Below, one piece after another: positions 1 to 64,000 of a stretch of DNA of 64,000 nt. Below the pieces are notes generated by a model. The model was not told where the DNA came from. It saw nothing but the letters and a program-made list of their open reading frames with translations, and did no database searches. Location: positions 62,001 through 126,000 of the forward strand of contig JAIBAE010000001.1 in assembly GCA_019695345.1 (NCBI GenBank), written 5' to 3'. The position numbers and the translations under genes are program-made. Positions within the stretch are counted from its first letter, which is position 1. Every line of letters begins with the position of its first letter. The stretch is from Bacteroidota bacterium. GTDB lineage: Bacteria; Bacteroidota; Ignavibacteria; Kapaibacteriales; NICIL-2.

Positions 1-506
1 ATCAACTCACATTTCATGCGTTCGCCAAGCGAGAGCCTGCGTAGCTGTATGTGTAGTTTATCGGCTACGTCAAGGCGTTCGGCAAGTTCGTTGCGGCGTT
101 TAGTAAAATGTTGTTCGGGGATGTTGTAGATTTCTTTGTGTAGTAAAAACGAATCGGCTGCAGGTAAGTCCCACCACAGTTGGTTACGCTGTCCCAGCAC
201 AATAGAAAACTGTTTGCGGAACTCTATGCTTCGTTCCCACGGCGTAAACCCAAGTACGTGCGCTTTACCCGATGTTGGGTGTAACAGCCCACTTAACATT
301 TTTAAGGTTGTGGTTTTTCCGGCACCGTTTGCGCCAAGCATTCCAACAAGCTCTCCTTGTGCTATGGAAAACGAAATCGAATCAACAGCAACGTACTCTT
401 TGTATTGGCGGTTAAACAGCGAGCGCACCGAACCCAACAGTCCTTCCTGCTTAACATGACTTTTAAATACTTTTGATAACCCTTCTACCGAGATTGCCGT
501 TTGCAT
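1..506 (-). CDS. ABC transporter ATP-binding protein (ABC-2/viologen-exporter type), 3' end outside window
   Basis: Reading on the minus strand from ATG at 506 gives an ABC ATPase of which about 168 residues lie in the window; the rest runs off the left edge. The N-terminus MQTAISVEGLSKVFK is followed by a Walker A motif (GANGAGKTTTLKML) near residue 57. Then comes a Q-loop region (VLGQRNQLWWDLPA) and, at the edge, the start of a signature-like segment (LSLGERMKCEL). The GQRNQLWWDLP segment is typical of ATPases paired with DUF990-type ABC-2 permeases, and such a permease lies at 29294-30082, although 28 kb away. The transported substrate is not visible. Family B repeat b1 sits upstream of the start. 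Confidence 0.88.
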   Translation of the reverse strand, partial: MQTAISVEGLSKVFKSHVKQEGLLGSVRSLFNRQYKEYVAVDSISFSIAQGELVGMLGANGAGKTTTLKMLSGLLHPTSGKAHVLGFTPWERSIEFRKQFSIVLGQRNQLWWDLPAADSFLLHKEIYNIPEQHFTKRRNELAERLDVADKLHIQLRRLSLGERMKCEL

Positions 507-563
507 GAGTTTGTTTCAACATAGTTATTGATTGTTCAAATATACAATTCAATATTGGTTTGG

Positions 564-635
564 GTTCCCACTTCTGCCGAAGCAACCGCGCCAGCGCGCA
601 GACACGGCGCGAGCCGACCGTTGTGTGGCGCATAG
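564..635 (+). repeat. Family B GC-rich hairpin repeat, copy b1
   Basis: The copy starts with CTTCTGCCGAAGCAACC and ends with a GGCGCAT-like end. It is GC-rich in an AT-rich gap between the divergent ABC ATPase and the toxin-antitoxin pair. Confidence 0.7.
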
Positions 636-698
636 TATCTGTTGTTGCGTTTACATTTTTTTGTAAGTTGCATTTGTGCTACAATTCAAGGAGACACC

Positions 699-929
699 AT
701 GGGCAAAATACTCGATGAAATTTTACAATCATCATCAGAGCTAACACCTGATAATCAACAAAAAGTTCTTGGTTATATTCATTCCCTAAAAAATGATTTG
801 AGCGAATCATCAAAAACGGTTACCGTCCTTTCAGGGTTGATATCAGAAGCGGATGCCAAAGAGCTAACACAAATCATTGAACAACATTGTGAGCAAGTAC
901 ATGCAGCAGACTGGACTCTACCTTCTTGA
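699..929 (+). CDS. Putative antitoxin partner of a VapC-like PIN toxin
   Basis: A 76-residue protein starting MGKILDEILQ. The ATG at 699 was chosen because AAGGAG lies 7 bases upstream (687-692); an upstream in-frame ATG at 642 lacks such a site. The sequence is polar and predicted helical, with no recognised DNA-binding motif. The end overlaps the PIN-domain gene by 29 bases in another frame, the usual arrangement for type II antitoxin-toxin operons. The function (neutralising the toxin and probably autoregulating the operon) is inferred from position and size, not from homology. Confidence 0.7.
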   Translation: MGKILDEILQSSSELTPDNQQKVLGYIHSLKNDLSESSKTVTVLSGLISEADAKELTQIIEQHCEQVHAADWTLPS

Positions 930-1296
930 TACTAATATTGTAATTGGATTGTTGGCATCAGATTCATCAATTTGCAATTCATTTTCTAGTATTCAATTGT
1001 CAGGGTTGCCAATTACTGTGTTAGGTGAGTTGTATTTTGGTGCATACTTATCATCTAAGAAAGAGAAAAATATTGCAGCACTTCAACAACTAGTCAAAAC
1101 TCTTACAGTTTATCAAACAAGTGATGATGTATCTGTAAAGTATGGAGAAGTAAAATCAGAGCTGAAAAATCAAGGAACTCCAATTCCGGAGAATGATATC
1201 TGGATAGCTGCGATTACATTATCTTATCAGGCAACATTAGTTACACGCGATAGCCATTTTAATAATATAAAAGGATTACAGATTGTTCCTTGGTGA
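901..1296 (+). CDS. vapC: VapC-family PIN-domain ribonuclease toxin
   Basis: A 131-residue PIN domain. The acidic residues expected for the Mg-dependent RNase site are present in order: LDTNI near the N-terminus, LGELYFGA, ENDIWIAA and TRDSHF. The family cleaves RNA (tRNA, rRNA or mRNA) and arrests growth unless held by its antitoxin. Length matches VapC proteins. The start at 901 aligns with the usual PIN N-terminus; a longer in-frame start at 877 would add eight residues. It overlaps the small upstream gene, so translation is probably coupled. Family A copy a1 follows on the opposite strand. Confidence 0.85.
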   Translation: MQQTGLYLLDTNIVIGLLASDSSICNSFSSIQLSGLPITVLGELYFGAYLSSKKEKNIAALQQLVKTLTVYQTSDDVSVKYGEVKSELKNQGTPIPENDIWIAAITLSYQATLVTRDSHFNNIKGLQIVPW

Positions 1297-1349
1297 ATGT
1301 TCATCACATCCTGATTAGAAGTGATAAAACTTGTATCTCTGCCAATTCT

Positions 1350-1411
1350 CTCCCGCAAAGTAACGGTAAGTTTGAACCGTTACATTCGGTGCGGTCTGCG
1401 ATAGCAAAAGA
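1350..1411 (-). repeat. Family A structured repeat, copy a1
   Basis: On the minus strand it reads TTTTGCTATCGC, then ACCGCACC, an 8-bp inner stem (GTAACGGT/ACCGTTAC) and TTTGCGGGAGAGAA. It begins 5 bases past the stop of the minus-strand gene ending at 1417. Confidence 0.85.
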
Positions 1412-1416
1412 AAAAT

Positions 1417-3255
1417 CTACCCTACAATTCTATTCATGATTTCCACTGCCATAGCATACTTTTTGAACGGAGGCATAAGGTACATGCCATCAATTGCATG
1501 CTTTGCTTCTTGCAGAAATTCTACGGCAATCTCAATTCCTTCGTGCGATGAATGTTCAACCGACGTACCTGCGTTTTTCATGCGTGTGCGAACCCATTCG
1601 GGAATAGTCATACCCGGAACTTCGTAATGGAGAAACTCTGCATGGCGCAATGTGCGGAGGGGAATAACGCCAACTAAAAAGCGAATAGGAATGTGTTCGG
1701 TTTTTGCACGGAATGTTTCGAGAATGTTCATATCAAACACCGGTTGCGAGAAAGCTACTTCGGCACCCTCGGCGGCTTTTTGTGCAAGGCGGTCAATCTC
1801 GCGCTCCATATCTTCCGATGCCGGATTACACGCACAACTAATGTTAAACTGCGTACGCGAACCCAACGAGTTACCTACAAGGTCGCGCCCGCCATTCATG
1901 CGAGATAGCGAACGAATCAAACCAATTGCATCAATATCGTACACGCTGGTTGCTAAGGGAAAATCTCCAATGTGTGCGGGGTCGCCCGTAACTGCAAGAA
2001 TATTCTTAACTCCAAGCGAATACGCTGCAAGCATATCGCTTTGCAGTGCTACCATATTTCTATCGCGGCAGGCAACGTGCGTAATACATTCCATTCCTGT
2101 TTGTTGCTGAACAATATGCGATATAATTGTAGAGTTCATGCGCAACCGTGCACGCGCGCCATCGCTTATGTTTACTGCATCTACGTTATGTTGTTTTAGG
2201 TATGCCGCGCCTTCAAGCACGGAATGTAAATCCATCCCACGTGGTATATCAAGTTCTACCGTTGTCAGAAACTTTTTACCAACGTTCTTACCAAACGTTG
2301 AGCGTTCGTCTGGGAATTCGTTGTGTTGTTCTTCCTGAACCTGAATTTGAGCTGTTGTTTTTTTAGAACCAATCACAACATCTTTAACAGCATTGGAAAT
2401 TGCTTTAATGTGTTCGTACGTTGCACCGCCATCGGCACCAATAATGGCAACACCATTTTCTACTAACCGGACTGAACATTGTGCAATGTATTCGGGGTCG
2501 GCATGATATACCGGTCTGCCATTTACAACGGTTGGTATGCCAATATCGGGCTGTGCCGCAATGGGAACAGGAGTTTCGCCAATGGCTTGTATGATACTTA
2601 CCATCCGTTGCGGACCAACTGTTCCGTTAGAACCCAACGCAACTACACCACGACTCTCCAATCGCTCGGCAACCTCGCGAGGGAAGGCAGTGGCAAGCAC
2701 CGAGCCATCCTCCGGAAACGTTTTCATGGCGATGATGGGAATCTTAGGATTGACAAACTGCGCCGCTTCTATGGCAATCAACAACTCCTGAATATCAATA
2801 AACGATTTCATCAGCAAACAATCGGCACCGCTATCAAGCAAGGCAACAATTTGTTCAACAAACGCCTGATGTGCTTCTTCGGATTTTAGTTTGCCAACAG
2901 GTACAAGCATTTTATTGGTTGGACCAACAACTCCGGCAACATATCCTTTGTGCAACGCAATGGTGCGGGCAATCCAAACACCTTTGCGGTTAATCTCGTA
3001 CACTTTATCCGATAAGTTTACCGCCTCTAACGAAAAACGGTTTGCATACCGCGTGTTCGATAAAATCAATTCCGAACCCGCATCAACAAACAAGCGGTGT
3101 ATCTCTTCTACCACTACCGGGTTTTTAAGATTATACACATCCGGCGGAAACTCAGTGTAGCCGCGGCGTTGCAGTTCGGCACTCATCGAGCCATCGGTTA
3201 CAAGTGGCGTTGTTCCAATTCGTTCTAATAATGGTATGCGTTGTTGTTGAATCAT
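1417..3255 (-). CDS. Homocysteine methyltransferase-like/methylenetetrahydrofolate reductase fusion protein
   Basis: A 612-residue two-domain protein. Residues 1-300 have the homocysteine S-methyltransferase barrel fold (VTDGSMSAELQRRG, SNTRYANRF). Residues from about 330 match methylenetetrahydrofolate reductase (VELDIPRGMD, CRDRNMVALQSD, AVTGDPAHIGDFP, FSQPVFD), which reduces methylene-THF to methyl-THF with a flavin. The architecture is that of B. subtilis YitJ. Unusually, all three zinc-binding cysteines of the methyltransferase are missing: the GxNC motif reads GSNG at 208-211 and GGCCG reads GADGG at 273-277. The reductase half looks intact; the N-terminal half probably cannot methylate homocysteine by the zinc mechanism. 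The gene stands alone, followed by repeat a1. Confidence 0.9.
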   Translation of the reverse strand: MIQQQRIPLLERIGTTPLVTDGSMSAELQRRGYTEFPPDVYNLKNPVVVEEIHRLFVDAGSELILSNTRYANRFSLEAVNLSDKVYEINRKGVWIARTIALHKGYVAGVVGPTNKMLVPVGKLKSEEAHQAFVEQIVALLDSGADCLLMKSFIDIQELLIAIEAAQFVNPKIPIIAMKTFPEDGSVLATAFPREVAERLESRGVVALGSNGTVGPQRMVSIIQAIGETPVPIAAQPDIGIPTVVNGRPVYHADPEYIAQCSVRLVENGVAIIGADGGATYEHIKAISNAVKDVVIGSKKTTAQIQVQEEQHNEFPDERSTFGKNVGKKFLTTVELDIPRGMDLHSVLEGAAYLKQHNVDAVNISDGARARLRMNSTIISHIVQQQTGMECITHVACRDRNMVALQSDMLAAYSLGVKNILAVTGDPAHIGDFPLATSVYDIDAIGLIRSLSRMNGGRDLVGNSLGSRTQFNISCACNPASEDMEREIDRLAQKAAEGAEVAFSQPVFDMNILETFRAKTEHIPIRFLVGVIPLRTLRHAEFLHYEVPGMTIPEWVRTRMKNAGTSVEHSSHEGIEIAVEFLQEAKHAIDGMYLMPPFKKYAMAVEIMNRIVG

Positions 3256-3293
3256 TGTTGTTTCTGTTTTGTTTTCTCTGTATAGCTTCTCAA

Positions 3294-3425
3294 ACTGTCA
3301 CCTCGCCCGTTGGGAGAGGTCGCTTGTGATAACAAGCGGGTGAGGGCAATAAATCATTCTGTAAAACTTGTACTTTTACTTCCCTCATCCGTCCTTCGGA
3401 CACCTTCTCCCAAAAGGAGAAGGAT
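3294..3425. repeat. CTCGCCC / CCCTCATCC dispersed repeat pair
   Basis: Two short low-complexity elements face each other: CACCTCGCCCGTTGGGAGAGG with AACAAGCGGGTGAGGG near 3300-3345, and CCCTCATCCGTCC with CCTTCTCCCAAAAGGAGAAGG near 3383-3423. Similar CCCTCA...CCTTCTCCC strings are common intergenic repeats in many bacteria. There is no coding potential. Confidence 0.5.
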
Positions 3426-3553
3426 TTGTTTATGTTGTTAACACTGTAGACGCCAATCATCACGTCTCTACGATAATAGAATTTGAATTGTGTTCAAAAT
3501 TGTGTAACTCTGTGATAACCCTGTGCCACTCTGTGGGAACTGTAGTTATTCTT

Positions 3554-3614
3554 TTTGCTATCGCAAACCGCTCCGTTCCTTCAGCGCTACCATCCGTTGT
3601 GGTGCGGGAAAGAA
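3554..3614 (+). repeat. Family A structured repeat, copy a2
   Basis: Reads TTTTGCTATCGCAAACCGC to GGTGCGGGAAAGAAC. It forms a convergent pair with a3, 8 bases away, in the gap 3256-3691. Confidence 0.8.
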
Positions 3615-3622
3615 CCGTAGTT

Positions 3623-3683
3623 CTCTCCGGCAAAGCAACATCGTGATTATAGTAAACGTTCGGTGCCGTCGGGCGTTAGCAAA
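3623..3683 (-). repeat. Family A structured repeat, copy a3
   Basis: The minus strand reads TTTGCTAACGCCCGACGGCACC to TGCCGGAGAGAA, giving the covariant outer stem CGGCA/TGCCG. It starts 8 bases after the stop of the isoaspartyl peptidase gene. Confidence 0.8.
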
Positions 3684-3691
3684 CGATACTA

Positions 3692-4612
3692 TTACCACAA
3701 CTCTACAATACGTTCGCCATTGGCGTTGATTGCACCACGCGCCATGCTTGATGTTGTAAATGGTAACGTTGTATTACCATTGGCATCCAGAGCAATAAGT
3801 CCGCCGCGCCCGCCAAGAGTTTGAATATCCGCAAGCACATTGTTGCACGCTGTAGAAATATCGGTATGTGCGTAACGAACTTGTGCATACACCTCGTGTG
3901 CGGCAGAGGTGCGGATAAAATATTCGCCGTAGCCCGTTGCGGCAACAGCGCATACACCATTCCGTGCGTACATACCCGCACCGGCAATGGGAGTATCGCC
4001 TACGCGCCCGCTGCGCTTGTTCATCATACCACCCGTTGAGTTCCCGGCAGCTAAGTTGCCATTGCTATCTAATGCCACAACACCAACAGTACCAAGCACA
4101 ACTTTCTCAGTGTGTTGTTGCAGTGTTGCTTGTTGCTCGGCAAGAATTTTTTCTAACAGACGTTGGTTTTCTTCGGTGATGAAATACTCGGGCTCAACCA
4201 TTTCCAAACCTGCTTTGGAAAGGAACTCTTCGGCACGTGTACCAATTAATAACACTTGCGGAGTATGCTCCATAACATACCGCGCCGCCTTAATAGGACT
4301 TTTAATTCGTTGCACTCCGGCAATGGCTCCAACATTACGATTGGTTCCTTCCATTATTCCAGCATCAAGTTCAACCGTACCAAATTCGGTTAGAGCAGCG
4401 CCAATGCCTGCATTAAAACACGGACGTTCTTCCATTATCATAATGGCGCGTTCAATTGCCTCTATACTGCTTCCGCCATTTTTTAGAATTTCATATCCTG
4501 CATCCATAGCATCGGCAATGCCGTTGCATAAATCTTGTTCTTGTTGTGGTGTAGTTGTGGTGCGGTTTCTATCGCCTGCTCCACCATGAAGTGCAATTGC
4601 AATGGTACTCAT
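3692..4612 (-). CDS. Isoaspartyl peptidase / plant-type L-asparaginase (Ntn hydrolase)
   Basis: A 306-residue member of the N-terminal-nucleophile asparaginase family, which removes isoaspartyl residues from peptides and hydrolyses asparagine. The precursor cleaves itself between G174 and T175 (motif GTVGVVALD), making Thr175 the nucleophile. The downstream STGGMMNKRSGRVGDTP motif is the substrate and threonine-binding segment, and LHGGAG opens the protein as expected. No signal peptide is seen, so it is cytoplasmic. It lies 6 bases after the pantothenate kinase gene on the same strand and is probably cotranscribed with it and the MauE/DoxX gene. Confidence 0.92.
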   Translation of the reverse strand: MSTIAIALHGGAGDRNRTTTTPQQEQDLCNGIADAMDAGYEILKNGGSSIEAIERAIMIMEERPCFNAGIGAALTEFGTVELDAGIMEGTNRNVGAIAGVQRIKSPIKAARYVMEHTPQVLLIGTRAEEFLSKAGLEMVEPEYFITEENQRLLEKILAEQQATLQQHTEKVVLGTVGVVALDSNGNLAAGNSTGGMMNKRSGRVGDTPIAGAGMYARNGVCAVAATGYGEYFIRTSAAHEVYAQVRYAHTDISTACNNVLADIQTLGGRGGLIALDANGNTTLPFTTSSMARGAINANGERIVELW

Positions 4613-4618
4613 TGTTGT

Positions 4619-5356
4619 TTACGTGTTTGTATTGGTGATTCGTAGAATTCCCTCTAATACAAGGTGAGGGCGAAGTATGGCAAACTGAGCAGGGAAGTAA
4701 TCTATCATAAAACTTGCATCGCCACCGCAGAATATAATTGCCGCATGTTGTAGAAGTGCGTTTTGTTGTTGCATAGTTGCCACAATGTTTTGTACTGCAC
4801 CTGCTACGCCATATACAACACCTGCAAGTATTGCATGTGTTGTTGTTGTACCAAGTACTAACGGGCAGTCTGTGCGTTCTACCAAAGGCAGTTGCGCTGT
4901 TTGCGTGTGTAATGCCTGTAGTTGTGTTCGAACTCCGGGCATGATTGTACCACCCAGAAAGTTGTTATTCCTATCAACTGCATTTACGGTAACAGCTGTA
5001 CCAAAATCTACTGTTATGAGCGGTGGTTGGGTAACATTAATTCCGCCAATAACTCCAAGCAATCTATCAGTTCCGGTGCCTGTAACACCTGAGGTAGTAA
5101 TATGCTGTTGTATAAGACCGGGGGTAATAGTAAGAACTGCGATACCATTATCCGTAAGTAGTTGTGTTAATGCTTCTGACCTTGCCGCATTAACCGATGA
5201 TATGCCGCATGTTGAAACAACGTTAATTGCCTGAATGTGTTCCAACACGTGTGTTGCCCAATCATCGGAATAATCTACAATGTACAAAGTGCCATCGTAC
5301 AGCAGTTTGCACCGCGTATTGCCAATATCAATTGCTATTCCGGTTGAGTTGCTCAC
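4619..5356 (-). CDS. coaX: Type III pantothenate kinase
   Basis: A 245-residue CoaX, which phosphorylates pantothenate in the first step of coenzyme A synthesis. The ASKHA-fold motifs are present: IAIDIGNTR at the N-terminus (phosphate loop), TGTDRLLGVIGG, TVDFGTAVTVNAV and GGTIMPGVRTQ. The reading frame is open back to 5509, but the GTG at 5356 is preferred: it starts right at the DIGNT domain and overlaps the stop of the upstream gene by GTGA, a typical coupled junction. The family has low ATP affinity and needs a monovalent cation. Operon: MauE/DoxX, coaX, isoaspartyl peptidase. Confidence 0.92.
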   Translation of the reverse strand: MSNSTGIAIDIGNTRCKLLYDGTLYIVDYSDDWATHVLEHIQAINVVSTCGISSVNAARSEALTQLLTDNGIAVLTITPGLIQQHITTSGVTGTGTDRLLGVIGGINVTQPPLITVDFGTAVTVNAVDRNNNFLGGTIMPGVRTQLQALHTQTAQLPLVERTDCPLVLGTTTTHAILAGVVYGVAGAVQNIVATMQQQNALLQHAAIIFCGGDASFMIDYFPAQFAILRPHLVLEGILRITNTNT

Positions 5357-5829
5357 GCTGTTACCGTTGGTTCCTGTTGTAGCGATGTAACGTAATATTC
5401 TAACGTAAACTCTTTGCGTGGGAAGAGGTAAATAAGTAACGCTAACAACAAATAGCCGGTGTCTTCCATAAGTTTTGGCCAACCTACTGTTTCCGCATGG
5501 GCTGAACATCCGCAGTTGATTTCAAGTCCGCGAATCATAGCTATCGATACTGCACCCATAAACATCAGAGTCATGGCACCACTCAGGATAGCATTTGCCC
5601 GCAAACGGATGCCAAGTAGTAACAGAATACCACAAATGGCTTCGAGCCAGGGCAGAGTAAGTGCAAAGATGTTTACAACAACTTCGGGTAACATTTTGTA
5701 GTTAAGGATATTATGGGCAAAGTCCTTGGGGGCTATGATTTTATCTACGCCGTACATTACAAATATGGTTCCGAGTACAAGGCGAGCAATAAGTATTGTG
5801 TAGCTGTTGTTGAGTATTCGTTGTATCAT
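5353..5829 (-). CDS. MauE/DoxX-family integral membrane protein
   Basis: A 158-residue protein with four predicted membrane segments, starting MIQRILNNSYT. The segment GLEINCGCSA matches the CGC motif of MauE/DoxX redox-associated membrane proteins. These proteins are thought to help form or transfer disulfides in the cell envelope. The gene is first in an operon with coaX (4-base overlap), though the functional link to coenzyme A is unclear. A cytoplasmic-membrane location is inferred from the hydrophobic segments. The electron or thiol partner cannot be told from the sequence. Confidence 0.8.
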   Translation of the reverse strand: MIQRILNNSYTILIARLVLGTIFVMYGVDKIIAPKDFAHNILNYKMLPEVVVNIFALTLPWLEAICGILLLLGIRLRANAILSGAMTLMFMGAVSIAMIRGLEINCGCSAHAETVGWPKLMEDTGYLLLALLIYLFPRKEFTLEYYVTSLQQEPTVTA

Positions 5830-5944
5830 GGAATTGTGTAGTAGTTGTTCTGAGAAACGTATGCCTCCGACACACGGTACGCGAATATAGGATATGGAGG
5901 GGAAACGATACGTTTTGAATTACGAATAATCGGTATTCTTGGTT

Positions 5945-6060
5945 GTAGCGACGCGATGCCTCGCGTCGGGAGTTAAATACAATTAAAGTTGTTGTTAGGG
6001 GGAATTTAACCAAATGACAATACACCAAAACGTTTTAGACGCGAAGCATCGCGTCTCTAC
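5945..6060. repeat. Inverted pair of GACGCGA-type short repeats
   Basis: GTAGCGACGCGATGCCTCGC begins at 5945 and GACGCGAAGCATCGCGTC at 6038; the second is nearly the reverse complement of the first. Each is itself palindromic around GCG. They lie in the 342-base gap between two minus-strand genes with repeat b2; no gene is visible there. Confidence 0.65.
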
Positions 6061-6090
6061 GAAAACTATTCAAAACATAACTTGTAATTA

Positions 6091-6166
6091 AACCCGCGCT
6101 GCTGCAACGACTGGCTCCGCCCGGGTGACGGCGCAGTATGGTGCGTTTCGGCAGTTGTGGGAAACA
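6091..6166 (-). repeat. Family B GC-rich hairpin repeat, copy b2
   Basis: The plus strand runs from CCGCGCTGCTGCAACG to TTTCGGCAGTTGTGGGAAAC. On the minus strand it starts 5 bases after the stop of the epimerase gene. It is nearly identical over its centre to copy b3 at 12113. Confidence 0.8.
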
Positions 6167-6171
6167 ATGAT

Positions 6172-7275
6172 TTACACTAAAATCTTGTTTACTATAATAT
6201 CCGTAATGCGTTGAGCGGCGTTGCCATCCCACAATGGGGGAACGGTGCCTTGCTTGCGCGGATTATGTATTGCCGTGTGTATGGCGGCGCGTATTGCGGA
6301 CTCGTTGGGTTGTATTAAAACGTTTGTTCCGAGTGTGCAGGTAATAGGGCGCTCGGTTGTGGTGCGTAAGGTTATGCACGGAACGCCAAGTGCAGTGGTT
6401 TCTTCTTGTATGCCGCCGGAGTCCGTCATTACAAAGTCGGCGTTTTTCATGAGTGCCAGAAAGTTGACGTAACCTTGTGGCTCTATTAAATGTAACCGTG
6501 GAGATTCATCTACCAAATGTTGCAAGCCATGTGCGGCAATGTTTTTCCGTGTGCGTGGGTGAACCGGAAATACTATATCCCGTTCCTGCGATAAATCTCT
6601 AAAGATGCGTAATAACATTTCCAACTGCTCACGGTCGTCCACGTTGCTTGGCCGGTGGATAGTCATTAACACATATCCGCGTGGTTGCAAGCCAAGTTCT
6701 GCAAGTATTCCCGATTGTTCTGCTTTTGGTAAAGCGTAATGCAACGAGTCAATCATGGTATTGCCAACAAAGAACATATTGTTTGGGTTGAAGCCATCGT
6801 GTTGTAAGTTATCCAAACCACTTTGCTCGGTTATAAAACAGTAATCGGAAATTGCATCGGTAGCAATGCGGTTAATTTCTTCGGGCATGGTTCTATCGTA
6901 ACTGCGTAATCCGGCTTCCACGTGTGCGGTTTTTATATGCAGTTTTGATGCTGTTAGTGTACAGGCGATAGTAGAATTTACATCGCCCACCACAATTACT
7001 AAATCGGGTTTTGCTTCAAGGCAAACTTTTTCAAACTCAACCATAACTCGTGCAGTTTGTTCTGCGTGGCTGCCACTGCCAATACCCAAAAAGTAGGTTG
7101 GTTCGGGCATATCAAGGTCGTTAAAAAATGCGTCGGACATAGCCGCATCGTAATGCTGTCCGGTATGGCAAATCTGGTGAACACACTGCGCGCTGTATTG
7201 AGCAAACGCACGGTGCAACGGAGCAACCTTCATAAAATTTGGGCGGGCACCAACTACCGATATAACTTTTTTCAT
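6172..7275 (-). CDS. wecB: UDP-N-acetylglucosamine 2-epimerase (non-hydrolysing)
   Basis: A 367-residue enzyme interconverting UDP-GlcNAc and UDP-ManNAc, which supplies ManNAc for surface polysaccharides. Family motifs are ARPNFMKVAPLHRAF at the N-terminus, HTGQHYD, DVNSTIACTL, HVEAGLRSYDR, and near the C-terminus TDSGGIQEET and LRTTTERPIT. The start at 7275 (MKKVISVVGARPN) gives the usual family N-terminus; an in-frame ATG at 7305 would add ten residues without a clear ribosome-binding site. It stands alone on the minus strand. Together with the mannose-1-phosphate guanylyltransferase at 28120 it suggests an exopolysaccharide or LPS pathway. Confidence 0.93.
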   Translation of the reverse strand: MKKVISVVGARPNFMKVAPLHRAFAQYSAQCVHQICHTGQHYDAAMSDAFFNDLDMPEPTYFLGIGSGSHAEQTARVMVEFEKVCLEAKPDLVIVVGDVNSTIACTLTASKLHIKTAHVEAGLRSYDRTMPEEINRIATDAISDYCFITEQSGLDNLQHDGFNPNNMFFVGNTMIDSLHYALPKAEQSGILAELGLQPRGYVLMTIHRPSNVDDREQLEMLLRIFRDLSQERDIVFPVHPRTRKNIAAHGLQHLVDESPRLHLIEPQGYVNFLALMKNADFVMTDSGGIQEETTALGVPCITLRTTTERPITCTLGTNVLIQPNESAIRAAIHTAIHNPRKQGTVPPLWDGNAAQRITDIIVNKILV

Positions 7276-7373
7276 CCTTGAACTTTGGTTGTTAACATAA
7301 ATCACTGCTTGTGTATGTTCAATTTACGCGCCAAACATCAATTAACAAGTTGTACGTGTATGTTTTATTGGTA

Positions 7374-7436
7374 TTTGCTATCGCATGACCGCACCAAACT
7401 GCCTGCATAACAGGGCTATGCGTGGCGGGAAGGAAA
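7374..7436 (+). repeat. Family A structured repeat, copy a4
   Basis: Reads TTTGCTATCGCATGACCGCACC, inner stem GCCTG/CAGGGC, then GGCGGGAAGGAAAG. Here the tail end, not the GCTATCGC end, abuts the stop of the histidine kinase gene, so the usual polarity is reversed. Confidence 0.8.
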
Positions 7437-7437
7437 G

Positions 7438-8526
7438 TCAACTTATTACAATTACTTTACACTTAATATCAAAGATGTTCCATCCAATAACTGTATTGTC
7501 AGGCATTGTTGAATGACTATGATTATGATATTCTAATTCAGCATCAAACTTTTTAAGGATTCCTCTGGCATTATATAGTCCCATTCCAGTACCTTCTTTC
7601 TTGCTATGAGCCGTTGAGCGAAAACCACGAGTATAAAGATTAAGTACTTCATGTTCAGGAATAATATTTCCATAACTGTGTACAGAAACGACAACTTCGT
7701 TGTTGCTTATCTCTTTTATTATGACTTTAGGTGGTATTGTATTGGGATCTCTTGAATATTTCTGTGCGTTTTCAATAAGTAACATTAATGCAATTTCAAA
7801 AAGTTCTTTATCTCCTTGTAAATTCTTATAAGTTGTACCTTCAAAGACAATTTTAGATTTGTTCTTTTTGAAGTTGTTTAAGTATATTTTGACAATCTTA
7901 TTTACTGCTTTATGTATACTAAATACACGCTCCTTATCAACTTTGATATTGTCAATATAGTCAGGCATGTAAAAACGAATATTATCTAAAATGAACCTAG
8001 TTAGTCGTGCACCGACATATATTTTTTTTATGTTTTCGTCAGCCCTATCAAATTTACTCTCCCATTCAGATTCATCAGCATAACTAAGTAAAAGTTCTAC
8101 GCTATTTGAAATAGTAAAATTAAGATTCCTAATCTCATGTATATTCTTTGTTACCATCTCAACTGGAATATATTCCTCCAAATTTTGCAACTTTTTATCA
8201 AGCTTAATTCTATTGATAATATAGTTGCGGTCAAACTTATGAAAAGGATATTTCTTCCTATTTGTACTTGCTAGAGTTGAATTGGTTAATCCTAGTAATA
8301 ATCCTACATTACAAACATTTTGATAAATAATATAGTCAAAGCCAAGAGGGTCAGTACCAAATTGTATCTCATTGAAATTTTGAAGTAAAAGATTTTTGTA
8401 AAAATTTTCAATTAATACTTTATCCTTTTGCCTGCGGTACGCATCTGGTAATTTTAACATTTCCCCATCGTAGAGAGTAACATTATTATTTGTTATTTGA
8501 GCATAAGGGTAATTTGAGTAACTCAT
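7438..8526 (-). CDS. Cytosolic histidine kinase of a restriction-associated two-component pair
   Basis: A 362-residue soluble kinase with no membrane segment. A candidate phosphoacceptor His130 lies in NIHEIRNLNF, resembling the HE(I/V)(K/R)N H-box. The ATPase domain follows: N-box LMLLIENAQKYS (E252, N253) and G2 box EGTGMGLYNARG (312-316). The G1 box reads VHSYGNIIPEHE and lacks the usual D-x-G-x-G, so nucleotide handling may be unusual. Residues 1-120 match no sensor domain I know. It overlaps the response regulator gene by 4 bases and ends an operon headed by a nuclease-methyltransferase. The codons are AT-rich compared with housekeeping neighbours. Confidence 0.8.
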   Translation of the reverse strand: MSYSNYPYAQITNNNVTLYDGEMLKLPDAYRRQKDKVLIENFYKNLLLQNFNEIQFGTDPLGFDYIIYQNVCNVGLLLGLTNSTLASTNRKKYPFHKFDRNYIINRIKLDKKLQNLEEYIPVEMVTKNIHEIRNLNFTISNSVELLLSYADESEWESKFDRADENIKKIYVGARLTRFILDNIRFYMPDYIDNIKVDKERVFSIHKAVNKIVKIYLNNFKKNKSKIVFEGTTYKNLQGDKELFEIALMLLIENAQKYSRDPNTIPPKVIIKEISNNEVVVSVHSYGNIIPEHEVLNLYTRGFRSTAHSKKEGTGMGLYNARGILKKFDAELEYHNHSHSTMPDNTVIGWNIFDIKCKVIVIS

Positions 8527-9218
8527 GATAGCAAGTTTGATATTGATTCAATTATTGATAAATAGTTTGAGATGCTTTGTACTATTTCTTCTTTAGTCGT
8601 TATCTTCTTGACTTCTTTTAATGTTTTTTCTTTGTTATGTCCATATGTATTTACAATACTCTTAATTGCATCAATAGTATCGGCAGATGCTATTTCCTTC
8701 AAGAGATTTTTTTTCTCTACTTCAAAGTGAAATTTTGGTGAGAATGCTTTTCTAATTGCTGAATCTAGTTTTGATTTAAATTCTAAATACTCTAAATCTT
8801 TACCGATAAAATCATCTGCAAGATCAGCTATATGCTTGTATTTTGTTATAGACCATTCCGCACCCGTAAACATTATAACCACAATATGAGGACATTCTGT
8901 TTTTAGATACTTTAACACACCCCATCCTTCACTATTTTCAGATAAATTTTTACCAATACCTTGTATGTCTAATACTACCACATGATATTTCTTACGAATA
9001 AATTCATCAATCTCATTTATATCAGGTAGGTCTATAATTCCATATCCTTCTTTTTGTAATCTTCTTACATGTGATATTTCATCATCATCAACTAAGGCAA
9101 TTCGTGCTTTAAATTTTAGCATCTCAAATTCTTCTGGCGTGTATTCACGGATTGAATCATTTGATTGACGAGCAAAATAGTTTCTAATAAAGTTAAACAT
9201 TTTTATGAGTAAAAACAT
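8523..9218 (-). CDS. Response regulator (receiver domain, unrecognised C-terminus)
   Basis: A 231-residue protein. After a 36-residue N-terminal extension comes a complete receiver domain: acidic cluster LVDDDE (44-46), phosphoacceptor D84 in VVLDIQG, T118 in MFTGAE and K140 in FIGKD. The last 75 residues are helical and lysine-rich, and no DNA-binding or enzymatic domain is recognised. A second in-frame ATG at 9200 is also possible. The gene lies 31 bases after the methyltransferase and overlaps the kinase by 4 bases, so the kinase and regulator are most likely partners. The absent output domain suggests it acts by protein contact, possibly on the nuclease-methyltransferase. Confidence 0.85.
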   Translation of the reverse strand: MFLLIKMFNFIRNYFARQSNDSIREYTPEEFEMLKFKARIALVDDDEISHVRRLQKEGYGIIDLPDINEIDEFIRKKYHVVVLDIQGIGKNLSENSEGWGVLKYLKTECPHIVVIMFTGAEWSITKYKHIADLADDFIGKDLEYLEFKSKLDSAIRKAFSPKFHFEVEKKNLLKEIASADTIDAIKSIVNTYGHNKEKTLKEVKKITTKEEIVQSISNYLSIIESISNLLS

Positions 9219-9249
9219 TGTAAAGAAAATAATTCGAGTATAAATTTAG

Positions 9250-11994
9250 TTATCCAAAATATTTACAATCATCAACTAGAATACGAAATACTTCATCAAT
9301 AACTTGTTTAGAAAGTTTTGATATATCTGCAAAACGCTCATTCAAATCATGTCTGCTATTAAGCTGTGCATACTTACGAATTTGTATTAAACCACTATTA
9401 GGAGTTAAGTAATCTTGATATGAGAAATACTTGAAATATGGTTCATTCTCTAAACCAACGCCATTGATACGATTACCTTTGGTGTAATTCAAATTCCAGA
9501 AATTATATAACTCATTTATTGATTGAACGAGTTGATACGCGACATCATGCTCGGGTTTAATATGTTGTGCTAAAGTAGTTTGCCAAAATGATTCTCTGTT
9601 ATTTGTTGATAATGGATTATCCACGAATACTTCAGGAGTACCTTGGACTGGATTGTCTTTCTCAAAGGTTGTAACTACACACCTATTCTCGGCTAAGGCA
9701 AAAGCAAAACAATGTGCAAATAGATTATCCTTTAATGAATCAGGAATTTCAGGAGTCCACATGTCAAATTGATTTGCCCATATTGGATATCTCCCATTAA
9801 ATGCTTTGGTCATTGCGAACCATAGCATAGTTGCTCTTGCTGAATCTAAATCATAAGCACAATAGCTACGATTGTCAGCTGGCCCATTTAGAATCTTGGT
9901 TTGATTGATATTGATAAACGCATTATCCAATCTAAACCAAACTCTATCAGGTAAAGTTGACAACCTTCTACACGTATCTATTCTTAATCTTACCGGAGTA
10001 ATATCATCCATAAACCCGATATAAGTACCATCTGTAAAACCATGAGGAGCTTTGATTCTGTCATGGCGAGTATCTAATAAAGGAAATCCAGATACAATTC
10101 TTAATGTTAGTTCATCCTTTAGTCGATTTCTGTATATATTATAACGTGGTTGCTGAATTAACTTTCCGGTTTTATCGATTATATCAGGTAGTAATATTCT
10201 TATATCTTTGCTTGTCAGTCCAAAATCAATTCGTAGTGAATTTTTAATTAGCGGTTTTACTTTTTTATTCACTACATCTATCTTATCCATCCAATTAATA
10301 TCCAAAGACTTTGCTTTAATATGACTAAAGTCCCTAATCTGTATAGAATTTTCTCTACCTGTTTCACGGTTGTAACTCCATATTGTAAATGCTATTGGAA
10401 ACTTACCTTTTAACTCGAAAAACTCATTACTTTGTACGATAAATCCATCCTCGTATTTAAATGTAGAATCCCAATGCTTTCTGAAATTTTTATACGTAGG
10501 TCTGGGAATTAGCCAAGAAGTAGGTGTAAAGATGAGAACAATAGGTTTGTTACTACCATTCATGTGAACGAGCTCATCACTTAACCTGATTAACTGAGCG
10601 CAAAAAGCTATGTATCTTTCTTTGCCTGCATCTTCTCCGGTTAATTGTATAATCTGTGGGTCAATCTGGTAATTTGCTTCTCTGTTTGCTCGTTCATTTT
10701 CATTTTCATCGGTATTCTTGTATGGTGGATTTAATAGGAAAGCAACGGGTTTATCAAACTTCAAATTCTTTCCTAACAAGTACTGCCCAACAACTTTCAG
10801 ATAATCTTCAGCACTTAACTCGATAAAGTTTAATCCACGATCTTCTGATGTTTTGGGTATAATTGTAAAACCAACAGAAACATGGTCAGGGTCATCACTC
10901 ATTCGTCTTTCAATAACCTTTAACAAATCAGGGTTTAATTCAGAAACAATCTTATGCTTTATATGTCCTCTCCAACTTGTAACTAAATTTCCGGAACCTC
11001 CGGCAGGGTCTAGAACAATGTAATTATCTGCTAATTTTTTTTCATAATATTCTCTAACGAACCACATTGCAAATTTGCTAAGGTTGATATCCGTGAAAAA
11101 AATGCCATGTTGTTTAACATAATCTCTATCAAGTTCTGCAATTAAAGCATCAAACTTTGAGAAGTAATAGTCTATAGAAAAACCTAACAAAGGATTAGAG
11201 TAAACGTAATGCGACTCTATAAAATTTCTGAGTTCTTCATAGTCCTTATATGACAATGGGATTAGTCCACTATGCTTTCTTGCAGCAGGGCTCATTATAC
11301 TTACCTTACCATTCTCATATTCACTTAATACAGCCGACTGATCCCAAACATGTATGATGTTATAAAAAAAGTGTATTGAGTCAATCGGTTTTGAAAAGAA
11401 TTTTCTAAGAAAACCTACTTTCCTAATAAAATTATCTTTGTTGATTTGTTGCCTTACTGCATCTAAGTGTTGTAGTCTTTCATGAAATTCTAAAAGATAA
11501 GGTTGTAGTCCGGTATCTATGTCTTCGGTGAACATACTTTCCTTAAATGTTACACCCGCAATAATGTAACCTGTCTTGAGTATTTCCTTATCACGATTAT
11601 TTCTCTTGCATTTTGAAGCATTGACTTTACCTGCTTCACTTGCACTAATTGTATGGGCAGTATTATTTGCTAAGTCAGTTACATATTCGGGTAAGCGAGA
11701 GACTTGCCAAATACCTGCAAAGTGTCTTGCAAGTACAACTACTGTAGTAAAAGTTAATCCCTTCTTTTGATAGTGCAAAGCTTGAAACAACCCTTCAAGC
11801 CATTGAACATGTTCTGTCTTTAGTTCAATGATTAACTTGCCTTCTACATAGCCATCCGCATTTGCAGCATCAGATTGTTTCTTAAAGGATTTTCCAAACA
11901 GATTTCGGAAATAATTTAGAGCGTAGTCATCTCGAGAATTTTCGTTTCCTGTGCCAATTAAGTACTGCTTTAATTGTTGAAGTTCTTTAGACAT
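9250..11994 (-). CDS. Type IIG-like nuclease / N6-adenine DNA methyltransferase
   Basis: A 914-residue fusion. Residues 40-60 carry a PD-(D/E)xK-like nuclease motif (D47, then LIIELKTE with E57 and K59). A helical region follows, then an N6-adenine methyltransferase with motif I LDPAGGSGNL (329-336) and motif IV LLNPPYKN (422-425). The remainder to the C-terminus is a likely target-recognition domain. This layout is that of single-chain type IIG (Eco57I-like) restriction enzymes, which both cut and methylate. BREX PglX is an alternative but is normally longer and lacks the nuclease. Followed by a response regulator and a histidine kinase on the same strand. The AT-rich composition suggests acquisition by transfer. 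Confidence 0.87.
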   Translation of the reverse strand: MSKELQQLKQYLIGTGNENSRDDYALNYFRNLFGKSFKKQSDAANADGYVEGKLIIELKTEHVQWLEGLFQALHYQKKGLTFTTVVVLARHFAGIWQVSRLPEYVTDLANNTAHTISASEAGKVNASKCKRNNRDKEILKTGYIIAGVTFKESMFTEDIDTGLQPYLLEFHERLQHLDAVRQQINKDNFIRKVGFLRKFFSKPIDSIHFFYNIIHVWDQSAVLSEYENGKVSIMSPAARKHSGLIPLSYKDYEELRNFIESHYVYSNPLLGFSIDYYFSKFDALIAELDRDYVKQHGIFFTDINLSKFAMWFVREYYEKKLADNYIVLDPAGGSGNLVTSWRGHIKHKIVSELNPDLLKVIERRMSDDPDHVSVGFTIIPKTSEDRGLNFIELSAEDYLKVVGQYLLGKNLKFDKPVAFLLNPPYKNTDENENERANREANYQIDPQIIQLTGEDAGKERYIAFCAQLIRLSDELVHMNGSNKPIVLIFTPTSWLIPRPTYKNFRKHWDSTFKYEDGFIVQSNEFFELKGKFPIAFTIWSYNRETGRENSIQIRDFSHIKAKSLDINWMDKIDVVNKKVKPLIKNSLRIDFGLTSKDIRILLPDIIDKTGKLIQQPRYNIYRNRLKDELTLRIVSGFPLLDTRHDRIKAPHGFTDGTYIGFMDDITPVRLRIDTCRRLSTLPDRVWFRLDNAFININQTKILNGPADNRSYCAYDLDSARATMLWFAMTKAFNGRYPIWANQFDMWTPEIPDSLKDNLFAHCFAFALAENRCVVTTFEKDNPVQGTPEVFVDNPLSTNNRESFWQTTLAQHIKPEHDVAYQLVQSINELYNFWNLNYTKGNRINGVGLENEPYFKYFSYQDYLTPNSGLIQIRKYAQLNSRHDLNERFADISKLSKQVIDEVFRILVDDCKYFG

Positions 11995-12112
11995 GCGTTA
12001 TCTATACTCCGCAAGGTATTATGTATTAGATATTTAGTTGGATGTAAAAATAAGAAAGACTTTCTGGAATTAGTTTGTTTTTAATTTCAAAAAAGTTGCA
12101 TGTGAATAACTT

Positions 12113-12187
12113 CCCCGCGCCGCTGTACCGTTCGGCTCCGCCCGGGTGACGGCGCAGTATGGTGTGCTTCGGCAGAGGAGGGAACCA
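12113..12187 (-). repeat. Family B GC-rich hairpin repeat, copy b3
   Basis: Runs from CCCCGCGCCGCTGTACCG to GTGCTTCGGCAGAGGAGGG. It shares a long identical core with b2, 6 kb away. It lies upstream of the methyltransferase operon, in the 267-base gap before the SRPBCC gene. Confidence 0.8.
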
Positions 12188-12261
12188 TTATAATAATTCT
12201 GCTGTGGAACTAATTTTAGTTACCGTTGGTTATTGGAGTCAGTTTACACAGTACGGAGATT

Positions 12262-12726
12262 ATGATGTCGTTTCATGTTTTACAAAAAACACAGAAGCTA
12301 AAAGTTACGCTTGATGAAGCATGGGAGTTTTTTTCATCGCCTAAGAATCTTGCTACTATTACACCCGATTACATGAATTTTGTAGTTACCTGCGAGGTTG
12401 CTGAGAAGGTGTATCCGGGACAGATTATAACCTATACAGTCTCGCCAGTGTTAGGGATTCCGCTAACATGGATGACGGAGATTACTCACGTTGAACACCG
12501 CCGTATGTTTGTTGATGAACAACGGATAGGGCCGTATTCGCTGTGGCATCACCAACACATTTTTACTGAGATTGACGGTGGCGTTGAAACCACTGATATT
12601 GTACATTATGCCCTGCCTATGGGTTTCCTTGGTGATATGGTTCATGCACTAATGGTGCGTAAACAATTAGAAGGCATTTTTGATTATAGAAGGAATGTTC
12701 TGAACAAGATGTTTGGGGAATTGTAG
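12262..12726 (+). CDS. SRPBCC-family (START-like) ligand-binding protein
   Basis: A 154-residue protein starting MMSFHVLQKTQ. ATG at 12262 follows ACGGAG at a good distance; the frame is open back to 12226. The sequence matches the polyketide cyclase/SRPBCC helix-grip fold (EAWEFFSSPKNLATITPDYMN, then MTEITHVE and DEQRIGPYSLWHHQH). Members bind hydrophobic ligands; the ligand here is unknown. No signal peptide. It converges with the outer-membrane gene that ends 3 bases away on the other strand. Confidence 0.8.
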   Translation: MMSFHVLQKTQKLKVTLDEAWEFFSSPKNLATITPDYMNFVVTCEVAEKVYPGQIITYTVSPVLGIPLTWMTEITHVEHRRMFVDEQRIGPYSLWHHQHIFTEIDGGVETTDIVHYALPMGFLGDMVHALMVRKQLEGIFDYRRNVLNKMFGEL

Positions 12727-12728
12727 TA

Positions 12729-14672
12729 TTACAACTGTACATCGAGTTGTATCATGATTTTTTGTTCGGATTGTCCGGCAATTTCCGTAATACCACTGCT
12801 TAGTGATTTTGTGTTATTACGTGTGGTTACGGCATACCTGCACCAGATAGAGATAAAATCCAAAGGCGTGGTTTTGATGTAGATATAACTGCGCATGCCT
12901 TGCTCGTACACGGGAACTGAGGCAAAGTATCCGGGGGCAACCAACTCATATAAATAGATAGCCGATGCAAATGATTCAGTTGAAAAGAGTGCATACCTTG
13001 CGCCAAGTTTTGTGCGTTCGTTCAGCATATAGGTTAACTCACCATAACCTGCCACGCCAAGTTCTTTTGGTTTGTACCCTTCATAGCGCAGTTCGGAAAT
13101 CTCAAACCGGCAGCGTGCCGATATAACATCGCTAACAGCTTTGGATGCTTCAAGCCTAAGAGTTGCTTTTGATGCCTGAAATGATTGTGCGCCAAGTCCC
13201 TCAAAACTGGATGCATCGGTTTTATCTTCGTAACGCAAGCGTGCACTGACTGTTGATGTACGATTAATTTGCCATTGCACTTCGTTAAACATATCAAAGC
13301 CGCGTGTTGGTACGGGCATCCCGAACCTTGGTACGGAGGAAGCATATACATCTACATAACTTTGGATGCGTACACCACGGGCGGCACGCCACAATGCGCC
13401 GATGTATAAACCTGTTTCGTTATTGGGTGCGGAGTATTCACCAAAGTTGTAGCCAAACGGTGAACGGAATTCAGCTGAGTACGAACGAAAGAACACCGAC
13501 GCGTTTACTGTTTTGTTGTTAAACTCACCGCCAAGTTTATAGCCGAGGTTGTTCTTGGCATCTTTACCAAGTTCTGTTATTAACGTCATACCTGTTGTTG
13601 AATACTTTGCATACACTGCATTCAACATTCCATCTTTACCGGAGAACGCACCTGTTGAGCTGCTAACAATTTCTTTATCGTATTGCAGGAATAATGCGGT
13701 AGTACCAACAGTCAACTCACCAATTCTACATTCAACACTTCCACCAAATGATGTTTCTTTTATAGAGCCGCGTTTAGCTATCTCCGATGATGTGCGGTAT
13801 TGACCGTCTATATCAAGTGATGTTATGGTATTGCTTGGTACATCAATAGTTGCTGTGCGGGGTAATTGTGAGTACCAAGCACGTGCTGTAATATCTGTTG
13901 TTGAACCTATGGATTGAACATGTTGGATTGTGCCGCCCCTAAAGAATCGGTAATCAATTGTTGAACGATACGGATGTATACCGCTACCAAATTGCGATGG
14001 TGGCGAAACAACATCCGGTCCTTTTTTAGCCCCAAAGTTTTTCCAGAGTATTGTTCCTGCGCCGCTTTCTATGTAGTAATCACCAAGAATAAGCGTTGTA
14101 TTCTCGCCAAGTGATGCTTGAGCATAGCCACTAACAAAATCGGTGAGTGTTTGTTCGCCGGGGTCTTTATTTGTAATAACATTTGCTTGCAGAAACGAAT
14201 GAGAAATGGTAAGGCGTTGGTACACATCAAGCGGAGAGCCCACAAAAGCGTTGTTGGTAAATCCCGCCTGCTGGTTTAGGTTTTGTTGATTACGCACACG
14301 CCATACTACAAGCCGATTATTCTTGCGTATTGACTCATCCATAACCGTACATTGTTCCAGAATAGTTCGCTGTTCTGTGGGTAGGTCGAGCGAATCGGCA
14401 ATATCGCTGATATCTATTTGCGGATATTGTTTTGCAAGTTTGATAATCTTCCGAGCTGTTGTTAATGTTATAGTTGGAAGTTGTGCAAGTTTTGATGCTG
14501 TTGTTGTATGGATAACTAATGGATTCTCTTTGTAATAATCAAGTGCATCAACCTGTGGAGATGAGTTGGATTCCTGTGAGATGTTTTCTAATACTTCTTG
14601 TTGTGCATATAGGTTGTACGTGTTTGCAAAGCAAATCAACACAAGGGATACTATAGCAAAGCGAATTACCAC
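12729..14672 (-). CDS. Outer-membrane beta-barrel protein with N-terminal helix-hairpin-helix
   Basis: A 647-residue exported protein. The signal peptide ends near LYAQQ. Residues about 50-115 resemble a ComEA-like helix-hairpin-helix (TTTASKLAQLPTITLTTARK). The rest is a long run of alternating, aromatic-rich strands ending in MIQLDVQL, typical of an outer-membrane barrel. The function is unknown. The helix-hairpin-helix normally binds DNA without sequence preference, so a DNA-contacting porin is conceivable but unproven. Its first codons overlap the end of the upstream barrel-like gene by 7 bases, so the two form an operon. Confidence 0.7.
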   Translation of the reverse strand: MVIRFAIVSLVLICFANTYNLYAQQEVLENISQESNSSPQVDALDYYKENPLVIHTTTASKLAQLPTITLTTARKIIKLAKQYPQIDISDIADSLDLPTEQRTILEQCTVMDESIRKNNRLVVWRVRNQQNLNQQAGFTNNAFVGSPLDVYQRLTISHSFLQANVITNKDPGEQTLTDFVSGYAQASLGENTTLILGDYYIESGAGTILWKNFGAKKGPDVVSPPSQFGSGIHPYRSTIDYRFFRGGTIQHVQSIGSTTDITARAWYSQLPRTATIDVPSNTITSLDIDGQYRTSSEIAKRGSIKETSFGGSVECRIGELTVGTTALFLQYDKEIVSSSTGAFSGKDGMLNAVYAKYSTTGMTLITELGKDAKNNLGYKLGGEFNNKTVNASVFFRSYSAEFRSPFGYNFGEYSAPNNETGLYIGALWRAARGVRIQSYVDVYASSVPRFGMPVPTRGFDMFNEVQWQINRTSTVSARLRYEDKTDASSFEGLGAQSFQASKATLRLEASKAVSDVISARCRFEISELRYEGYKPKELGVAGYGELTYMLNERTKLGARYALFSTESFASAIYLYELVAPGYFASVPVYEQGMRSYIYIKTTPLDFISIWCRYAVTTRNNTKSLSSGITEIAGQSEQKIMIQLDVQL

Positions 14673-15511
14673 AAATACCGCACTCCGCCTGTGTAGGTAA
14701 TACCAAGAACTTCATGGTAGTGTGTTTCTGCAAGAATGCCAAGCGAAGCAAACGGTTTTATGTGCAACCCCGCTTCCATACTTCTGCTTTCGCTGGAGGC
14801 AGCTACGCGCAAGGATAGTTCGCTAACAACATTATACAAACAAGCTACACGTAATCCGGTGGTTCTGTTTAAGGTGATAATTGCCGAGGCGTCAAAAAAT
14901 AAGTCATCGGTTGCTTTTGCACCAAAACCTATTTGCATGTGTTGTGGTGTTGTTTGTTCACCACCAGTTAATGCAGCACGGTTGATATTATTAAACACCA
15001 CACCCGATGTTACATACGGCGAAAGTTGTAACGTAAAACCTGCATGAACCGAAAGCAATGATTGCGATGGATACTCCTTAATCCCAACACGTGAGTATTG
15101 CACGGTAACTCCGGCAGTTGCTTCTTGAGATAATTGAAATGAGGTGAGAGCCGACGCTGAAAGTTCGTTGTATAACTCTCCACCCAAAGAATTCACTACA
15201 ACACCTGCACGCATAAAACCAGTAAGTTTATGGAACGAACTACCCTGCATGGCTGTCAGTTCCTTCATACCAAAACGCGATGGTGTAAATTGTGCCGCTG
15301 TGCAGTTGGAATCAATGTTCCCAAGTAAGGCGGGGTTGTTGATATACGAGGATTCCGCAAGCGAAGTCATTCCGCTTACCGAAAAAACATTCCATTCATG
15401 TTGGCGTGTTACCAATTGGGCATTCAGTTGGTCGCACAGTACGCAAGAGAGTATCATGACAATTATCCTTGCGGTAAAACGTGATGGTGCTATATTTGGA
15501 TAAACACTCAC
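14666..15511 (-). CDS. Predicted outer-membrane beta-barrel protein (PorV/UPF0164-like)
   Basis: A 281-residue protein with a hydrophobic export signal (IIVMILSCVLCDQLNAQ) followed by barrel-type strands and a C-terminal aromatic residue (GGVRYLW). The N-terminal pattern, with NPALLGN after the signal, resembles the PorV/FadL-like family in which NPA motifs follow the signal peptide. An internal ATG at 15457 is an alternative start. It overlaps the helix-hairpin-helix barrel gene by 7 bases and is divergent from the PorD gene with only 36 bases between the starts. The family assignment is moderate. Confidence 0.65.
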   Translation of the reverse strand: MSVYPNIAPSRFTARIIVMILSCVLCDQLNAQLVTRQHEWNVFSVSGMTSLAESSYINNPALLGNIDSNCTAAQFTPSRFGMKELTAMQGSSFHKLTGFMRAGVVVNSLGGELYNELSASALTSFQLSQEATAGVTVQYSRVGIKEYPSQSLLSVHAGFTLQLSPYVTSGVVFNNINRAALTGGEQTTPQHMQIGFGAKATDDLFFDASAIITLNRTTGLRVACLYNVVSELSLRVAASSESRSMEAGLHIKPFASLGILAETHYHEVLGITYTGGVRYLW

Positions 15512-15547
15512 AAAGTTCCCCTACAAATCTTGGCAACGGAGATAATT

Positions 15548-16462
15548 ATGACAAAAATAGGTTTTTCGTTCGCATGTGCAATTGTTTGCTCAATGTTTTT
15601 TTCGGTCCAGACCTTTACGCAGGAGTTTAAGCCCCAAGTAACCGTTAACACCGACCAACTGCCACTTAACGGCAGAGACGACATTGTTACCATGCAAAAC
15701 GATGTTCTATCATATCTCAATAACCAACGCTTTACCAATAAAGAGTGGGAGGGACCCAAAGTTCCCGTAGATATAACTATCTACATCACCGGAGGAAACA
15801 CACAAACAAAACGTTATTCAGCACGGTTGTTTTTTAATTCTCGTTTGAATTTAGAAGGCGGCTCTACATCGCCCATCATGAAGATATTAGATAAAGATTG
15901 GGTGTTCAGTTACACCTTAAATCAACAGTTCAGTTTTCAAACACTCAAGTTCGAAGAATTCTCAACGCTCATAGACTTTTACAACTTTATTGCACTGGGG
16001 TTTGATGCAGATTCATACGAGTATCTTGGTGGCACAACGTACTTCCAGCAAGCGCGCGATTTATGCCAGCTTGGTGCAAGCAGAACCACGCAGGCAGGGT
16101 ACGAACAAACCATTCAACAACCCGGCGAGTTTACACGTATATCGTTAGTAACAGAATTACTCGACCCACGTTTTGAACCATTCCGCAAACTGATTTACGA
16201 TTACCATGCCGATGGCGTTACCAAATACTTAAAAGATAAAGATGCAGGACGCAAAGCTGTTGCCGATGTAATCGAAAAAATGGCCGATTTTAAACGTAAC
16301 AAACTCACGCAAGGAAGTTACTTTGTGCAAATGTTTTTCGATGCCAAGGTAAACGAAATCTGCGACATCTTCCGCGGCACCAAAGACGCCAAAGTATTAC
16401 ACAACTTAACAACCATTGCACCCGCAAACGCATCGGTATTCGAGCAAGCAATAAATCCATAA
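15548..16462 (+). CDS. porD: T9SS-associated protein PorD (DUF4835 family)
   Basis: A 304-residue periplasmic protein with a signal peptide (MTKIGFSFACAIVCSMFFS...FTQ). The body matches DUF4835/PorD: FKPQVTVNTDQL at the mature start, FYNFIALGFDADSYEYLGGTTYF, and the closing region with FFDAKVNEI. PorD is needed for assembly of the type IX secretion machine in Bacteroidota. The start at 15548 follows ACGGAG. The neighbouring barrel genes are divergent. The presence of this gene fits the five T9SS-sorted proteins elsewhere in the window. Confidence 0.85.
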   Translation: MTKIGFSFACAIVCSMFFSVQTFTQEFKPQVTVNTDQLPLNGRDDIVTMQNDVLSYLNNQRFTNKEWEGPKVPVDITIYITGGNTQTKRYSARLFFNSRLNLEGGSTSPIMKILDKDWVFSYTLNQQFSFQTLKFEEFSTLIDFYNFIALGFDADSYEYLGGTTYFQQARDLCQLGASRTTQAGYEQTIQQPGEFTRISLVTELLDPRFEPFRKLIYDYHADGVTKYLKDKDAGRKAVADVIEKMADFKRNKLTQGSYFVQMFFDAKVNEICDIFRGTKDAKVLHNLTTIAPANASVFEQAINP

Positions 16463-16488
16463 ACAAGTATCAAGAAAAGTTTTTTGAA

Positions 16489-16562
16489 TACCCGCAACTG
16501 CCGTAGCAACCGCGCCAGCGCGGCAACCCAGTCCGTTCCAACCCTCCAGCGGCGCAGAAGTG
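16489..16562 (+). repeat. Family B GC-rich hairpin repeat, copy b4
   Basis: Reads ACCCGCAACTGCCGTAGCAACC to CCAGCGGCGCAGAAG. It starts 26 bases after the PorD stop with the usual polarity; the ends CTGCCG and CGGCGCAG pair with a 2-base bulge. Confidence 0.78.
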
Positions 16563-16653
16563 TTGTGTTTACATAGAATGATTATATATATCCTTATTAA
16601 ATTCTAAATATGTAATTTCCGGTAGCGTATTCACCTTGGTTATTGGAAATCAA

Positions 16654-19600
16654 ATGTTCAGATTACTTCTATTCGTTCTACTTTGTAATTGTGCCTACCT
16701 AACTGCACAAGACTCCGGTTGGGCAGACTCTGTTGGTTTTAAACAACAGAAAATGAAAACTACAACCGGAAAAATCGTTCAAATAATATACTCGCAACAA
16801 GGCGACTCCCTATATACGCTAACAAAAGACTCCGTTGTTCATATTTATACATGGGATGCAAATACAGGGGTTTTACTAAAGGATAGAGTTTTAAACGCAT
16901 CAAACCTGCCAATGAAGGTAAAGAGGTTTTATACTGTTAATATCTCAACCGATGCTAGAACTTATCACTATACTGCCGCTGATACATCTAGTAAAGTGTA
17001 CACATGTATATTTGATATGAAAACAGACTCCTTGTTGTATAAAATACTTTTATACATAGGTATACCTTCGCATATAGATGCAATGTATGATTCAACATCC
17101 AGACTATTATGGACTGCGTCAGATGAATGGAATAATTCTTTTGGCTATGGACCTGATTGTGATGTAATAGGAAGAGTTTATAATGCAAAGTTAAGTGATA
17201 CTGCAATCGCTTTCAAAGGTAAGGATTCACCTGTAGCTATGGCATATTCAGGGATTGCAAACGGCTTTTGGTTTAATGCTATTGGTAAGTCAATACTGGC
17301 TTACAAAGGGTATTCTCGTAAGGTACATTGGTTTAGAGGCAACATGGATATAAATGAAAGTTGGATGGGATGCAGATTAATAGTTGATAATAAAGTTTAC
17401 TCTAAGGCATATCAAGCAAGATATACGGAGGCGTATTATGAATATCCTAACAACTTAAATAGCTTTACAATTGCTTTAACTCAAGAGGGATTTCATTATC
17501 TGGAAAGTAACAATTTTAGTTTAAGTCATTATGTTTTACCAAGCCATATGTTGTTTCAACAGACTACGTTATCATTAAATCCCAGTACAATACTTACACG
17601 CTATAATGCCGAGCATGCGTTACTGATAGAAGGGAGAACTATGAAGATATATCATCTACTAACTGGCAGTATTGTAGATTCACTTACACTGCCAACAACT
17701 TTAGTTTATGGTACTTATCGGAATTCCAAGCAAGAGGTTACTTATATTGATTCAAGTAACACTATCAAGCAGATAAGTTTTACTACTTCTCCATCAACAA
17801 TCAAAAATGATTTCAAAGCAAACGTAAATATATGTTATAAGGATTCCATACTATACTTCGTTCCGACAATCAAGGAACGTTATACAAAAGTTGTGTGGAG
17901 TTTTGGGGATGGTGAAACAGATACTTCTATGTATCCAAGCCATAGGTACAAAACACCGGGTGTTTATACTGTTACACTACGACTGACAGACTCTACTGAT
18001 TTTACAGAGATAGTAACAAAGGTAAATTATATTACTGTGTTACCTGAGTTAATTGCTGATTTTTCCGCAACACCATTAAAAGGTAAAGCTCCTCTTGCAG
18101 TTACATTTAAAGATGAATCAAAAGGTGTAGTTAACAGCTGGAAATGGGACTTTGGTGATGGCTCGAAGTTAGATTCTGCGCAAAGTTCTCTTCATCTTTT
18201 TACCTACCCTAAGAGCTATGATGTAACATTGACTGTTAGTGATTTGTTAAGTACTAAAAAAATTACAAAAGTGGGGTACATAGTTGCTACTGTACTGGAT
18301 AATCCAACATTTAACATAAAATACAAATACATTAACAGAAATATTAATAAGATTGATGGAAAAGATATAGTTGAATATGTCAGTGAATTTCGACATGGTA
18401 TATTAAGTAGTAGTGGTAAATTGTTAGCATTTGAGTTTGGATGCACGCATGATTTCAGGGGGAATTCTTTTGGTAATCTTCACATTGCAACTCAAGGTCA
18501 AAGAATCGCTACGTATAATGACACACTTAGCATTGATAGCGCATATAAATCTTGGCAGTTAGGTCCTTATGCTAATGGTGCTTGTGCTGAGCTTTCTTAT
18601 TACAAAGGGGGGTTCATTAAACAGTATCGAAATAACGAGTTTGTTGCTACGCATTTTAATCTAACTCCAGATGACAAAGAGAAACCAATCTATATTTCTA
18701 ATCCACAGCAAAACTTCCATCCGAAAGAATGGTCAGATAATTTTGAGGTAGCTTGCTTGAAGAATAATTATGATGTTTTTGTATTTCGATATTCCTATAA
18801 AAATTCTATACAGTTTTTCAATCCTCCAACTGTATTGATTAATAAAGACTCAATTTATGGCGATGTTGTTAGACCTATTCCAGTTTCTGACTCGCAAAAT
18901 GTTGTTGTTTTTTCAAATCCGTACAAAAGTAAAGGCGATTCTTCTTTGTACATTGTAAAATCAACTTATTCTAACAAAGGAGTATTGTTATCTAATCTAC
19001 CAATCAAGAAAAGTATTCAATGTAGAATATCTGATGTCATTTCATTAGGAAATGATGAATATATCATATCAGGATATATACCAAAAATAGATTCTACTCT
19101 AAGTAATCCTGATAAAGGGTATTTATGTAAGGTTGGTAATAGCGGTAATATTGTTTGGGAAGTTAAGTCAGATGATTGGCTACATTATAAGAAAATACAG
19201 CAACTCAGTAATTTGTATTACTCTGTATGGGGTGATCCTAAACAGAATCCAATAGGTTTCATAACCATTAATAGCAATGGAAAAATTCTTTCTGACAACC
19301 GAGTTGAGTTAATGTCAACAACATTTACACCTAGCGATTTTATAGTTAATACTCATGGTGAAAATGTATGGTTTGTTGGTAAAGAGTATGTTGCCGGTCA
19401 AGGATATCGTTCTGCCATCTATTCATGCACCAATCCTGTGTTAGATATTACCAGTGATGTAGAAGAACACCCAATAGAAAGCACTCAATCAATTGTTGTT
19501 TACCCTCAACCAACATCCAACATATTAACCGTGCAGTGGAATGCAAACTCAGATGAAATGTGCGAGGTGCAAATAGTTGACCAGTTAGGTTCTGTTGTCT

Positions 19601-19737
19601 ATACTGAAAAGGTTGATTCGTTTTCTGGTGTAAATAGCACACGTTTTACTACATCAACGTTGAATTCGGGAGTCTATTATATTACCATTCGTTCGCGTAG
19701 AGAGGTACTACGTACATCGTTTATTGTGTTACATTAG
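16654..19737 (+). CDS. Secreted PKD-domain protein with T9SS sorting domain
   Basis: About 1,027 residues. A signal peptide (MFRLLLFVLLCNCAYLTAQ) precedes a repetitive beta-rich region. Two PKD domains follow near the middle (VVWSFGDGETDTSMYPSHRY and WKWDFGDGSKLDS), then a second unrecognised beta-rich region. The end is a type A T9SS sorting domain (VYPQPTSNILTVQW, then LNSGVYYITIRS, close to the C-terminus). The protein is therefore exported through the outer membrane and anchored or released at the cell surface. An earlier in-frame ATG exists at 16636. The codon use is AT-rich. Function unknown; PKD domains usually serve adhesion or carbohydrate contact. Confidence 0.85.
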   Translation: MFRLLLFVLLCNCAYLTAQDSGWADSVGFKQQKMKTTTGKIVQIIYSQQGDSLYTLTKDSVVHIYTWDANTGVLLKDRVLNASNLPMKVKRFYTVNISTDARTYHYTAADTSSKVYTCIFDMKTDSLLYKILLYIGIPSHIDAMYDSTSRLLWTASDEWNNSFGYGPDCDVIGRVYNAKLSDTAIAFKGKDSPVAMAYSGIANGFWFNAIGKSILAYKGYSRKVHWFRGNMDINESWMGCRLIVDNKVYSKAYQARYTEAYYEYPNNLNSFTIALTQEGFHYLESNNFSLSHYVLPSHMLFQQTTLSLNPSTILTRYNAEHALLIEGRTMKIYHLLTGSIVDSLTLPTTLVYGTYRNSKQEVTYIDSSNTIKQISFTTSPSTIKNDFKANVNICYKDSILYFVPTIKERYTKVVWSFGDGETDTSMYPSHRYKTPGVYTVTLRLTDSTDFTEIVTKVNYITVLPELIADFSATPLKGKAPLAVTFKDESKGVVNSWKWDFGDGSKLDSAQSSLHLFTYPKSYDVTLTVSDLLSTKKITKVGYIVATVLDNPTFNIKYKYINRNINKIDGKDIVEYVSEFRHGILSSSGKLLAFEFGCTHDFRGNSFGNLHIATQGQRIATYNDTLSIDSAYKSWQLGPYANGACAELSYYKGGFIKQYRNNEFVATHFNLTPDDKEKPIYISNPQQNFHPKEWSDNFEVACLKNNYDVFVFRYSYKNSIQFFNPPTVLINKDSIYGDVVRPIPVSDSQNVVVFSNPYKSKGDSSLYIVKSTYSNKGVLLSNLPIKKSIQCRISDVISLGNDEYIISGYIPKIDSTLSNPDKGYLCKVGNSGNIVWEVKSDDWLHYKKIQQLSNLYYSVWGDPKQNPIGFITINSNGKILSDNRVELMSTTFTPSDFIVNTHGENVWFVGKEYVAGQGYRSAIYSCTNPVLDITSDVEEHPIESTQSIVVYPQPTSNILTVQWNANSDEMCEVQIVDQLGSVVYTEKVDSFSGVNSTRFTTSTLNSGVYYITIRSRREVLRTSFIVLH

Positions 19738-19747
19738 CACTACGTTC

Positions 19748-19809
19748 CTCTCCCGCAAAAAAAACGCCCTGCTTGTAAGCAAGGCGCGGTGCGGTCTGGC
19801 GATAGCAAA
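19748..19809 (-). repeat. Family A structured repeat, copy a5
   Basis: The plus strand runs from CTCTCCCGCAAAAAAAACGC to CGGTCTGGCGATAGCAAAG. The inner hairpin CGCCTTGCTT/AAGCAGGGCG (minus strand) has one G-U wobble. It lies 42 bases past the YhcG stop. Confidence 0.88.
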
Positions 19810-19851
19810 GTATTTTCTTATGGTATTACTACTTCTTTTATCAAGTTTGTT

Positions 19852-20868
19852 TTACATCTCGTTTTCTTGTAATAGTCTGATGAAGTCTTGTTTATCGGGA
19901 AGAACTGTTTTGTATTTGCTTGCAAAGATTTGATTGTTGTTGGTTGGTAGTGTTATTTCTACAAGCGATTCATTTTTATCTTTACACAGGATTATTCCTA
20001 TGGTGTTGTTTTCTTCGGGGAGTTTAACAAAACGGTCGTGATAGTTTACATACATCTGCATTTGTCCTAAATCTTGGTGTGTAAGTTTTCCAATCTTTAA
20101 ATCGATAAGTACAAAACATTGCAGCAAACGGTTGTAAAACACTAAGTCTATCTTAAAGTGTTGTTCATCGAATGTGATTCGTACTTGCCTGCCACAAAAT
20201 GTAAACCCTTTTCCCAGCTCTAACATAAAATGCTCGAGTTTTGAAATGATTGCTTCTTCTAATTCAAATTCGGAATATTTATGGAGTTCGGGTAAATCAA
20301 GAAACTCAAGTATATAGGGGTCTTTTAAAATGTCCGTAGGTTTCTCTATGTGCTGCCCTTGTTTTGATAATTGTTGAACAGCATCTTTATCGCGGCTTAA
20401 TACTAAACGCTCGTATAATGCGGAATCAAACTGACGCTGTAATTCCCTAAGCGACCATCTGTTCGTTTCAGATTCTATTTCGTAGAAACTTCGCTCGTCC
20501 GGATTTTCTATTCTCATTAACAGTAAATAGTGCGACCATGAAAGCGTAAATCTTTTTTCCTTCAATTCAGCAGACACTGTCTGCTGAATTGAATACGTTT
20601 GATAAAAGGCACGCATTTGGCGTAAATTGACAACAGAGAAACCTCTGCCAAAACTCTGACTTAACTGTTGAGAAAGAAATTCCAATACTTGCTTCCCATA
20701 TTCCGCACGGTGCTTGCCTTGTTGCTCATCCTCAACTATCATTCTGCCAATTTCGTAATATGTGTACACCATAGTGCTGTTAACAGAACGAACGATATTC
20801 TGCTTAGAGTCTAGAAGTAGCTCGTGTATTTTTTGATAGAGAGATTGATGCGCAGTTGGTTTTTCCAT
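19852..20868 (-). CDS. YhcG/DUF1016 family PD-(D/E)xK nuclease
   Basis: A 338-residue protein. The start at 20868 (MEKPTAHQSLYQKIHELL) gives the usual family N-terminus; the frame is open to 20985 but the extra part looks non-coding and runs towards repeat a6. The N-terminal DUF1016 region (MVYTYYEIGRMIVEDEQ, FGRGFSVVNLRQMR) is followed by the C-terminal nuclease core with FKIDLVFYN (D241) and VLIDLKIGK (D256, K258). Members are often found near restriction or mobile genes, and their biological role is poorly known. Here the gene is bracketed by same-orientation family A repeats a5 and a6. Confidence 0.9.
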   Translation of the reverse strand: MEKPTAHQSLYQKIHELLLDSKQNIVRSVNSTMVYTYYEIGRMIVEDEQQGKHRAEYGKQVLEFLSQQLSQSFGRGFSVVNLRQMRAFYQTYSIQQTVSAELKEKRFTLSWSHYLLLMRIENPDERSFYEIESETNRWSLRELQRQFDSALYERLVLSRDKDAVQQLSKQGQHIEKPTDILKDPYILEFLDLPELHKYSEFELEEAIISKLEHFMLELGKGFTFCGRQVRITFDEQHFKIDLVFYNRLLQCFVLIDLKIGKLTHQDLGQMQMYVNYHDRFVKLPEENNTIGIILCKDKNESLVEITLPTNNNQIFASKYKTVLPDKQDFIRLLQENEM

Positions 20869-20956
20869 GATTGCATTGTAACTACATGATACTATTGCAA
20901 GGAAATTAGCAAAACATTTTACAACCACGAACAAGATTGAAATTATAGTACAAATT

Positions 20957-21019
20957 TCCTTCCCGCAAAAACAAATGCCCTGCATTACTGCAAGGCGCGG
21001 TGCGGTCGGGCGATAGCGT
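20957..21019 (-). repeat. Family A structured repeat, copy a6
   Basis: The minus strand reads CTACGCTATCGCCCGACCGC to TTTGCGGGAAGGAAA. The inner stem TGCA/TGCA and GCC/GGGC matches a5 and a7. It begins 22 bases after the stop of the lipoprotein gene at 21042. Confidence 0.88.
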
Positions 21020-21041
21020 AGAACATGAATCGGTTAATACT

Positions 21042-22064
21042 TTAGAACGGCTTGTTGGAAAGTTGAATGTCGTCCATATACAGAACGCAGTTATTTGGCG
21101 TAGCCGAAATTCCTACCTCGATGTTTGTTTGTACAGCATTACGTAACGGTAGTGTTGGTTGGTTGAGTATTGTAAGTATCTGTATTCCATTTTGCCAAAG
21201 CTCTATTGTGCCTTGCGATTCGTGGAATCTGATATGGAGTTTTATGGTAACCCACTCGTTAGTGGGAACCCGCACGGGCTTTGCCTGATTAAATTTTATT
21301 TTGTTACCGAATTTGTTTTCTACCGCTAATGCACCGTTGGTAAATACTATGCGAGGGCCGGGAGATTGGTCGTACCATTGGCTTTCGAAGTCTGCTATAC
21401 TGTAAGGTAGATTCTGCGTAAAGTAATACCGTGCCTGATACCACAAATCAGAGCCTTGGGTAAAATATGCAATAGTGCTTTCCATTGATGATTTTGATGT
21501 TACCATTGAAGCTGATGGTTCTACAGCCGTAAACTTTAATACATGATTCGATGGTTCTTGTGGGTCTGGAGAAATATCAATCCTGTTATCCTTAAATGTA
21601 CAACTTCCGTTAAATATACATGTTCGTAATGCAACGTAGTCTTTTACTGTTGGCGCAGATGGACTTTGTAATGTAATGGTGTTCCAGTGTTTGTTTGTAT
21701 CTGCCGGAGAAAGTATAAATAGATTTTTGAATTGTGTTGCTTTCTCAACGTTCTCGGTAAAGTTGTTTTGGGTTGGAAATAGCCCTTGTGAAGTTTTGAT
21801 ATAGACAGAGTCGTTGTGGTGTTCGTAGTTGTTTGCCTCGTAGTTTGGTTCAAAATATTTCTGGAAAAATACACAGCCATCGTTTGTTTTTTTGTAGATG
21901 TTCCCATCGGAAGCAATGGTGTACATGTTTCCATCGGTATCTGTTAATTGCGATAGAATATCATTTCCTTGCGGGCAAGGAATAGGGTCGTTTGTTGTTC
22001 CGCATGAATTGAATACAATTGCAAGTAGTATAATCATTCCCAAACGAAGTATCTGTGTACGCAT
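21042..22064 (-). CDS. Lipoprotein with heparin-lyase-like (concanavalin-type) domain
   Basis: A 340-residue lipoprotein: MRTQILRLGMIILLAIVFNSC ends in a lipobox cysteine near residue 21. The C-terminal 200 residues resemble polysaccharide-lyase family jelly rolls: FTAVEPSASMVTSKSS, YYFTQNLPYSIADFESQWYD, then NEWVTIKLHIRFHESQGTIE and LWQNGIQIL. Such domains bind or cleave acidic glycans, but I cannot confirm catalytic residues. The start at 22064 is preferred over 22121 because it begins the signal peptide directly. Repeats a6 and a7 flank it on the same strand. Confidence 0.7.
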   Translation of the reverse strand: MRTQILRLGMIILLAIVFNSCGTTNDPIPCPQGNDILSQLTDTDGNMYTIASDGNIYKKTNDGCVFFQKYFEPNYEANNYEHHNDSVYIKTSQGLFPTQNNFTENVEKATQFKNLFILSPADTNKHWNTITLQSPSAPTVKDYVALRTCIFNGSCTFKDNRIDISPDPQEPSNHVLKFTAVEPSASMVTSKSSMESTIAYFTQGSDLWYQARYYFTQNLPYSIADFESQWYDQSPGPRIVFTNGALAVENKFGNKIKFNQAKPVRVPTNEWVTIKLHIRFHESQGTIELWQNGIQILTILNQPTLPLRNAVQTNIEVGISATPNNCVLYMDDIQLSNKPF

Positions 22065-22175
22065 AGTGGCAATTGGTTGGTTTAGTAAACAAATGTAATC
22101 TTGTTTGTACTTCTGCATCAAACGACGCGATGAGTATTGTTCTGTTTCAGGTGATGGTGTTAACTTGATTTATCT

Positions 22176-22240
22176 TCTCCTCCCGCAAAAACAAACGCCT
22201 TGCATTGCTGCAAGGCGCGGTGCGGTCTGGCGATAGCAAA
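22176..22240 (-). repeat. Family A structured repeat, copy a7
   Basis: The minus strand reads ATTTGCTATCGCCAGACCGC to TTTGCGGGAGGAGA. The inner hairpin CGCCTTGCA/TGCAAGGCG is perfect here, while a5 has a wobble pair at one position. It begins 5 bases after the cytochrome stop. Confidence 0.88.
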
Positions 22241-22245
22241 TACTT

Positions 22246-23481
22246 TTATCTGCCTGATTTTTTACTTAGTGTGCGTACATGAGTAACAATTTCCTTTAGG
22301 TCGTTATCGGGAATATGCCCTGCCCACTCGCGCATTGTTGTGAGCGGGTAATACGTACGCGGATGAAGAATAACATCGGCAAGCAAGCTATCGGTTGGAT
22401 ATTTTTTATCGGCAAGTTGTAAATCGCCATATCCTAAACCGGTAGTTGCGTGACAACTTACACAACCATATTTATTGTATAGTTTTTCTCCGTTGGTAGC
22501 GTTGGCACTAAGCGCTACTTCTGTGGCGGGTATTCGTGGTTTTTTAATTGCCGGTACTGTTTTAATATACTGATAAATGCTTCCAAGTTCGTAATCGGAT
22601 AGATGCCAATACGCACCCATAGGCGCACTTAGCGAGCGACCGTCTTTTTTGAATCCCGTCTTCATGGTTTGAACAAACTCCTCTTCAGTCCAGTTGCCAA
22701 TACCGGCTTCCTTATCGGGAGTAAGGTTTGGTGTTGGAACAAGAACACGAGCGGCATTCATGGTTTGGTTACCACCGGCATAGAAGTCACCGGATTTCTC
22801 CGGCTCAAGTTCGTTCATAGTTTTAAAATCACCCGAGTGGCACGCATAACATGCAAACACGCCGTTCGCTAAGTAACGTCCGTGTTCTACGCGGTTAGTT
22901 GTATCGGGCATTGCAATTGTTTTAGTTGGATACGGATATGGTTTAAACGCCCCGACGGTAACCAAAAACTTTGCAAGGAAGCTCGGCTTGGGTGGAATAT
23001 TATCAACATCTTCGGCAGCAACAAGTGGATCATCGCTACGGAGGAATGCAACAATGGAATATAAATCTTCATCGGCAGCATTAGGTAGTTTAACCATCCA
23101 GGGTGGAACGTACAAACCTGTTTTAGGGTGAATCCCGGTACGTAACAACCAGATGATTTCACCATCGCTCCAACCGCCAATACCTTTGGTAGGATGCTTG
23201 GTGATGTTTTTGGAATACGCTGTACCAAATTCTTCCGGCAAATCAAGCATTTGGTAGCCGGTTAGTTTTTTGGTGATTGGATTTCTGTGGCATTCGGCGC
23301 ATAATGTTAGCACCAATGTTTTCCCGCGAACCAAACGTGCCGGAGTTGACTCAACCGTAATGGTAGGAACATGTGCATCGAACTTAGGCATTCCGGAAAA
23401 ATTTACATACGCCAAAAAGCCGACAACACACAATACAAGTACTCCCAACACTATCCCTACCCACTTAAGGATACGTTTCAT
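22246..23481 (-). CDS. Membrane-anchored three-haem cytochrome c
   Basis: A 411-residue protein with an N-terminal membrane anchor (VGIVLGVLVLCVVGFLAYV) and three CxxCH haem sites: CAECH (61-65), CYACH (211-215) and CVSCH (340-344). This arrangement of three class I cytochrome domains resembles cytochrome subunits of periplasmic alcohol/aldehyde or gluconate dehydrogenases, which pass electrons to the respiratory chain. No dehydrogenase partner is next to it. It faces the periplasm, tethered to the inner membrane. The gene is followed on its strand by repeat a7. Confidence 0.88.
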   Translation of the reverse strand: MKRILKWVGIVLGVLVLCVVGFLAYVNFSGMPKFDAHVPTITVESTPARLVRGKTLVLTLCAECHRNPITKKLTGYQMLDLPEEFGTAYSKNITKHPTKGIGGWSDGEIIWLLRTGIHPKTGLYVPPWMVKLPNAADEDLYSIVAFLRSDDPLVAAEDVDNIPPKPSFLAKFLVTVGAFKPYPYPTKTIAMPDTTNRVEHGRYLANGVFACYACHSGDFKTMNELEPEKSGDFYAGGNQTMNAARVLVPTPNLTPDKEAGIGNWTEEEFVQTMKTGFKKDGRSLSAPMGAYWHLSDYELGSIYQYIKTVPAIKKPRIPATEVALSANATNGEKLYNKYGCVSCHATTGLGYGDLQLADKKYPTDSLLADVILHPRTYYPLTTMREWAGHIPDNDLKEIVTHVRTLSKKSGR

Positions 23482-23658
23482 TTATCCCTCCCGAAAAATA
23501 TATATATTAATGTAAAATGTAGTAATAGTAAGCTTCACATAAGTGTGCTTACAACATAGATTCAGATATGTAGGAAAACTGTGGTGAGATAAATAGAATT
23601 CCCCTGCAAACCATCGTTCGCAAAGATAACATTATACCGGAGTTGATAAACGTATTAT

Positions 23659-23731
23659 TCTTTCCCGCCTTTGCCGCAGCAACCCATACTGCGCCGCAAC
23701 CCGGTCGGGAACAAGCGTTGCAACGTCGCAT
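23659..23731 (+). repeat. Family B GC-rich hairpin repeat, copy b5
   Basis: TTCCCGCCTTTGCCGCAGCAACCC leads into ACTGCGCCGCAACCCGGTCGGG. It lies in the 325-base gap between divergent genes at 23481 and 23807, in which no gene is seen. Confidence 0.72.
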
Positions 23732-23806
23732 TGAAAATTGTATAATTACGTATGGGAATGTGTATATTGCCACATAATATTTTTTACTTTGCCCACGGAG
23801 CTTAAA

Positions 23807-24430
23807 ATGAAAACCTTGCTGTTATGTGTATTAGCTTTGGTATTGCTATTTGCCAATAAATCTAACGTTTATGCACAAATTGATGACAAAATGCTTGATA
23901 CGGCTTGTAAATGTATGAGCAGGATTGATATGAATAAAAGTATTGCAGAAATTGAAGAACAAGCTCAAAAATGTATGGTGGAAGTAATGACCACATCACC
24001 CGAGTTAATGCAATTGATTGCCCAATCGCCCGACGATGCAAGAGAAGTTGGAGAGAAGTTTGGGAAAGAGTTTGGAATGGAGTTAATGAGTAAATGTCCG
24101 GCTGCTATGCAGCTGTTTATAAAGGTAGGGGCAAACAAAAAAGAAGTACAAGAATCCGGTAGTGGAAAAACAAAAACATCATCGTTAACCGGTACCTTAG
24201 TAAAAGTTGATACAAAAGGGTATGTCACCATAACTGTTAAAACTGAAGGAAGAGATATTACATTGCTATGGTTACGGTATTTCCCCGGCTCGGAACAACT
24301 GAAGGATGGAGTTGCAGCATTTAAGGGAAAAAAAGTAAAATTCCAATGGAAAGAAATTGAGGTATATAACTCTGTGTTGAAAGACTATACCACCATGAAA
24401 GAAATTACCTCGTTTGAAGTTGTTCCATAA
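23807..24430 (+). CDS. Secreted protein of unknown function
   Basis: A 207-residue protein starting MKTLLLCVLALVLLF, with a signal peptide ending near VYAQ. ATG at 23807 follows CGGAG; the frame is open back to 23738. The mature N-terminus has a TACKCMSRIDMNKS segment, and cysteines recur at QKCMVEV and SKCPAAM, so disulfides are likely. The C-terminal half after a serine/lysine-rich linker looks like a small beta-domain (LTGTLVKVDTKGYVTITVK). The cysteine pattern recalls small secreted proteins common in Bacteroidota, but I do not recognise a named family. Confidence 0.75.
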   Translation: MKTLLLCVLALVLLFANKSNVYAQIDDKMLDTACKCMSRIDMNKSIAEIEEQAQKCMVEVMTTSPELMQLIAQSPDDAREVGEKFGKEFGMELMSKCPAAMQLFIKVGANKKEVQESGSGKTKTSSLTGTLVKVDTKGYVTITVKTEGRDITLLWLRYFPGSEQLKDGVAAFKGKKVKFQWKEIEVYNSVLKDYTTMKEITSFEVVP

Positions 24431-24435
24431 TAATA

Positions 24436-24508
24436 CCTGCGCCGCAGAACGTGCGGCTCGCACAGGGTTTGCGCGCTTGATGGTTCGCTTCGGTGCAGTA
24501 CCGTACCC
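24436..24508 (-). repeat. Family B GC-rich hairpin repeat, copy b6
   Basis: Runs from CCTGCGCCGCAGAACGTGCG to GTTCGCTTCGGTGCAGTACC. On the minus strand it begins 9 bases after the stop of the cation transporter gene; it lies between convergent genes. Confidence 0.8.
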
Positions 24509-24517
24509 CTATATATT

Positions 24518-25429
24518 TTAATCTATATGACCTTCGGGTAAATCGGTGCTTTCTAAATGGCTGGTAATATCGCAGGCGTGGTCTATTGCTGTAGCCACAC
24601 ATAACTCTGCTTCGGTTGCAAGGCGGTGAGCGTCTTCTATCATAGTGCCATCCTGAAATACGATATGGAAATCTACATACACTCTGTTGCCGCTTTCCCG
24701 TAAACGTAACCTATGGAATGTCGTTCCGGTATTGGTAGTATATTCATTTAAAGCAGATTCGGCTTTGTTGAAAAACTCAGGGTTTGATTTATCCATCAAC
24801 CCGCCAACAGCACTGCGCATCAGTTTGTATCCCTCCCAAATAATGTTACTGCCAAACAGCAATGCTAAAATGGGGTCGATGATTGAATACCCCGTGTATG
24901 CCGCAAGCGAGAGACCTATTACCGCGCCAACACTCGTCCATGCGTCGGTGAGTATGTGCCGTCCGTTGGCTTCTACAATTAGCGACTTTTCTTTTTTGCC
25001 AACCTTAACTAAATAAAAACCAAGAACTGCATTTATGCCACCTGCTAATGCGGTTAACAATGTTCCGGTTCCAAGTTGCTCCAATGTTACACCAACTATC
25101 ATTTTTTTGATGGCAGTTCCAATGATAACAATTGCGGCTATTATTATTAAGCCGCCTTCTAACCCTGCGCTGAAGTAAGTGATTTTATCGTGACCGTAGT
25201 TGTGGTCATGGTCGGGCGGACGGTAAGTTACCCGTAAACTATAAAACGCAAATGCAACGGCAAGTTGGTGAACAACCGATTCCATGGCATCGGAGAAAAT
25301 TGCAACGGAGCCGGTAATAAAATATGCATACCATTTTATACCAAGCATACACAAGCCAATGCCAAGTGATAAATTCATTGCAAGGATTTCGTTTTTAGAA
25401 AGGGTGCTTGAAGTTGATGATGATGTCAT
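24518..25429 (-). CDS. Cation diffusion facilitator (CDF) metal transporter
   Basis: A 303-residue inner-membrane protein with about six hydrophobic segments and a cytoplasmic C-terminal domain. CDF hallmarks are visible: FSDAMESVVHQLAVAFAFY in transmembrane segment 2, the histidine-rich DHDHNYGHDKITYFSAGLE loop, and ILTDAWTSVGAVIG in segment 5. The C-terminal TFHRLRLRESGNRVYVDFHI and DAHRLATEAE match the CDF dimerisation domain. Members export Zn, Co, Cd, Fe or Mn in exchange for protons; the metal is not certain. Divergent from cdsA. Confidence 0.9.
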   Translation of the reverse strand: MTSSSTSSTLSKNEILAMNLSLGIGLCMLGIKWYAYFITGSVAIFSDAMESVVHQLAVAFAFYSLRVTYRPPDHDHNYGHDKITYFSAGLEGGLIIIAAIVIIGTAIKKMIVGVTLEQLGTGTLLTALAGGINAVLGFYLVKVGKKEKSLIVEANGRHILTDAWTSVGAVIGLSLAAYTGYSIIDPILALLFGSNIIWEGYKLMRSAVGGLMDKSNPEFFNKAESALNEYTTNTGTTFHRLRLRESGNRVYVDFHIVFQDGTMIEDAHRLATEAELCVATAIDHACDITSHLESTDLPEGHID

Positions 25430-25513
25430 GGTGTTATGATTGTGGAGAAATCAGTACAAAATTACGGTAAGTTGGGCGTATCTTTGTTTACGTTTATTGT
25501 TAAAGGGCAAAAA

Positions 25514-26392
25514 ATGTCGAATCTTGTTACTCGGGTGTTGTTTGCGTTGATTGCTATTCCGGTGTTTGTATTTGTTATAATACAAGGTGGGTGGCTGTTT
25601 GCATTAACCATTGCGTTACTTGCAGGGCTGGGTGCAAAAGAATTCTTTGAAATGAGTGTACACAAGGCGGCACATCCGCAATCGTTTATCGGTATTTTGT
25701 TTTCGGCTGCGCTGCCGGTAATTGCACAAGCAGAAAGCACTTTCAACACACATCTGTTTGCAGTTGTTATCGTTGCAATGGTTCTTCAAATTTTTGCTAT
25801 CGAACTCTTCCGTAATAAACCAAATGCACTATTAAATGTTGCTTCAACTATTGCAGGCATTGCATACGTTGGTGGTATGTTTACATGTTTGGTTTTGCTT
25901 AGTACATTGTTTACCGAATACCACATAGACTTTCTTAATGGTACATTACGCACACAAGTAAAATATTACGAGATGTTCTTCCCAACAGTATTGATGTTTG
26001 CCATGTTTATTTCTATTTGGGTGTGCGATAGTGCTGCATATTTTGCAGGCATGGCGTTTGGCAAACACAAAATGTTTCCGCGGGTAAGCCCAAAAAAATC
26101 GTGGGAAGGATGGACAGCCGGATTTATAGCATCAGCAGTTGTGTTCTGGTGTATAATGCACTTTTTCTATGCTGAATTTCCTGCGCACCACGCAATTATT
26201 ATTGGAGCTTTGATTGGCATAATTGGTCCGCTTGGCGACTTTGCCGAATCACTTCTTAAACGCGATGCTAACATTAAAGATAGCTCCAACATTTTACCCG
26301 GTCACGGCGGGATATTAGATAGATTTGACAGTGTACTATTTGTTGCCCCAATGTTGTATGTGTATTTCCGCGTGTGGATATTACTTTCCTAA
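25514..26392 (+). CDS. cdsA: Phosphatidate cytidylyltransferase
   Basis: A 292-residue polytopic membrane enzyme making CDP-diacylglycerol from phosphatidate and CTP, the branch point of phospholipid synthesis. The family signature is near the C-terminus: SPKKSWEGWTAG, then GPLGDFAESLLKRDANIKDS and LPGHGGILDRFDSVLF. The start at 25514 (MSNLVTRVLFALIAI) follows AAGGGC and opens the first membrane helix; the frame is open back to 25436. An isolated TATCTTTG at 25479-25486 looks like a Bacteroidota -7 box but has no good -33 partner. Confidence 0.95.
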   Translation: MSNLVTRVLFALIAIPVFVFVIIQGGWLFALTIALLAGLGAKEFFEMSVHKAAHPQSFIGILFSAALPVIAQAESTFNTHLFAVVIVAMVLQIFAIELFRNKPNALLNVASTIAGIAYVGGMFTCLVLLSTLFTEYHIDFLNGTLRTQVKYYEMFFPTVLMFAMFISIWVCDSAAYFAGMAFGKHKMFPRVSPKKSWEGWTAGFIASAVVFWCIMHFFYAEFPAHHAIIIGALIGIIGPLGDFAESLLKRDANIKDSSNILPGHGGILDRFDSVLFVAPMLYVYFRVWILLS

Positions 26393-26479
26393 TGCGCTAT
26401 CACAATTCAGGATTTAGGAATTGACATCGTAGAAACCTACCTCTATTTTCGCTTGAAACAATATCGGGCTGTATAGTGA

Positions 26480-26546
26480 ATCCCGCTGTTGCCGTGGCAA
26501 CCCGTAGTGCGCGCAAACCCGGTGCGAGCCAACCAATTCTGCGCCG
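26480..26546 (+). repeat. Family B repeat, copy b7a (left arm of an inverted pair)
   Basis: Begins ATCCCGCTGTTGCCGTGGCAACCC and ends in TTCTGCGCC, where it joins the reverse-oriented copy b7b. The flanking gap 26393-26681 has no gene. Confidence 0.72.
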
Positions 26547-26610
26547 CAGAACGTTTGGAGCGGACACGTTACCGCGCAGGATTGGACGCTTCGGCAAAGG
26601 CGGAGAACCA
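26536..26610 (-). repeat. Family B repeat, copy b7b (right arm of an inverted pair)
   Basis: Runs from TTCTGCGCCGCAGAACG to GACGCTTCGGCAAAGGC and ends GGAGAACC. Together with b7a it makes a head-to-head pair sharing the GCGCCGC centre. Confidence 0.75.
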
Positions 26611-26681
26611 TAATTAGTTTAACCGATTTGCTATCTGATAAAACTATAAAACCGAAACTACTTTACCATTGGGAGTATTCC

Positions 26682-27950
26682 ATGAAATACGTACTTACTG
26701 TGTGTTTATGCCTGCTGGCTTTTATAATGAATAATGGTTGCGGGTCTTCTAATCCTAACTCGCCAACTACGGAAGAGTGGAAGGCAACATCAACAACGTA
26801 TAATGTAACGTTAACACCAAACACCGTTTATTTTGATAGTACCATGATGAATGCAGTTACATCTATGGATACGGTAAATCATGTGTACTCGTTTAGCCCG
26901 AGTCATCCCAAAACTTCATTGTTAGAAGTCGGGAAGATTTTACTGTTGTGGAGAAAAGATGTACGTAAGATTGCAAAAGTAACCAACACCGGAACTGCCG
27001 TTACCGTTGAAACTGATTCGTGTACGTTAAACGAGGTGATACAAGATGGAACTCTTGGTTGGGATTACGCCGCAGACTTCTCGCCAAGTACGGTAATACT
27101 GCCAACTATGTCGGTGCTTGGGCAAAAGGGTAACCACGTTATGACTCCCATGGGTAACGATACCTTTGGTATTCGCCTCGACTTTGGCGATTACATTTAC
27201 AAGGTTGCCATAAAACTAAAAGGCGATTACATGTACACCAAAATAGGAGTTGAGAAAAAACTTCTGCAAGGATTCCGTGCATCGTTTACAGCCGAAGGTA
27301 ACGTGTATAAGTTCCGTCAGCAGTCAACCATGAAGTTTAGTAATGCCACGCTGCAACAGTTCGACCACATTAACAAACGCATAAAAGCAGACATGACGTT
27401 ACGGTTAGCCGCTGCCGGTTCCGGTAATGATGCAATCAATTTTGAACTGCCCATAGTTGTTGCCAAGTATCCGGTAGCGGTTGGTCCTTTTGTATTTTTC
27501 ATCAATGTAAAAATTCAGGTAGTTGCTAATTGCGTTGTACCTGCCGATGGCTCTTCTAACCTTAACGCAAAATTCAGTTACGAAACTGATGCTGGGTTTA
27601 CATTCGACGGAGTAAATGCAAATCCATTTGGAAACGAAGGAACAAACTCAATTGTGAAAGACGGAGAGCTCGCAACAGCATCTTCTTCTGCCGTTGCAGC
27701 AAGTTTTGGTATTGGCTTCCCACGCACCGAATTAGATTTGTTTGGTACCGGGTTGGTTGTTCCGTATGTTCAACCGGGAATTTTAGTTGGTGGAGACTTT
27801 ACTACAGGAATACATCCATGCCAAACGGCACAGGTTGCTTTTGTTGGAGGTGCCGGACTTAATATGGGATATGCCGGAATGACCTTAAAAAAATCGTGGA
27901 CATTATGGAACAAACAACTTTATTTACTTAAAGCTGGTGATTGCCCGTAA
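26682..27950 (+). CDS. Lipoprotein of unknown function
   Basis: A 422-residue lipoprotein: MKYVLTVCLCLLAFIMNNGC gives a signal peptide with the lipid-modified cysteine at position 20, followed by a serine/asparagine-rich linker. The start at 26682 is chosen over 26628 because the signal peptide begins there. The mature part is beta-rich and similar in texture along its length, without cysteines or motifs I recognise; it may be a surface or periplasmic beta-sandwich. A strong terminator hairpin follows. Confidence 0.75.
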   Translation: MKYVLTVCLCLLAFIMNNGCGSSNPNSPTTEEWKATSTTYNVTLTPNTVYFDSTMMNAVTSMDTVNHVYSFSPSHPKTSLLEVGKILLLWRKDVRKIAKVTNTGTAVTVETDSCTLNEVIQDGTLGWDYAADFSPSTVILPTMSVLGQKGNHVMTPMGNDTFGIRLDFGDYIYKVAIKLKGDYMYTKIGVEKKLLQGFRASFTAEGNVYKFRQQSTMKFSNATLQQFDHINKRIKADMTLRLAAAGSGNDAINFELPIVVAKYPVAVGPFVFFINVKIQVVANCVVPADGSSNLNAKFSYETDAGFTFDGVNANPFGNEGTNSIVKDGELATASSSAVAASFGIGFPRTELDLFGTGLVVPYVQPGILVGGDFTTGIHPCQTAQVAFVGGAGLNMGYAGMTLKKSWTLWNKQLYLLKAGDCP

Positions 27951-27977
27951 AAAATGTTATATGTATTAAGAGTATCC

Positions 27978-28012
27978 AAAGAGAGTTGGTTCAAAGTCAA
28001 CTCTCTTTTTTT
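27978..28012 (+). terminator. Rho-independent terminator after the lipoprotein gene
   Basis: Stem AAAGAGAGTTG (27978-27988) pairs with CAACTCTCTTT (27998-28008), followed by a T run. Confidence 0.85.
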
Positions 28013-28016
28013 GTGC

Positions 28017-28045
28017 TTGAGGTTTATGTACTTACCGTATTTTCG
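28017..28045 (+). promoter_or_regulatory. Possible Bacteroidota-type promoter for the guanylyltransferase gene
   Basis: TTG at 28017-28019 is followed after 18 bases by TATTTTCG (28038-28045), close to the TTTG-N19/20-TAnnTTTG pattern, 75 bases before the start codon. The spacing is slightly short. Confidence 0.35.
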
Positions 28046-28119
28046 CGGTTTAATTATACAAACAACACAGAAAATAGAGATAATGTCCACCAACTATAAC
28101 GGATTGCCGTTCTAACCGC

Positions 28120-29208
28120 ATGAAAACAGTTGCACTCATCATGGCAGGGGGAACAGGAGCCCGGTTATATCCCCGAAGCACCGCAAAACATCCAAAACAA
28201 CTGATACATCTTCTTGGCGAAGGCACAATGATTCAAAACACCGTTATGCGCCTTATGCCGTTGTTTACACCCGAAGATATTTATATTGTAACAAGCGATG
28301 ACCTTGCCCCATTAGTTAAAGAACAATTACCGGCAATTCCCGCACATAATATTATTATGGAGCCGTTCCGCCGAAACACAGCACCATCGTTAGCATTATC
28401 AAACATTATGCTTGGCAAACGTTACGACCCCGATACTGTTGTTGTATCGGTTCCAAGCGACCACATTGTACATAATGTAGGCGAGTTCCACCAAAGCTTG
28501 GAAGTTGCCATAGAAACCGCGCATACGCTGCAAGGAATTGTAACCATAGGTATCGAACCAACCCGACCAGAAACAGGATACGGTTATGTACAAATAAGCG
28601 ATGAGCCCGAATCTCTTGGTGCGCTATATCAACAAAACGTTCGTAATGTTACGGTGTTTGCCGAGAAGCCCGATGTAGCAACAGCACAACGCTTTATTGA
28701 TGCCGGAGACTTTTTGTGGAACAGCGGTATGTTTGTATATCGCCTTGATACTTTCGATAAAGAATTCCAAACACACTTGCCCGAACACGCTCCGCTTTTC
28801 GAGCCGTTAAAACAGGAAACATCGCTTGCCGCATTTAACCAGTTATTGCATAATGCCTACCGCCAGATTCGTCCGGTATCTATGGATTACGGCATCATGG
28901 AAAAAACAAACAACGTGCAGTGCATAATAAGTTCATTCGAATGGAGCGACGTAGGCTCATGGGATGAACTCTACCGCCTATCCAAAAAAGATTCGCGCAA
29001 AAATGTGTTGGAAGGCGATGTGTTTACCGTTGGTACCAAAGGTTGCTTTGTTAGCAGTTACGGAAAAGTAATAGGTTTGGTTGGCGTAGAAGATTTAGTA
29101 GTAATTGATTCCGAAAATGTATTACTTATTACAAAGCGCGGCAACACACAAACCGTTAGCGAGCTTGTGGATTTACTCCGTCGAAAACAAATACATAAAT
29201 TGATATAA
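28120..29208 (+). CDS. manC: Mannose-1-phosphate guanylyltransferase
   Basis: A 362-residue nucleotidyltransferase making GDP-mannose from mannose-1-phosphate and GTP. The GTP-binding signature LIMAGGTGARLYPRSTAKHPKQ, the downstream VPSDHIVHN and FAEKPDVATAQRFIDAG, and FLWNSGMFVYR are all present. It lacks the C-terminal isomerase domain of bifunctional AlgA-type enzymes. GDP-mannose feeds LPS, exopolysaccharide or glycoprotein synthesis. Promoter-like sequence lies at 28017-28045. Repeat a8 starts 4 bases after the stop. Confidence 0.92.
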   Translation: MKTVALIMAGGTGARLYPRSTAKHPKQLIHLLGEGTMIQNTVMRLMPLFTPEDIYIVTSDDLAPLVKEQLPAIPAHNIIMEPFRRNTAPSLALSNIMLGKRYDPDTVVVSVPSDHIVHNVGEFHQSLEVAIETAHTLQGIVTIGIEPTRPETGYGYVQISDEPESLGALYQQNVRNVTVFAEKPDVATAQRFIDAGDFLWNSGMFVYRLDTFDKEFQTHLPEHAPLFEPLKQETSLAAFNQLLHNAYRQIRPVSMDYGIMEKTNNVQCIISSFEWSDVGSWDELYRLSKKDSRKNVLEGDVFTVGTKGCFVSSYGKVIGLVGVEDLVVIDSENVLLITKRGNTQTVSELVDLLRRKQIHKLI

Positions 29209-29212
29209 GTGT

Positions 29213-29272
29213 TGCTATCGCCCGACCGCTCCGAACGGTTTGTTACAAACAGCCGGTGCTGTGCGGGAAAGT
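29213..29272 (+). repeat. Family A structured repeat, copy a8
   Basis: Reads TTGCTATCGCCCGACCGCTCC, inner stem GTTTG/CAAAC with flanking CGG/CCG, then TGTGCGGGAAAG. It begins 4 bases after the manC stop. Confidence 0.85.
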
Positions 29273-29293
29273 ACAATCAATTTCCAGACAACC

Positions 29294-30082
29294 ATGTTCC
29301 GATATTTTACGTTATGGTATTCGTTCTTTACAAATTCACTTTCGCGTGAGTTGGAATACCGTTGGCATTTTATTGCGCAGTTCACCATGGATATTGTGTG
29401 GTATGCCGTACAACTGCTGTTGTTTGAAGTATTGTTTTTATATGCTCCAACTATAGGTGGCATCAACAAAACCGATATGCATATTTTTCTGGGAACGTTA
29501 TTTGTAATTGATGCCATGAACATGACGTTAACTTCGCACAACTTTTTTGCTTTCCCGGATTTAATTCGCAGCGGCGAGTTAGATTTCTATCTTATACGCC
29601 CTGTATCTACCGTGTTTATGAGTTCGTTCAGGTTCCCGAGTATTGGCTCGTTTATGAACTTACTCACAGCAATCTCGTTTTTGGTGTATTCGCTTGCACA
29701 AGTTCCATTAGCCGAACGAATACCGGGACTTTTGATATACCCGTTGTTTGTTGTATTAGGTTTGGCGGTGATGACTGCATTCCAACTAATTTTTATGGGT
29801 ATATCGGTATTTACAGTTGGTGCCGATGGAATACAATGGATTCTATTTACCATCCACAACTTTGGAATGCGCCCCGATACAATTTACACAGGTTTTTTCC
29901 GCAAAGTGTTGTTATATGTGTTTCCCCTATCGTTAATTGCATCTGTTCCCGCACGTTTGTTGTTTGCTAACCCCGATTACGGTTTGATTGCAAGTTCGGG
30001 AATGTGCGGAATCGCATTTATATATGCTTCGTATCGCTTTTTTACATTTGCCTTAACCAAATATTCCGGGGCGAGTAGTTAA
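29294..30082 (+). CDS. ABC-2 family transporter permease (DUF990 type)
   Basis: A 262-residue inner-membrane protein with about six hydrophobic segments. The sequence matches the ABC-2-like permease family of the viologen-exporter type (FRYFTLWYSFFTNSLSRELE, GELDFYLIRPVSTVFMSS, MTAFQLIFMGISVFTVGADG). Such permeases usually come in pairs next to an ATPase. Here none is adjacent, though a fitting ATPase lies at 1-506. The start at 29294 is preferred; a longer frame from 29240 would run into repeat a8. The substrate is unknown. Confidence 0.85.
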   Translation: MFRYFTLWYSFFTNSLSRELEYRWHFIAQFTMDIVWYAVQLLLFEVLFLYAPTIGGINKTDMHIFLGTLFVIDAMNMTLTSHNFFAFPDLIRSGELDFYLIRPVSTVFMSSFRFPSIGSFMNLLTAISFLVYSLAQVPLAERIPGLLIYPLFVVLGLAVMTAFQLIFMGISVFTVGADGIQWILFTIHNFGMRPDTIYTGFFRKVLLYVFPLSLIASVPARLLFANPDYGLIASSGMCGIAFIYASYRFFTFALTKYSGASS

Positions 30083-30121
30083 AACCCCCATCATTTTTGA
30101 GGTGCTGTTGAACTGCCGCGC

Positions 30122-30186
30122 TACTTTCGCGCAAAAACAACGAAAATTGGAAGAAAAACGCTTGGAGCGCATTGCGATAGCAAAAG
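30122..30186 (-). repeat. Family A repeat, degenerate copy a9
   Basis: CTTTTGCTATCGCAA survives at the right end (minus strand) and TTGCGCGAAAG at the left, but the middle is A-rich and no longer pairs well. Confidence 0.5.
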
Positions 30187-30197
30187 ACTAAAAATAT

Positions 30198-30229
30198 TTT
30201 GCCATTTCCACCATTTAGCTGTATTTTCG
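30198..30229 (+). promoter_or_regulatory. Bacteroidota-type promoter of the ribosomal-protein operon
   Basis: TTTG (30198-30201), a 20-base spacer, then TATTTTCG (30222-30229), matching the TTTG/TAnnTTTG pattern of the Bacteroidota primary sigma factor. It lies 45 bases before the first start codon. Confidence 0.6.
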
Positions 30230-30273
30230 CAGTCCTAATTTTTATAATCCCCTAAAATTACAGGGTTTTCGGT

Positions 30274-30447
30274 ATGGCTAAACAGCAAACATTCTCGGAT
30301 AAAATGAAAAAACAGAAGGTTGATTCACGTATCAACGTTCAGGTTATTAAAGCATATCGCTCCGATAAAGGAACCGTAAAGTATATTGAGCGGTTCGTTA
30401 AAGTGGAGGATGTAAATCAAGCAGAAAAAATTGATATATCACGATAA
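30274..30447 (+). CDS. Small basic DUF4295-like protein, possible ribosomal protein
   Basis: A 57-residue lysine-rich protein starting MAKQQTFSDKMKKQKVDSR and ending EKIDISR. The second half (VIKAYRSDKGTVKYIERFV) resembles DUF4295 proteins of Bacteroidota, one of which I recall being found as an extra large-subunit protein (bL38) in the Flavobacterium ribosome; this is from memory and not certain. Position supports a ribosomal role: it is the first gene of an operon with L31 (9-base gap) and S18. The promoter-like site at 30198-30229 precedes it. Confidence 0.7.
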   Translation: MAKQQTFSDKMKKQKVDSRINVQVIKAYRSDKGTVKYIERFVKVEDVNQAEKIDISR

Positions 30448-30456
30448 GGTACCCAC

Positions 30457-30690
30457 ATGAAAAAAGGTATTCATCCGGCGTATAAACCGGTTACCATTGC
30501 AATGACAGACGGCTCTACCTTTGTAACACGTTCTTGCTACAAAGGCGACCGCATGGTTTTGGAAATTGATTCCAAATCACATCCGTTTTTTACAGGTAAA
30601 CAAATGCTTGTAGATACGGCAGGTCGTGTTGACCGTTTTAATAAACGCGCTATTAAAGCAAAAGAGATTAAAGAGAAAGGAACCAAATAA
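30457..30690 (+). CDS. rpmE: 50S ribosomal protein L31
   Basis: A 77-residue bL31, starting MKKGIHPAYKPVTIAMTDG, with the conserved SKSHPFFTGKQMLVDTAGRVDRFNKR. It has a single cysteine, so it is the zinc-free form. L31 bridges the two ribosomal subunits. The stop codon overlaps the ATG of the S18 gene by one base (TAATG), so translation is coupled. It is the middle gene of a three-gene operon with the DUF4295-like protein and S18. Confidence 0.95.
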   Translation: MKKGIHPAYKPVTIAMTDGSTFVTRSCYKGDRMVLEIDSKSHPFFTGKQMLVDTAGRVDRFNKRAIKAKEIKEKGTK

Positions 30691-30983
30691 TGCCTCCTCC
30701 AAACAGAAATAATGATATTCTCCAGCCACCAATGGCTGCAGCTTCATCACCATTCCGTAACCGCCAGCAAGTGGTTAAAAAGAAAACCAGCCCGATGAAA
30801 AATTCGCGCACGGTTGATTACTTAGACCACAAGTTCTTATCTCGTTTTATTAACGACCAAGGTAAAGTGTTACCACGCCGTATTACCGGCTTAACAGCTT
30901 TCCAACAACGCGAAATGTCGCGCGCTATTAAATACGCTCGCCATCTTGCATTGATTCCGTTTGTTGCGCAGGATACAAAGTAA
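30690..30983 (+). CDS. rpsR: 30S ribosomal protein S18
   Basis: A 97-residue bS18. The core is typical: VDYLDHKFLSRFINDQGKV, LPRRITGLTAFQQREMSRAI and KYARHLALIPF. A longer than usual N-terminus (about 35 residues, proline and lysine rich) precedes the domain. S18 forms a dimer with S6 on the small-subunit platform; S6 is not nearby, although most bacteria keep rpsF and rpsR together. Last gene of the operon; a terminator follows. Confidence 0.95.
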   Translation: MPPPNRNNDILQPPMAAASSPFRNRQQVVKKKTSPMKNSRTVDYLDHKFLSRFINDQGKVLPRRITGLTAFQQREMSRAIKYARHLALIPFVAQDTK

Positions 30984-31013
30984 TTTTGTTGCCTGGCACA
31001 CTAAAAAGTAAGA

Positions 31014-31046
31014 CCCGTTTACAATGCGTAAACGGGTTTTTTGTTT
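31014..31046 (+). terminator. Rho-independent terminator after rpsR
   Basis: Stem ACCCGTTTA (31014-31022) pairs with TAAACGGGT (31030-31038), followed by a T-rich run. Confidence 0.88.
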
Positions 31047-31370
31047 TTACCGACAGTTATATCTTTTTTTCTGAAAACAAGTCCGGTTTAGAAACTTTTT
31101 TCAAAAAATTTTATTTGGCTAAAACCCGCATGAATACGTAGCCGTCGGGTTGTTGGCAATTTTCCAAGACAATTATTTTTACATAGTGAAATTTTTGTGT
31201 GTGGAAAAAACGTGTGCAGTTCTGATATTTGCGGCGTGCTCAAACACTCCGTTTTCAATAGCGTTATTGATGGTGTTGTAGGGATGCAAAATCAACTGGT
31301 TTTGTAATACACTAAATGCAATTGTAAACAGAAAACTACCTTTCCAATTTAAACTCAAAAAGGTGTAACC
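31047..31370. other. AT-rich dnaA upstream region, possible but unproven origin
   Basis: This 324-base region has no gene. It holds an A/T-rich stretch (31091-31118) and one 9-mer TGTGGAAAA (31200-31208), the reverse complement of the DnaA box TTTTCCACA. A cluster of boxes, which a functional origin would need, was not found by eye. Confidence 0.3.
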
Positions 31371-32870
31371 TTGGCAAAGAAACTTGATACGCTGAACCTG
31401 TTTCCACAGGCGGCGAAGGAGGTTGTCACCCCTGTTCGCATGGTAGCGGGGAAAGATCCTTCCACAGATCAGTCGGAGACTGGTAAACTTTGGAAACAAT
31501 GCTTAGATATAATTCGCGATAACGTATCGCAGCAAGTATTCAAAACATGGTTCGAACCTATTCGGTCAATCAGCTGGGAAAACAGAGAAATGACTGTTCA
31601 GGTTCCAAGTCAGTTCTTTTACGAATGGCTTGAAGAACATTATTACGGCTTATTACAAAAAACAATATATCAGGTGCTTGGCGCACATGCCCGTTTGAAG
31701 TATGAAGTTGTGGTTGAGAACACAACCGAAACTTTGGAGCAACGTACAATTAAGTTACCTGCGTTCCGCCAATCACCGGCATCATCGGTACAGACGCAAT
31801 TACCGTTTACACCTACGGCACCGGTACAGGCAAATTTTCCTGCCTATTTAAATCCGCGTTATACATTCGATAACTTTATCAATGGCGAAAGCAATCAACT
31901 TGCTTTTTCGGCGGCACAGGCAGTTTCGGAAAATCCCGGACGCACACGGTTTAACCCATTGGTGTTATACGGTAACACCGGTTTAGGTAAAACTCACCTT
32001 GTGCAAGCTATTGGTAACCGTATCATAGAAAAAAACAGAATGGCTCGCGTTCTCTACACAACCAGCGAACGCTTTACCATGGAATACGTTAATGCAATAC
32101 AAAGCAACAAGGTAAACGAGTTCACAGCGTTTTACCGTAGTGTTGATGTATTGATTGTAGATGACATCCAGTTCTTTGCCGGCAAAGAAAAAACGCAGGA
32201 TAATTTCTTCCATACGTTTAACTCGTTGCATCAGCAAGGCAAACAACTTATCCTTACAAGCGACCGTCCGCCAAAAGAATTACAAGATGTTGACGACCGT
32301 TTAATCTCTCGTTTCCAATGGGGATTAACCGCCGATGTGCAATTACCCGACTACGAGATGCGCATGGCAATTTTGCAACGTAAAAGCTTAGACGAAGGAA
32401 TGGAAATGCCTTTGGCTATAGTAGAGTACATTGCACGCCACGTTACTTCCAGCGTTCGCGAACTTGAAGGTTGCTTAATCAGTTTAATTGCTAAAGTATC
32501 GTTAGATGGGCGCGAGGCAACACTCGATTTAGCCAAAGAAGTTGTTCGCGGTGTTACAGGCGGTAGCGGAATGCTGCGTCCGTTAAACATGGACGACATC
32601 AAAGAAGAAGTCTCAACCTACTACGGATTGCCCATAGATTTACTTGCCGGCAAAACACGCAAACACGAAGTTGTTCTTGCGCGCCAGGTGTGTATGTATT
32701 TGGCAAAACAACTTACCAACATGTCGCTAAAAAGTATTGGCTCGCACTTTGGCGGTCGAGACCATACAACAGTATTGCACTCAATTCAGATGATTGAGAA
32801 TTACTTAGATACCGACCGCACAGTAGCGCAATCGGTTGAGTTACTTCGCAAAAAAGTATCGCACGATTAA
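31371..32870 (+). CDS. dnaA: Chromosomal replication initiator DnaA
   Basis: A 499-residue DnaA with a TTG start preceded by AAAGG. Domain I (residues 35-105, WKQCLDIIRDNVSQQVFKTW), a linker, then the AAA+ domain with Walker A LYGNTGLGKTHL, Walker B LIVDDIQFFAGKE and sensor II. The C-terminal DNA-binding domain IV ends with the signature IGSHFGGRDHTTVLHSI. DnaA binds origin boxes and opens the duplex. The usual neighbours dnaN and recF are not adjacent; ribosomal-protein genes lie upstream and an M3 peptidase gene downstream. A terminator and repeat a10 follow. Confidence 0.97.
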   Translation: MAKKLDTLNLFPQAAKEVVTPVRMVAGKDPSTDQSETGKLWKQCLDIIRDNVSQQVFKTWFEPIRSISWENREMTVQVPSQFFYEWLEEHYYGLLQKTIYQVLGAHARLKYEVVVENTTETLEQRTIKLPAFRQSPASSVQTQLPFTPTAPVQANFPAYLNPRYTFDNFINGESNQLAFSAAQAVSENPGRTRFNPLVLYGNTGLGKTHLVQAIGNRIIEKNRMARVLYTTSERFTMEYVNAIQSNKVNEFTAFYRSVDVLIVDDIQFFAGKEKTQDNFFHTFNSLHQQGKQLILTSDRPPKELQDVDDRLISRFQWGLTADVQLPDYEMRMAILQRKSLDEGMEMPLAIVEYIARHVTSSVRELEGCLISLIAKVSLDGREATLDLAKEVVRGVTGGSGMLRPLNMDDIKEEVSTYYGLPIDLLAGKTRKHEVVLARQVCMYLAKQLTNMSLKSIGSHFGGRDHTTVLHSIQMIENYLDTDRTVAQSVELLRKKVSHD

Positions 32871-32891
32871 CCAAACAATTGCAGTATTTGT

Positions 32892-32936
32892 AACAACCCT
32901 ATCCGCAATAAAACCGGATGGGGTTTGTTTTTTTTG
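32892..32936 (+). terminator. Rho-independent terminator after dnaA
   Basis: AACAACCCTATCCG pairs with CGGATGGGGTTTGTT around the loop CAATAAAAC, followed by a run of eight Ts that merges with repeat a10. Confidence 0.85.
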
Positions 32937-32996
32937 CTATCGCCTGACGGCACCACACAGTACTCAATCCCACACCCACCACCTGCCGGAAAGAAC
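32934..32996 (+). repeat. Family A structured repeat, copy a10
   Basis: TTTTGCTATCGCCTGACGGCACC to CCTGCCGGAAAGAAC, with outer stem CGGCA/TGCCG. It directly follows the dnaA terminator. Confidence 0.83.
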
Positions 32997-33046
32997 CGCT
33001 ACTATAACACAATGTTCACAATTGAGAAGATTTTTTGTAAGAGGAT

Positions 33047-33108
33047 ATTTCCCGCAGTAGAACATAATTTATTTGATGAGGTGCGGTGCGGTCTGGCGAT
33101 AGCAGAAA
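33047..33108 (-). repeat. Family A structured repeat, copy a11
   Basis: The minus strand reads TTTTCTGCTATCGCCAGACCGCACC to CTGCGGGAAA, with outer stem CCGCA/TGCGG. It forms a convergent pair with a10, 50 bases apart. Confidence 0.78.
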
Positions 33109-33123
33109 ATATGAAAATACTTG

Positions 33124-33154
33124 TTTGAGAAAATGTTGTGCGGGGCTATCTTGC
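33124..33154 (+). promoter_or_regulatory. Bacteroidota-type promoter for the M3 peptidase gene
   Basis: TTTG (33124-33127), a 19-base spacer, then TATCTTGC (33147-33154), 70 bases before the start codon. Confidence 0.5.
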
Positions 33155-33222
33155 GTGTTCTGCTTAGCGTTTACACGCCAATTAACTTGAGCATATTGTA
33201 TTAATCTTTATTAGTTGTAATT

Positions 33223-34923
33223 ATGACGCAGTTTAAGGACATTCCCTACACACGCCCTGATTTTAATGCCTTTAAAGAAAACTTCACATCGCTGATGGAT
33301 GACTTTAAAAATGCTTCATCGTGGCAGGTGCAGGATGAAATCATGCAAAAAATTAATGATGCGCGAAACGATATTGATACTGACTTCTCTATTGTTAGCG
33401 TACGGAACTCTATTGATACCACCGACCCGTTTTACGAAACCGAGCAGGAGTTTATGGACAATCTGAGTCCGTTGTATTCGGAGTTGGTGACGGAATATTA
33501 CAAAGTATTGGCGGCATCGCCGTACCGAACCGATTTGGAAAACAAATGGGGCAAACAACTTTTCCGTTTAGCCGAGATGAGTGCAAAGTGTATATCGCCG
33601 GAGGTTATTGAAGACCTTCAGCACGAAAACACATTAAGCACAGAATATCAGAAGCTATTGGCATCGGCTAAAATTATGTTTGATGGCGAAGAGCGTAATC
33701 TTGCCGCTATGGCTCCGTATATGCAACATACCGACCGCTCGGTACGCCAGGAAGCAAGCAAAGCTAAGTGGGCATTCTTTACCGAGAACAGCGAACAACT
33801 TGATAGAATCTACGATGACTTAGTGCGCTTACGAACAAGCATTGCGCATAAACTTGGTTTTAAGAACTATGTAGATCTTGGCTATATGCGTATGGCGCGT
33901 TCGGATTACAACGAAGCAATGGTTGCCGGATACCGCGAAAAAATTCACCGCAACATTGTACCTATTACCCAACGCTTGCGCGAACGCCAGAAAAACCGTT
34001 TGGGTTTAGATAAACTTACCTTTGTAGATGAAGGATTATACTTTAACTCTGGTAACCCAACACCAAAAGGCGACCCCGATTGGATTGTTGCCCGTGCAAA
34101 AGAAATGTATGCTGATATGTCGCCAGAAACAAACGAGTTCTTCTCGTTCTTGTGCGATAATGGATTAATGGATTTGGTAAACCGTCCAACAAAATCGGGT
34201 GGTGGGTACTGCACAATGTTCCCTAAATACAAAGCACCATTTATCTTCTCGAACTTTAACGGTACTTCGCACGATGTTGATGTATTAACGCACGAGGCAG
34301 GGCACGCATTCCAATGCTACATGAGCCGTAACAACGGAATTGCCGAGTACTATTTCCCAACAATGGAAGCATGCGAAATTCACTCCATGAGCATGGAGTT
34401 CTTTGCATGGAAATGGATAAAAAGTTTCTTTAAGGAAGACGAAGACAAATATCAATTCGAGCATCTTAGCGGCGCATTGTTATTCTTGCCGTATGGTGTA
34501 ACGGTTGATGAGTTCCAGCACTTTGTATATAACAACCCAACAGCAACACCAACCGAACGTAAACAAGCATGGCGTGGTATTGAGAAAAAATACTTACCGC
34601 ACCGCGATTACGCCGGCGAGCCATTCTTAGAAGCAGGCGGTTTGTGGCAACAACAAAAACACATATATCAGTCGCCGTTCTATTACATCGATTACACCCT
34701 TGCACAAGTGTGTGCATTGCAGTTTTGGGTTCGTACAAAAACCGACCGCGATGGTGCATGGAAAGATTATCTGGAGCTTTGCAAAGCCGGTGGCAAGTAC
34801 TCGTTTACCGAGCTTGTAAAATTGGCAAACCTGCATTCACCGTTCGAGGAACAAAGCTTTGAGAATATCATTGGCGATATAAATCACCGTTTAGATGGCG
34901 TTCCCGATTCTCACTTTGCATAA
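33223..34923 (+). CDS. M3 family oligoendopeptidase (PepF-like)
   Basis: A 566-residue zinc metallopeptidase degrading short peptides in the cytoplasm; no signal peptide. The zinc site is LTHEAGHAFQCY with H357, E358 and H361, and the third ligand lies in TMEACEIHSMSMEFF about 25 residues on. The downstream DYTLAQVCALQFW is also typical of the family. Length fits the M3B clan (about 560-600). Single gene with its own promoter-like site and terminator. Confidence 0.94.
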   Translation: MTQFKDIPYTRPDFNAFKENFTSLMDDFKNASSWQVQDEIMQKINDARNDIDTDFSIVSVRNSIDTTDPFYETEQEFMDNLSPLYSELVTEYYKVLAASPYRTDLENKWGKQLFRLAEMSAKCISPEVIEDLQHENTLSTEYQKLLASAKIMFDGEERNLAAMAPYMQHTDRSVRQEASKAKWAFFTENSEQLDRIYDDLVRLRTSIAHKLGFKNYVDLGYMRMARSDYNEAMVAGYREKIHRNIVPITQRLRERQKNRLGLDKLTFVDEGLYFNSGNPTPKGDPDWIVARAKEMYADMSPETNEFFSFLCDNGLMDLVNRPTKSGGGYCTMFPKYKAPFIFSNFNGTSHDVDVLTHEAGHAFQCYMSRNNGIAEYYFPTMEACEIHSMSMEFFAWKWIKSFFKEDEDKYQFEHLSGALLFLPYGVTVDEFQHFVYNNPTATPTERKQAWRGIEKKYLPHRDYAGEPFLEAGGLWQQQKHIYQSPFYYIDYTLAQVCALQFWVRTKTDRDGAWKDYLELCKAGGKYSFTELVKLANLHSPFEEQSFENIIGDINHRLDGVPDSHFA

Positions 34924-34941
34924 AAAGTATCCGTTAGTAAT

Positions 34942-34980
34942 AAAGGTCAGGAGTTGTACTTCTGACCTTTTCTTTTTTTT
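34942..34980 (+). terminator. Rho-independent terminator after the M3 peptidase gene
   Basis: Stem AAAGGTCAG (34942-34950) pairs with CTGACCTTT (34962-34970), followed by a T-rich run. Confidence 0.88.
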
Positions 34981-35055
34981 GGGCACCCACATTGTGCCGA
35001 AGCGAACCTTCAGCGCGCAAACCCTGTGCGAGCCGCACGTTCTGCGGCGCAGATG
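34980..35055 (+). repeat. Family B GC-rich hairpin repeat, copy b8
   Basis: GGGCACCCACATTGTGCCGAAGC to TTCTGCGGCGCAGATGC, directly after the M3 peptidase terminator. Confidence 0.8.
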
Positions 35056-35094
35056 CTAACAATAAAGCCAATAGATAATTATATTACTCCAAAT

Positions 35095-35122
35095 TGAAAA
35101 AGGCGGGATATGTTCCCGCCTA
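35095..35122 (-). terminator. Terminator for the minus-strand T9SS cargo genes
   Basis: AGGCGGGA (35101-35108) pairs with TCCCGCCT (35114-35121); on the minus strand the hairpin is followed by TTTTTC. Confidence 0.75.
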
Positions 35123-35152
35123 ATCGTGATTAACATGTAAATTAAAAGTGCG

Positions 35153-36022
35153 CTACCTAATAACAACAAATTGAGCTTGAGCAAAGTAGTTGTCAATTTT
35201 ATATCGAACAATATAAGTTCCTTGTTCAAATTGCGAAACGTCAAAACTAACAACATCTGTTGCAATGCGTGTTGCATGTATAGGTATTGCTATACCAAAC
35301 AAATTTACTACCTCTGTTGTAATCGGACTATGCGACATAACTCCCGTATTAACAAAAACTCTATCGGAAGTTGGATTTGGAAAAACAGTTGCAACGGGTG
35401 TACTTGCTTGTTCATCAACTGATGTTGTAATATCACTAACATCACCTAAAGTATCACCATTAACAATACAGCCAACCAAATACTCAATGTCACTACCAAC
35501 ATCTTGTGTTCTTAGAATATATCCAATGCCTTCTGCTAAATACTCGTGGGATCCTTCGTGTATAGGTCTGTTGGGATATTTCCAATAATGGCGAGTTTTA
35601 ACTCTGCGTCCTAATATCTGTCCATCAAATTCTTCAATAAGTTGATGAAATAACAAAGTATCACCCAATTGATTGATAATAGGATAGGTTTCATGGACTT
35701 GCACATCAAGGCGGTATGTTAAGACTTTTGACTGCGTTAAATCTGACTTATCTTTAGTGTCAGCATATTGAACTGTTTTGTGTACTTTATCAATCACCTT
35801 TGCTGTGGTAGTTGTAAAATTCCCGAAATAAAAGTACAAAGAATGTTCTGTATCTACAGAATCACGCACTATAGGTTCAATCCTGCGGGGCACTCCTTTC
35901 TCAATCTCGTATACGCGTTTATCCCCAACATGAAGTGGGTAGTAATCTAATGGTTCCTGAGCAAACAGAGAAATAGTGTAAAGTAAAAGTAATAGCGGAA
36001 TTATTAAAGTAGTAGTTTTCAT
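35153..36022 (-). CDS. Secreted protein with T9SS sorting domain
   Basis: A 289-residue protein with a signal peptide (MKTTTLIIPLLLLLYTISLFAQ), a 190-residue beta-rich middle of unknown family (YYPLHVGDKRVYEIEKG at its start) and a type A T9SS sorting domain (VFPNPTSDRVFVN, FEQGTYIVRYKI, ending AQFVVIR). It should be exported across both membranes and anchored on the surface. It lies 15 bases after the metalloprotease gene on the same strand, so both are probably cotranscribed, and a terminator follows. AT-rich codons. Confidence 0.85.
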   Translation of the reverse strand: MKTTTLIIPLLLLLYTISLFAQEPLDYYPLHVGDKRVYEIEKGVPRRIEPIVRDSVDTEHSLYFYFGNFTTTTAKVIDKVHKTVQYADTKDKSDLTQSKVLTYRLDVQVHETYPIINQLGDTLLFHQLIEEFDGQILGRRVKTRHYWKYPNRPIHEGSHEYLAEGIGYILRTQDVGSDIEYLVGCIVNGDTLGDVSDITTSVDEQASTPVATVFPNPTSDRVFVNTGVMSHSPITTEVVNLFGIAIPIHATRIATDVVSFDVSQFEQGTYIVRYKIDNYFAQAQFVVIR

Positions 36023-36037
36023 ATTAGTGTGATTTTT

Positions 36038-38455
36038 TTATCGTTTAATTAAGATTTTCTGGGTAACACTACTAAACTCTGTGACTGCTCTAATAAAGTA
36101 AACACCCGTAGGTACCGATGCAAGATGTAGTTCAATAAAATTTTCTCCTTTTTTACCTTGTGTAGTAACTCTTCCAACTACAGTTCCTAACATATCAACT
36201 ACTTGTATTTGTAATTCGGAATTAGTGAACATAGTTAAGGTAATGTTGAGCGTTTCGAAGGAGTTCAATTCACGAACAGAATTGATTACTAATGTTGAAT
36301 TATCTTGATTAGTTATTGCATCAGTATCTTCATCAATAGATTGTTTATATGATGGACATAGTACAGTGTATGGGTCAGGATTATACCATGTAGCTACTCT
36401 TGACGCTGGTGAGCGCAATGACTCATTATTTTGATTATCAACCGCAGTTACTTTGTACCAAGCACATCCGCAACATTCCGGTAAACTACACTGTGTAATG
36501 GTATTATCAATATATGTAGTAGCAGTGGCAGAAGTTGTTGCTATATGAACATACATGGCATCAGTTGGTGGATTATTTACATCACACGTGTAGTGCATAG
36601 CACGGTAGATTTTATATCCTGTTAAATCCGGTTCTTCGTTGGCTTGCCATGATATGGTAGGGTGTAAATTATTATTCAATGTTAACTTCGTATCCTGTAC
36701 TATACCTGGTGGCGCGGTTTGTGCTTGGTTCTCGTTACAATATACAGTAATACTATAAGTTCCATTTGCATCAACACTATTTAATTTAAATCCGCCATGT
36801 GATGGAATATTAATTATGCCTGTTGGAAATCCTGAAAACGGGATAGGGTTTGGGTCTGGATTATTATATGTACCACAACTGTGGTAAATCCTAATTCCGT
36901 TTGAAGCGGGGTTGCTCCAAGGTGTAAATACTTCACTACGCCCCATTTTAAAGGCATGGTAAAAATTCCCGTTTAATGGTACGGCAACCGTTCCTTGCTG
37001 AACTAAAAATATCTGACCTTGTTTATGCTCGTTAGTTGTGGTTAAATAATCAACACGGGTATTCTCTGCATAACCGATATGCCTACTTGCCTCCTGTTTA
37101 CTAAAATATGGTAACATTCCGGCACCCCATGGATTTGGCCACAACCCTTTATACTCCCATCTGTACCTTCCTTTCGATGACAACAACACCATTTCTTCAA
37201 TTCTATCATCTACTAATGAATGCTGTGTAACAAATATACCATCCTCAAATGACATCCAGCTTTCTCGTTTTTTATCCCATCGCGATTGTCCTGTATGGTT
37301 TTCTACATAGAAACATTTCCATTGATCTGTACCAAAATGTAACCGTAATACTTGCCCTGTGTTAACAAAATCTTCAAGAGAAAATGTTTGGGGTACAGTA
37401 CATCCGCTTGCACCCAACTCTATAGTTGTTGCTGTTGTCCATCCTAAGAAATGTCTTTCCCAAGCATTGGCACACATGATTGGTTGTGAACTACCATTTG
37501 CAACCATAGCCCAAGAGTTAGTTCCGCTATGTGAACTGTAACAACCAAAATAAGGTAATAGCCAGTGACCAAATTCATGTAAACACCCACCAAATGATCC
37601 ACCTCTAACTAGAGTCTCACTATTTTGATTTGTTCCAGGTAAATAGTTATATAAAGTAGCACCACATCCAAACGCCCCAACCAGTGGCGGGGTCGTTCCA
37701 AATGACACGATTCTTTGTCCGCCATCTACATTAACAGATTGTGTATTACTAAAACCCAATCCTGTGTGTGCTGATGTAAATTCTCCATGCTGTGTAAATT
37801 TACGGTACCATTCATCACTTGTAGGTGTAGTATTCAGATTTAAATCTTGAGCTATATTCCGCCAAACAATCCATACAAAATCAACTGCACCATCTAATTG
37901 ATTTGAATGATCATATTCTTGGTTTATCTTCCAGTTGTCGTACTGCGCAAAATCAATTCCACTACCACCATATTGAGTATCAAGATATTGAATAATAGTT
38001 TGATTTAATTGCCACTCAGTTGTGTCATTGTTTTGTATATACTCATTGCGAGTGAATGGGGCAATAATGTGATACGCATTTCCTATCACATTGTATGACC
38101 CAACGGACATTGCACGGAAATAGTCAGTAATAGAACCAGGGGTTGCTGTAGGATAAACAGTTGGGTCAATCCAAGAATCCATGTTTTGTGGTGGCTGTCC
38201 TTTAGGCCAACGTGGATCATTAACCAGAAAATTGTCGTCTGGAAATTCTACAAACACAAGTATACATCGAATAGTACCATTAGAAGGAAGAAGTCTGCCT
38301 CCGGGTTGTTCATTGGGTGGCGATGTAGGAGTATAATCACTAATACAGTTAAAATACTCAGTTGGGGTTTGTGATTGCAAAGTTGGGATAAATATAATCC
38401 CGAATAGAATACCAAATACCAGTATACCGAGAACCGAGAACCGAGAACTTTTCAT
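36038..38455 (-). CDS. Secreted M6-like zinc metalloprotease with Fn3 and T9SS domains
   Basis: An 805-residue protein. A signal peptide (LGILVFGILFGIIFIPTLQS) precedes a protease domain with GGCLHEFGHWLLPYFG, giving H293, E294 and H297 of an HExxH site; this fits the immune-inhibitor-A/M6-like group. A fibronectin-III-like domain follows (PTISWQANEEPDLTGYKIYR). The end is a T9SS sorting domain (LHLASVPTGVYFIRAVTEF). It is a probable surface or extracellular protease. It is the first gene of a two-gene minus-strand operon. Confidence 0.83.
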   Translation of the reverse strand: MKSSRFSVLGILVFGILFGIIFIPTLQSQTPTEYFNCISDYTPTSPPNEQPGGRLLPSNGTIRCILVFVEFPDDNFLVNDPRWPKGQPPQNMDSWIDPTVYPTATPGSITDYFRAMSVGSYNVIGNAYHIIAPFTRNEYIQNNDTTEWQLNQTIIQYLDTQYGGSGIDFAQYDNWKINQEYDHSNQLDGAVDFVWIVWRNIAQDLNLNTTPTSDEWYRKFTQHGEFTSAHTGLGFSNTQSVNVDGGQRIVSFGTTPPLVGAFGCGATLYNYLPGTNQNSETLVRGGSFGGCLHEFGHWLLPYFGCYSSHSGTNSWAMVANGSSQPIMCANAWERHFLGWTTATTIELGASGCTVPQTFSLEDFVNTGQVLRLHFGTDQWKCFYVENHTGQSRWDKKRESWMSFEDGIFVTQHSLVDDRIEEMVLLSSKGRYRWEYKGLWPNPWGAGMLPYFSKQEASRHIGYAENTRVDYLTTTNEHKQGQIFLVQQGTVAVPLNGNFYHAFKMGRSEVFTPWSNPASNGIRIYHSCGTYNNPDPNPIPFSGFPTGIINIPSHGGFKLNSVDANGTYSITVYCNENQAQTAPPGIVQDTKLTLNNNLHPTISWQANEEPDLTGYKIYRAMHYTCDVNNPPTDAMYVHIATTSATATTYIDNTITQCSLPECCGCAWYKVTAVDNQNNESLRSPASRVATWYNPDPYTVLCPSYKQSIDEDTDAITNQDNSTLVINSVRELNSFETLNITLTMFTNSELQIQVVDMLGTVVGRVTTQGKKGENFIELHLASVPTGVYFIRAVTEFSSVTQKILIKR

Positions 38456-38601
38456 AGAACCTCCAAGAGAAATTGTAAAGTATATTTAGATACAACATTA
38501 ACTTAGCTCTTATATATTCAATATCAAAGTTAATTCTTCAATATGTACTTCGAATTCTTTTGAGTTTAATAAAGGATTGAATTGGGGAATGTAATTATTT
38601 T

Positions 38602-38677
38602 CCTTGCGGCGCAGTAATGCTTGTTCCCGACCGGGTTGCGGCGTAGTTACGGTTGCCGCGGCAGAAGCGGGAATTCC
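38602..38677 (-). repeat. Family B GC-rich hairpin repeat, copy b9
   Basis: GCGGCGCAGTAATGC to GCCGCGGCAGAAGCGGGAATTCC, in the 306-base gap between the divergent metalloprotease and RDD genes. Confidence 0.72.
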
Positions 38678-38762
38678 TAAAATACCAATTGACAGAATTG
38701 AAACTTTGTTGTAGTTTAACAGTAGTACGCAAAAAATTATTGTTCAACGTTAGGGGAAAAAT

Positions 38763-39371
38763 ATGAGTACAGATTTACCAATTGGATATAATGGGATGGA
38801 ACCTGCCGAAATTCCGATTGAAGAAAAACGTGTTGGATTTGGAAAGAGATTAGGGGCAAGTGTTTTGAATTTTGTTATCATGGCTTTAATATCTGTTGTA
38901 ATTGGGCTGGCACTTAATAGTATGATTGAACCTTATGTTCAAGAACTGATTGCTAAACAATTAGAGGATGTACCTAATGCCGCTGATATACCCGAGTTTG
39001 CAACAACTTTTATGCGTTTATCAATTTCATTTGGACTTGTTGGTGGGTGTATTGGGATTTTAATGAGTTTATTGGAAGTGTTTACCGGCGCATCGGTTGG
39101 AAAAATGATTTTGGGAATTGTTGTTGCACATGAAAATGGTAAACGAGGAACGGTATCATTATGGGCTTTACGGTGGTTGCTAAAACATCTGGACTCTCTT
39201 ATTTCTTTTGCAGGTTTGATTTTAGCAATTAAGGCACTATCTAATACAAGTACCGGCATTCTTGTAATATATGTTGTAGGATGTTTTATGGTTCTCGGAG
39301 CCAGACGCCAAGGGTTCCACGATATGATTGCCAAGACCGCCGTGTTTGAAAAAGAAGACATTACAGATTAA
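38763..39371 (+). CDS. RDD-family membrane protein
   Basis: A 202-residue membrane protein. RDD-family features are visible: GFGKRLGASVLNFVIMAL with arginine near the start of the first helix, GASVGKMILGIVVAHENGKR, and RRQGFHDMIAKTAVF at the end. There are three to four predicted membrane segments. RDD proteins are poorly characterised; some act as ion antiporters. ATG at 38763 follows AGGGGAAA. A terminator follows. Confidence 0.85.
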   Translation: MSTDLPIGYNGMEPAEIPIEEKRVGFGKRLGASVLNFVIMALISVVIGLALNSMIEPYVQELIAKQLEDVPNAADIPEFATTFMRLSISFGLVGGCIGILMSLLEVFTGASVGKMILGIVVAHENGKRGTVSLWALRWLLKHLDSLISFAGLILAIKALSNTSTGILVIYVVGCFMVLGARRQGFHDMIAKTAVFEKEDITD

Positions 39372-39393
39372 GACAGTTTTATAGATTATTTCC

Positions 39394-39434
39394 GAGCCGT
39401 TTGCTACATAGTAAACGGCTCTTGTTGTATTTTT
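39394..39434 (+). terminator. Rho-independent terminator after the RDD gene
   Basis: Stem GAGCCGTTT (39394-39402) pairs with AAACGGCTC (39413-39421), followed by TTGTTGTATTTTT. The tail contains TATTTTTG (39428-39435), a possible -7 box for the next gene. Confidence 0.75.
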
Positions 39435-39473
39435 GCTACGCATAAATTTTACTTCAATAACCATTCTATTATT

Positions 39474-40559
39474 ATGACTTCCCACGGTGTGTATTACGCA
39501 GATTACCTACAGTTAAACAAGATTCTCAACGCACAGGAATTAGAAAGCGATAAACACAACAAACATGCGCACGATGAAATGTTGTTTATCATAGTTCATC
39601 AGGCTTTTGAATTGTGGTTTAAGCAAATCTTATTCGAGGTAAATGAGGTTATTAATATCTTAGACCAAGATTATGTTCCGGAAGCAAGTATAGGTAAGGC
39701 ATTGGCGCGGGTTCAGCGAGTGAATAAGATATTTGAGATGTTCCCGCAGCAGTTTGCAATTCTGGAAACAATGACTCCGCGCGAGTTTATGGAGTTTCGC
39801 GATTTACTTTATCCTGCAAGTGGCTTCCAATCGTATCAATTCCGTCTGGCAGAGATACGTATGGGGCTGGCAGACTCACGCAGGTTAGAGTTAGACACCA
39901 AAGGGTTTATTGACCGCCTAGGCGATGAAGCCCGAGACCATGTAAACGAAGCGCGAAAACTGCCTTCGTTATTTTCTGTTCTGGAAAAATGGTTAGAGAA
40001 GATGCCATTTATGGAAACAGATGGTTATGCGTTTTGGGAAGCGTACCGCAATGTTGTAAAAAACATTTTTGAACACGATAGAGTTGAGTTGCATAAAGTA
40101 ACATCGTTAACACCCGAACAAGTTGAAAAACAGTTAAAGCAAATTGCCGGAGTAGAACAAGGGTTCGAAGCATTGTTTAACGCAGATACATATAAAGGGC
40201 TGCAAGAAAGCGGTGAGCGACGTCTCTCGCAGCGAGCATCGCTGGCGGCATTGTTTATTAGCGTGTATTCCGAGTACCCGTTGTTGCAAACGCCGTATCG
40301 CTTTTTAGATGCTGTGTTGGAAATGGATAAGTTAATCAGTGTGTTCCGTTACCGCCATACGGTTATGGTATCTCGCATGATAGGTCAGCGTGTTGGCACT
40401 GGTGGTAGTTCCGGTTTCGATTACTTGCTTAAAACAGTAACACAACACCGCGTGTTTACCGATATTGCAGGGTTAAGTAGTTACTTGCTTCCAAGCCATC
40501 AAATTCCTGTTCTGCCCGATGAGATTGCAAAGAAGCTACAGTTTGTTGCAGAAGCGTAG
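39474..40559 (+). CDS. kynA: Tryptophan 2,3-dioxygenase
   Basis: A 361-residue haem enzyme opening the indole ring of tryptophan to N-formylkynurenine, the first step of the kynurenine pathway. Family motifs are YADYLQLNKILNAQELES, HDEMLFIIVHQAFELWFKQI, SGFQSYQFRLAEIRMG and, for the haem ligand, YRHTVMVSRMIGQRVGTGGS with GTGGSSGFDYL. It is longer than most bacterial forms (about 280 residues). No other kynurenine genes are in the window. Repeat a12 follows 7 bases after the stop. Confidence 0.95.
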   Translation: MTSHGVYYADYLQLNKILNAQELESDKHNKHAHDEMLFIIVHQAFELWFKQILFEVNEVINILDQDYVPEASIGKALARVQRVNKIFEMFPQQFAILETMTPREFMEFRDLLYPASGFQSYQFRLAEIRMGLADSRRLELDTKGFIDRLGDEARDHVNEARKLPSLFSVLEKWLEKMPFMETDGYAFWEAYRNVVKNIFEHDRVELHKVTSLTPEQVEKQLKQIAGVEQGFEALFNADTYKGLQESGERRLSQRASLAALFISVYSEYPLLQTPYRFLDAVLEMDKLISVFRYRHTVMVSRMIGQRVGTGGSSGFDYLLKTVTQHRVFTDIAGLSSYLLPSHQIPVLPDEIAKKLQFVAEA

Positions 40560-40566
40560 TAAGGTA

Positions 40567-40630
40567 TTTTGCTAACGCAAGCCGCACCACACAATACACA
40601 TGTAACAACGGTGCTGTGCGGGAGAGAAAG
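40567..40630 (+). repeat. Family A structured repeat, copy a12
   Basis: TTTTGCTAACGCAAGCCGCACC to GTGCTGTGCGGGAGAGAAAG, with outer stem CCGCAC/GTGCGG. It starts 7 bases after the kynA stop. Confidence 0.85.
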
Positions 40631-40758
40631 TTACACGTTTCAAAACAACATTTATCGTGATGATAATACATCGCATTTAATATTGAAAACATTTTGATAG
40701 CTAAAAAACACTTATGTTGTCGGTGAAAATTCTTTATACTAACCTTGAAAGGACTGAC

Positions 40759-41661
40759 ATGAAGTACATTTTCATACTATTAGTTATTTGTTCACTACAA
40801 CTCTATGCACAAGTTGATATACAATTTGATACACAGATTGTTGAATGCCAAAAAGACTTTTCTGTTGATTTAAAGTTTGATAAACGTGCTTTTGAAAGTG
40901 AAGACAAGTGGGTTATAATTGATATTAATGAGGATACATCCTATGTATTCGGTTTTATTTACATTGATGAATATGCAGGACTATCATTTAATCAAGAAGG
41001 TACATTCAAAGTAAAAAAAGATGGTTCGCTACATGTAGTAAAACTTAAAGAATTAAATGCCTCGTTAATAGTTCGACTTCAACCAAAAAGAGTAGGTATG
41101 GCTGTTTCAATTATACCTGAATGTTTATATAGCTATTTAAAGATAGACGCAACACCAAGTTGGTTGAAAATTTATAAAGGTGATACTAATTCTGTGGAGA
41201 GATTATACAAATGGGGTTATATGTACAATGGCTGGAACTTATGTGAGAGGGCTTTAGGGTATTTAACTAAAGCAAAAAGTATCAAACCAAATTTTAAAGG
41301 ATTAAATGTTGAGCTGGCTTATTCTTACAATTGTCTACATGAATACGCCAAAGCCGAACAAATATTAGAAGAAGAGATTAAAAGTAACCCAACTGATGCT
41401 TATGTAAACAAAGAATACATTTATACAATTTCGAAAAGTGATGTAGTGGATAAAGCAGTAACACAATATTATAAGTCTATTGATACTATTGAAGACAAAT
41501 CTTATAACGCTGAAAACTGCTATAATATCTTACAGTTTTATTACCTACATAAGGATAAAGAAAATTTTCAAAAATGGTTTGCTGAGTTTAATAAATATGA
41601 AACAACAGATAAGAATATGAAAATATTTGTTAAAAGAATGAGTGATGCAATGAGCAAGTGA
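40759..41661 (+). CDS. Secreted TPR-like protein of unknown function
   Basis: A 300-residue protein with signal peptide MKYIFILLVICSLQLYAQ. The first 120 mature residues are beta-rich with no recognised family. From about residue 145 the sequence turns helical with TPR-like spacing (LGYLTKAKSIKPNFKGLNVE, AKAEQILEEEIKSNPTDAYV). TPRs usually mediate protein contacts. ATG at 40759 follows GAAAGGA; the frame is open back to 40714. AT-rich codons. Not recognised beyond this. Confidence 0.7.
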   Translation: MKYIFILLVICSLQLYAQVDIQFDTQIVECQKDFSVDLKFDKRAFESEDKWVIIDINEDTSYVFGFIYIDEYAGLSFNQEGTFKVKKDGSLHVVKLKELNASLIVRLQPKRVGMAVSIIPECLYSYLKIDATPSWLKIYKGDTNSVERLYKWGYMYNGWNLCERALGYLTKAKSIKPNFKGLNVELAYSYNCLHEYAKAEQILEEEIKSNPTDAYVNKEYIYTISKSDVVDKAVTQYYKSIDTIEDKSYNAENCYNILQFYYLHKDKENFQKWFAEFNKYETTDKNMKIFVKRMSDAMSK

Positions 41662-41697
41662 TATAGAATGATTGGAGCTGTATAGAATTTTAGTTTA

Positions 41698-41758
41698 CTT
41701 CACGCAGTTTATTGCTGTTTGAAACACAAGGTTCGGTGCGGTCATGCGATAGCATAAA
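41698..41758 (-). repeat. Family A repeat, copy a13 (weak tail)
   Basis: The minus strand reads TTTATGCTATCGCATGACCGCACC, but the far end is CTGCGTGAAG in place of TGCGGGAGAG. It lies between two plus-strand genes. Confidence 0.65.
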
Positions 41759-41787
41759 ATAATTTACATATTTACTATTTGTTTGAT

Positions 41788-43674
41788 ATGAGCGACGAAA
41801 AATTTTACTACCCGCCACAACACATCATTGATAACGCGCACGTACAAGATTACGATGCGTTGTACAAACATTCGATTGAAAACCGCGAAGAGTTCTGGGC
41901 GGCAGAAGCCGAGAAACTTGAATGGTATAAAAAATGGGACAGCGTGTTTGATTATTCGCGCAAACCGTTTTTTGAATGGTTCTCGGGCGGGCAAACAAAC
42001 ATAGTGTTAAATGCAATCGACCGTCACTTACAAACATGGCGGCTGAATAAACTTGCTATTATATGGGAAGGCGAGCCCGGCGATGTGCGTACGTTATCGT
42101 ACCACGCGCTTAACCGTGAGGTATGCAAGTTTGCAAACATCCTTAAAGGAATGGGTGTACGTAAAGGTGATATAGTTACGATTTACATGCCGCAGATTCC
42201 TGAGCTACCTATTGCAATGTTAGCGTGTGCTAAAATTGGCGCCGCGCATAGCGTTGTGTATGGTGGCTTTAGTGTTGAAGCTCTTGCCGCACGAATTGAA
42301 GATGCACGAAGCCGCGTACTTGTTACTGCCGATGGCGGCTGGCGACGCGGTAAAGTAACCGACCTGAAATCAATAGCCAACGAGGCAATGCGCCGCTCGC
42401 CAACCATAGAAGTATGTATTACCGTTAAACGCACGGGGCATGATGTTGTAATGGAAAACGACCGTGACTTTTGGTATCATGATTTAGCGGCATTACCAAT
42501 TGCCTCGGCTAAGTGTGATACTGAAGTAATGAACTCGGAGGACATGTTGTTTATCTTGTACACTTCGGGAACAACCGGTAAACCCAAAGGATTAGTTCAT
42601 ACACATGGCGGATATTCGGTGTACACATCCACAACACACCGATATGTGTTTGATATTAAAGATGAAGACCGTTACTGGTGCGCGGCAGACCCCGGCTGGA
42701 TTACAGGGCATTCCTACTTAGTATATGCACCGTTAATAAACGGCTCTACTATTATGATGTACGAAGGTGCACCAAACCATCCGTATCCAAACCGTTGGTG
42801 GCAGATGATAGAAAAGTATGGTATCACGATTCTTTATACTTCACCTACCGCAATACGCGGACTTATGCGCTTTGGAGATAACTGGGTTAAGCGTCACGAT
42901 CTAACCACTCTCCGTTTATTGGGAAGTGTTGGCGAACCCATTAACCCCGAAGCATGGCGGTGGTATCACAAAGTTGTTGGTGGCGAACGTTGCCCAATTA
43001 TGGATACATGGTGGCAAACGGAAACAGGTGGTTTTATGATTACACCGTTGCCAATTACTCCGCTTAAACCAGGCTCGGCAACACGTCCGTTTTTTGGGAA
43101 TGAAGTAAAAGTAGTTGACGAACACGGTGTTGATGTTCCGGCAAACGAAGAAGGGAAGTTGGTGATAACACACCCATCGCCCGGAATGGCACGGACAATA
43201 CTTGGCGACCCCGAACGATGGGCTACAACATATTGGAGCGACTTTGCTAAACAAGGCTACTACACTGCAGGTGATTCAGCACGGATAGATGAAGATGGTT
43301 ATGTGTGGGTAATTGGCAGATTAGATGATGTTATTAAAGTAAGTGGTTACCGTTTGGGAACAGCCGAAGTTGAAAGTGCATTGGTTAGCCACCCAACTGT
43401 TGCTGAAGCCGCGGCCATTGCACTCCCGCACGAGCTGAAAGGTAATGCCATCCATTGTTATGTATTGTTACGTAATAACATTACCGGCAGCCGAGAACTT
43501 GAAGAACAACTGAAAGAACATGTTGCAAAAGAGATAGGTCCGATTGCAAAACCCGATGCAGTAAATTTTGTTGACGCATTACCAAAAACCCGTAGCGGTA
43601 AAATTATGCGCCGTGTATTAAAAGCCCGCGCACAAGGTTTAGATGCCGGAGACATTAGTACGTTGGAAGAGTAG
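41788..43674 (+). CDS. acs: Acetyl-CoA synthetase
   Basis: A 628-residue AMP-forming acetate-CoA ligase: acetate + ATP + CoA to acetyl-CoA. The start MSDEKFYYPPQHIIDNAHV is typical. The adenylate motif is LYTSGTTGKPKGLVHTHGGY, followed by WCAADPGWITGHSYLVYAPL and DTWWQTETGGFMITP. The C-terminal domain carries PKTRSGKIMRRVLKA, whose lysine is the usual acetylation target. Length matches the family. Start at 41788; the frame is open back to 41779. A monocistronic gene, with repeats a13 before and a14 after. Confidence 0.96.
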   Translation: MSDEKFYYPPQHIIDNAHVQDYDALYKHSIENREEFWAAEAEKLEWYKKWDSVFDYSRKPFFEWFSGGQTNIVLNAIDRHLQTWRLNKLAIIWEGEPGDVRTLSYHALNREVCKFANILKGMGVRKGDIVTIYMPQIPELPIAMLACAKIGAAHSVVYGGFSVEALAARIEDARSRVLVTADGGWRRGKVTDLKSIANEAMRRSPTIEVCITVKRTGHDVVMENDRDFWYHDLAALPIASAKCDTEVMNSEDMLFILYTSGTTGKPKGLVHTHGGYSVYTSTTHRYVFDIKDEDRYWCAADPGWITGHSYLVYAPLINGSTIMMYEGAPNHPYPNRWWQMIEKYGITILYTSPTAIRGLMRFGDNWVKRHDLTTLRLLGSVGEPINPEAWRWYHKVVGGERCPIMDTWWQTETGGFMITPLPITPLKPGSATRPFFGNEVKVVDEHGVDVPANEEGKLVITHPSPGMARTILGDPERWATTYWSDFAKQGYYTAGDSARIDEDGYVWVIGRLDDVIKVSGYRLGTAEVESALVSHPTVAEAAAIALPHELKGNAIHCYVLLRNNITGSRELEEQLKEHVAKEIGPIAKPDAVNFVDALPKTRSGKIMRRVLKARAQGLDAGDISTLEE

Positions 43675-43685
43675 CTGAAGTATCA

Positions 43686-43750
43686 TTTGCTTTCGCCATA
43701 CCGCACCGCGCCTTGCTTACAAGCAGGGCGTTTGTGTTTGCGGGAAAGAA
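43686..43750 (+). repeat. Family A structured repeat, copy a14
   Basis: TTTGCTTTCGCCATACCGCACC, inner hairpin CGCCTTGCTT/AAGCAGGGCG with a G-U wobble, then TTTGCGGGAAAGAA. Starts 11 bases after the acs stop. Confidence 0.88.
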
Positions 43751-43751
43751 G

Positions 43752-43828
43752 TACTCTGCGCCGCTGAACGTGCAGAGCGGACTGAGTTGCCGCGCAGTAT
43801 GGCTTGCTTCGGCAGATGTGGAAAGCCC
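43752..43828 (-). repeat. Family B GC-rich hairpin repeat, copy b10
   Basis: CTCTGCGCCGCTGAACGTGC to GCTTGCTTCGGCAGATGTGG; on the minus strand it starts 2 bases after the stop of the transglutaminase-like gene. It abuts a14. Confidence 0.85.
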
Positions 43829-43830
43829 AA

Positions 43831-45114
43831 TTACTTTGATGAATTTTCTTTACGCCGTTCCAGTTTACCTATTGTTTGAAATTGCTGATACTCCGCATCG
43901 GTGCCATAAAAGATGCGCATGATTGTATGTGTGCCTTCGCGGTTTGCTTTGTTAACGCAATACGCATCAATAGTATTGATACCAGCTTGCAACGAACACG
44001 TTGTGTACGATGAATCGCCAAGTTTAACCCATGCGTTATTATTTAACCGAACCATATAATACGAAAACCACGGCATGGAGTTATCGCACGATATCGCAAA
44101 CTCGGGCTTTGCGGCTACTTTGGGCAGGCGTTTTCGATAATCGTCAGGGGTTTGAACGTCATCGAAAACTTCATTCCATGCCGGGTTGTTCATATAACTA
44201 AGTAAAACTGTGCAACGGTTAATATCAAAATAGACATCGCTATGGTGTGAAGTAAACACAACATTGTTAGCAGGCAACCCTTGGAATGTTAAATACTGCT
44301 GTTTGTTTTCCATTTGTAAGGTAAGCGTTTGGGGAAGTCCGTTGCGGTTAATGGCAACTTGCATCGAACCAAAATAGTTTGTTACAAACGAATAATATTC
44401 TTTCATGTAGGTGGCAGAGTCTTGTGTACTGCGTTGCAGCACTTTAGGCATAACATGAAAGTTAGCGTATTGTAAACTATCGCGTTGGTGAAGTTTTGCA
44501 AGTTCGGCAAAGTTAAGTGGAGTAGTGTTGAGTGTTGCATACACAGCCCATTGGGGGTCCAGGTATATCCATTTACTTTGTGTATTGCTCCATACCTCAA
44601 CAGCAACATGTCCGCCACCTATGGTAGAGTATGCTACATCGGATGTTTGTAAGCCAATAACGCGCGATACAAATCCGTAGCTTAGTAAAATATCATTCAA
44701 TGTTTGTGCATAATCCTGGCAACGAAATTGAACTTTGTTCTTTTCTGCATATTGTAAAATCTGGAATGTAGAATATCCGGCGGGCGGAGCAATGTTGCCA
44801 TGGTGTTCCCAACGCATAGAAACCCATTCCATCATTTTATACAGGAACTCGGTTTCGGGTGCATTGGCAAACGAGATTCTTCGGGACACAAAATCCTTAA
44901 GCTGAAGTAACTGCGGCTCGAATAACGATTTTGGTAAACCAAGCTTTTTGTATTTACCGGATGTATACACATTGTTGGATTCAACAACAATGATTTTTTT
45001 CAAAGGAAGTTGTGCTGAATTATCTGTTGCTACCGACGATGTTGTGGAAGGCTTTGCAAACGTGAGCGATATACTCGTGGAAGTAAGTAGAATCGCTATA
45101 AAGAAGTTCTTCAT
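43831..45114 (-). CDS. Secreted transglutaminase-like protein
   Basis: A 427-residue protein starting MKNFFIAILLTSTSISLTFA (signal peptide). The centre has the papain-like transglutaminase triad in order: VQFRCQDYAQTLND (Cys), GGGHVAVEVW (His) and WIYLDPQWAVY (Asp). Such domains may cut or cross-link peptides. The C-terminal 170 residues are beta-rich and end near YGTDAEYQQFQT. The frame is open to 45243, but ATG at 45114 starts the signal peptide and follows GGGAA. Repeat b10 lies right after the stop. Confidence 0.8.
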   Translation of the reverse strand: MKNFFIAILLTSTSISLTFAKPSTTSSVATDNSAQLPLKKIIVVESNNVYTSGKYKKLGLPKSLFEPQLLQLKDFVSRRISFANAPETEFLYKMMEWVSMRWEHHGNIAPPAGYSTFQILQYAEKNKVQFRCQDYAQTLNDILLSYGFVSRVIGLQTSDVAYSTIGGGHVAVEVWSNTQSKWIYLDPQWAVYATLNTTPLNFAELAKLHQRDSLQYANFHVMPKVLQRSTQDSATYMKEYYSFVTNYFGSMQVAINRNGLPQTLTLQMENKQQYLTFQGLPANNVVFTSHHSDVYFDINRCTVLLSYMNNPAWNEVFDDVQTPDDYRKRLPKVAAKPEFAISCDNSMPWFSYYMVRLNNNAWVKLGDSSYTTCSLQAGINTIDAYCVNKANREGTHTIMRIFYGTDAEYQQFQTIGKLERRKENSSK

Positions 45115-45342
45115 AGTGGTTCCCATACTGTTAACAAAAGCCGAGCAGCTCACAACAGTATGGAAGGATGTTTGTAATCGTCCTGAGCCTGATGAAACTC
45201 CTACCTTAGACACATCATCAAGCTCACAACGACGTAAAAACAAATTTCGTGTGAACTACTTTTATTTGTTTGGAAATTACACTGTAAAAATTTTAGATGC
45301 AAGGAAAATATTAATACAACTCGGATTTAATGAAAACATAAT

Positions 45343-45403
45343 GTTCCGCTTGTGCAACGGGGCAACCCTTAAGCGCGCAAACCCGGTGCGAACCCCGCCT
45401 TCT
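45343..45403 (+). repeat. Family B repeat, copy b11a (left arm of an inverted pair)
   Basis: TTCCGCTTGTGCAACGGGGCAACCC to CCGCCTTCTGCGCC; it joins b11b in reverse orientation. Confidence 0.68.
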
Positions 45404-45472
45404 GCGCCGCTGAACGCGCGGAGCGGACTGAGTTGCCGCGCAGTATGGCTTGCTTCGGCAGATGAGGGAAAC
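45399..45472 (-). repeat. Family B repeat, copy b11b (right arm of an inverted pair)
   Basis: CTGCGCCGCTGAACGCGCGG to GCTTGCTTCGGCAGATGAGGG, nearly identical to b10. The rest of the 435-base gap 45115-45549 holds no gene. Confidence 0.82.
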
Positions 45473-45497
45473 CAAAGTTCTAAACACTACAAAATAA

Positions 45498-45530
45498 AAA
45501 AGCACTTTACCAAAACGATAAAGTGCTTTT
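45498..45530 (-). terminator. Bidirectional terminator-like hairpin after the acyl-CoA dehydrogenase gene
   Basis: A perfect 12-base stem AAAAGCACTTTA/TAAAGTGCTTTT with T runs on both strands, 20 bases past the acyl-CoA dehydrogenase stop. Confidence 0.85.
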
Positions 45531-45549
45531 AATAATAATGCTTACAAGG

Positions 45550-46701
45550 TTAAGCCATTTCTTTGATTAACTCGCGGGCAATAACAATGTGTTGAATCTC
45601 GCTTGTACCTTCGTATATCTCGGTAATCTTTGCATCGCGTAAGTAACGCTCTACAAGATACTCGCGTACATACCCGTAACCACCATGAACCTGAATTGCC
45701 TCGAGTGCAACTTCTACTGCTGTTTTGGATGCAAACAATTTTGCATGTGCAGCAGCTTTAATGTAGTTCATGTGTTGGTCTTTCATCCATGCAGCTTTGT
45801 GTACTAACAACCGTGCTGCTTCTACTTTCATGGACATCTCGGCAAGTTTAAGTTGGATTGCCTGAAGTTCGCAGATAGGTTTGCCAAATGCTGTACGTTG
45901 TTGCGAGTATTTCACAGCAGCCTCGAATGCACCTGCTGCAATACCCAGCGCTTGTGCGGCAATACCAATACGTCCGCCGTTTAGCGATTCCATTGCAATT
46001 TTAAATCCCAGACCAACACCACCCAGAATGTTATCTTTATGCACGCGCACATTGGTAAACCCAAGCGAGCATGTATCGCTGGAGCGAATTCCAAGTTTAT
46101 CTTCTTTTACACCGTGAGTAAAACCTTCGGTTCCTTTTTCTACTATAAAACAGGTAATACCTTTATGGCGTTTTTCGCGGTCGGTTTGTGCCAATACTAA
46201 ATAGGTAGATGCAGAAGTACCGTTAGTAATCCAGTTCTTTGTTCCGTTAATAACCCAGTAATCGCCATCTTGTGTAGCCATAGTGTGTTGCGAAGTTGCA
46301 TCCGACCCCGCTTCGGGTTCGCTTAAGCAAAACGCACCAATAACCTGACCCGATGCAAGTGGCTTTAAGTATTTTTCTTTTTGTTCGGGAGTTCCGTACT
46401 CGTTGATACCCCAGCAAACAAGCGAGTTATTTACGCTCATAACAACGCCAACACTTGCATCCACTTTGGAAATTTCTTCCATAGCAATTACATAGCTAAG
46501 TGCATCTAAATCGCTGCCACCCCATTCCGATGGAACCATCATTCCCAAAAAGCCAAGCTCTCCCATTTTGTTTACAATATCGGTAGGGAACTCGCCTTTA
46601 ATATCACGTTGTATTGTACTTGGTGAAACTTCCTCTTGCGCAAACTGACGTGCAGTATCGCGTATCATCTGATGTGTTTCGGATAATTCCAGATTAAACA
46701 T
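45550..46701 (-). CDS. Acyl-CoA dehydrogenase
   Basis: A 383-residue flavoprotein of the acyl-CoA dehydrogenase family, oxidising acyl-CoA to enoyl-CoA for beta-oxidation or amino-acid breakdown. The sequence shows MFNLELSETHQMIRDTARQF, VGVVMSVNNSLVCWGINEYG, GAFCLSEPEAGSDATS (FAD/substrate binding) and, near the end, TEIYEGTSEIQHIVIARELI with the C-terminal signature. A Glu about 20 residues before it (QVHGGYGYVREY region) belongs to the usual active-site loop. The likely class is a short-chain or butyryl-type enzyme. Single gene with a strong terminator. Confidence 0.93.
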   Translation of the reverse strand: MFNLELSETHQMIRDTARQFAQEEVSPSTIQRDIKGEFPTDIVNKMGELGFLGMMVPSEWGGSDLDALSYVIAMEEISKVDASVGVVMSVNNSLVCWGINEYGTPEQKEKYLKPLASGQVIGAFCLSEPEAGSDATSQHTMATQDGDYWVINGTKNWITNGTSASTYLVLAQTDREKRHKGITCFIVEKGTEGFTHGVKEDKLGIRSSDTCSLGFTNVRVHKDNILGGVGLGFKIAMESLNGGRIGIAAQALGIAAGAFEAAVKYSQQRTAFGKPICELQAIQLKLAEMSMKVEAARLLVHKAAWMKDQHMNYIKAAAHAKLFASKTAVEVALEAIQVHGGYGYVREYLVERYLRDAKITEIYEGTSEIQHIVIARELIKEMA

Positions 46702-46811
46702 GGTTTCAATAGATAATGTGAGAAAAAAATTCTATCAATGAATGCAAAAATGCGAAATTCGCGTCAGATAGTTTTTCTTACTACCACGAATATTCTTGCA
46801 AGGAGTGCCCG

Positions 46812-47567
46812 ATGCGCGTAAAATATTGGATTATGGCTGGTTTTGTTTGTTTTTTGAGTTGTACGCCATTGTTGTTTTCGCAGGGAAGTGCCGGAACCGC
46901 CGCTCCGTACGAATCGCGTGTAATCGTTGATATGCCCACTGCCGGTGTGTTAAGTAAAAACACACTTGGCTTGCAAACCGTAGCATTTGCCGATGGCGGT
47001 ATTCTTGCCGATGTTTCCTTTGCACCGTTTACCAATTTTAACATTGGCTTGGGGTATAGCGGAACTAAAATTCTTGGTACCGGAAGTATTGTATCGCAAG
47101 GACTTCCCTCACTCCATCTGCGTTACAGAATTATCGATGAAACTCTTAACTTTCCGGCTGTAATGTTAGGTATCAATACACAAGGCAGAGGTGTAGTAAC
47201 CAACAAACGGTTCGAGACTCGTGCCGCCGGAGTGTTTGGCGCATTAAGTAAACAATACAAATGGCCGGGCGGAACAGTTTCGCTTCATGGTGGTATAGGA
47301 TACTCTGTTGACTTGGGGTTTGATGGTGCGGGGGTAAATGTGTGGGGCGGGATAGAGCAATCGCTTGGTGGAAGTGCGGCATTGCAAGTTGAGTTTAATC
47401 CTGTACTGAACGAAAGCAAACAACAGCCGTTGTTAAATCTTGCATTGCGTTGGGCAATAGTAAGCGGCGTTACGTTAGAACTTCAAGCACGCGATGTGTT
47501 TGGCAACTTACCATCGGCACAGGGTGCAACTCGCACGCTTGCTATTGAAGTTATCAGGCGTTTGTAA
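46812..47567 (+). CDS. Predicted outer-membrane or periplasmic beta-protein, unknown function
   Basis: A 251-residue protein with signal peptide MRVKYWIMAGFVCFLSCTPLLFSQ, then a repeating beta-strand pattern (NIGLGYSGTKILG, VSLHGGIGYSVDLGFDGAG, VNVWGGIEQSLGG) ending LAIEVIRRL. It could be a small barrel; the strand composition fits outer-membrane proteins of Bacteroidota. The start follows AAGGAG. No named family recognised. Repeat a15 begins 5 bases after the stop. Confidence 0.65.
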   Translation: MRVKYWIMAGFVCFLSCTPLLFSQGSAGTAAPYESRVIVDMPTAGVLSKNTLGLQTVAFADGGILADVSFAPFTNFNIGLGYSGTKILGTGSIVSQGLPSLHLRYRIIDETLNFPAVMLGINTQGRGVVTNKRFETRAAGVFGALSKQYKWPGGTVSLHGGIGYSVDLGFDGAGVNVWGGIEQSLGGSAALQVEFNPVLNESKQQPLLNLALRWAIVSGVTLELQARDVFGNLPSAQGATRTLAIEVIRRL

Positions 47568-47572
47568 GTTTG

Positions 47573-47639
47573 TTTGCTATCGCCGGACGGCACCGCACCG
47601 CTACTATAACACACTCTCGCATTGCCGGAAGGAAGGAAG
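47573..47639 (+). repeat. Family A structured repeat, copy a15
   Basis: TTTGCTATCGCCGGACGGCACC to ATTGCCGGAAGGAAGG, with outer stem CGGCA/TGCCG. It starts 5 bases after the previous stop. Confidence 0.85.
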
Positions 47640-47656
47640 CATTTAAACTCAAACTT

Positions 47657-48088
47657 ATGATGGACAACTATAATTTTATGAACATCATAGACATACAAAA
47701 CGGTAACCTAAATATACCCGGGGTTAACACTATAACACCTGCCATGGATTATGATGTTCTAAAACAAAACCTACTTGACAAAAATATAGACTTTACCTAC
47801 GAAGACCATTACAACAATTTGTTTGGAAGTATATACATTAACAAGATAGAATCAGGCGATACAACATTTCAGTTTGAACTGCACTTTAATAATAAAAAGT
47901 TAACTGGGATAACACTTGGGTTTACTACAACTGATACACCCCAAGATATAGAAAGTAAGTTACAGTGTTATCAAGAATGGGTAACAATAATAAAAGGAAT
48001 GGAAACTGATATACCTTGGGGTAGTATCCTAGCAGAAATACACCCAAGGTTTGATGTGCCAATCATTTCTGTTCGTTATAATTTGTGA
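47657..48088 (+). CDS. Orphan cytoplasmic protein of unknown function
   Basis: A 143-residue protein starting MMDNYNFMNIIDIQNGNLN. The frame is open to 47570, but the extra codons fall within repeat a15, so the ATG at 47657 is chosen. No signal or membrane segment is seen. The mixed alpha/beta sequence (YEDHYNNLFGSIYINKIESG, FELHFNNKKLTGITLGFTT) is AT-rich. The isolated, AT-rich style recalls immunity-type proteins, but there is no toxin nearby and no family is recognised. Confidence 0.6.
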   Translation: MMDNYNFMNIIDIQNGNLNIPGVNTITPAMDYDVLKQNLLDKNIDFTYEDHYNNLFGSIYINKIESGDTTFQFELHFNNKKLTGITLGFTTTDTPQDIESKLQCYQEWVTIIKGMETDIPWGSILAEIHPRFDVPIISVRYNL

Positions 48089-48230
48089 TTTACTTTATAC
48101 TACACTACGTTTGAAGTGAGCCTGCAACAAATATCCGACCTGTAGGAAACGCCATTGGTATTCACCTTATTGCTTCAGAAAGTCCAACATAGTCACACCC
48201 AAACGATAACCAGTATCACTTTCTCAACAT

Positions 48231-48290
48231 TCTCTCCCGCAAGGTTACGATTGTTTGGAACCCGAGGTTTGGTGCGGCTTGCGATAGCAT
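48231..48290 (-). repeat. Family A structured repeat, copy a16
   Basis: The minus strand reads TATGCTATCGCAAGCCGCACC to CCTTGCGGGAGAGAA. It begins 4 bases after the rsmB stop. Confidence 0.82.
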
Positions 48291-48294
48291 ACGA

Positions 48295-49725
48295 TTATTC
48301 TAATCGTTTCATGCGAGCAATAAAAAATCCATCGGTATGGTGATGGTACGGCGTTAAGGTAACATGCCAGTCATCTTGATTACTGTGTGGGATTGTAATT
48401 CCATGTTTAGCAAACTGCGGAGTAAGTGCATCGGGCACAAACTCGGGATGTGTAGCAAGAAATTCGTTAACGATGTTTTCGTTTTCCTGATGCATGAGAG
48501 AACAGGTTACATACAACAACACCCCACCCGGACGCACGTACTTTGCGTTCTCGGCAATGATGCCGCGTTGTTTGTTGTTAATGCGCTGAAGCTGGTCTGC
48601 TGTTAAACGCCACTTAAGCATTGGCGAGCGGCGCACCGTTCCCATTCCACTACACGGTGCATCAATTAACACAGCATCGAATGATTCGTGAAGTTTGTTG
48701 CGTTCGTTATCCGGCACAGTTGTTAGTGCCCGCGGCATGATTGAAGTCAACGCCGATTTCTGCGCACGGAAATGTAATTCGCGCAGACGTTTTGGTTCTA
48801 TATCCGAACCCCACACATGTCCGTGGTTGTTTTGCAACGTTGCAACGTGCAGAGATTTACCTCCGGCACCTGCGCAGGCATCTAACACCCGCCAATGTTG
48901 TTCGGGAGAAAGTGCATATCCAACCAGCTGACTTCCTTCATCCTGAATTTCCAACGTGCCCGATTGAAACAACGGATGTTGTGTTAGTTGAGTGCGTTCG
49001 GCAAAGAGAATTCCATGCGGCGAAAGTGTTGTTGGGCTAACAGAAATGCCATCGGCTGTTAACATAGCAAGTGCGTTTTCGCGGTTTATGATTCGGGTGT
49101 TTACACGTGCTGTTAACGGTGCGCTATGGCACAGTGATGTACATACATTGTACACATCGTGCGGGGAGTATGTTTGCAACCAATCTTCTACAATCCACGG
49201 TTGCATGGAACCACCCCACGCAAGTGTTTCTATTTGTTCCTGTGCTTCGGCATGTTGGAGTGTTTGTTGAAGCTGTTGTTCAGATTCATCAATACAATTG
49301 GAAACTGTTTGTATAAACGTTGTAGTTGCCTCAACATCTGCCGAACACAGTTCAGCAAACGCCGATGTTAGTATTGATGTAAAGTTTTGTTCTACGGGTT
49401 GTGCGCCGGTTGCTTTGGTAATTAACGTCTCAGCCGGGTAGAGGTTGTGTTTATATGCAACAAGAATACCCGTACAAATGCGGAGTTGTTCGGGTAAAGT
49501 ATTTGGCAGCAGAGATTCGCTATGTGCTACCGAATTACAATGCTCCACAAACCCATGAATTCGCAATGTTGTAAACACAATTTCGGAAATGGCTTTGCGT
49601 TCCTTGCTGCCAATATATTTTTTAGAACGGAGAAATTCCGATGTAACTGCATCGGCAGGTTGGGGGGATTTCCAAACAATTTTCAGTAACTGTGCACAAT
49701 GACCCAGCAGAGATGAAGCTTTCAT
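48295..49725 (-). CDS. rsmB: 16S rRNA m5C methyltransferase, RsmB/NOL1-Nop2 family
   Basis: A 476-residue RNA cytosine methyltransferase. The N-terminal helical NusB-like domain (TSEFLRSKKYIGSKERKAIS) precedes the SAM domain with RVLDACAGAGGKSLH, GSDIEPKR, then FDAVLIDAPCSGMGTVRRSP (catalytic cysteine region) and LLYVTCSLMHQENE (second cysteine). It methylates 16S rRNA or a related RNA. The closely related Sun/RsmF subfamilies cannot be fully separated. Divergent from lolD with 49 bases between starts. Confidence 0.88.
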   Translation of the reverse strand: MKASSLLGHCAQLLKIVWKSPQPADAVTSEFLRSKKYIGSKERKAISEIVFTTLRIHGFVEHCNSVAHSESLLPNTLPEQLRICTGILVAYKHNLYPAETLITKATGAQPVEQNFTSILTSAFAELCSADVEATTTFIQTVSNCIDESEQQLQQTLQHAEAQEQIETLAWGGSMQPWIVEDWLQTYSPHDVYNVCTSLCHSAPLTARVNTRIINRENALAMLTADGISVSPTTLSPHGILFAERTQLTQHPLFQSGTLEIQDEGSQLVGYALSPEQHWRVLDACAGAGGKSLHVATLQNNHGHVWGSDIEPKRLRELHFRAQKSALTSIMPRALTTVPDNERNKLHESFDAVLIDAPCSGMGTVRRSPMLKWRLTADQLQRINNKQRGIIAENAKYVRPGGVLLYVTCSLMHQENENIVNEFLATHPEFVPDALTPQFAKHGITIPHSNQDDWHVTLTPYHHHTDGFFIARMKRLE

Positions 49726-49774
49726 TCAGTATCTTGCAATGATTTTTACAAAGATACAAACAGCACCAGCGTTC

Positions 49775-50458
49775 ATGACCATACTTACAGCCGAAAATCT
49801 TCACAAATCGTATTCGTTAAATTCCGAAAAAGATACTACCGTTCTGCAACATGTTTCTTTGCAGGTGGAACGAGGTGAGTTTTTGGCGGTGGTAGGGCCA
49901 TCGGGCGCGGGGAAAAGTACGTTATTGCATATTCTGGGAACATTGGATAAACCCGACACCGGCCGGGTTGAGTTTACGTGGGAGGATAAGAAATATCCGT
50001 ATAATTCCATGTCGTCCAAAGATTTGGAAGAACTGCGCAACAAACATATCGGGTTTATATTTCAGTTCCATCATTTATTGCCCGAATTCACTGCCTTAGA
50101 AAACGTAATGATGCCTGCACTTATTGCCCGCGAATCCATGAAGTCTGCTGCAACCAAAGCTAAAGAGCTGATGGACATTGTTGGCATGAGTCATCGCACA
50201 GAGCACAAGCCATCGGAACTATCGGGCGGGGAACAACAACGCATAGCAATTGCGCGCGCTTTAATAAACAAGCCAAGTGTGTTACTTGCCGATGAACCAA
50301 CAGGCAACCTCGATTCCGCTAACACCGATGCAATTTTAAACTTGTTACATACTATTCGCACCAGCCGTTCGTTAACCATGATTATTGCAACACACAGTAC
50401 CGATGTTGCCTCTGCCGCTCAGCGTGTTATCACCATGCGCGATGGCAGAATCGTTTAA
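49775..50458 (+). CDS. lolD: Lipoprotein-releasing ABC transporter ATPase LolD
   Basis: A 227-residue ATPase of the LolCDE/MacB type: MTILTAENLHKSY, Walker A GPSGAGKSTLLHILGTLD, Q-loop FIFQFHHLLPEFTALENVMM, signature ELSGGEQQRIAIARAL and Walker B VLLADEPTGNLDS. LolD drives release of lipoproteins from the inner membrane to LolA. The start at 49775 matches the family; the frame is open to 49739. The LolC/E permease is not adjacent. The small membrane gene 14 bases later is probably cotranscribed. Confidence 0.87.
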   Translation: MTILTAENLHKSYSLNSEKDTTVLQHVSLQVERGEFLAVVGPSGAGKSTLLHILGTLDKPDTGRVEFTWEDKKYPYNSMSSKDLEELRNKHIGFIFQFHHLLPEFTALENVMMPALIARESMKSAATKAKELMDIVGMSHRTEHKPSELSGGEQQRIAIARALINKPSVLLADEPTGNLDSANTDAILNLLHTIRTSRSLTMIIATHSTDVASAAQRVITMRDGRIV

Positions 50459-50471
50459 CCAATAAACCCCA

Positions 50472-50828
50472 ATGACCCGTTCCATTTACATATTCATTTT
50501 ATTATACGCTGTCTTTCTGTTCGTTGTTGGCATGTATAGTTATTCAGTTAACCCGCATTTGTATGTGGTGGGTGCATTAGGCGGTGTAGGCGGTGGATTT
50601 CTGATGTTTGTAATGAGTATGCTTATTCGCAAAAAAGTACAGTGGGCATTCCCTGCAACATATTCAGCAATTGGTGTGTTTACCTTAACGTTTGCATGGC
50701 GTGCCGGAACATTCTGGTACAAATACTACACACATCAATCAACCGATTCCTTTGTTGCCACTATTGTTACAGTATTGTTTATTGGCTCGGCATTGCTTGC
50801 CTTACAGTTGTATCGTTCTTTCCGGTAG
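50472..50828 (+). CDS. Small membrane protein (TMEM14-like)
   Basis: A 118-residue protein with four predicted membrane segments. The glycine-rich patch VVGALGGVGGGFLMFVMSML and the overall length resemble the TMEM14 family. The role is unknown; relatives move fatty acids or porphyrins in mitochondria, which may not apply here. It follows lolD by 14 bases. Repeat a17 begins 1 base after the stop codon. Confidence 0.6.
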   Translation: MTRSIYIFILLYAVFLFVVGMYSYSVNPHLYVVGALGGVGGGFLMFVMSMLIRKKVQWAFPATYSAIGVFTLTFAWRAGTFWYKYYTHQSTDSFVATIVTVLFIGSALLALQLYRSFR

Positions 50829-50829
50829 T

Positions 50830-50896
50830 TTTTCTGCTATCGCAAGACCGCACCCAACGGCAACCATAACAGTACCTCTGCTTGCGGGAAGGAACA
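50830..50896 (+). repeat. Family A structured repeat, copy a17
   Basis: TTTCTGCTATCGCAAGACCGCACC to CTTGCGGGAAGGAAC, with outer stem CCGCA/TGCGG. It starts 1 base after a stop codon. Confidence 0.85.
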
Positions 50897-50940
50897 GGTA
50901 CTAATTTGTTCGGTTTTTATCAACTTTGTATTTTGTGTGT

Positions 50941-51474
50941 GTGAAAAAATCATCGCCTCAACATATTGATATCAGAATTGATAAACTAACCAATAGCATT
51001 GTAAATACTATCTCTGGCGATAGCTTCTTAACAGAGGTAACTCGAGTCTCTACATCTGATATAAAGAGGATGAATAATACTCAGCTTTGGCAGTTTGATT
51101 GGCATCAGGAAGTGTTACAAAAGCAGCGCGAAGTTGTAAAACTTTATATACAAGGAAATCCGAGAATCATACAAGGGCTTGCAAGTATTAGCAATGAGCA
51201 CGATCACTTTCACGTTCATTTAATTGAAAGTGCACCTTTTAACATTGGAAAGCATAAATTATACGAAGGTGTCCCCGGTAATTTATTTGCATACGCCTGT
51301 AAACGTTCACTAGATAATGGTTATGACGGAATAGTAGCTTTTATCTCAAAAACAGCATTGAAAAAGCACTATGAAAATGTTTTGGGGGCAACACCAATTG
51401 GTGGACAAAGAATGGTACTGTTTCCGCCAGCATCACATAAACTAATTAAGAAATACTATACATCTGAAATTTAA
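50941..51474 (+). CDS. GNAT-like acetyltransferase, possible toxin-antitoxin or small-operon enzyme
   Basis: About 177 residues. The second half resembles a GNAT fold: HVHLIESAPFNIGKHKLYEG, FAYACKRSLDNGYDGIVAFI, and KKHYENVLGATPIGGQRMVL near the end, in the place of the acetyl-CoA loop and the terminal strands. The start is unclear: GTG at 50941 or TTG at 50926, neither with a good ribosome-binding site. It is followed after 13 bases by a 59-residue gene, and the pair looks like a unit. AT-rich codons. Substrate unknown. Confidence 0.6.
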   Translation: MKKSSPQHIDIRIDKLTNSIVNTISGDSFLTEVTRVSTSDIKRMNNTQLWQFDWHQEVLQKQREVVKLYIQGNPRIIQGLASISNEHDHFHVHLIESAPFNIGKHKLYEGVPGNLFAYACKRSLDNGYDGIVAFISKTALKKHYENVLGATPIGGQRMVLFPPASHKLIKKYYTSEI

Positions 51475-51487
51475 TCAAAGAAACATT

Positions 51488-51667
51488 ATGGGATACATAA
51501 AAGAGCCAAATGGTGTTGACTTGTTAGTTACACCTCATGAGTTAACCGAGTATGATCAGCAATGTATTCAACAGGCCATCACTTTATATAAAAAAACTAA
51601 AAAAGTACCCAAAAACATTCGTGTTGAAACGGAGAAATCCTCACACTTAGGAAAGCGAACCGGTTAA
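51488..51667 (+). CDS. Small partner protein downstream of the GNAT-like gene
   Basis: A 59-residue protein starting MGYIKEPNGVDLLVTPHELT and ending HLGKRTG. It is too short for most gene callers but has a clear start and stop and lies 13 bases after the GNAT-like gene. The middle is helical (YDQQCIQQAITLYKKTK). Such short partners of acetyltransferases occur in AT-rich regions of Bacteroidota and may be antitoxin-like; I cannot assign a function. Confidence 0.6.
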   Translation: MGYIKEPNGVDLLVTPHELTEYDQQCIQQAITLYKKTKKVPKNIRVETEKSSHLGKRTG

Positions 51668-51752
51668 TTAATACCCTGAGTTTAATAACCTGAGTTGATA
51701 GTTTTGAGTAAGATTGAATTCACATCTTCAGTTGCTAGGTAAAAGTCCTGAT

Positions 51753-52490
51753 TTATATCATTATATCCTTCTCAATTTCCCATGAGTACGGCTCGGTAAA
51801 TGTTTTGAATGTTTTGAGAGTTGTAAGTTGTAGTGTCTTCCATGATGTTTTTGTTTTGCCGCTGGAACCTTTAGTGGTTTTTATCTGAATCTTCTTAGTT
51901 ATAAAGTTGTAGCTTCTCTCATCAATATCACCGGTGTTCCGTAACAAGTAACTGTAATCTGCTCCAATAAGCGAGAACACAGTACCCTCGTAGCGAAACT
52001 TGTAAGAAGACTCAATAGTACTCCAGGTGCCCATGCTATACCAAATATGGAAGTCGAGTTTTAATATGCCATTGTTAATAGTAATATCATCAAACGGTTC
52101 ATCCATGTATGGGTTATCGTGCATAAGAATAAACGTATTGCTAAACTCAATCAACTGAAATCGTTTTGTTTCTTTGTTAAAAAATGTGATAACTAAGATT
52201 CGCGGTTGTGCGCGTACTGTGTCAACATTGGTTGTATCGGTTGTGAATCGTTTTGTAAATGTAACGGAGTCTTTAGCTTGTAGAACAAACGCCATATCCT
52301 GCGCGCCATCTTTGTTTAGGTCGCCAATGGCGGTATCAAGTACCATCCAACCTTTTGGGGTAAAATCAGCAAGGGTGTTACCCGATTGTTGTATTTGCGG
52401 GTATTGCACTCCACTAATTTTAGCTGAAAGTATTAGTGGAACATATAGTAATGTTATAAGCAAAATGATAGTGCAGAAACTTTTTTTCAT
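51753..52490 (-). CDS. Secreted protein with FG-GAP/calcium-loop-like segment
   Basis: A 245-residue protein with signal peptide MKKSFCTIILLITLLYVPLILSA. Soon after it comes AIGDLNKDGAQDMAFVL, an Asp-rich loop like those of FG-GAP or EF-hand repeats and likely to bind calcium. The rest is beta-rich with no known family. ATG at 52490 is preferred over 52526 since it begins the signal peptide. Its 5' end faces guaB, with repeat a18 between. Confidence 0.7.
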   Translation of the reverse strand: MKKSFCTIILLITLLYVPLILSAKISGVQYPQIQQSGNTLADFTPKGWMVLDTAIGDLNKDGAQDMAFVLQAKDSVTFTKRFTTDTTNVDTVRAQPRILVITFFNKETKRFQLIEFSNTFILMHDNPYMDEPFDDITINNGILKLDFHIWYSMGTWSTIESSYKFRYEGTVFSLIGADYSYLLRNTGDIDERSYNFITKKIQIKTTKGSSGKTKTSWKTLQLTTLKTFKTFTEPYSWEIEKDIMI

Positions 52491-52512
52491 AAAAAGCAGT
52501 TGAGTAGTTGAG

Positions 52513-52580
52513 CTTCTTTCCCGCAAATGTACTGTTTGTTTTGAGATATAGGTGCGGGGCGGTCGGGCGATAGCAAAAAA
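52513..52580 (-). repeat. Family A structured repeat, copy a18
   Basis: The minus strand reads TTTTGCTATCGCCCGACCGCCCC to ATTTGCGGGAAAGAA. It lies between divergent genes at 52490 and 52671, so it has no stop codon just upstream. Confidence 0.8.
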
Positions 52581-52670
52581 TAGAAATACGTATTTTCAAT
52601 GTACTGTTACTCGGGGTGAAATCGTATTTTTGCCAAACTATTTCAGAACCACCCTTTGAAAACACAGCTT

Positions 52671-54131
52671 ATGACTACCAAAATTCTCACCGACGGTTTA
52701 ACTTTTGACGATGTTCTTCTTGTGCCCAGATATTCCGAAGTGTTACCACGCGATGTATCGCTAAAAACAAAACTCACACGCGGAATTGAACTGAATGTTC
52801 CGATAATCAGTGCGGCAATGGATACTGTTACCGAAGCCGAAATGGCAATTGCCTTAGCTCGCGAAGGCGGTATTGGTATTATCCATAAAAATATGAGTAT
52901 TGCCCGCCAGGCTGAAGAAGTTGATAAAGTTAAACGTAGCGAAAGCGGAATGATTCGCAACCCGATTACACTTACTGCCGATAACACTGTTCACGACGCA
53001 AAACAACTGATGGCTAAGTACCGTATAGCGGGTATTCCGGTTGTTGATGCAGGGAATAAACTTATAGGGATTCTTACCAACCGCGATTTACGCTTTGTTA
53101 CCGATGCAAAAGAACGTATTGGCGATGTAATGACCAAAGAGAACCTGATAACGGCACCAATGGGCACAACCTTAGAAGGCGCAGAAGAAATTCTTCAGCA
53201 ACACCGTATAGAAAAACTACCTGTTGTAGATGCCGATGGAATCTTACGCGGGCTTATTACTTTTAAAGACATACAAAAGAAAAAGAAATATCCGCACTCC
53301 TGCAAAGATGGTCACGGACGTTTACGTGTTGGAGCCGCACTTGGCGTAACACCCGATACCTTAGAGCGTGTTGCCGCGTTAGTTGCCGCAGGCGTAGATG
53401 TTGTAATTGTTGATACAGCACACGGTCACTCGCGTGGTGTAATAGAAATGGTGCGGACGGTAAAACAACAGTATCCAACGTTACAAGTTATTGGTGGAAA
53501 CATCGCCACAGGCGAAGCCGCACAAGCACTGATTGATGCAGGTGCCGATGGCGTTAAAGTTGGCATAGGTCCGGGTTCTATTTGTACCACACGAATTATT
53601 GCCGGAGTTGGTGTACCACAGTTAACTGCAGTGATGTTAGTTGCAGAAGTTACCAACAAAAACGGTGTACCACTTATTGCCGATGGCGGTATTAAACAAA
53701 CCGGTGATATTGCAAAAGCACTTGCTGCCGGTGCCGACTGCGTTATGATGGGCGGAATGTTAGCCGGACACGAGGAATCTCCCGGCGAGAAGGTTCAACT
53801 TGAGGGGCGTGCCTTTAAGATTTACCGTGGCATGGGCTCGCAAGGTGCAATGATGTCGGGTAGTGCCGACCGTTATTTTCAGGATGTAGAAGACGAGATT
53901 TCTAAACTTGTTCCCGAGGGCATTGAGGGGCGCGTACCGTTTAAGGGAAGTGTAAGCGATACCATATACCAAATGAATGGTGGCGTACGTGCGGCAATGG
54001 GGTATTGCGGCTGCTCTACTATTCAGGAGCTTAAAACCAACGCGCAGTTTGTTCGCATCACAGGCGCGGGCTTAAAGGAATCTCACCCTCATAATGTTAT
54101 CATCACCAAAGAATCCCCAAATTACTTCTAA
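52671..54131 (+). CDS. guaB: Inosine-5'-monophosphate dehydrogenase
   Basis: A 486-residue IMPDH, oxidising IMP to XMP with NAD, the first committed step to GMP. N-terminal [16 protein letters not shown], a CBS pair (residues about 95-210), then [35 protein letters not shown] and the catalytic cysteine loop [20 protein letters not shown]. The mobile flap [16 protein letters not shown] is also there. The start at 52671 gives the usual N-terminus; the frame is open to 52656. Repeat a19 begins 4 bases after the stop. Confidence 0.97.
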
Positions 54132-54135
54132 TATG

Positions 54136-54198
54136 TTTTGCTATCGCAGGACGGCACCGCGCCGTCCTGCAAAGTATAGCGTTATCCTGCCGGAGAGA
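54136..54198 (+). repeat. Family A structured repeat, copy a19
   Basis: TTTTGCTATCGCAGGACGGCACC to TCCTGCCGGAGAGATT, with outer stem CGGCA/TGCCG. Begins 4 bases after the guaB stop. Confidence 0.86.
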
Positions 54199-54213
54199 TT
54201 ATACCACAAGATT

Positions 54214-56157
54214 TCAATGTATTAACACAAGTTGTGTTGTTGCAACAGTAATATTGTTAACAATCATCCTTATAAAGTAAAGACCACTTTGTAAATTATC
54301 ACACTGTAGTGTTTCATAATGTAGTCCTTCTGATAGATTCTTCAATTCTAATTTTTTACATTCCTTACCTAGGTTATCTAAAATCTCAAATGTTACACAG
54401 TCTGAATTTATTGTATTAAAGTTGAGAACTGTATTTTGGCTTGACGGATTTGGTAAACATTGTACAAACAGTGAACTATTTATTGGACTATCTGAAAGAT
54501 TAACAGTGCTACCATAACTAAAGGCAAAAAATCCATCTGGTGCAGACATTGGATAGGCTCTTACTTTGCCATTATTTGATGTGGCTTCAATAAAGTACTC
54601 TATTGTTTCATTAGTTGCATTAATATTTCCATCAATATATGACTGAAATTCAAGATTATTTCTTTCCATAATCTTAATATTCCAATCTGTATTACCTGTT
54701 TTTCTCCAATATAGTTTAGTGTTTTGAATACCACTATTATTATATATTGAAGTTATTATAGGAAATTTTTCCATTGGTGGTAATACTCCACGTAATGGTG
54801 AATGCTTAAAATGTATAGGATTGTCTGCTGGTATTTGAATGATATATTCTCTTATTGTGCCACCATAAAAATGTGGAAAGTTTCCAACCTGATGAGCTGT
54901 TATTAATCTAGCATCAATAGGTACAACCTTGTAACCCGGTAATAAATTCTTATAAATACGAATAGCACTGTTTGTAATGTTGCTATCACCAGAGCCATTA
55001 GCAGAAAATATTGGAATGAATACTGTGGTATTTACTATTAAAGATTGGATAAATGATCTAGGGTCGTATTTATATTCATAACATTTTTTCTTAGTATACA
55101 AACCATTATCATCAGTTGGAATGGGCAAGGGGACAAGTCGAAATGGTTTGTTGTAAATACTAACTTCTTTTCTTAGTGCTTCTAGACTACTATCAATTAA
55201 ATCTAAATCAGGAAAGTCATTTTGGGATTTAAATACACTACGGTAATCTGAATAGACTATAGTTTCATCATCAACAAACTTTAAAAATCTATCAACATTG
55301 CTTGATGGCTGACCAATACATTTATTACTTAAAGTAAAGATTGGTTTACCAATTAGATTATACAATAAACTAATTGAATCCATAATTTGCTTATAAGTAA
55401 GCGGTTCCTTAAATAAAGGTTTATCGTCAAATGTTAGCTCACCACTATTTATGTCTTTATATATATGAATCGTACCAAAACTGTCAATATTTTTGTTAAT
55501 AAATTCATTACTACATATTAACTTACCCCATCCGTCAGTCATTATATCACTTGAATACTGTTCTATACTTGATTGTTTCTTTTGCATATTCAAATTATTA
55601 GCTAACCAAGTAGGAAATTTTGTATCTGATATTGAAAATGCATCTGTTTCTGTATCAATGATTCCGATTGAATCTTTCTCGCCAAAATAGTAAAAAATAG
55701 GTCCGAATTCTCTTAACCAGGAATTATTAATGTTCTCATTTATCATAAATGTATAGTTAATCAATTTAATGCCAATTGAATTAAAAAATTGCTTTATAAT
55801 AATTGTATCTTTTGCATTTAAGACGCAAATCCGAACAGGTACAATGTTTTGAATTTCGGAAACAATACTAGCTAAAAAATGACTTTCAGGATATTGTGTT
55901 GTTATAGGATGCTTCTCAGCTATATAAACTATTTTTGGACCATCATTCTCATCAATACCGAAAGCAAATTCATTTGTTATTGGCTGTATTTCTTTACCAA
56001 GAGAATCCTTGATTATATAAGGCCATTGAACTACGACAGCCTTTGTTTCCTCAAATTCAGCGGGTAATCTCAACATTTGTAGAGAATCCGTGCTATTTGA
56101 TTTCATGCTGCATTGTATTACGCAGAATAGTACTATTATTAAATATATTACTCTCAT
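54214..56157 (-). CDS. Secreted agmatine deiminase-like protein lacking catalytic residues, T9SS-sorted
   Basis: A 647-residue protein: signal peptide (MRVIYLIIVLFCVIQCS, possible lipid-attachment cysteine), then a peptidyl-arginine/agmatine deiminase domain (RLPAEFEETKAVVVQWPY; SWLREFGPIFYYF; FLKFVDDETIVYSD). The usual active-site residues are altered: the expected His before VD is SSN (285-287), and the expected GGxIHC motif reads GGTIRE at 432-437, so the catalytic cysteine is missing. A Fn3-like domain and a T9SS sorting domain (CLPNPSSQNTVLNFN, LQSGLYFIRMIVN) follow. Probably a surface ligand-binding protein rather than an enzyme. Downstream of the metalloprotease gene by 9 bases. Confidence 0.82.
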   Translation of the reverse strand: MRVIYLIIVLFCVIQCSMKSNSTDSLQMLRLPAEFEETKAVVVQWPYIIKDSLGKEIQPITNEFAFGIDENDGPKIVYIAEKHPITTQYPESHFLASIVSEIQNIVPVRICVLNAKDTIIIKQFFNSIGIKLINYTFMINENINNSWLREFGPIFYYFGEKDSIGIIDTETDAFSISDTKFPTWLANNLNMQKKQSSIEQYSSDIMTDGWGKLICSNEFINKNIDSFGTIHIYKDINSGELTFDDKPLFKEPLTYKQIMDSISLLYNLIGKPIFTLSNKCIGQPSSNVDRFLKFVDDETIVYSDYRSVFKSQNDFPDLDLIDSSLEALRKEVSIYNKPFRLVPLPIPTDDNGLYTKKKCYEYKYDPRSFIQSLIVNTTVFIPIFSANGSGDSNITNSAIRIYKNLLPGYKVVPIDARLITAHQVGNFPHFYGGTIREYIIQIPADNPIHFKHSPLRGVLPPMEKFPIITSIYNNSGIQNTKLYWRKTGNTDWNIKIMERNNLEFQSYIDGNINATNETIEYFIEATSNNGKVRAYPMSAPDGFFAFSYGSTVNLSDSPINSSLFVQCLPNPSSQNTVLNFNTINSDCVTFEILDNLGKECKKLELKNLSEGLHYETLQCDNLQSGLYFIRMIVNNITVATTQLVLIH

Positions 56158-56166
56158 AAAATGTGA

Positions 56167-58065
56167 TTATTTAACTATTCTTATTGATTTTGAAATAGTT
56201 TTTCCATTTACTTGTATGGAAAAAATATAAAGTCCAGAATTCATTTTAGTTATATCAATAGATGTAATTTGTTGACTATTATTTATTTGAAGATTTTCTG
56301 ATTTATAAACTAACTTTCCAATACTGTCATGAAGGTAGCAAGTTATAAGTGTTGATTGGTTAATGTTATACTTAAATAATAATTTATCTTGTGCAGGGTT
56401 TTGTACTATAGTTAAATCTTCAGAATTTGATGATGATAATTCTGTCCCGATAGCTGTAGATTTTGAATCAGCTTCTTGATTTTCAGAGTCATCATGTTTT
56501 CTTGAACTGCATACTGTGGGAGAATAAGATGTGTAAAAATATTTTGTAAAAACAGTATTGCCAATAGTAATGATACATTTTGCAGTGACAATTCCTTTTA
56601 GTCCTATTGACCAAGCTTTAGTTGCACTTGTACCGGTACCTCCTGATACCCAGTTTGCGGATGACCTTGAATGTTTGAAATACCATTGGTATGTAGCGTT
56701 ACTACTTCCTGTCCCACATACTTGTACTGTCCAAGTACCAGTGCATCCATTTAGTAATAATTGAGGTCCATCAATAGAAGTCACGACATCTCCTCGAAAA
56801 TTAGCGACAGCTTCTGCCCTCTCCATCATTACTCTTCTGTTATCTTCGTATAATGCTGAACCTATTGGAATACTATTTTTAGCAATTAGCGGAGTTGACC
56901 AATACTTTATTCTGTTAGCAGTTCCATATGTAGAGACAACAGTTTTGAATGGATCTGTTGTAAAAGCAGTACGTCTAACATATCCATGCCCGTAGCTGTA
57001 AGGTGAAGTTGTTGGATCTTTCAATGTATCATGTCTACAACCAAATAAATGTGATATCTCATGAACAGAGGTATATCTACTTGGAGAGCTAGTAACTTGT
57101 ACCAATAAGACTGCATTCTCACTTGATACATTATAGTCATCAGCATATCCAGCAACATCTGACCATTTAAGTAAAGTTTGATCGTTAACATGGCACATCA
57201 GAACTACAACGTCAGCCTGAGTTTCATTTCTTAAAGACTTTACACTATTACTACTTTTAAGAGCATCTAAAGTTAAACGTGGTGAATCATATTCTTGTAT
57301 AGGGGAAGAAGCATATCCAGCTAAGTAATTTCCTCCTCTTGCAAAATCGAAGAATAAATCAGTTTGGTTTATTGTAGAATTCCGAGCAGTCTCATTCATA
57401 TCTGCTATCCAAGTCTCAGACATGGTAAAAACATTTGTGCCGCTACCCAATACTTTATAGGCACTATTTGTGTATAGAAATAATACTTTAATGTCCTTTG
57501 GGCAACTAGTTTGTAATGAATTTCTATTTTTATTAGAAATTGGATTTATCTTTTTAATAATTCCACTCGGATTTGAAGTATCGGTTGGTTCAATGTTACA
57601 TGAATCTTCTGGAATATTCTGATTTAGTATTCTATATGCTATTGCAATTGTATCAGATAATGAATAGAATTCTATTGTGTCTGTTGTGGAAATTATATAG
57701 CCATTAACATGCTTATTATTAATGCTTAAAACTAGTTCTGCCGTAGTATCAACTCTGCCAACCCAAGTAAATGCACTGTCGGAATAATTATATATTTTAT
57801 CTACCTGAAATAAGTAGCTCTTATTAGGCAAAGGAGATACATATAATTCTGTGCTATCTTGAATACTGATAGGATTTTGAACACCTACTATTGTTGGATT
57901 TGAAATAAAAATTCTTGTTATAGCTGAATCGTAAACTTCTTGTTCTTGTGTCGTAGGGTTATAGTTACTCAATGAGTAAAATAAAGAAAATGCATTATTG
58001 TTGTTTTGGGCTATAGCAAGATAGGAGAACAATTGAAATAGTATCAATATTATAAATTTTCTCAT
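56167..58065 (-). CDS. Secreted adamalysin-like zinc metalloprotease with T9SS sorting domain
   Basis: A 632-residue protein with signal peptide MRKFIILILFQLFSYLAIAQ. The protease domain carries VHEISHLFGCRHDTL (335-349), the full HExxHxxGxxHD zinc site of reprolysin/adamalysin-type metzincins. An Ig-like domain follows (LLLNGCTGTWTVQVCGTGSS). The protein ends in a T9SS sorting domain (VQNPAQDKLLFKYN, MNSGLYIFSIQVN). Extracellular protease. First gene of a minus-strand operon with the agmatine-deiminase-like gene. AT-rich. Confidence 0.87.
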   Translation of the reverse strand: MRKFIILILFQLFSYLAIAQNNNNAFSLFYSLSNYNPTTQEQEVYDSAITRIFISNPTIVGVQNPISIQDSTELYVSPLPNKSYLFQVDKIYNYSDSAFTWVGRVDTTAELVLSINNKHVNGYIISTTDTIEFYSLSDTIAIAYRILNQNIPEDSCNIEPTDTSNPSGIIKKINPISNKNRNSLQTSCPKDIKVLFLYTNSAYKVLGSGTNVFTMSETWIADMNETARNSTINQTDLFFDFARGGNYLAGYASSPIQEYDSPRLTLDALKSSNSVKSLRNETQADVVVLMCHVNDQTLLKWSDVAGYADDYNVSSENAVLLVQVTSSPSRYTSVHEISHLFGCRHDTLKDPTTSPYSYGHGYVRRTAFTTDPFKTVVSTYGTANRIKYWSTPLIAKNSIPIGSALYEDNRRVMMERAEAVANFRGDVVTSIDGPQLLLNGCTGTWTVQVCGTGSSNATYQWYFKHSRSSANWVSGGTGTSATKAWSIGLKGIVTAKCIITIGNTVFTKYFYTSYSPTVCSSRKHDDSENQEADSKSTAIGTELSSSNSEDLTIVQNPAQDKLLFKYNINQSTLITCYLHDSIGKLVYKSENLQINNSQQITSIDITKMNSGLYIFSIQVNGKTISKSIRIVK

Positions 58066-58342
58066 AAGAATACTCCTTAAAACTTAGTTAAGAATAAATG
58101 TTGCCAAAACTTACGAAAAATTAATTTCAAAGCAATATTATTATAATATTAAAATTGTTTGTTTATTTTAAGTTTCATATAGAGTTAAATGGAACCAATT
58201 TCCGCTTGTTTTTTTAGATGTTAACCTCTCAGTTGATTCCTTGTAACCACGTAAGGAATTTTGAGCAGATTGTATGTAATGTAAACATAGACTTTAATTC
58301 ACACGGTAAATAGCCGTAAAAATCACTTTTAACATTATCAGT

Positions 58343-58855
58343 ATGGAAATTAAAGATGTAATAATGATTATCGCAGTATTGGTGGGTCCGATTGCTGCTG
58401 TTCAAATACAGAAGTTTCTTGAAATAAAACGACAGATTAAAGAGAGAAAACTATTAATATTTAAAGCCTTAATGGGTACTCGTACTGCTAGAGTATCTGT
58501 AGAACATGTACAAGCACTTAACTTAATTGATATTGAGTTTGTTGAAACGAAAGACAAAAAAGTTCGAGAATGTTGGAAAATGTACAATGATCATTTAAAT
58601 AGCCCAAGTCCCGAATTACAAAGTTGGGTCGATAAAAGTAATGAACTATTAATTGAGTTATTGTTTGAAATGAGTAAATCCCTTGGATATAGTTTTGATA
58701 AAGTAGATATTAAAAATGGAGCTTATTCACCTGTATCACACGGTAATATGGATGAAGAAGTTACTAAGATTCGTAAAGGATTAGCAGATGTGTTTTCAGG
58801 TGTTAGCGCTATACCTATTGAAATAAAAAATCCGAATGATCAATTATTACAATGA
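58343..58855 (+). CDS. Small membrane-anchored protein, DUF6680-like
   Basis: A 170-residue protein with one N-terminal membrane helix (DVIMIIAVLVGPIAAVQIQ) and a helical, charged cytoplasmic part (KFLEIKRQIKERKLLIFKAL, MGTRTARVSVEHVQALNLID). The MGTRTARVSxEHVQALNLID stretch matches the DUF6680 family as I remember it, of unknown function. Start at 58343. The upstream gap 58066-58342 holds no feature I can see. AT-rich; neighbours are unrelated. Repeat a20 follows on the opposite strand. Confidence 0.65.
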   Translation: MEIKDVIMIIAVLVGPIAAVQIQKFLEIKRQIKERKLLIFKALMGTRTARVSVEHVQALNLIDIEFVETKDKKVRECWKMYNDHLNSPSPELQSWVDKSNELLIELLFEMSKSLGYSFDKVDIKNGAYSPVSHGNMDEEVTKIRKGLADVFSGVSAIPIEIKNPNDQLLQ

Positions 58856-58903
58856 TTTTATCTTTATATTTTAAAAACAAAATATACATAATTGTTATTC
58901 AAC

Positions 58904-58968
58904 TTTCCCTTCGGGAGACGCGGTTATTTCTTGCTTATGGTGCGGTGCCGTCCGGCGATAGCGTAAAA
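58904..58968 (-). repeat. Family A repeat, copy a20 (altered tail)
   Basis: The minus strand reads TTTTACGCTATCGCCGGACGGCACC, but the far end is CTCCCGAAGGGAAAG in place of TGCCGGAGAG. It lies between two plus-strand genes. Confidence 0.7.
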
Positions 58969-59056
58969 TTACGTGGAATTAAGGGGTGTATTCTGTAGCT
59001 TGTAAAAATCCCGTAACTTGCACCCCGATTTACTAACAGACGTACCTACAACATCT

Positions 59057-60733
59057 ATGAGCCGGTTTCAGAATTTGATAGAACAACACACAGCAACATT
59101 ACAACAAGCAGTTAATGCTATTCACACCCGCGATTTTTATGCGCATTGGCCGGAAGCGCCAAGTGGTAAAATTTATGGCGAAAATGCCAATGCCGATGGT
59201 CAGCAACGTTTTCAGGAACAGTTGAATAATCCGTTTACACGTTTACAGCAAACGGGTAGTTCAAACCACGGCGAAGAAACTTCTCCGTATGGTTTTCCGC
59301 TTGGTATAACGTATCCCGTTGCCGATGCAAATACGTTAGTTGCAAACGCAGTGGCGGCACAACAACAATGGCGTTCTTTTTCTGCTGCCGAACGCGCTGC
59401 AATTCTGATTGAATGTTTGGAAAAAGCAACACCTCACTTTTTTGAAATTGCCTATGCCACACAACACACAACCGGACAAGGTTTTGTTATGGCTTTTCAG
59501 GCTTCGGGACCTCACTCGTACGACCGCGCATTAGAAGCTATAGCAACGGGATATTATGCACTTACTTCGTTTGATACCGAGCGCACGTGGGTAAAACCAA
59601 TGGGTAAAATGGAAGTTACTGTTAACAAGAAATTTTATGCTGTCCCCAAAGGTGTTAATGTAACAGTTGGTTGCTCTACGTTCCCAATCTGGAACAGTGT
59701 TCCGGGAATGTTTGCAAGTTTGATAACTGGTAATGCAACAATTGCAAAGGTACACCCAAAGGTTGTGTATCCTCTTGCAATTTTGGTGGCATCAATGCAG
59801 CAAACACTGCGAGAGTTGGGAGTGAATCCACATATAGTACAGTTGGGCGTTCCTTCGCCCGAAGTTCCACTCACGGTAGAACTAATAAATCATGCTGATG
59901 TGAAGACAGTGGATTACACAGGTTCCTCGGCATTTGGTACACAGATAGAGCAATTGTGCGCGGCACAAGGTAAAGTATGCTTTACCGAGAAAGCCGGTGT
60001 TAACTGTATGATAGTAGAAAGCACAAATAATATAGATGCTGTGCTTGATAACATGGCGTTTAGCGTTGTATTGTATTCCGGACAAATGTGTACAGCACCG
60101 CAAAACTTCTTTATACCAAAAGCCGGTGTAAAAGAGGGCGAAGTGGTTGTTCCGTTCGATGAAGTAGTTGCTCGTTTTATTGGAAAGATTGATGCAATTG
60201 TAAACAACGAAAAGATGGGACCATCAACACTTGGTGCTATTCAGAATACCGGAACCATAGATAGAGTTGCCAAGGCAAATACACTTGGTTTAACGGTACT
60301 TCGTTCAAGCAGTACAATTGCACAACCGGGATTTGATGCGGCACAAACTTCTACTCCATTAGTATTGCAAGCAGATGCAAACCAGCAAGATATATATGAA
60401 CAAGAATGGTTTGGTCCGATTAGCTTTGTTGTTCCTGTAGATAGCTTTGAGCAAGCTGTAGAGATAGTTGCTAACACAGTAAAGAAACACGGTGCGTTAA
60501 CTACATCATGTTATACAACCGATTCAGCAAAACAACAACACGCAGAAGAAGCCTTAATTTATGCAGGTGCTCCGGTAGCGTTTAACTTTACCGGGCCAAT
60601 CTGGATAAATCAGTCATCGGCGTTTAGTGATTTTCATGGTGCGGGAGCAAACCCGGCAGGCAACGCAAGTTTCGCCGACTTAACGTTTGTTACTTCGCGC
60701 TATAACACGATAGGCGTGCGGAGTATTGGGTAA
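59057..60733 (+). CDS. paaN: Phenylacetic acid degradation aldehyde dehydrogenase PaaN-like
   Basis: A 558-residue aldehyde-dehydrogenase-superfamily protein matching PaaN: KPMGKMEVTVNKKFYAVPKG, VGCSTFPIWNSVPGMFASLI, VDYTGSSAFGTQIE and GQMCTAPQNFFIPKAG (catalytic-cysteine region). PaaN is linked to aerobic phenylacetate breakdown, but no other paa gene is in this window, so a different aldehyde substrate is possible. The start at 59057 is preferred over the TTG at 59018. No signal peptide. Confidence 0.88.
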   Translation: MSRFQNLIEQHTATLQQAVNAIHTRDFYAHWPEAPSGKIYGENANADGQQRFQEQLNNPFTRLQQTGSSNHGEETSPYGFPLGITYPVADANTLVANAVAAQQQWRSFSAAERAAILIECLEKATPHFFEIAYATQHTTGQGFVMAFQASGPHSYDRALEAIATGYYALTSFDTERTWVKPMGKMEVTVNKKFYAVPKGVNVTVGCSTFPIWNSVPGMFASLITGNATIAKVHPKVVYPLAILVASMQQTLRELGVNPHIVQLGVPSPEVPLTVELINHADVKTVDYTGSSAFGTQIEQLCAAQGKVCFTEKAGVNCMIVESTNNIDAVLDNMAFSVVLYSGQMCTAPQNFFIPKAGVKEGEVVVPFDEVVARFIGKIDAIVNNEKMGPSTLGAIQNTGTIDRVAKANTLGLTVLRSSSTIAQPGFDAAQTSTPLVLQADANQQDIYEQEWFGPISFVVPVDSFEQAVEIVANTVKKHGALTTSCYTTDSAKQQHAEEALIYAGAPVAFNFTGPIWINQSSAFSDFHGAGANPAGNASFADLTFVTSRYNTIGVRSIG

Positions 60734-60831
60734 GATTCTGATTGGCAAGAAAAGGTTAGTGCAACAGTTACGGATTGGTGCCATCACGCGCGGAAGCGCA
60801 AAGAAAAAAGTTAAACATTGAAAGTAAAAGT

Positions 60832-61668
60832 ATGCAGTGGTTTCAGAGAAAAAATAAAAACATAACCGAAACAACCCCGCGCGAAATGCCCGATGGCTTG
60901 TGGACGAAGTGCGATGAATGTGGAGAGATTATCTACAAAAAACAACTTGAAGAATTTGCCTTTACGTGCCCAAAATGTAATAACCATTTTCGTATTGGTA
61001 CAAAGCAATATGTTAAGGTGTTGTTCGATGAAGGCTCGTTTGTAGAAACAGATATGAATGTTCGCAGTGGCGACCCACTTGGCTTTGTAGATACCAAGCC
61101 TTATACCGACCGCTTACGCGATGCCTACAAACGTGGTGGCACAAGCGATGCCATGACGATAGGCCACGGAACAATAGAAGGACGTATGATAAGTTTTGGT
61201 TGCATGAATTTTAACTTTATTGGTGGCTCGATGGGGTCGGTGGTGGGAGAGAAGTTTTCTCGTGCAGCAAAGCACGCTATAGAGATGAAAGCACCGCTTA
61301 TTATTATCAGTGCATCGGGTGGTGCACGTATGCAGGAAGCGGCGTTCTCACTGATGCAAATGGCTAAAACAAGTGCCATTCTTACACAAGTTGCCGAAGC
61401 AGGGTTACCGTATATTTCGATACTTACCGACCCAACTACGGGTGGCGTAAGTGCAAGCTATGCAATGCTTGGAGATGTAATTATTGCCGAGCCAAAAGCA
61501 TTAATTGGTTTTGCAGGACCTCGTGTTATTGAGCAAACTATTCGTAAAAAATTACCCGAAGGTTTCCAGAGCGCCGAGTTCCAACAACAGCATGGATTTG
61601 CCGATATGATTGTTCATCGTCGCGATATGCGCAACCAACTTGCACAGGTATTAGCATTATTAGGATAA
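60832..61668 (+). CDS. accD: Acetyl-CoA carboxylase carboxyltransferase subunit beta
   Basis: A 278-residue AccD, which carries carboxybiotin to acetyl-CoA in the committed step of fatty-acid synthesis. The N-terminal zinc finger is CDECGEIIYKKQLEEFAFTC followed by PKCNNHFRIG. The carboxyltransferase core shows GRMISFGCMNFNFIGGSMG, ISASGGARMQEAAFSLMQMA and DPTTGGVSASYAMLGD. ATG at 60832 starts MQWFQRKNK; the frame is open to 60775. The alpha subunit is not adjacent. Confidence 0.96.
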   Translation: MQWFQRKNKNITETTPREMPDGLWTKCDECGEIIYKKQLEEFAFTCPKCNNHFRIGTKQYVKVLFDEGSFVETDMNVRSGDPLGFVDTKPYTDRLRDAYKRGGTSDAMTIGHGTIEGRMISFGCMNFNFIGGSMGSVVGEKFSRAAKHAIEMKAPLIIISASGGARMQEAAFSLMQMAKTSAILTQVAEAGLPYISILTDPTTGGVSASYAMLGDVIIAEPKALIGFAGPRVIEQTIRKKLPEGFQSAEFQQQHGFADMIVHRRDMRNQLAQVLALLG

Positions 61669-61719
61669 CATAATTTACAAGCTTTGTTATTAGTTTAAGT
61701 AGTATTAATAGTATTCAAC

Positions 61720-62352
61720 ATGTCAGACCCTCAATATTATACAGTTGTCCGAAAAGAAGTGTTTCAGTTTATACCGGAATGTGATACAATACTTGATGTT
61801 GGTTGCGCTACCGGCTTAAACTTGAAAGTGCTTAAAGAGATGGGAAGATGTAAGCAAACGTATGGTATAGAGTATGTTGAAGAGGTTGCAAAACAGGCCC
61901 AGCAAAACATAGATAATGTATTGTGTGCAGATGTATCGGCAGCAGATTTACCATATCCTGATAAGTTTTTTGATGTCATCTTATGTCTGGATGTCCTTGA
62001 ACATATGGAGAATCCTTGGCGGGCAGTAGAGAAACTTAAAAGAGTACTAAAAGATGATGGCGTACTCATTGCCAGTATTCCCAATATTGCCTACATACCT
62101 GTTATTATCAAACTTATATTCAGAAGATTTGATTACGAAGACAGTGGCGTGATGGATAGAACACATTTACGCTTCTTTACACTTCGTTCAATGAAGCAAA
62201 TGTTCCAGAATGCTGGTTTTATTGTAACCAAAGTTAAGGGAACATATATGCTTGGCTGGAAGCTGTTTTTACAGTTTTTGTTTACGTTTGGCCTCGGTAT
62301 TTTCTTAGGCGCATTACAATACATTCTTGTTGTTAAAAAACAACCTAAGTAA
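61720..62352 (+). CDS. Class I SAM-dependent methyltransferase
   Basis: A 210-residue methyltransferase with the SAM-binding motif TILDVGCATGLNLKVLKEMG, the motif FDVILCLDVLEHMENPWRAV and a C-terminal hydrophobic stretch (LFLQFLFTFGLGIFLGALQ). The hydrophobic end and nearby glycosyltransferase suggest a role in surface-glycan or lipid modification, but the substrate is unknown. Repeat a21 starts directly after the stop. Confidence 0.85.
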   Translation: MSDPQYYTVVRKEVFQFIPECDTILDVGCATGLNLKVLKEMGRCKQTYGIEYVEEVAKQAQQNIDNVLCADVSAADLPYPDKFFDVILCLDVLEHMENPWRAVEKLKRVLKDDGVLIASIPNIAYIPVIIKLIFRRFDYEDSGVMDRTHLRFFTLRSMKQMFQNAGFIVTKVKGTYMLGWKLFLQFLFTFGLGIFLGALQYILVVKKQPK

Positions 62353-62419
62353 TTTTTTGCTAACGCAAACCGCACTGCGCCTTGCTTTTCAGCAGGGCTT
62401 TTTTTTTGCGGGAGAGAAC
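62353..62419 (+). repeat. Family A structured repeat, copy a21
   Basis: TTTTTTGCTAACGCAAACCGCACTG, inner hairpin GCCTTGCT/AGCAGGGC with a G-U wobble, then TTTGCGGGAGAGAAC. It directly abuts the stop codon. Confidence 0.87.
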
Positions 62420-62468
62420 CTCAAGAAAAATACAACCTGAACCGTGAAGGTTGTGAGTACGATGTTTG

Positions 62469-62531
62469 TTCTTCTCTGCCGGCCAACGTTGTGTTTACGT
62501 AGCGATGTGGTGCAGTCGGGCGATAGCAGAA
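62469..62531 (-). repeat. Family A structured repeat, copy a22
   Basis: The minus strand reads TTTCTGCTATCGCCCGACTGCACC to GGCCGGCAGAGAAG. It begins 1 base after the glycosyltransferase stop and faces a21, 49 bases away. Confidence 0.75.
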
Positions 62532-62532
62532 A

Positions 62533-63186
62533 TTACAAGTTACCCATTGTGTTGCAAAGAGAATCGGGAGTATCGCGGTAGTAACGGTAAGTTGGCGAAT
62601 CAATTTTTGCAATGGGCACACCGGCATCCACAGCAATTTGGTAAAACGCGGCATCATCGGCAAAACGGATGTGCGGATACCCACCTAACGCTAACACCAT
62701 ATCTCTGCGAAGTACAAACGTACCGCCTACCACACATTCATCAAGATGAATCAACTTTGTGTTGTCGTCTTTATCGGGAACATACGGATTACCAATTACT
62801 TCAATTCCACCATGAATAAAATGTACATCGTTGTTTTGTACTAATGCAGTTTTCCGTATAAGTAAATGGTCGGGCAAGTACTCGTCATCGGAATCCAGAA
62901 ATGTTACAAACAACCCGCAAGCCGCAAGTACACCTGCATTGCGCGATGACCCCAACCCGCGGTTTTGTTGGTACATATACCGGATGTTCTCGTGCTTGAG
63001 AATATATGGTTGAAGAACTTCAAATGTGTTATCGGTACTGCCGTCGTCAATAATAATTAATTCCCAATCGGTTTCAGTTTGTGCAAGAAGTGAGGTAATT
63101 GCGCGGGGCAATAACTGCGCACGATTATACGTACACATCAATACCGAGAAAAATGGAATTCTATTGGCGTACGGACTTACAGACAT
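62533..63186 (-). CDS. Glycosyltransferase family 2
   Basis: A 217-residue GT-A fold enzyme: FFSVLMCTYNRAQLLPRAIT, WELIIIDDGSTDNTFEVLQP (nucleotide-sugar binding) and LFVTFLDSDDEYLPDH with the metal-binding DSD. It transfers a sugar from a nucleotide donor, probably to a surface glycan. Length is short but the catalytic core is complete. It could work with WecB and ManC products. The start is divergent from rsmG with a palindrome in between. Confidence 0.9.
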   Translation of the reverse strand: MSVSPYANRIPFFSVLMCTYNRAQLLPRAITSLLAQTETDWELIIIDDGSTDNTFEVLQPYILKHENIRYMYQQNRGLGSSRNAGVLAACGLFVTFLDSDDEYLPDHLLIRKTALVQNNDVHFIHGGIEVIGNPYVPDKDDNTKLIHLDECVVGGTFVLRRDMVLALGGYPHIRFADDAAFYQIAVDAGVPIAKIDSPTYRYYRDTPDSLCNTMGNL

Positions 63187-63238
63187 GGTGAATATTATGG
63201 GTTATTTGTGGTGATACTGTAAATTGCAATACAAAGCT

Positions 63239-63252
63239 ACGGTAATTACCGT
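63239..63252. promoter_or_regulatory. Perfect 14-bp palindrome between divergent starts, possible operator
   Basis: ACGGTAATTACCGT lies between the glycosyltransferase (start 63186, minus) and rsmG (start 63288, plus). TAGCTTTG on the minus strand nearby resembles a -7 box. Confidence 0.3.
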
Positions 63253-63287
63253 AATTGGCGGAACTCATGTGATACGATATAACTACA

Positions 63288-63956
63288 ATGGATAAATTAG
63301 AATTCTGGACGGTGTGCTCGGCAAATGGAATTGTGCTGGAAAAAGAGCAGGTTGATTTAGTGGAGCGTTACCACAGGGATTTGTTGTATTGGAATAAACA
63401 GGTCAATCTTATTTCTCGCAAAGACGAAGAGCATATTCTGGTGCGGCATATTTTACATTCTATGGCGTTGCTAACGCAAGTGGAAATTCCCCAAAGGGCG
63501 CATTGCCTTGATATTGGCACCGGTGGTGGTTTCCCCGGGTTACCCGTCAAAATCGCCAGACCCGATATCACCATGTTATTGGCAGATAGTATTGCTAAAA
63601 AAATTAAGATGACGGAAATGTTTGCCAAACATACCGAACTAAAAAAAGTATCGGCAGTTAATATTCGTGTAGAAGAGCTTGCCGCCAAACAAAAGTATTC
63701 GTGGGCGTTTGATGTTATTATGGCAAGGGCTGTTGCGCCTATAGGTGAGTTAGTAAAATGGACGCGTCTTGCGCTAAAACCAAACGGCTTTTGGGTGTTT
63801 TTAAAAGGCGGAAATTTAGATGAGGAAATTGAACAGGCGGTACAACAGTTTCCAATGCTTCAGGTAGATGTGCGTCAAATTTCCATGCATGGAGTTCCGT
63901 GGTTTCAGGAACAAGATAAGAAAGTAGTTATTGCAAAGTTTAAACGAAATTCATGA
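63288..63956 (+). CDS. rsmG: 16S rRNA m7G527 methyltransferase
   Basis: A 222-residue RsmG (GidB), methylating guanine 527 of 16S rRNA. Motifs: KQVNLISRKDEEHILVRHIL, CLDIGTGGGFPGLPVKIARP (SAM binding), LLADSIAKKIKMTEMFAKH and DVIMARAVAPIGELVKW. The stop overlaps the start of another gene by ATGA. RsmG is often near the origin in bacteria, but here it lies over 31 kb from dnaA. Confidence 0.95.
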   Translation: MDKLEFWTVCSANGIVLEKEQVDLVERYHRDLLYWNKQVNLISRKDEEHILVRHILHSMALLTQVEIPQRAHCLDIGTGGGFPGLPVKIARPDITMLLADSIAKKIKMTEMFAKHTELKKVSAVNIRVEELAAKQKYSWAFDVIMARAVAPIGELVKWTRLALKPNGFWVFLKGGNLDEEIEQAVQQFPMLQVDVRQISMHGVPWFQEQDKKVVIAKFKRNS

Positions 63957-64000
63957 GGAAGTTTACTATCTATAACGTTTTTATTCCCCTAGTCCTAAAG
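63953..64000 (+). CDS. Start of an unidentified gene, truncated by the window edge
   Basis: An ATG at 63953 overlaps the rsmG stop (ATGA), a typical coupled start. The 16 codons read MRKFTIYNVFIPLVLK, which could begin a membrane or exported protein. Nothing more can be said. Confidence 0.45.
   Translation, partial: MRKFTIYNVFIPLVLK

Follow-up and report, generated by a model that had tools for sequence, protein, structure and literature searches.

Three adjacent genes in a 64,000-nucleotide stretch of a Bacteroidota genome (the whole stretch analysed, hereafter the window) on balance appear to be two stacked, exchangeable phage-defence modules in one predicted operon: a single-chain restriction-modification enzyme, P0001, and behind it a receiver–kinase pair, P0002 and P0003 (Table 1). 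We favour this reading because relatives of the genes show that the enzyme and the pair normally live apart. The first module would be a self-sufficient enzyme, methylating sites in the host and cutting DNA that lacks the modification. The second would be a two-gene phosphorelay related to the defence candidate PDC-M43, in which a soluble kinase senses infection or damage and phosphorylates its receiver; the receiver would itself give the output, probably at the membrane via its terminal hydrophobic helix and in a form such as growth arrest. The pair would then act as a backup, a role that Pycsar or SIR2 genes seem to have behind homologues of P0001.

A three-gene block of foreign base composition

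A preliminary description of this DNA reported three genes on one strand, and its open reading frames, spacing and motifs were all re-found: P0001 and P0002 are separated by 31 bp, and P0002 and P0003 share a 4-bp ATGA overlap in which the start of the kinase gene overlaps the stop of the receiver gene, an arrangement from which co-transcription would be expected. Chance open reading frames are excluded for all three, since each has full-length homologues with conserved catalytic residues. The block is AT-rich relative to its flanks and its third codon positions deviate likewise (GC3 20–26%, against 33–47% in the other genes of the window); because of this low GC and GC3, the block was probably acquired horizontally. 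A clean empty site for it did not emerge: wecB is conserved in the family, and the gene on the opposite side of the block is no neighbour of wecB there.

Table 1. Features of the block in the window, with domain layouts of the encoded proteins
Feature	Position	Strand	Length	Description
P0001, restriction-modification enzyme gene	9250-11994	minus	914 aa	N-terminal PD-(D/E)xK-type nuclease, then N6-adenine methyltransferase, then C-terminal region
P0002, receiver gene	8523-9218	minus	231 aa	PDC-M43A-like; REC at about residues 39-158, then a helical extension to the C-terminus, its last helix amphipathic
P0003, cytosolic histidine kinase gene	7438-8526	minus	362 aa	PDC-M43B-like; N-terminal part, then H-box (H130-E-I-R), then HATPase_c, its G1 box degenerate
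AT-rich, probably acquired block	7438-11994			29-34% GC vs 43-46% in flanking genes

The block is flanked by two short intergenic repeats of different kinds, both dispersed in the genome (window positions 12114-12192 and 7368-7400). Each, used as a query, was found at no fewer than about 40 genomic places, with more copies likely; they are REP-like, yet their single strands fold no better than shuffled sequences. Also near the block are a small toxin–antitoxin-like pair whose toxin has, by eye, a PIN-type look (642-1296) and a gene for a YhcG/DUF1016 PDDEXK nuclease (19852-20985).

P0001 belongs to a widespread single-chain enzyme family

The fusion of a nuclease to an N6-adenine methyltransferase, proposed in the preliminary description, is borne out by an alignment of 39 sequences: the nuclease residues D47, E57, K59 and Q71 are invariant, and the methyltransferase motifs DPAGGSGN and NPPY show little or no variation. 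Nuclease and methyltransferase thus share one polypeptide, as in type IIG enzymes, which work singly with a target-recognition region of their own and no partner subunit, methylate adenine and cleave at a set distance from their site. In P0001, target recognition is probably housed in the C-terminal region. Matches of P0001 to family libraries are weak, generic and sub-threshold, and sequence searches against solved structures (PDB) gave no match, including with a profile of the 39 sequences. An AlphaFold2 model built from the same 39 sequences (mean pLDDT 84) ranks DrdV first among fold matches and the type ISP enzyme LlaGI second, followed by a type I modification subunit and then the type IIL enzyme MmeI. 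The TM-scores are low (0.3 or less), so these matches support the fold of the parts and do not confirm a full domain-by-domain arrangement. Because the model matches DrdV, LlaGI and MmeI, type IIG/IIL-like is the best assignment for P0001. It shares with these enzymes a single chain with an N-terminal nuclease, an N6-adenine methyltransferase and a C-terminal region, but differs in having no detectable sequence match to any solved structure, even by the 39-sequence profile. Its domains predict both cutting and methylating activities.

Homologues are dispersed. Within the organism's own class there are three full-length copies at 49–53% identity, plus broken ones. Across 84,980 species scanned, 58 loci had homologues at about 37–55% identity, in Bacteroidota, Spirochaetes, WOR-3, Coatesbacteria, Verrucomicrobia, Zixibacteria, Syntrophaceae and others. 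An alignment scan of IMG/VR added one prophage copy, giving 59 loci in all, and single-protein scans of IMG/VR with P0001 and P0003 found no relatives. No homologue of P0001 was found on the plasmids searched.

The slot behind the enzyme is exchangeable

The preliminary description inferred phosphorelay control of a restriction enzyme, possibly switched on during infection. Relatives of the enzyme speak against a dedicated three-gene system of this kind: BLAST and profile searches placed the receiver–kinase pair beside none of the 59 enzyme homologues, 37 of which could be read for 2.5 kb or more downstream. A receiver and kinase near one homologue (L074) were rejected, lying on the opposite strand, 4.5 kb away, and being of an ordinary chromosomal type.

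What follows the enzyme instead varies. A same-strand open reading frame begins within 60 bp downstream in 19 of the 42 readable loci (some of these frames are spurious), and many homologues have no close downstream gene. One occupant follows a Syntrophaceae homologue, where a complete Pycsar system (PycTIR, 1e-90, then PycC, 1.6e-100) begins 27 bp on (L044, 1654-6175). Elsewhere the enzyme is followed by a ThsA-like SIR2 protein at 29 bp (L075), by Mrr endonucleases at 3 and 6 bp (L056 and L080), by a resolvase and then a Roc-COR protein (L086), or by coiled-coil membrane proteins (L052 and L063). The slot behind the enzyme is therefore exchangeable, and several of its occupants are known defence genes.

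A comparable arrangement has been described in type I restriction operons that have a second system embedded in them, such as DarTG2 in the EPEC RRDM island (PMC12255303). A restriction operon there carries an independent second defence module, as our block would; the block differs in that a type IIG-like enzyme encoded by one gene is the carrier and its rider pair lies downstream rather than inside.

The receiver–kinase pair is a divergent relative of PDC-M43

P0002 contains all phosphorylation residues (D44/D45, D84, T118 and K140), although its REC domain matches Pfam below the cut-off, and no DNA-binding domain was recognised in it. P0003 has an above-threshold HATPase_c match (4e-9), H130 within HEIR, the N-box residue N253 and a G2 box with its G-x-G-x-G. 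This agrees with the receiver and cytosolic kinase described before, with one qualification: the G1 box reads SYG, not DxG or NxG, which makes the ATP site atypical. Against 391 genomes of the organism's own class, P0003 gave general kinase matches only.

The two proteins match the PADLOC models PDC-M43A (P0002, 4.1e-14) and PDC-M43B (P0003, 8.1e-15), both with modest scores. The preliminary description knew of no named defence system of this composition; the pair was in fact already modelled, and the suggested link to defence holds. PDCs are candidates from guilt-by-embedding and mostly await validation (PMC12988326), and our literature search found no paper naming PDC-M43 or reporting defence activity for it. 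Like PDC-M43A/B, the window pair consists of a receiver gene and then an overlapping kinase gene. It forms a divergent branch, at about 51–53 bits against 170–236 bits for the best receivers found, and P0003 carries HEIR whereas the kinases beside those receivers carry an HNL-type H-box. At 1e-10 the receiver profile (A5) mostly matched ordinary response regulators, and only high scores were used.

We read 11 other loci of the pair (L009, L017, L018, L019, L020, L127, L159, L187, L188, L189 and L190). In all of them the receiver gene precedes the kinase gene, with a gap of −11 to +113 bp, so the receiver-first adjacency of PDC-M43 is seen in the window and in 11 further loci. A P0001-like gene is absent from all 11, and their neighbours are unrelated genes or none, which again counts against a dedicated three-gene system. 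Several pairs occur on their own, on chromosomes or on plasmids; three of these are carried by conjugative plasmids, from Phaeobacter, Shewanella (L189) and E. coli (L190). For the E. coli plasmid pair, blastn against 5,426 complete E. coli genomes found no match. A 6,175 bp plasmid of Kosakonia cowanii (NZ_CP069322.1) matches both pair genes near the ends of the record, with 44–66% identity to the Shewanella and E. coli copies. In a human-gut contig (L127, 5608-7643) the pair has an rfbC-like gene on one side and an incomplete repeat of that gene's start on the other, as if it had been inserted with a duplication. A phage carrying a response regulator and a kinase (L158) was set aside as an ordinary two-component pair.

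Some neighbourhoods contain other nucleases. The pair lies 43 bp behind the gene of an unrelated type II restriction enzyme (2.5e-44), in company with two methyltransferase genes (L187), and elsewhere it overlaps an upstream NYN nuclease gene and precedes PDC-M41 (L188). The latter locus (8578-12505) reads as NYN nuclease, receiver, kinase and then PDC-M41A/B (a TcmP-like protein and DUF5131) in series. With the window, a nuclease gene is directly upstream of the pair in three of 12 loci, a small and non-random sample. This exceeds what would be expected if the pair were unrelated to nucleases, and to that extent counts against the two-module reading. It also keeps control of a neighbouring nuclease under consideration: an infection-sensing kinase would phosphorylate the receiver, which would bind the restriction enzyme, or any neighbouring nuclease, and switch it on. 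The tight operon spacing fits such control, as does a receiver without a recognised output domain, whose output would have to come from a partner protein. We nevertheless regard it as unlikely, since all 59 enzyme homologues lack the pair, the nucleases next to the pair are mutually unrelated (a specific docking site is thus improbable) and the pair also stands alone. Of the preliminary interpretation, the domain assignments and the defence link stand, and phosphorelay control as a dedicated, conserved three-gene system falls on both of the checks that the description itself had proposed; a looser nuclease link survives in L187 and L188.

The pair could also be an ordinary two-component regulator that by chance shares an acquired block with the enzyme and has no role in defence. 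Three loci whose chromosomal surroundings are ordinary and free of defence genes (L018, whose upstream side is truncated by a contig end, L019 and L159) are what this would predict. The pair nevertheless lacks a recognised DNA-binding output domain, is listed by PADLOC as a defence candidate and is found repeatedly on plasmids and in the vicinity of integrases, restriction genes and other defence candidates (in L017 it is flanked by integrase genes, with a type I restriction operon at a distance of about 1 kb), and we consider an ordinary regulator without a role in defence quite improbable.

Detocs offers a further comparison, made by description. It consists of a kinase, a buffering protein and a response regulator (PMC11728103) and relies on ATP nucleosidases (PMC9966839). 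In Detocs, as in the block, kinase and receiver share an operon with a potentially toxic enzyme, and a weak nucleoside deoxyribosyltransferase-like gene lies 163 bp downstream of one pair (L020), so the block could be imagined as a Detocs-like three-gene system with its nucleosidase replaced by a nuclease–methyltransferase effector. The block, however, has a single receiver gene and no separate buffering protein beside an effector response regulator. It also contains no nucleosidase, P0002 being REC plus helices only, with no effector fused to it. P0001 furthermore brings a self-protecting methyltransferase of its own and is also found independently. A Detocs-like system is accordingly very improbable here.

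A possible membrane pattern among the receivers

Of 12 receivers compared, five (L187, L016, L010, L189 and L190) bear an N-terminal transmembrane-like segment and lack a hydrophobic helix at the C-terminus; the remaining seven have a hydrophobic or amphipathic helix at that end instead. Three receivers of the N-terminal-segment group stop right after REC. No DNA-binding domain was recognised in the receivers that were scanned against Pfam, and all 12 appear by eye too short outside REC to accommodate one. The same hydrophobicity calculation found no clear membrane segment in the kinases. This pattern in twelve sequences suggests a soluble kinase acting on a membrane-held receiver.

Carried further, the pair might be a complete two-gene immune phosphorelay whose receiver is itself the membrane-acting effector, travelling on plasmids and docking behind restriction enzymes as a backup triggered when restriction fails. 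If true, a soluble sensor kinase with a membrane-tethered receiver would be the reverse of ordinary two-component systems. We put this forward tentatively and think it doubtful in its full form. Several features also weigh against the two-module reading in general: the C-terminal helix of P0002 is weakly hydrophobic (Kyte-Doolittle 0.99), the C-terminus of its model has low confidence (pLDDT 50–60), the G1 box of the kinase is atypical, and we found no reported defence activity for PDC-M43.

Discussion

The kinds of component involved here are already known or listed as candidates. The novelty lies in the divergent pair, in its association with P0001 and in the variability of the slot that follows an uncharacterised enzyme family. 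That family is a widespread one of single-chain restriction enzymes whose downstream slot takes varied known or candidate defence modules; because it accepts different modules, the slot is a place to seek new ones. Plasmid-borne two-gene versions make the pair naturally portable and testable in E. coli. If it is true that a PDC-M43-type receiver acts directly at the membrane, immune phosphorelay signalling would reach beyond Detocs.
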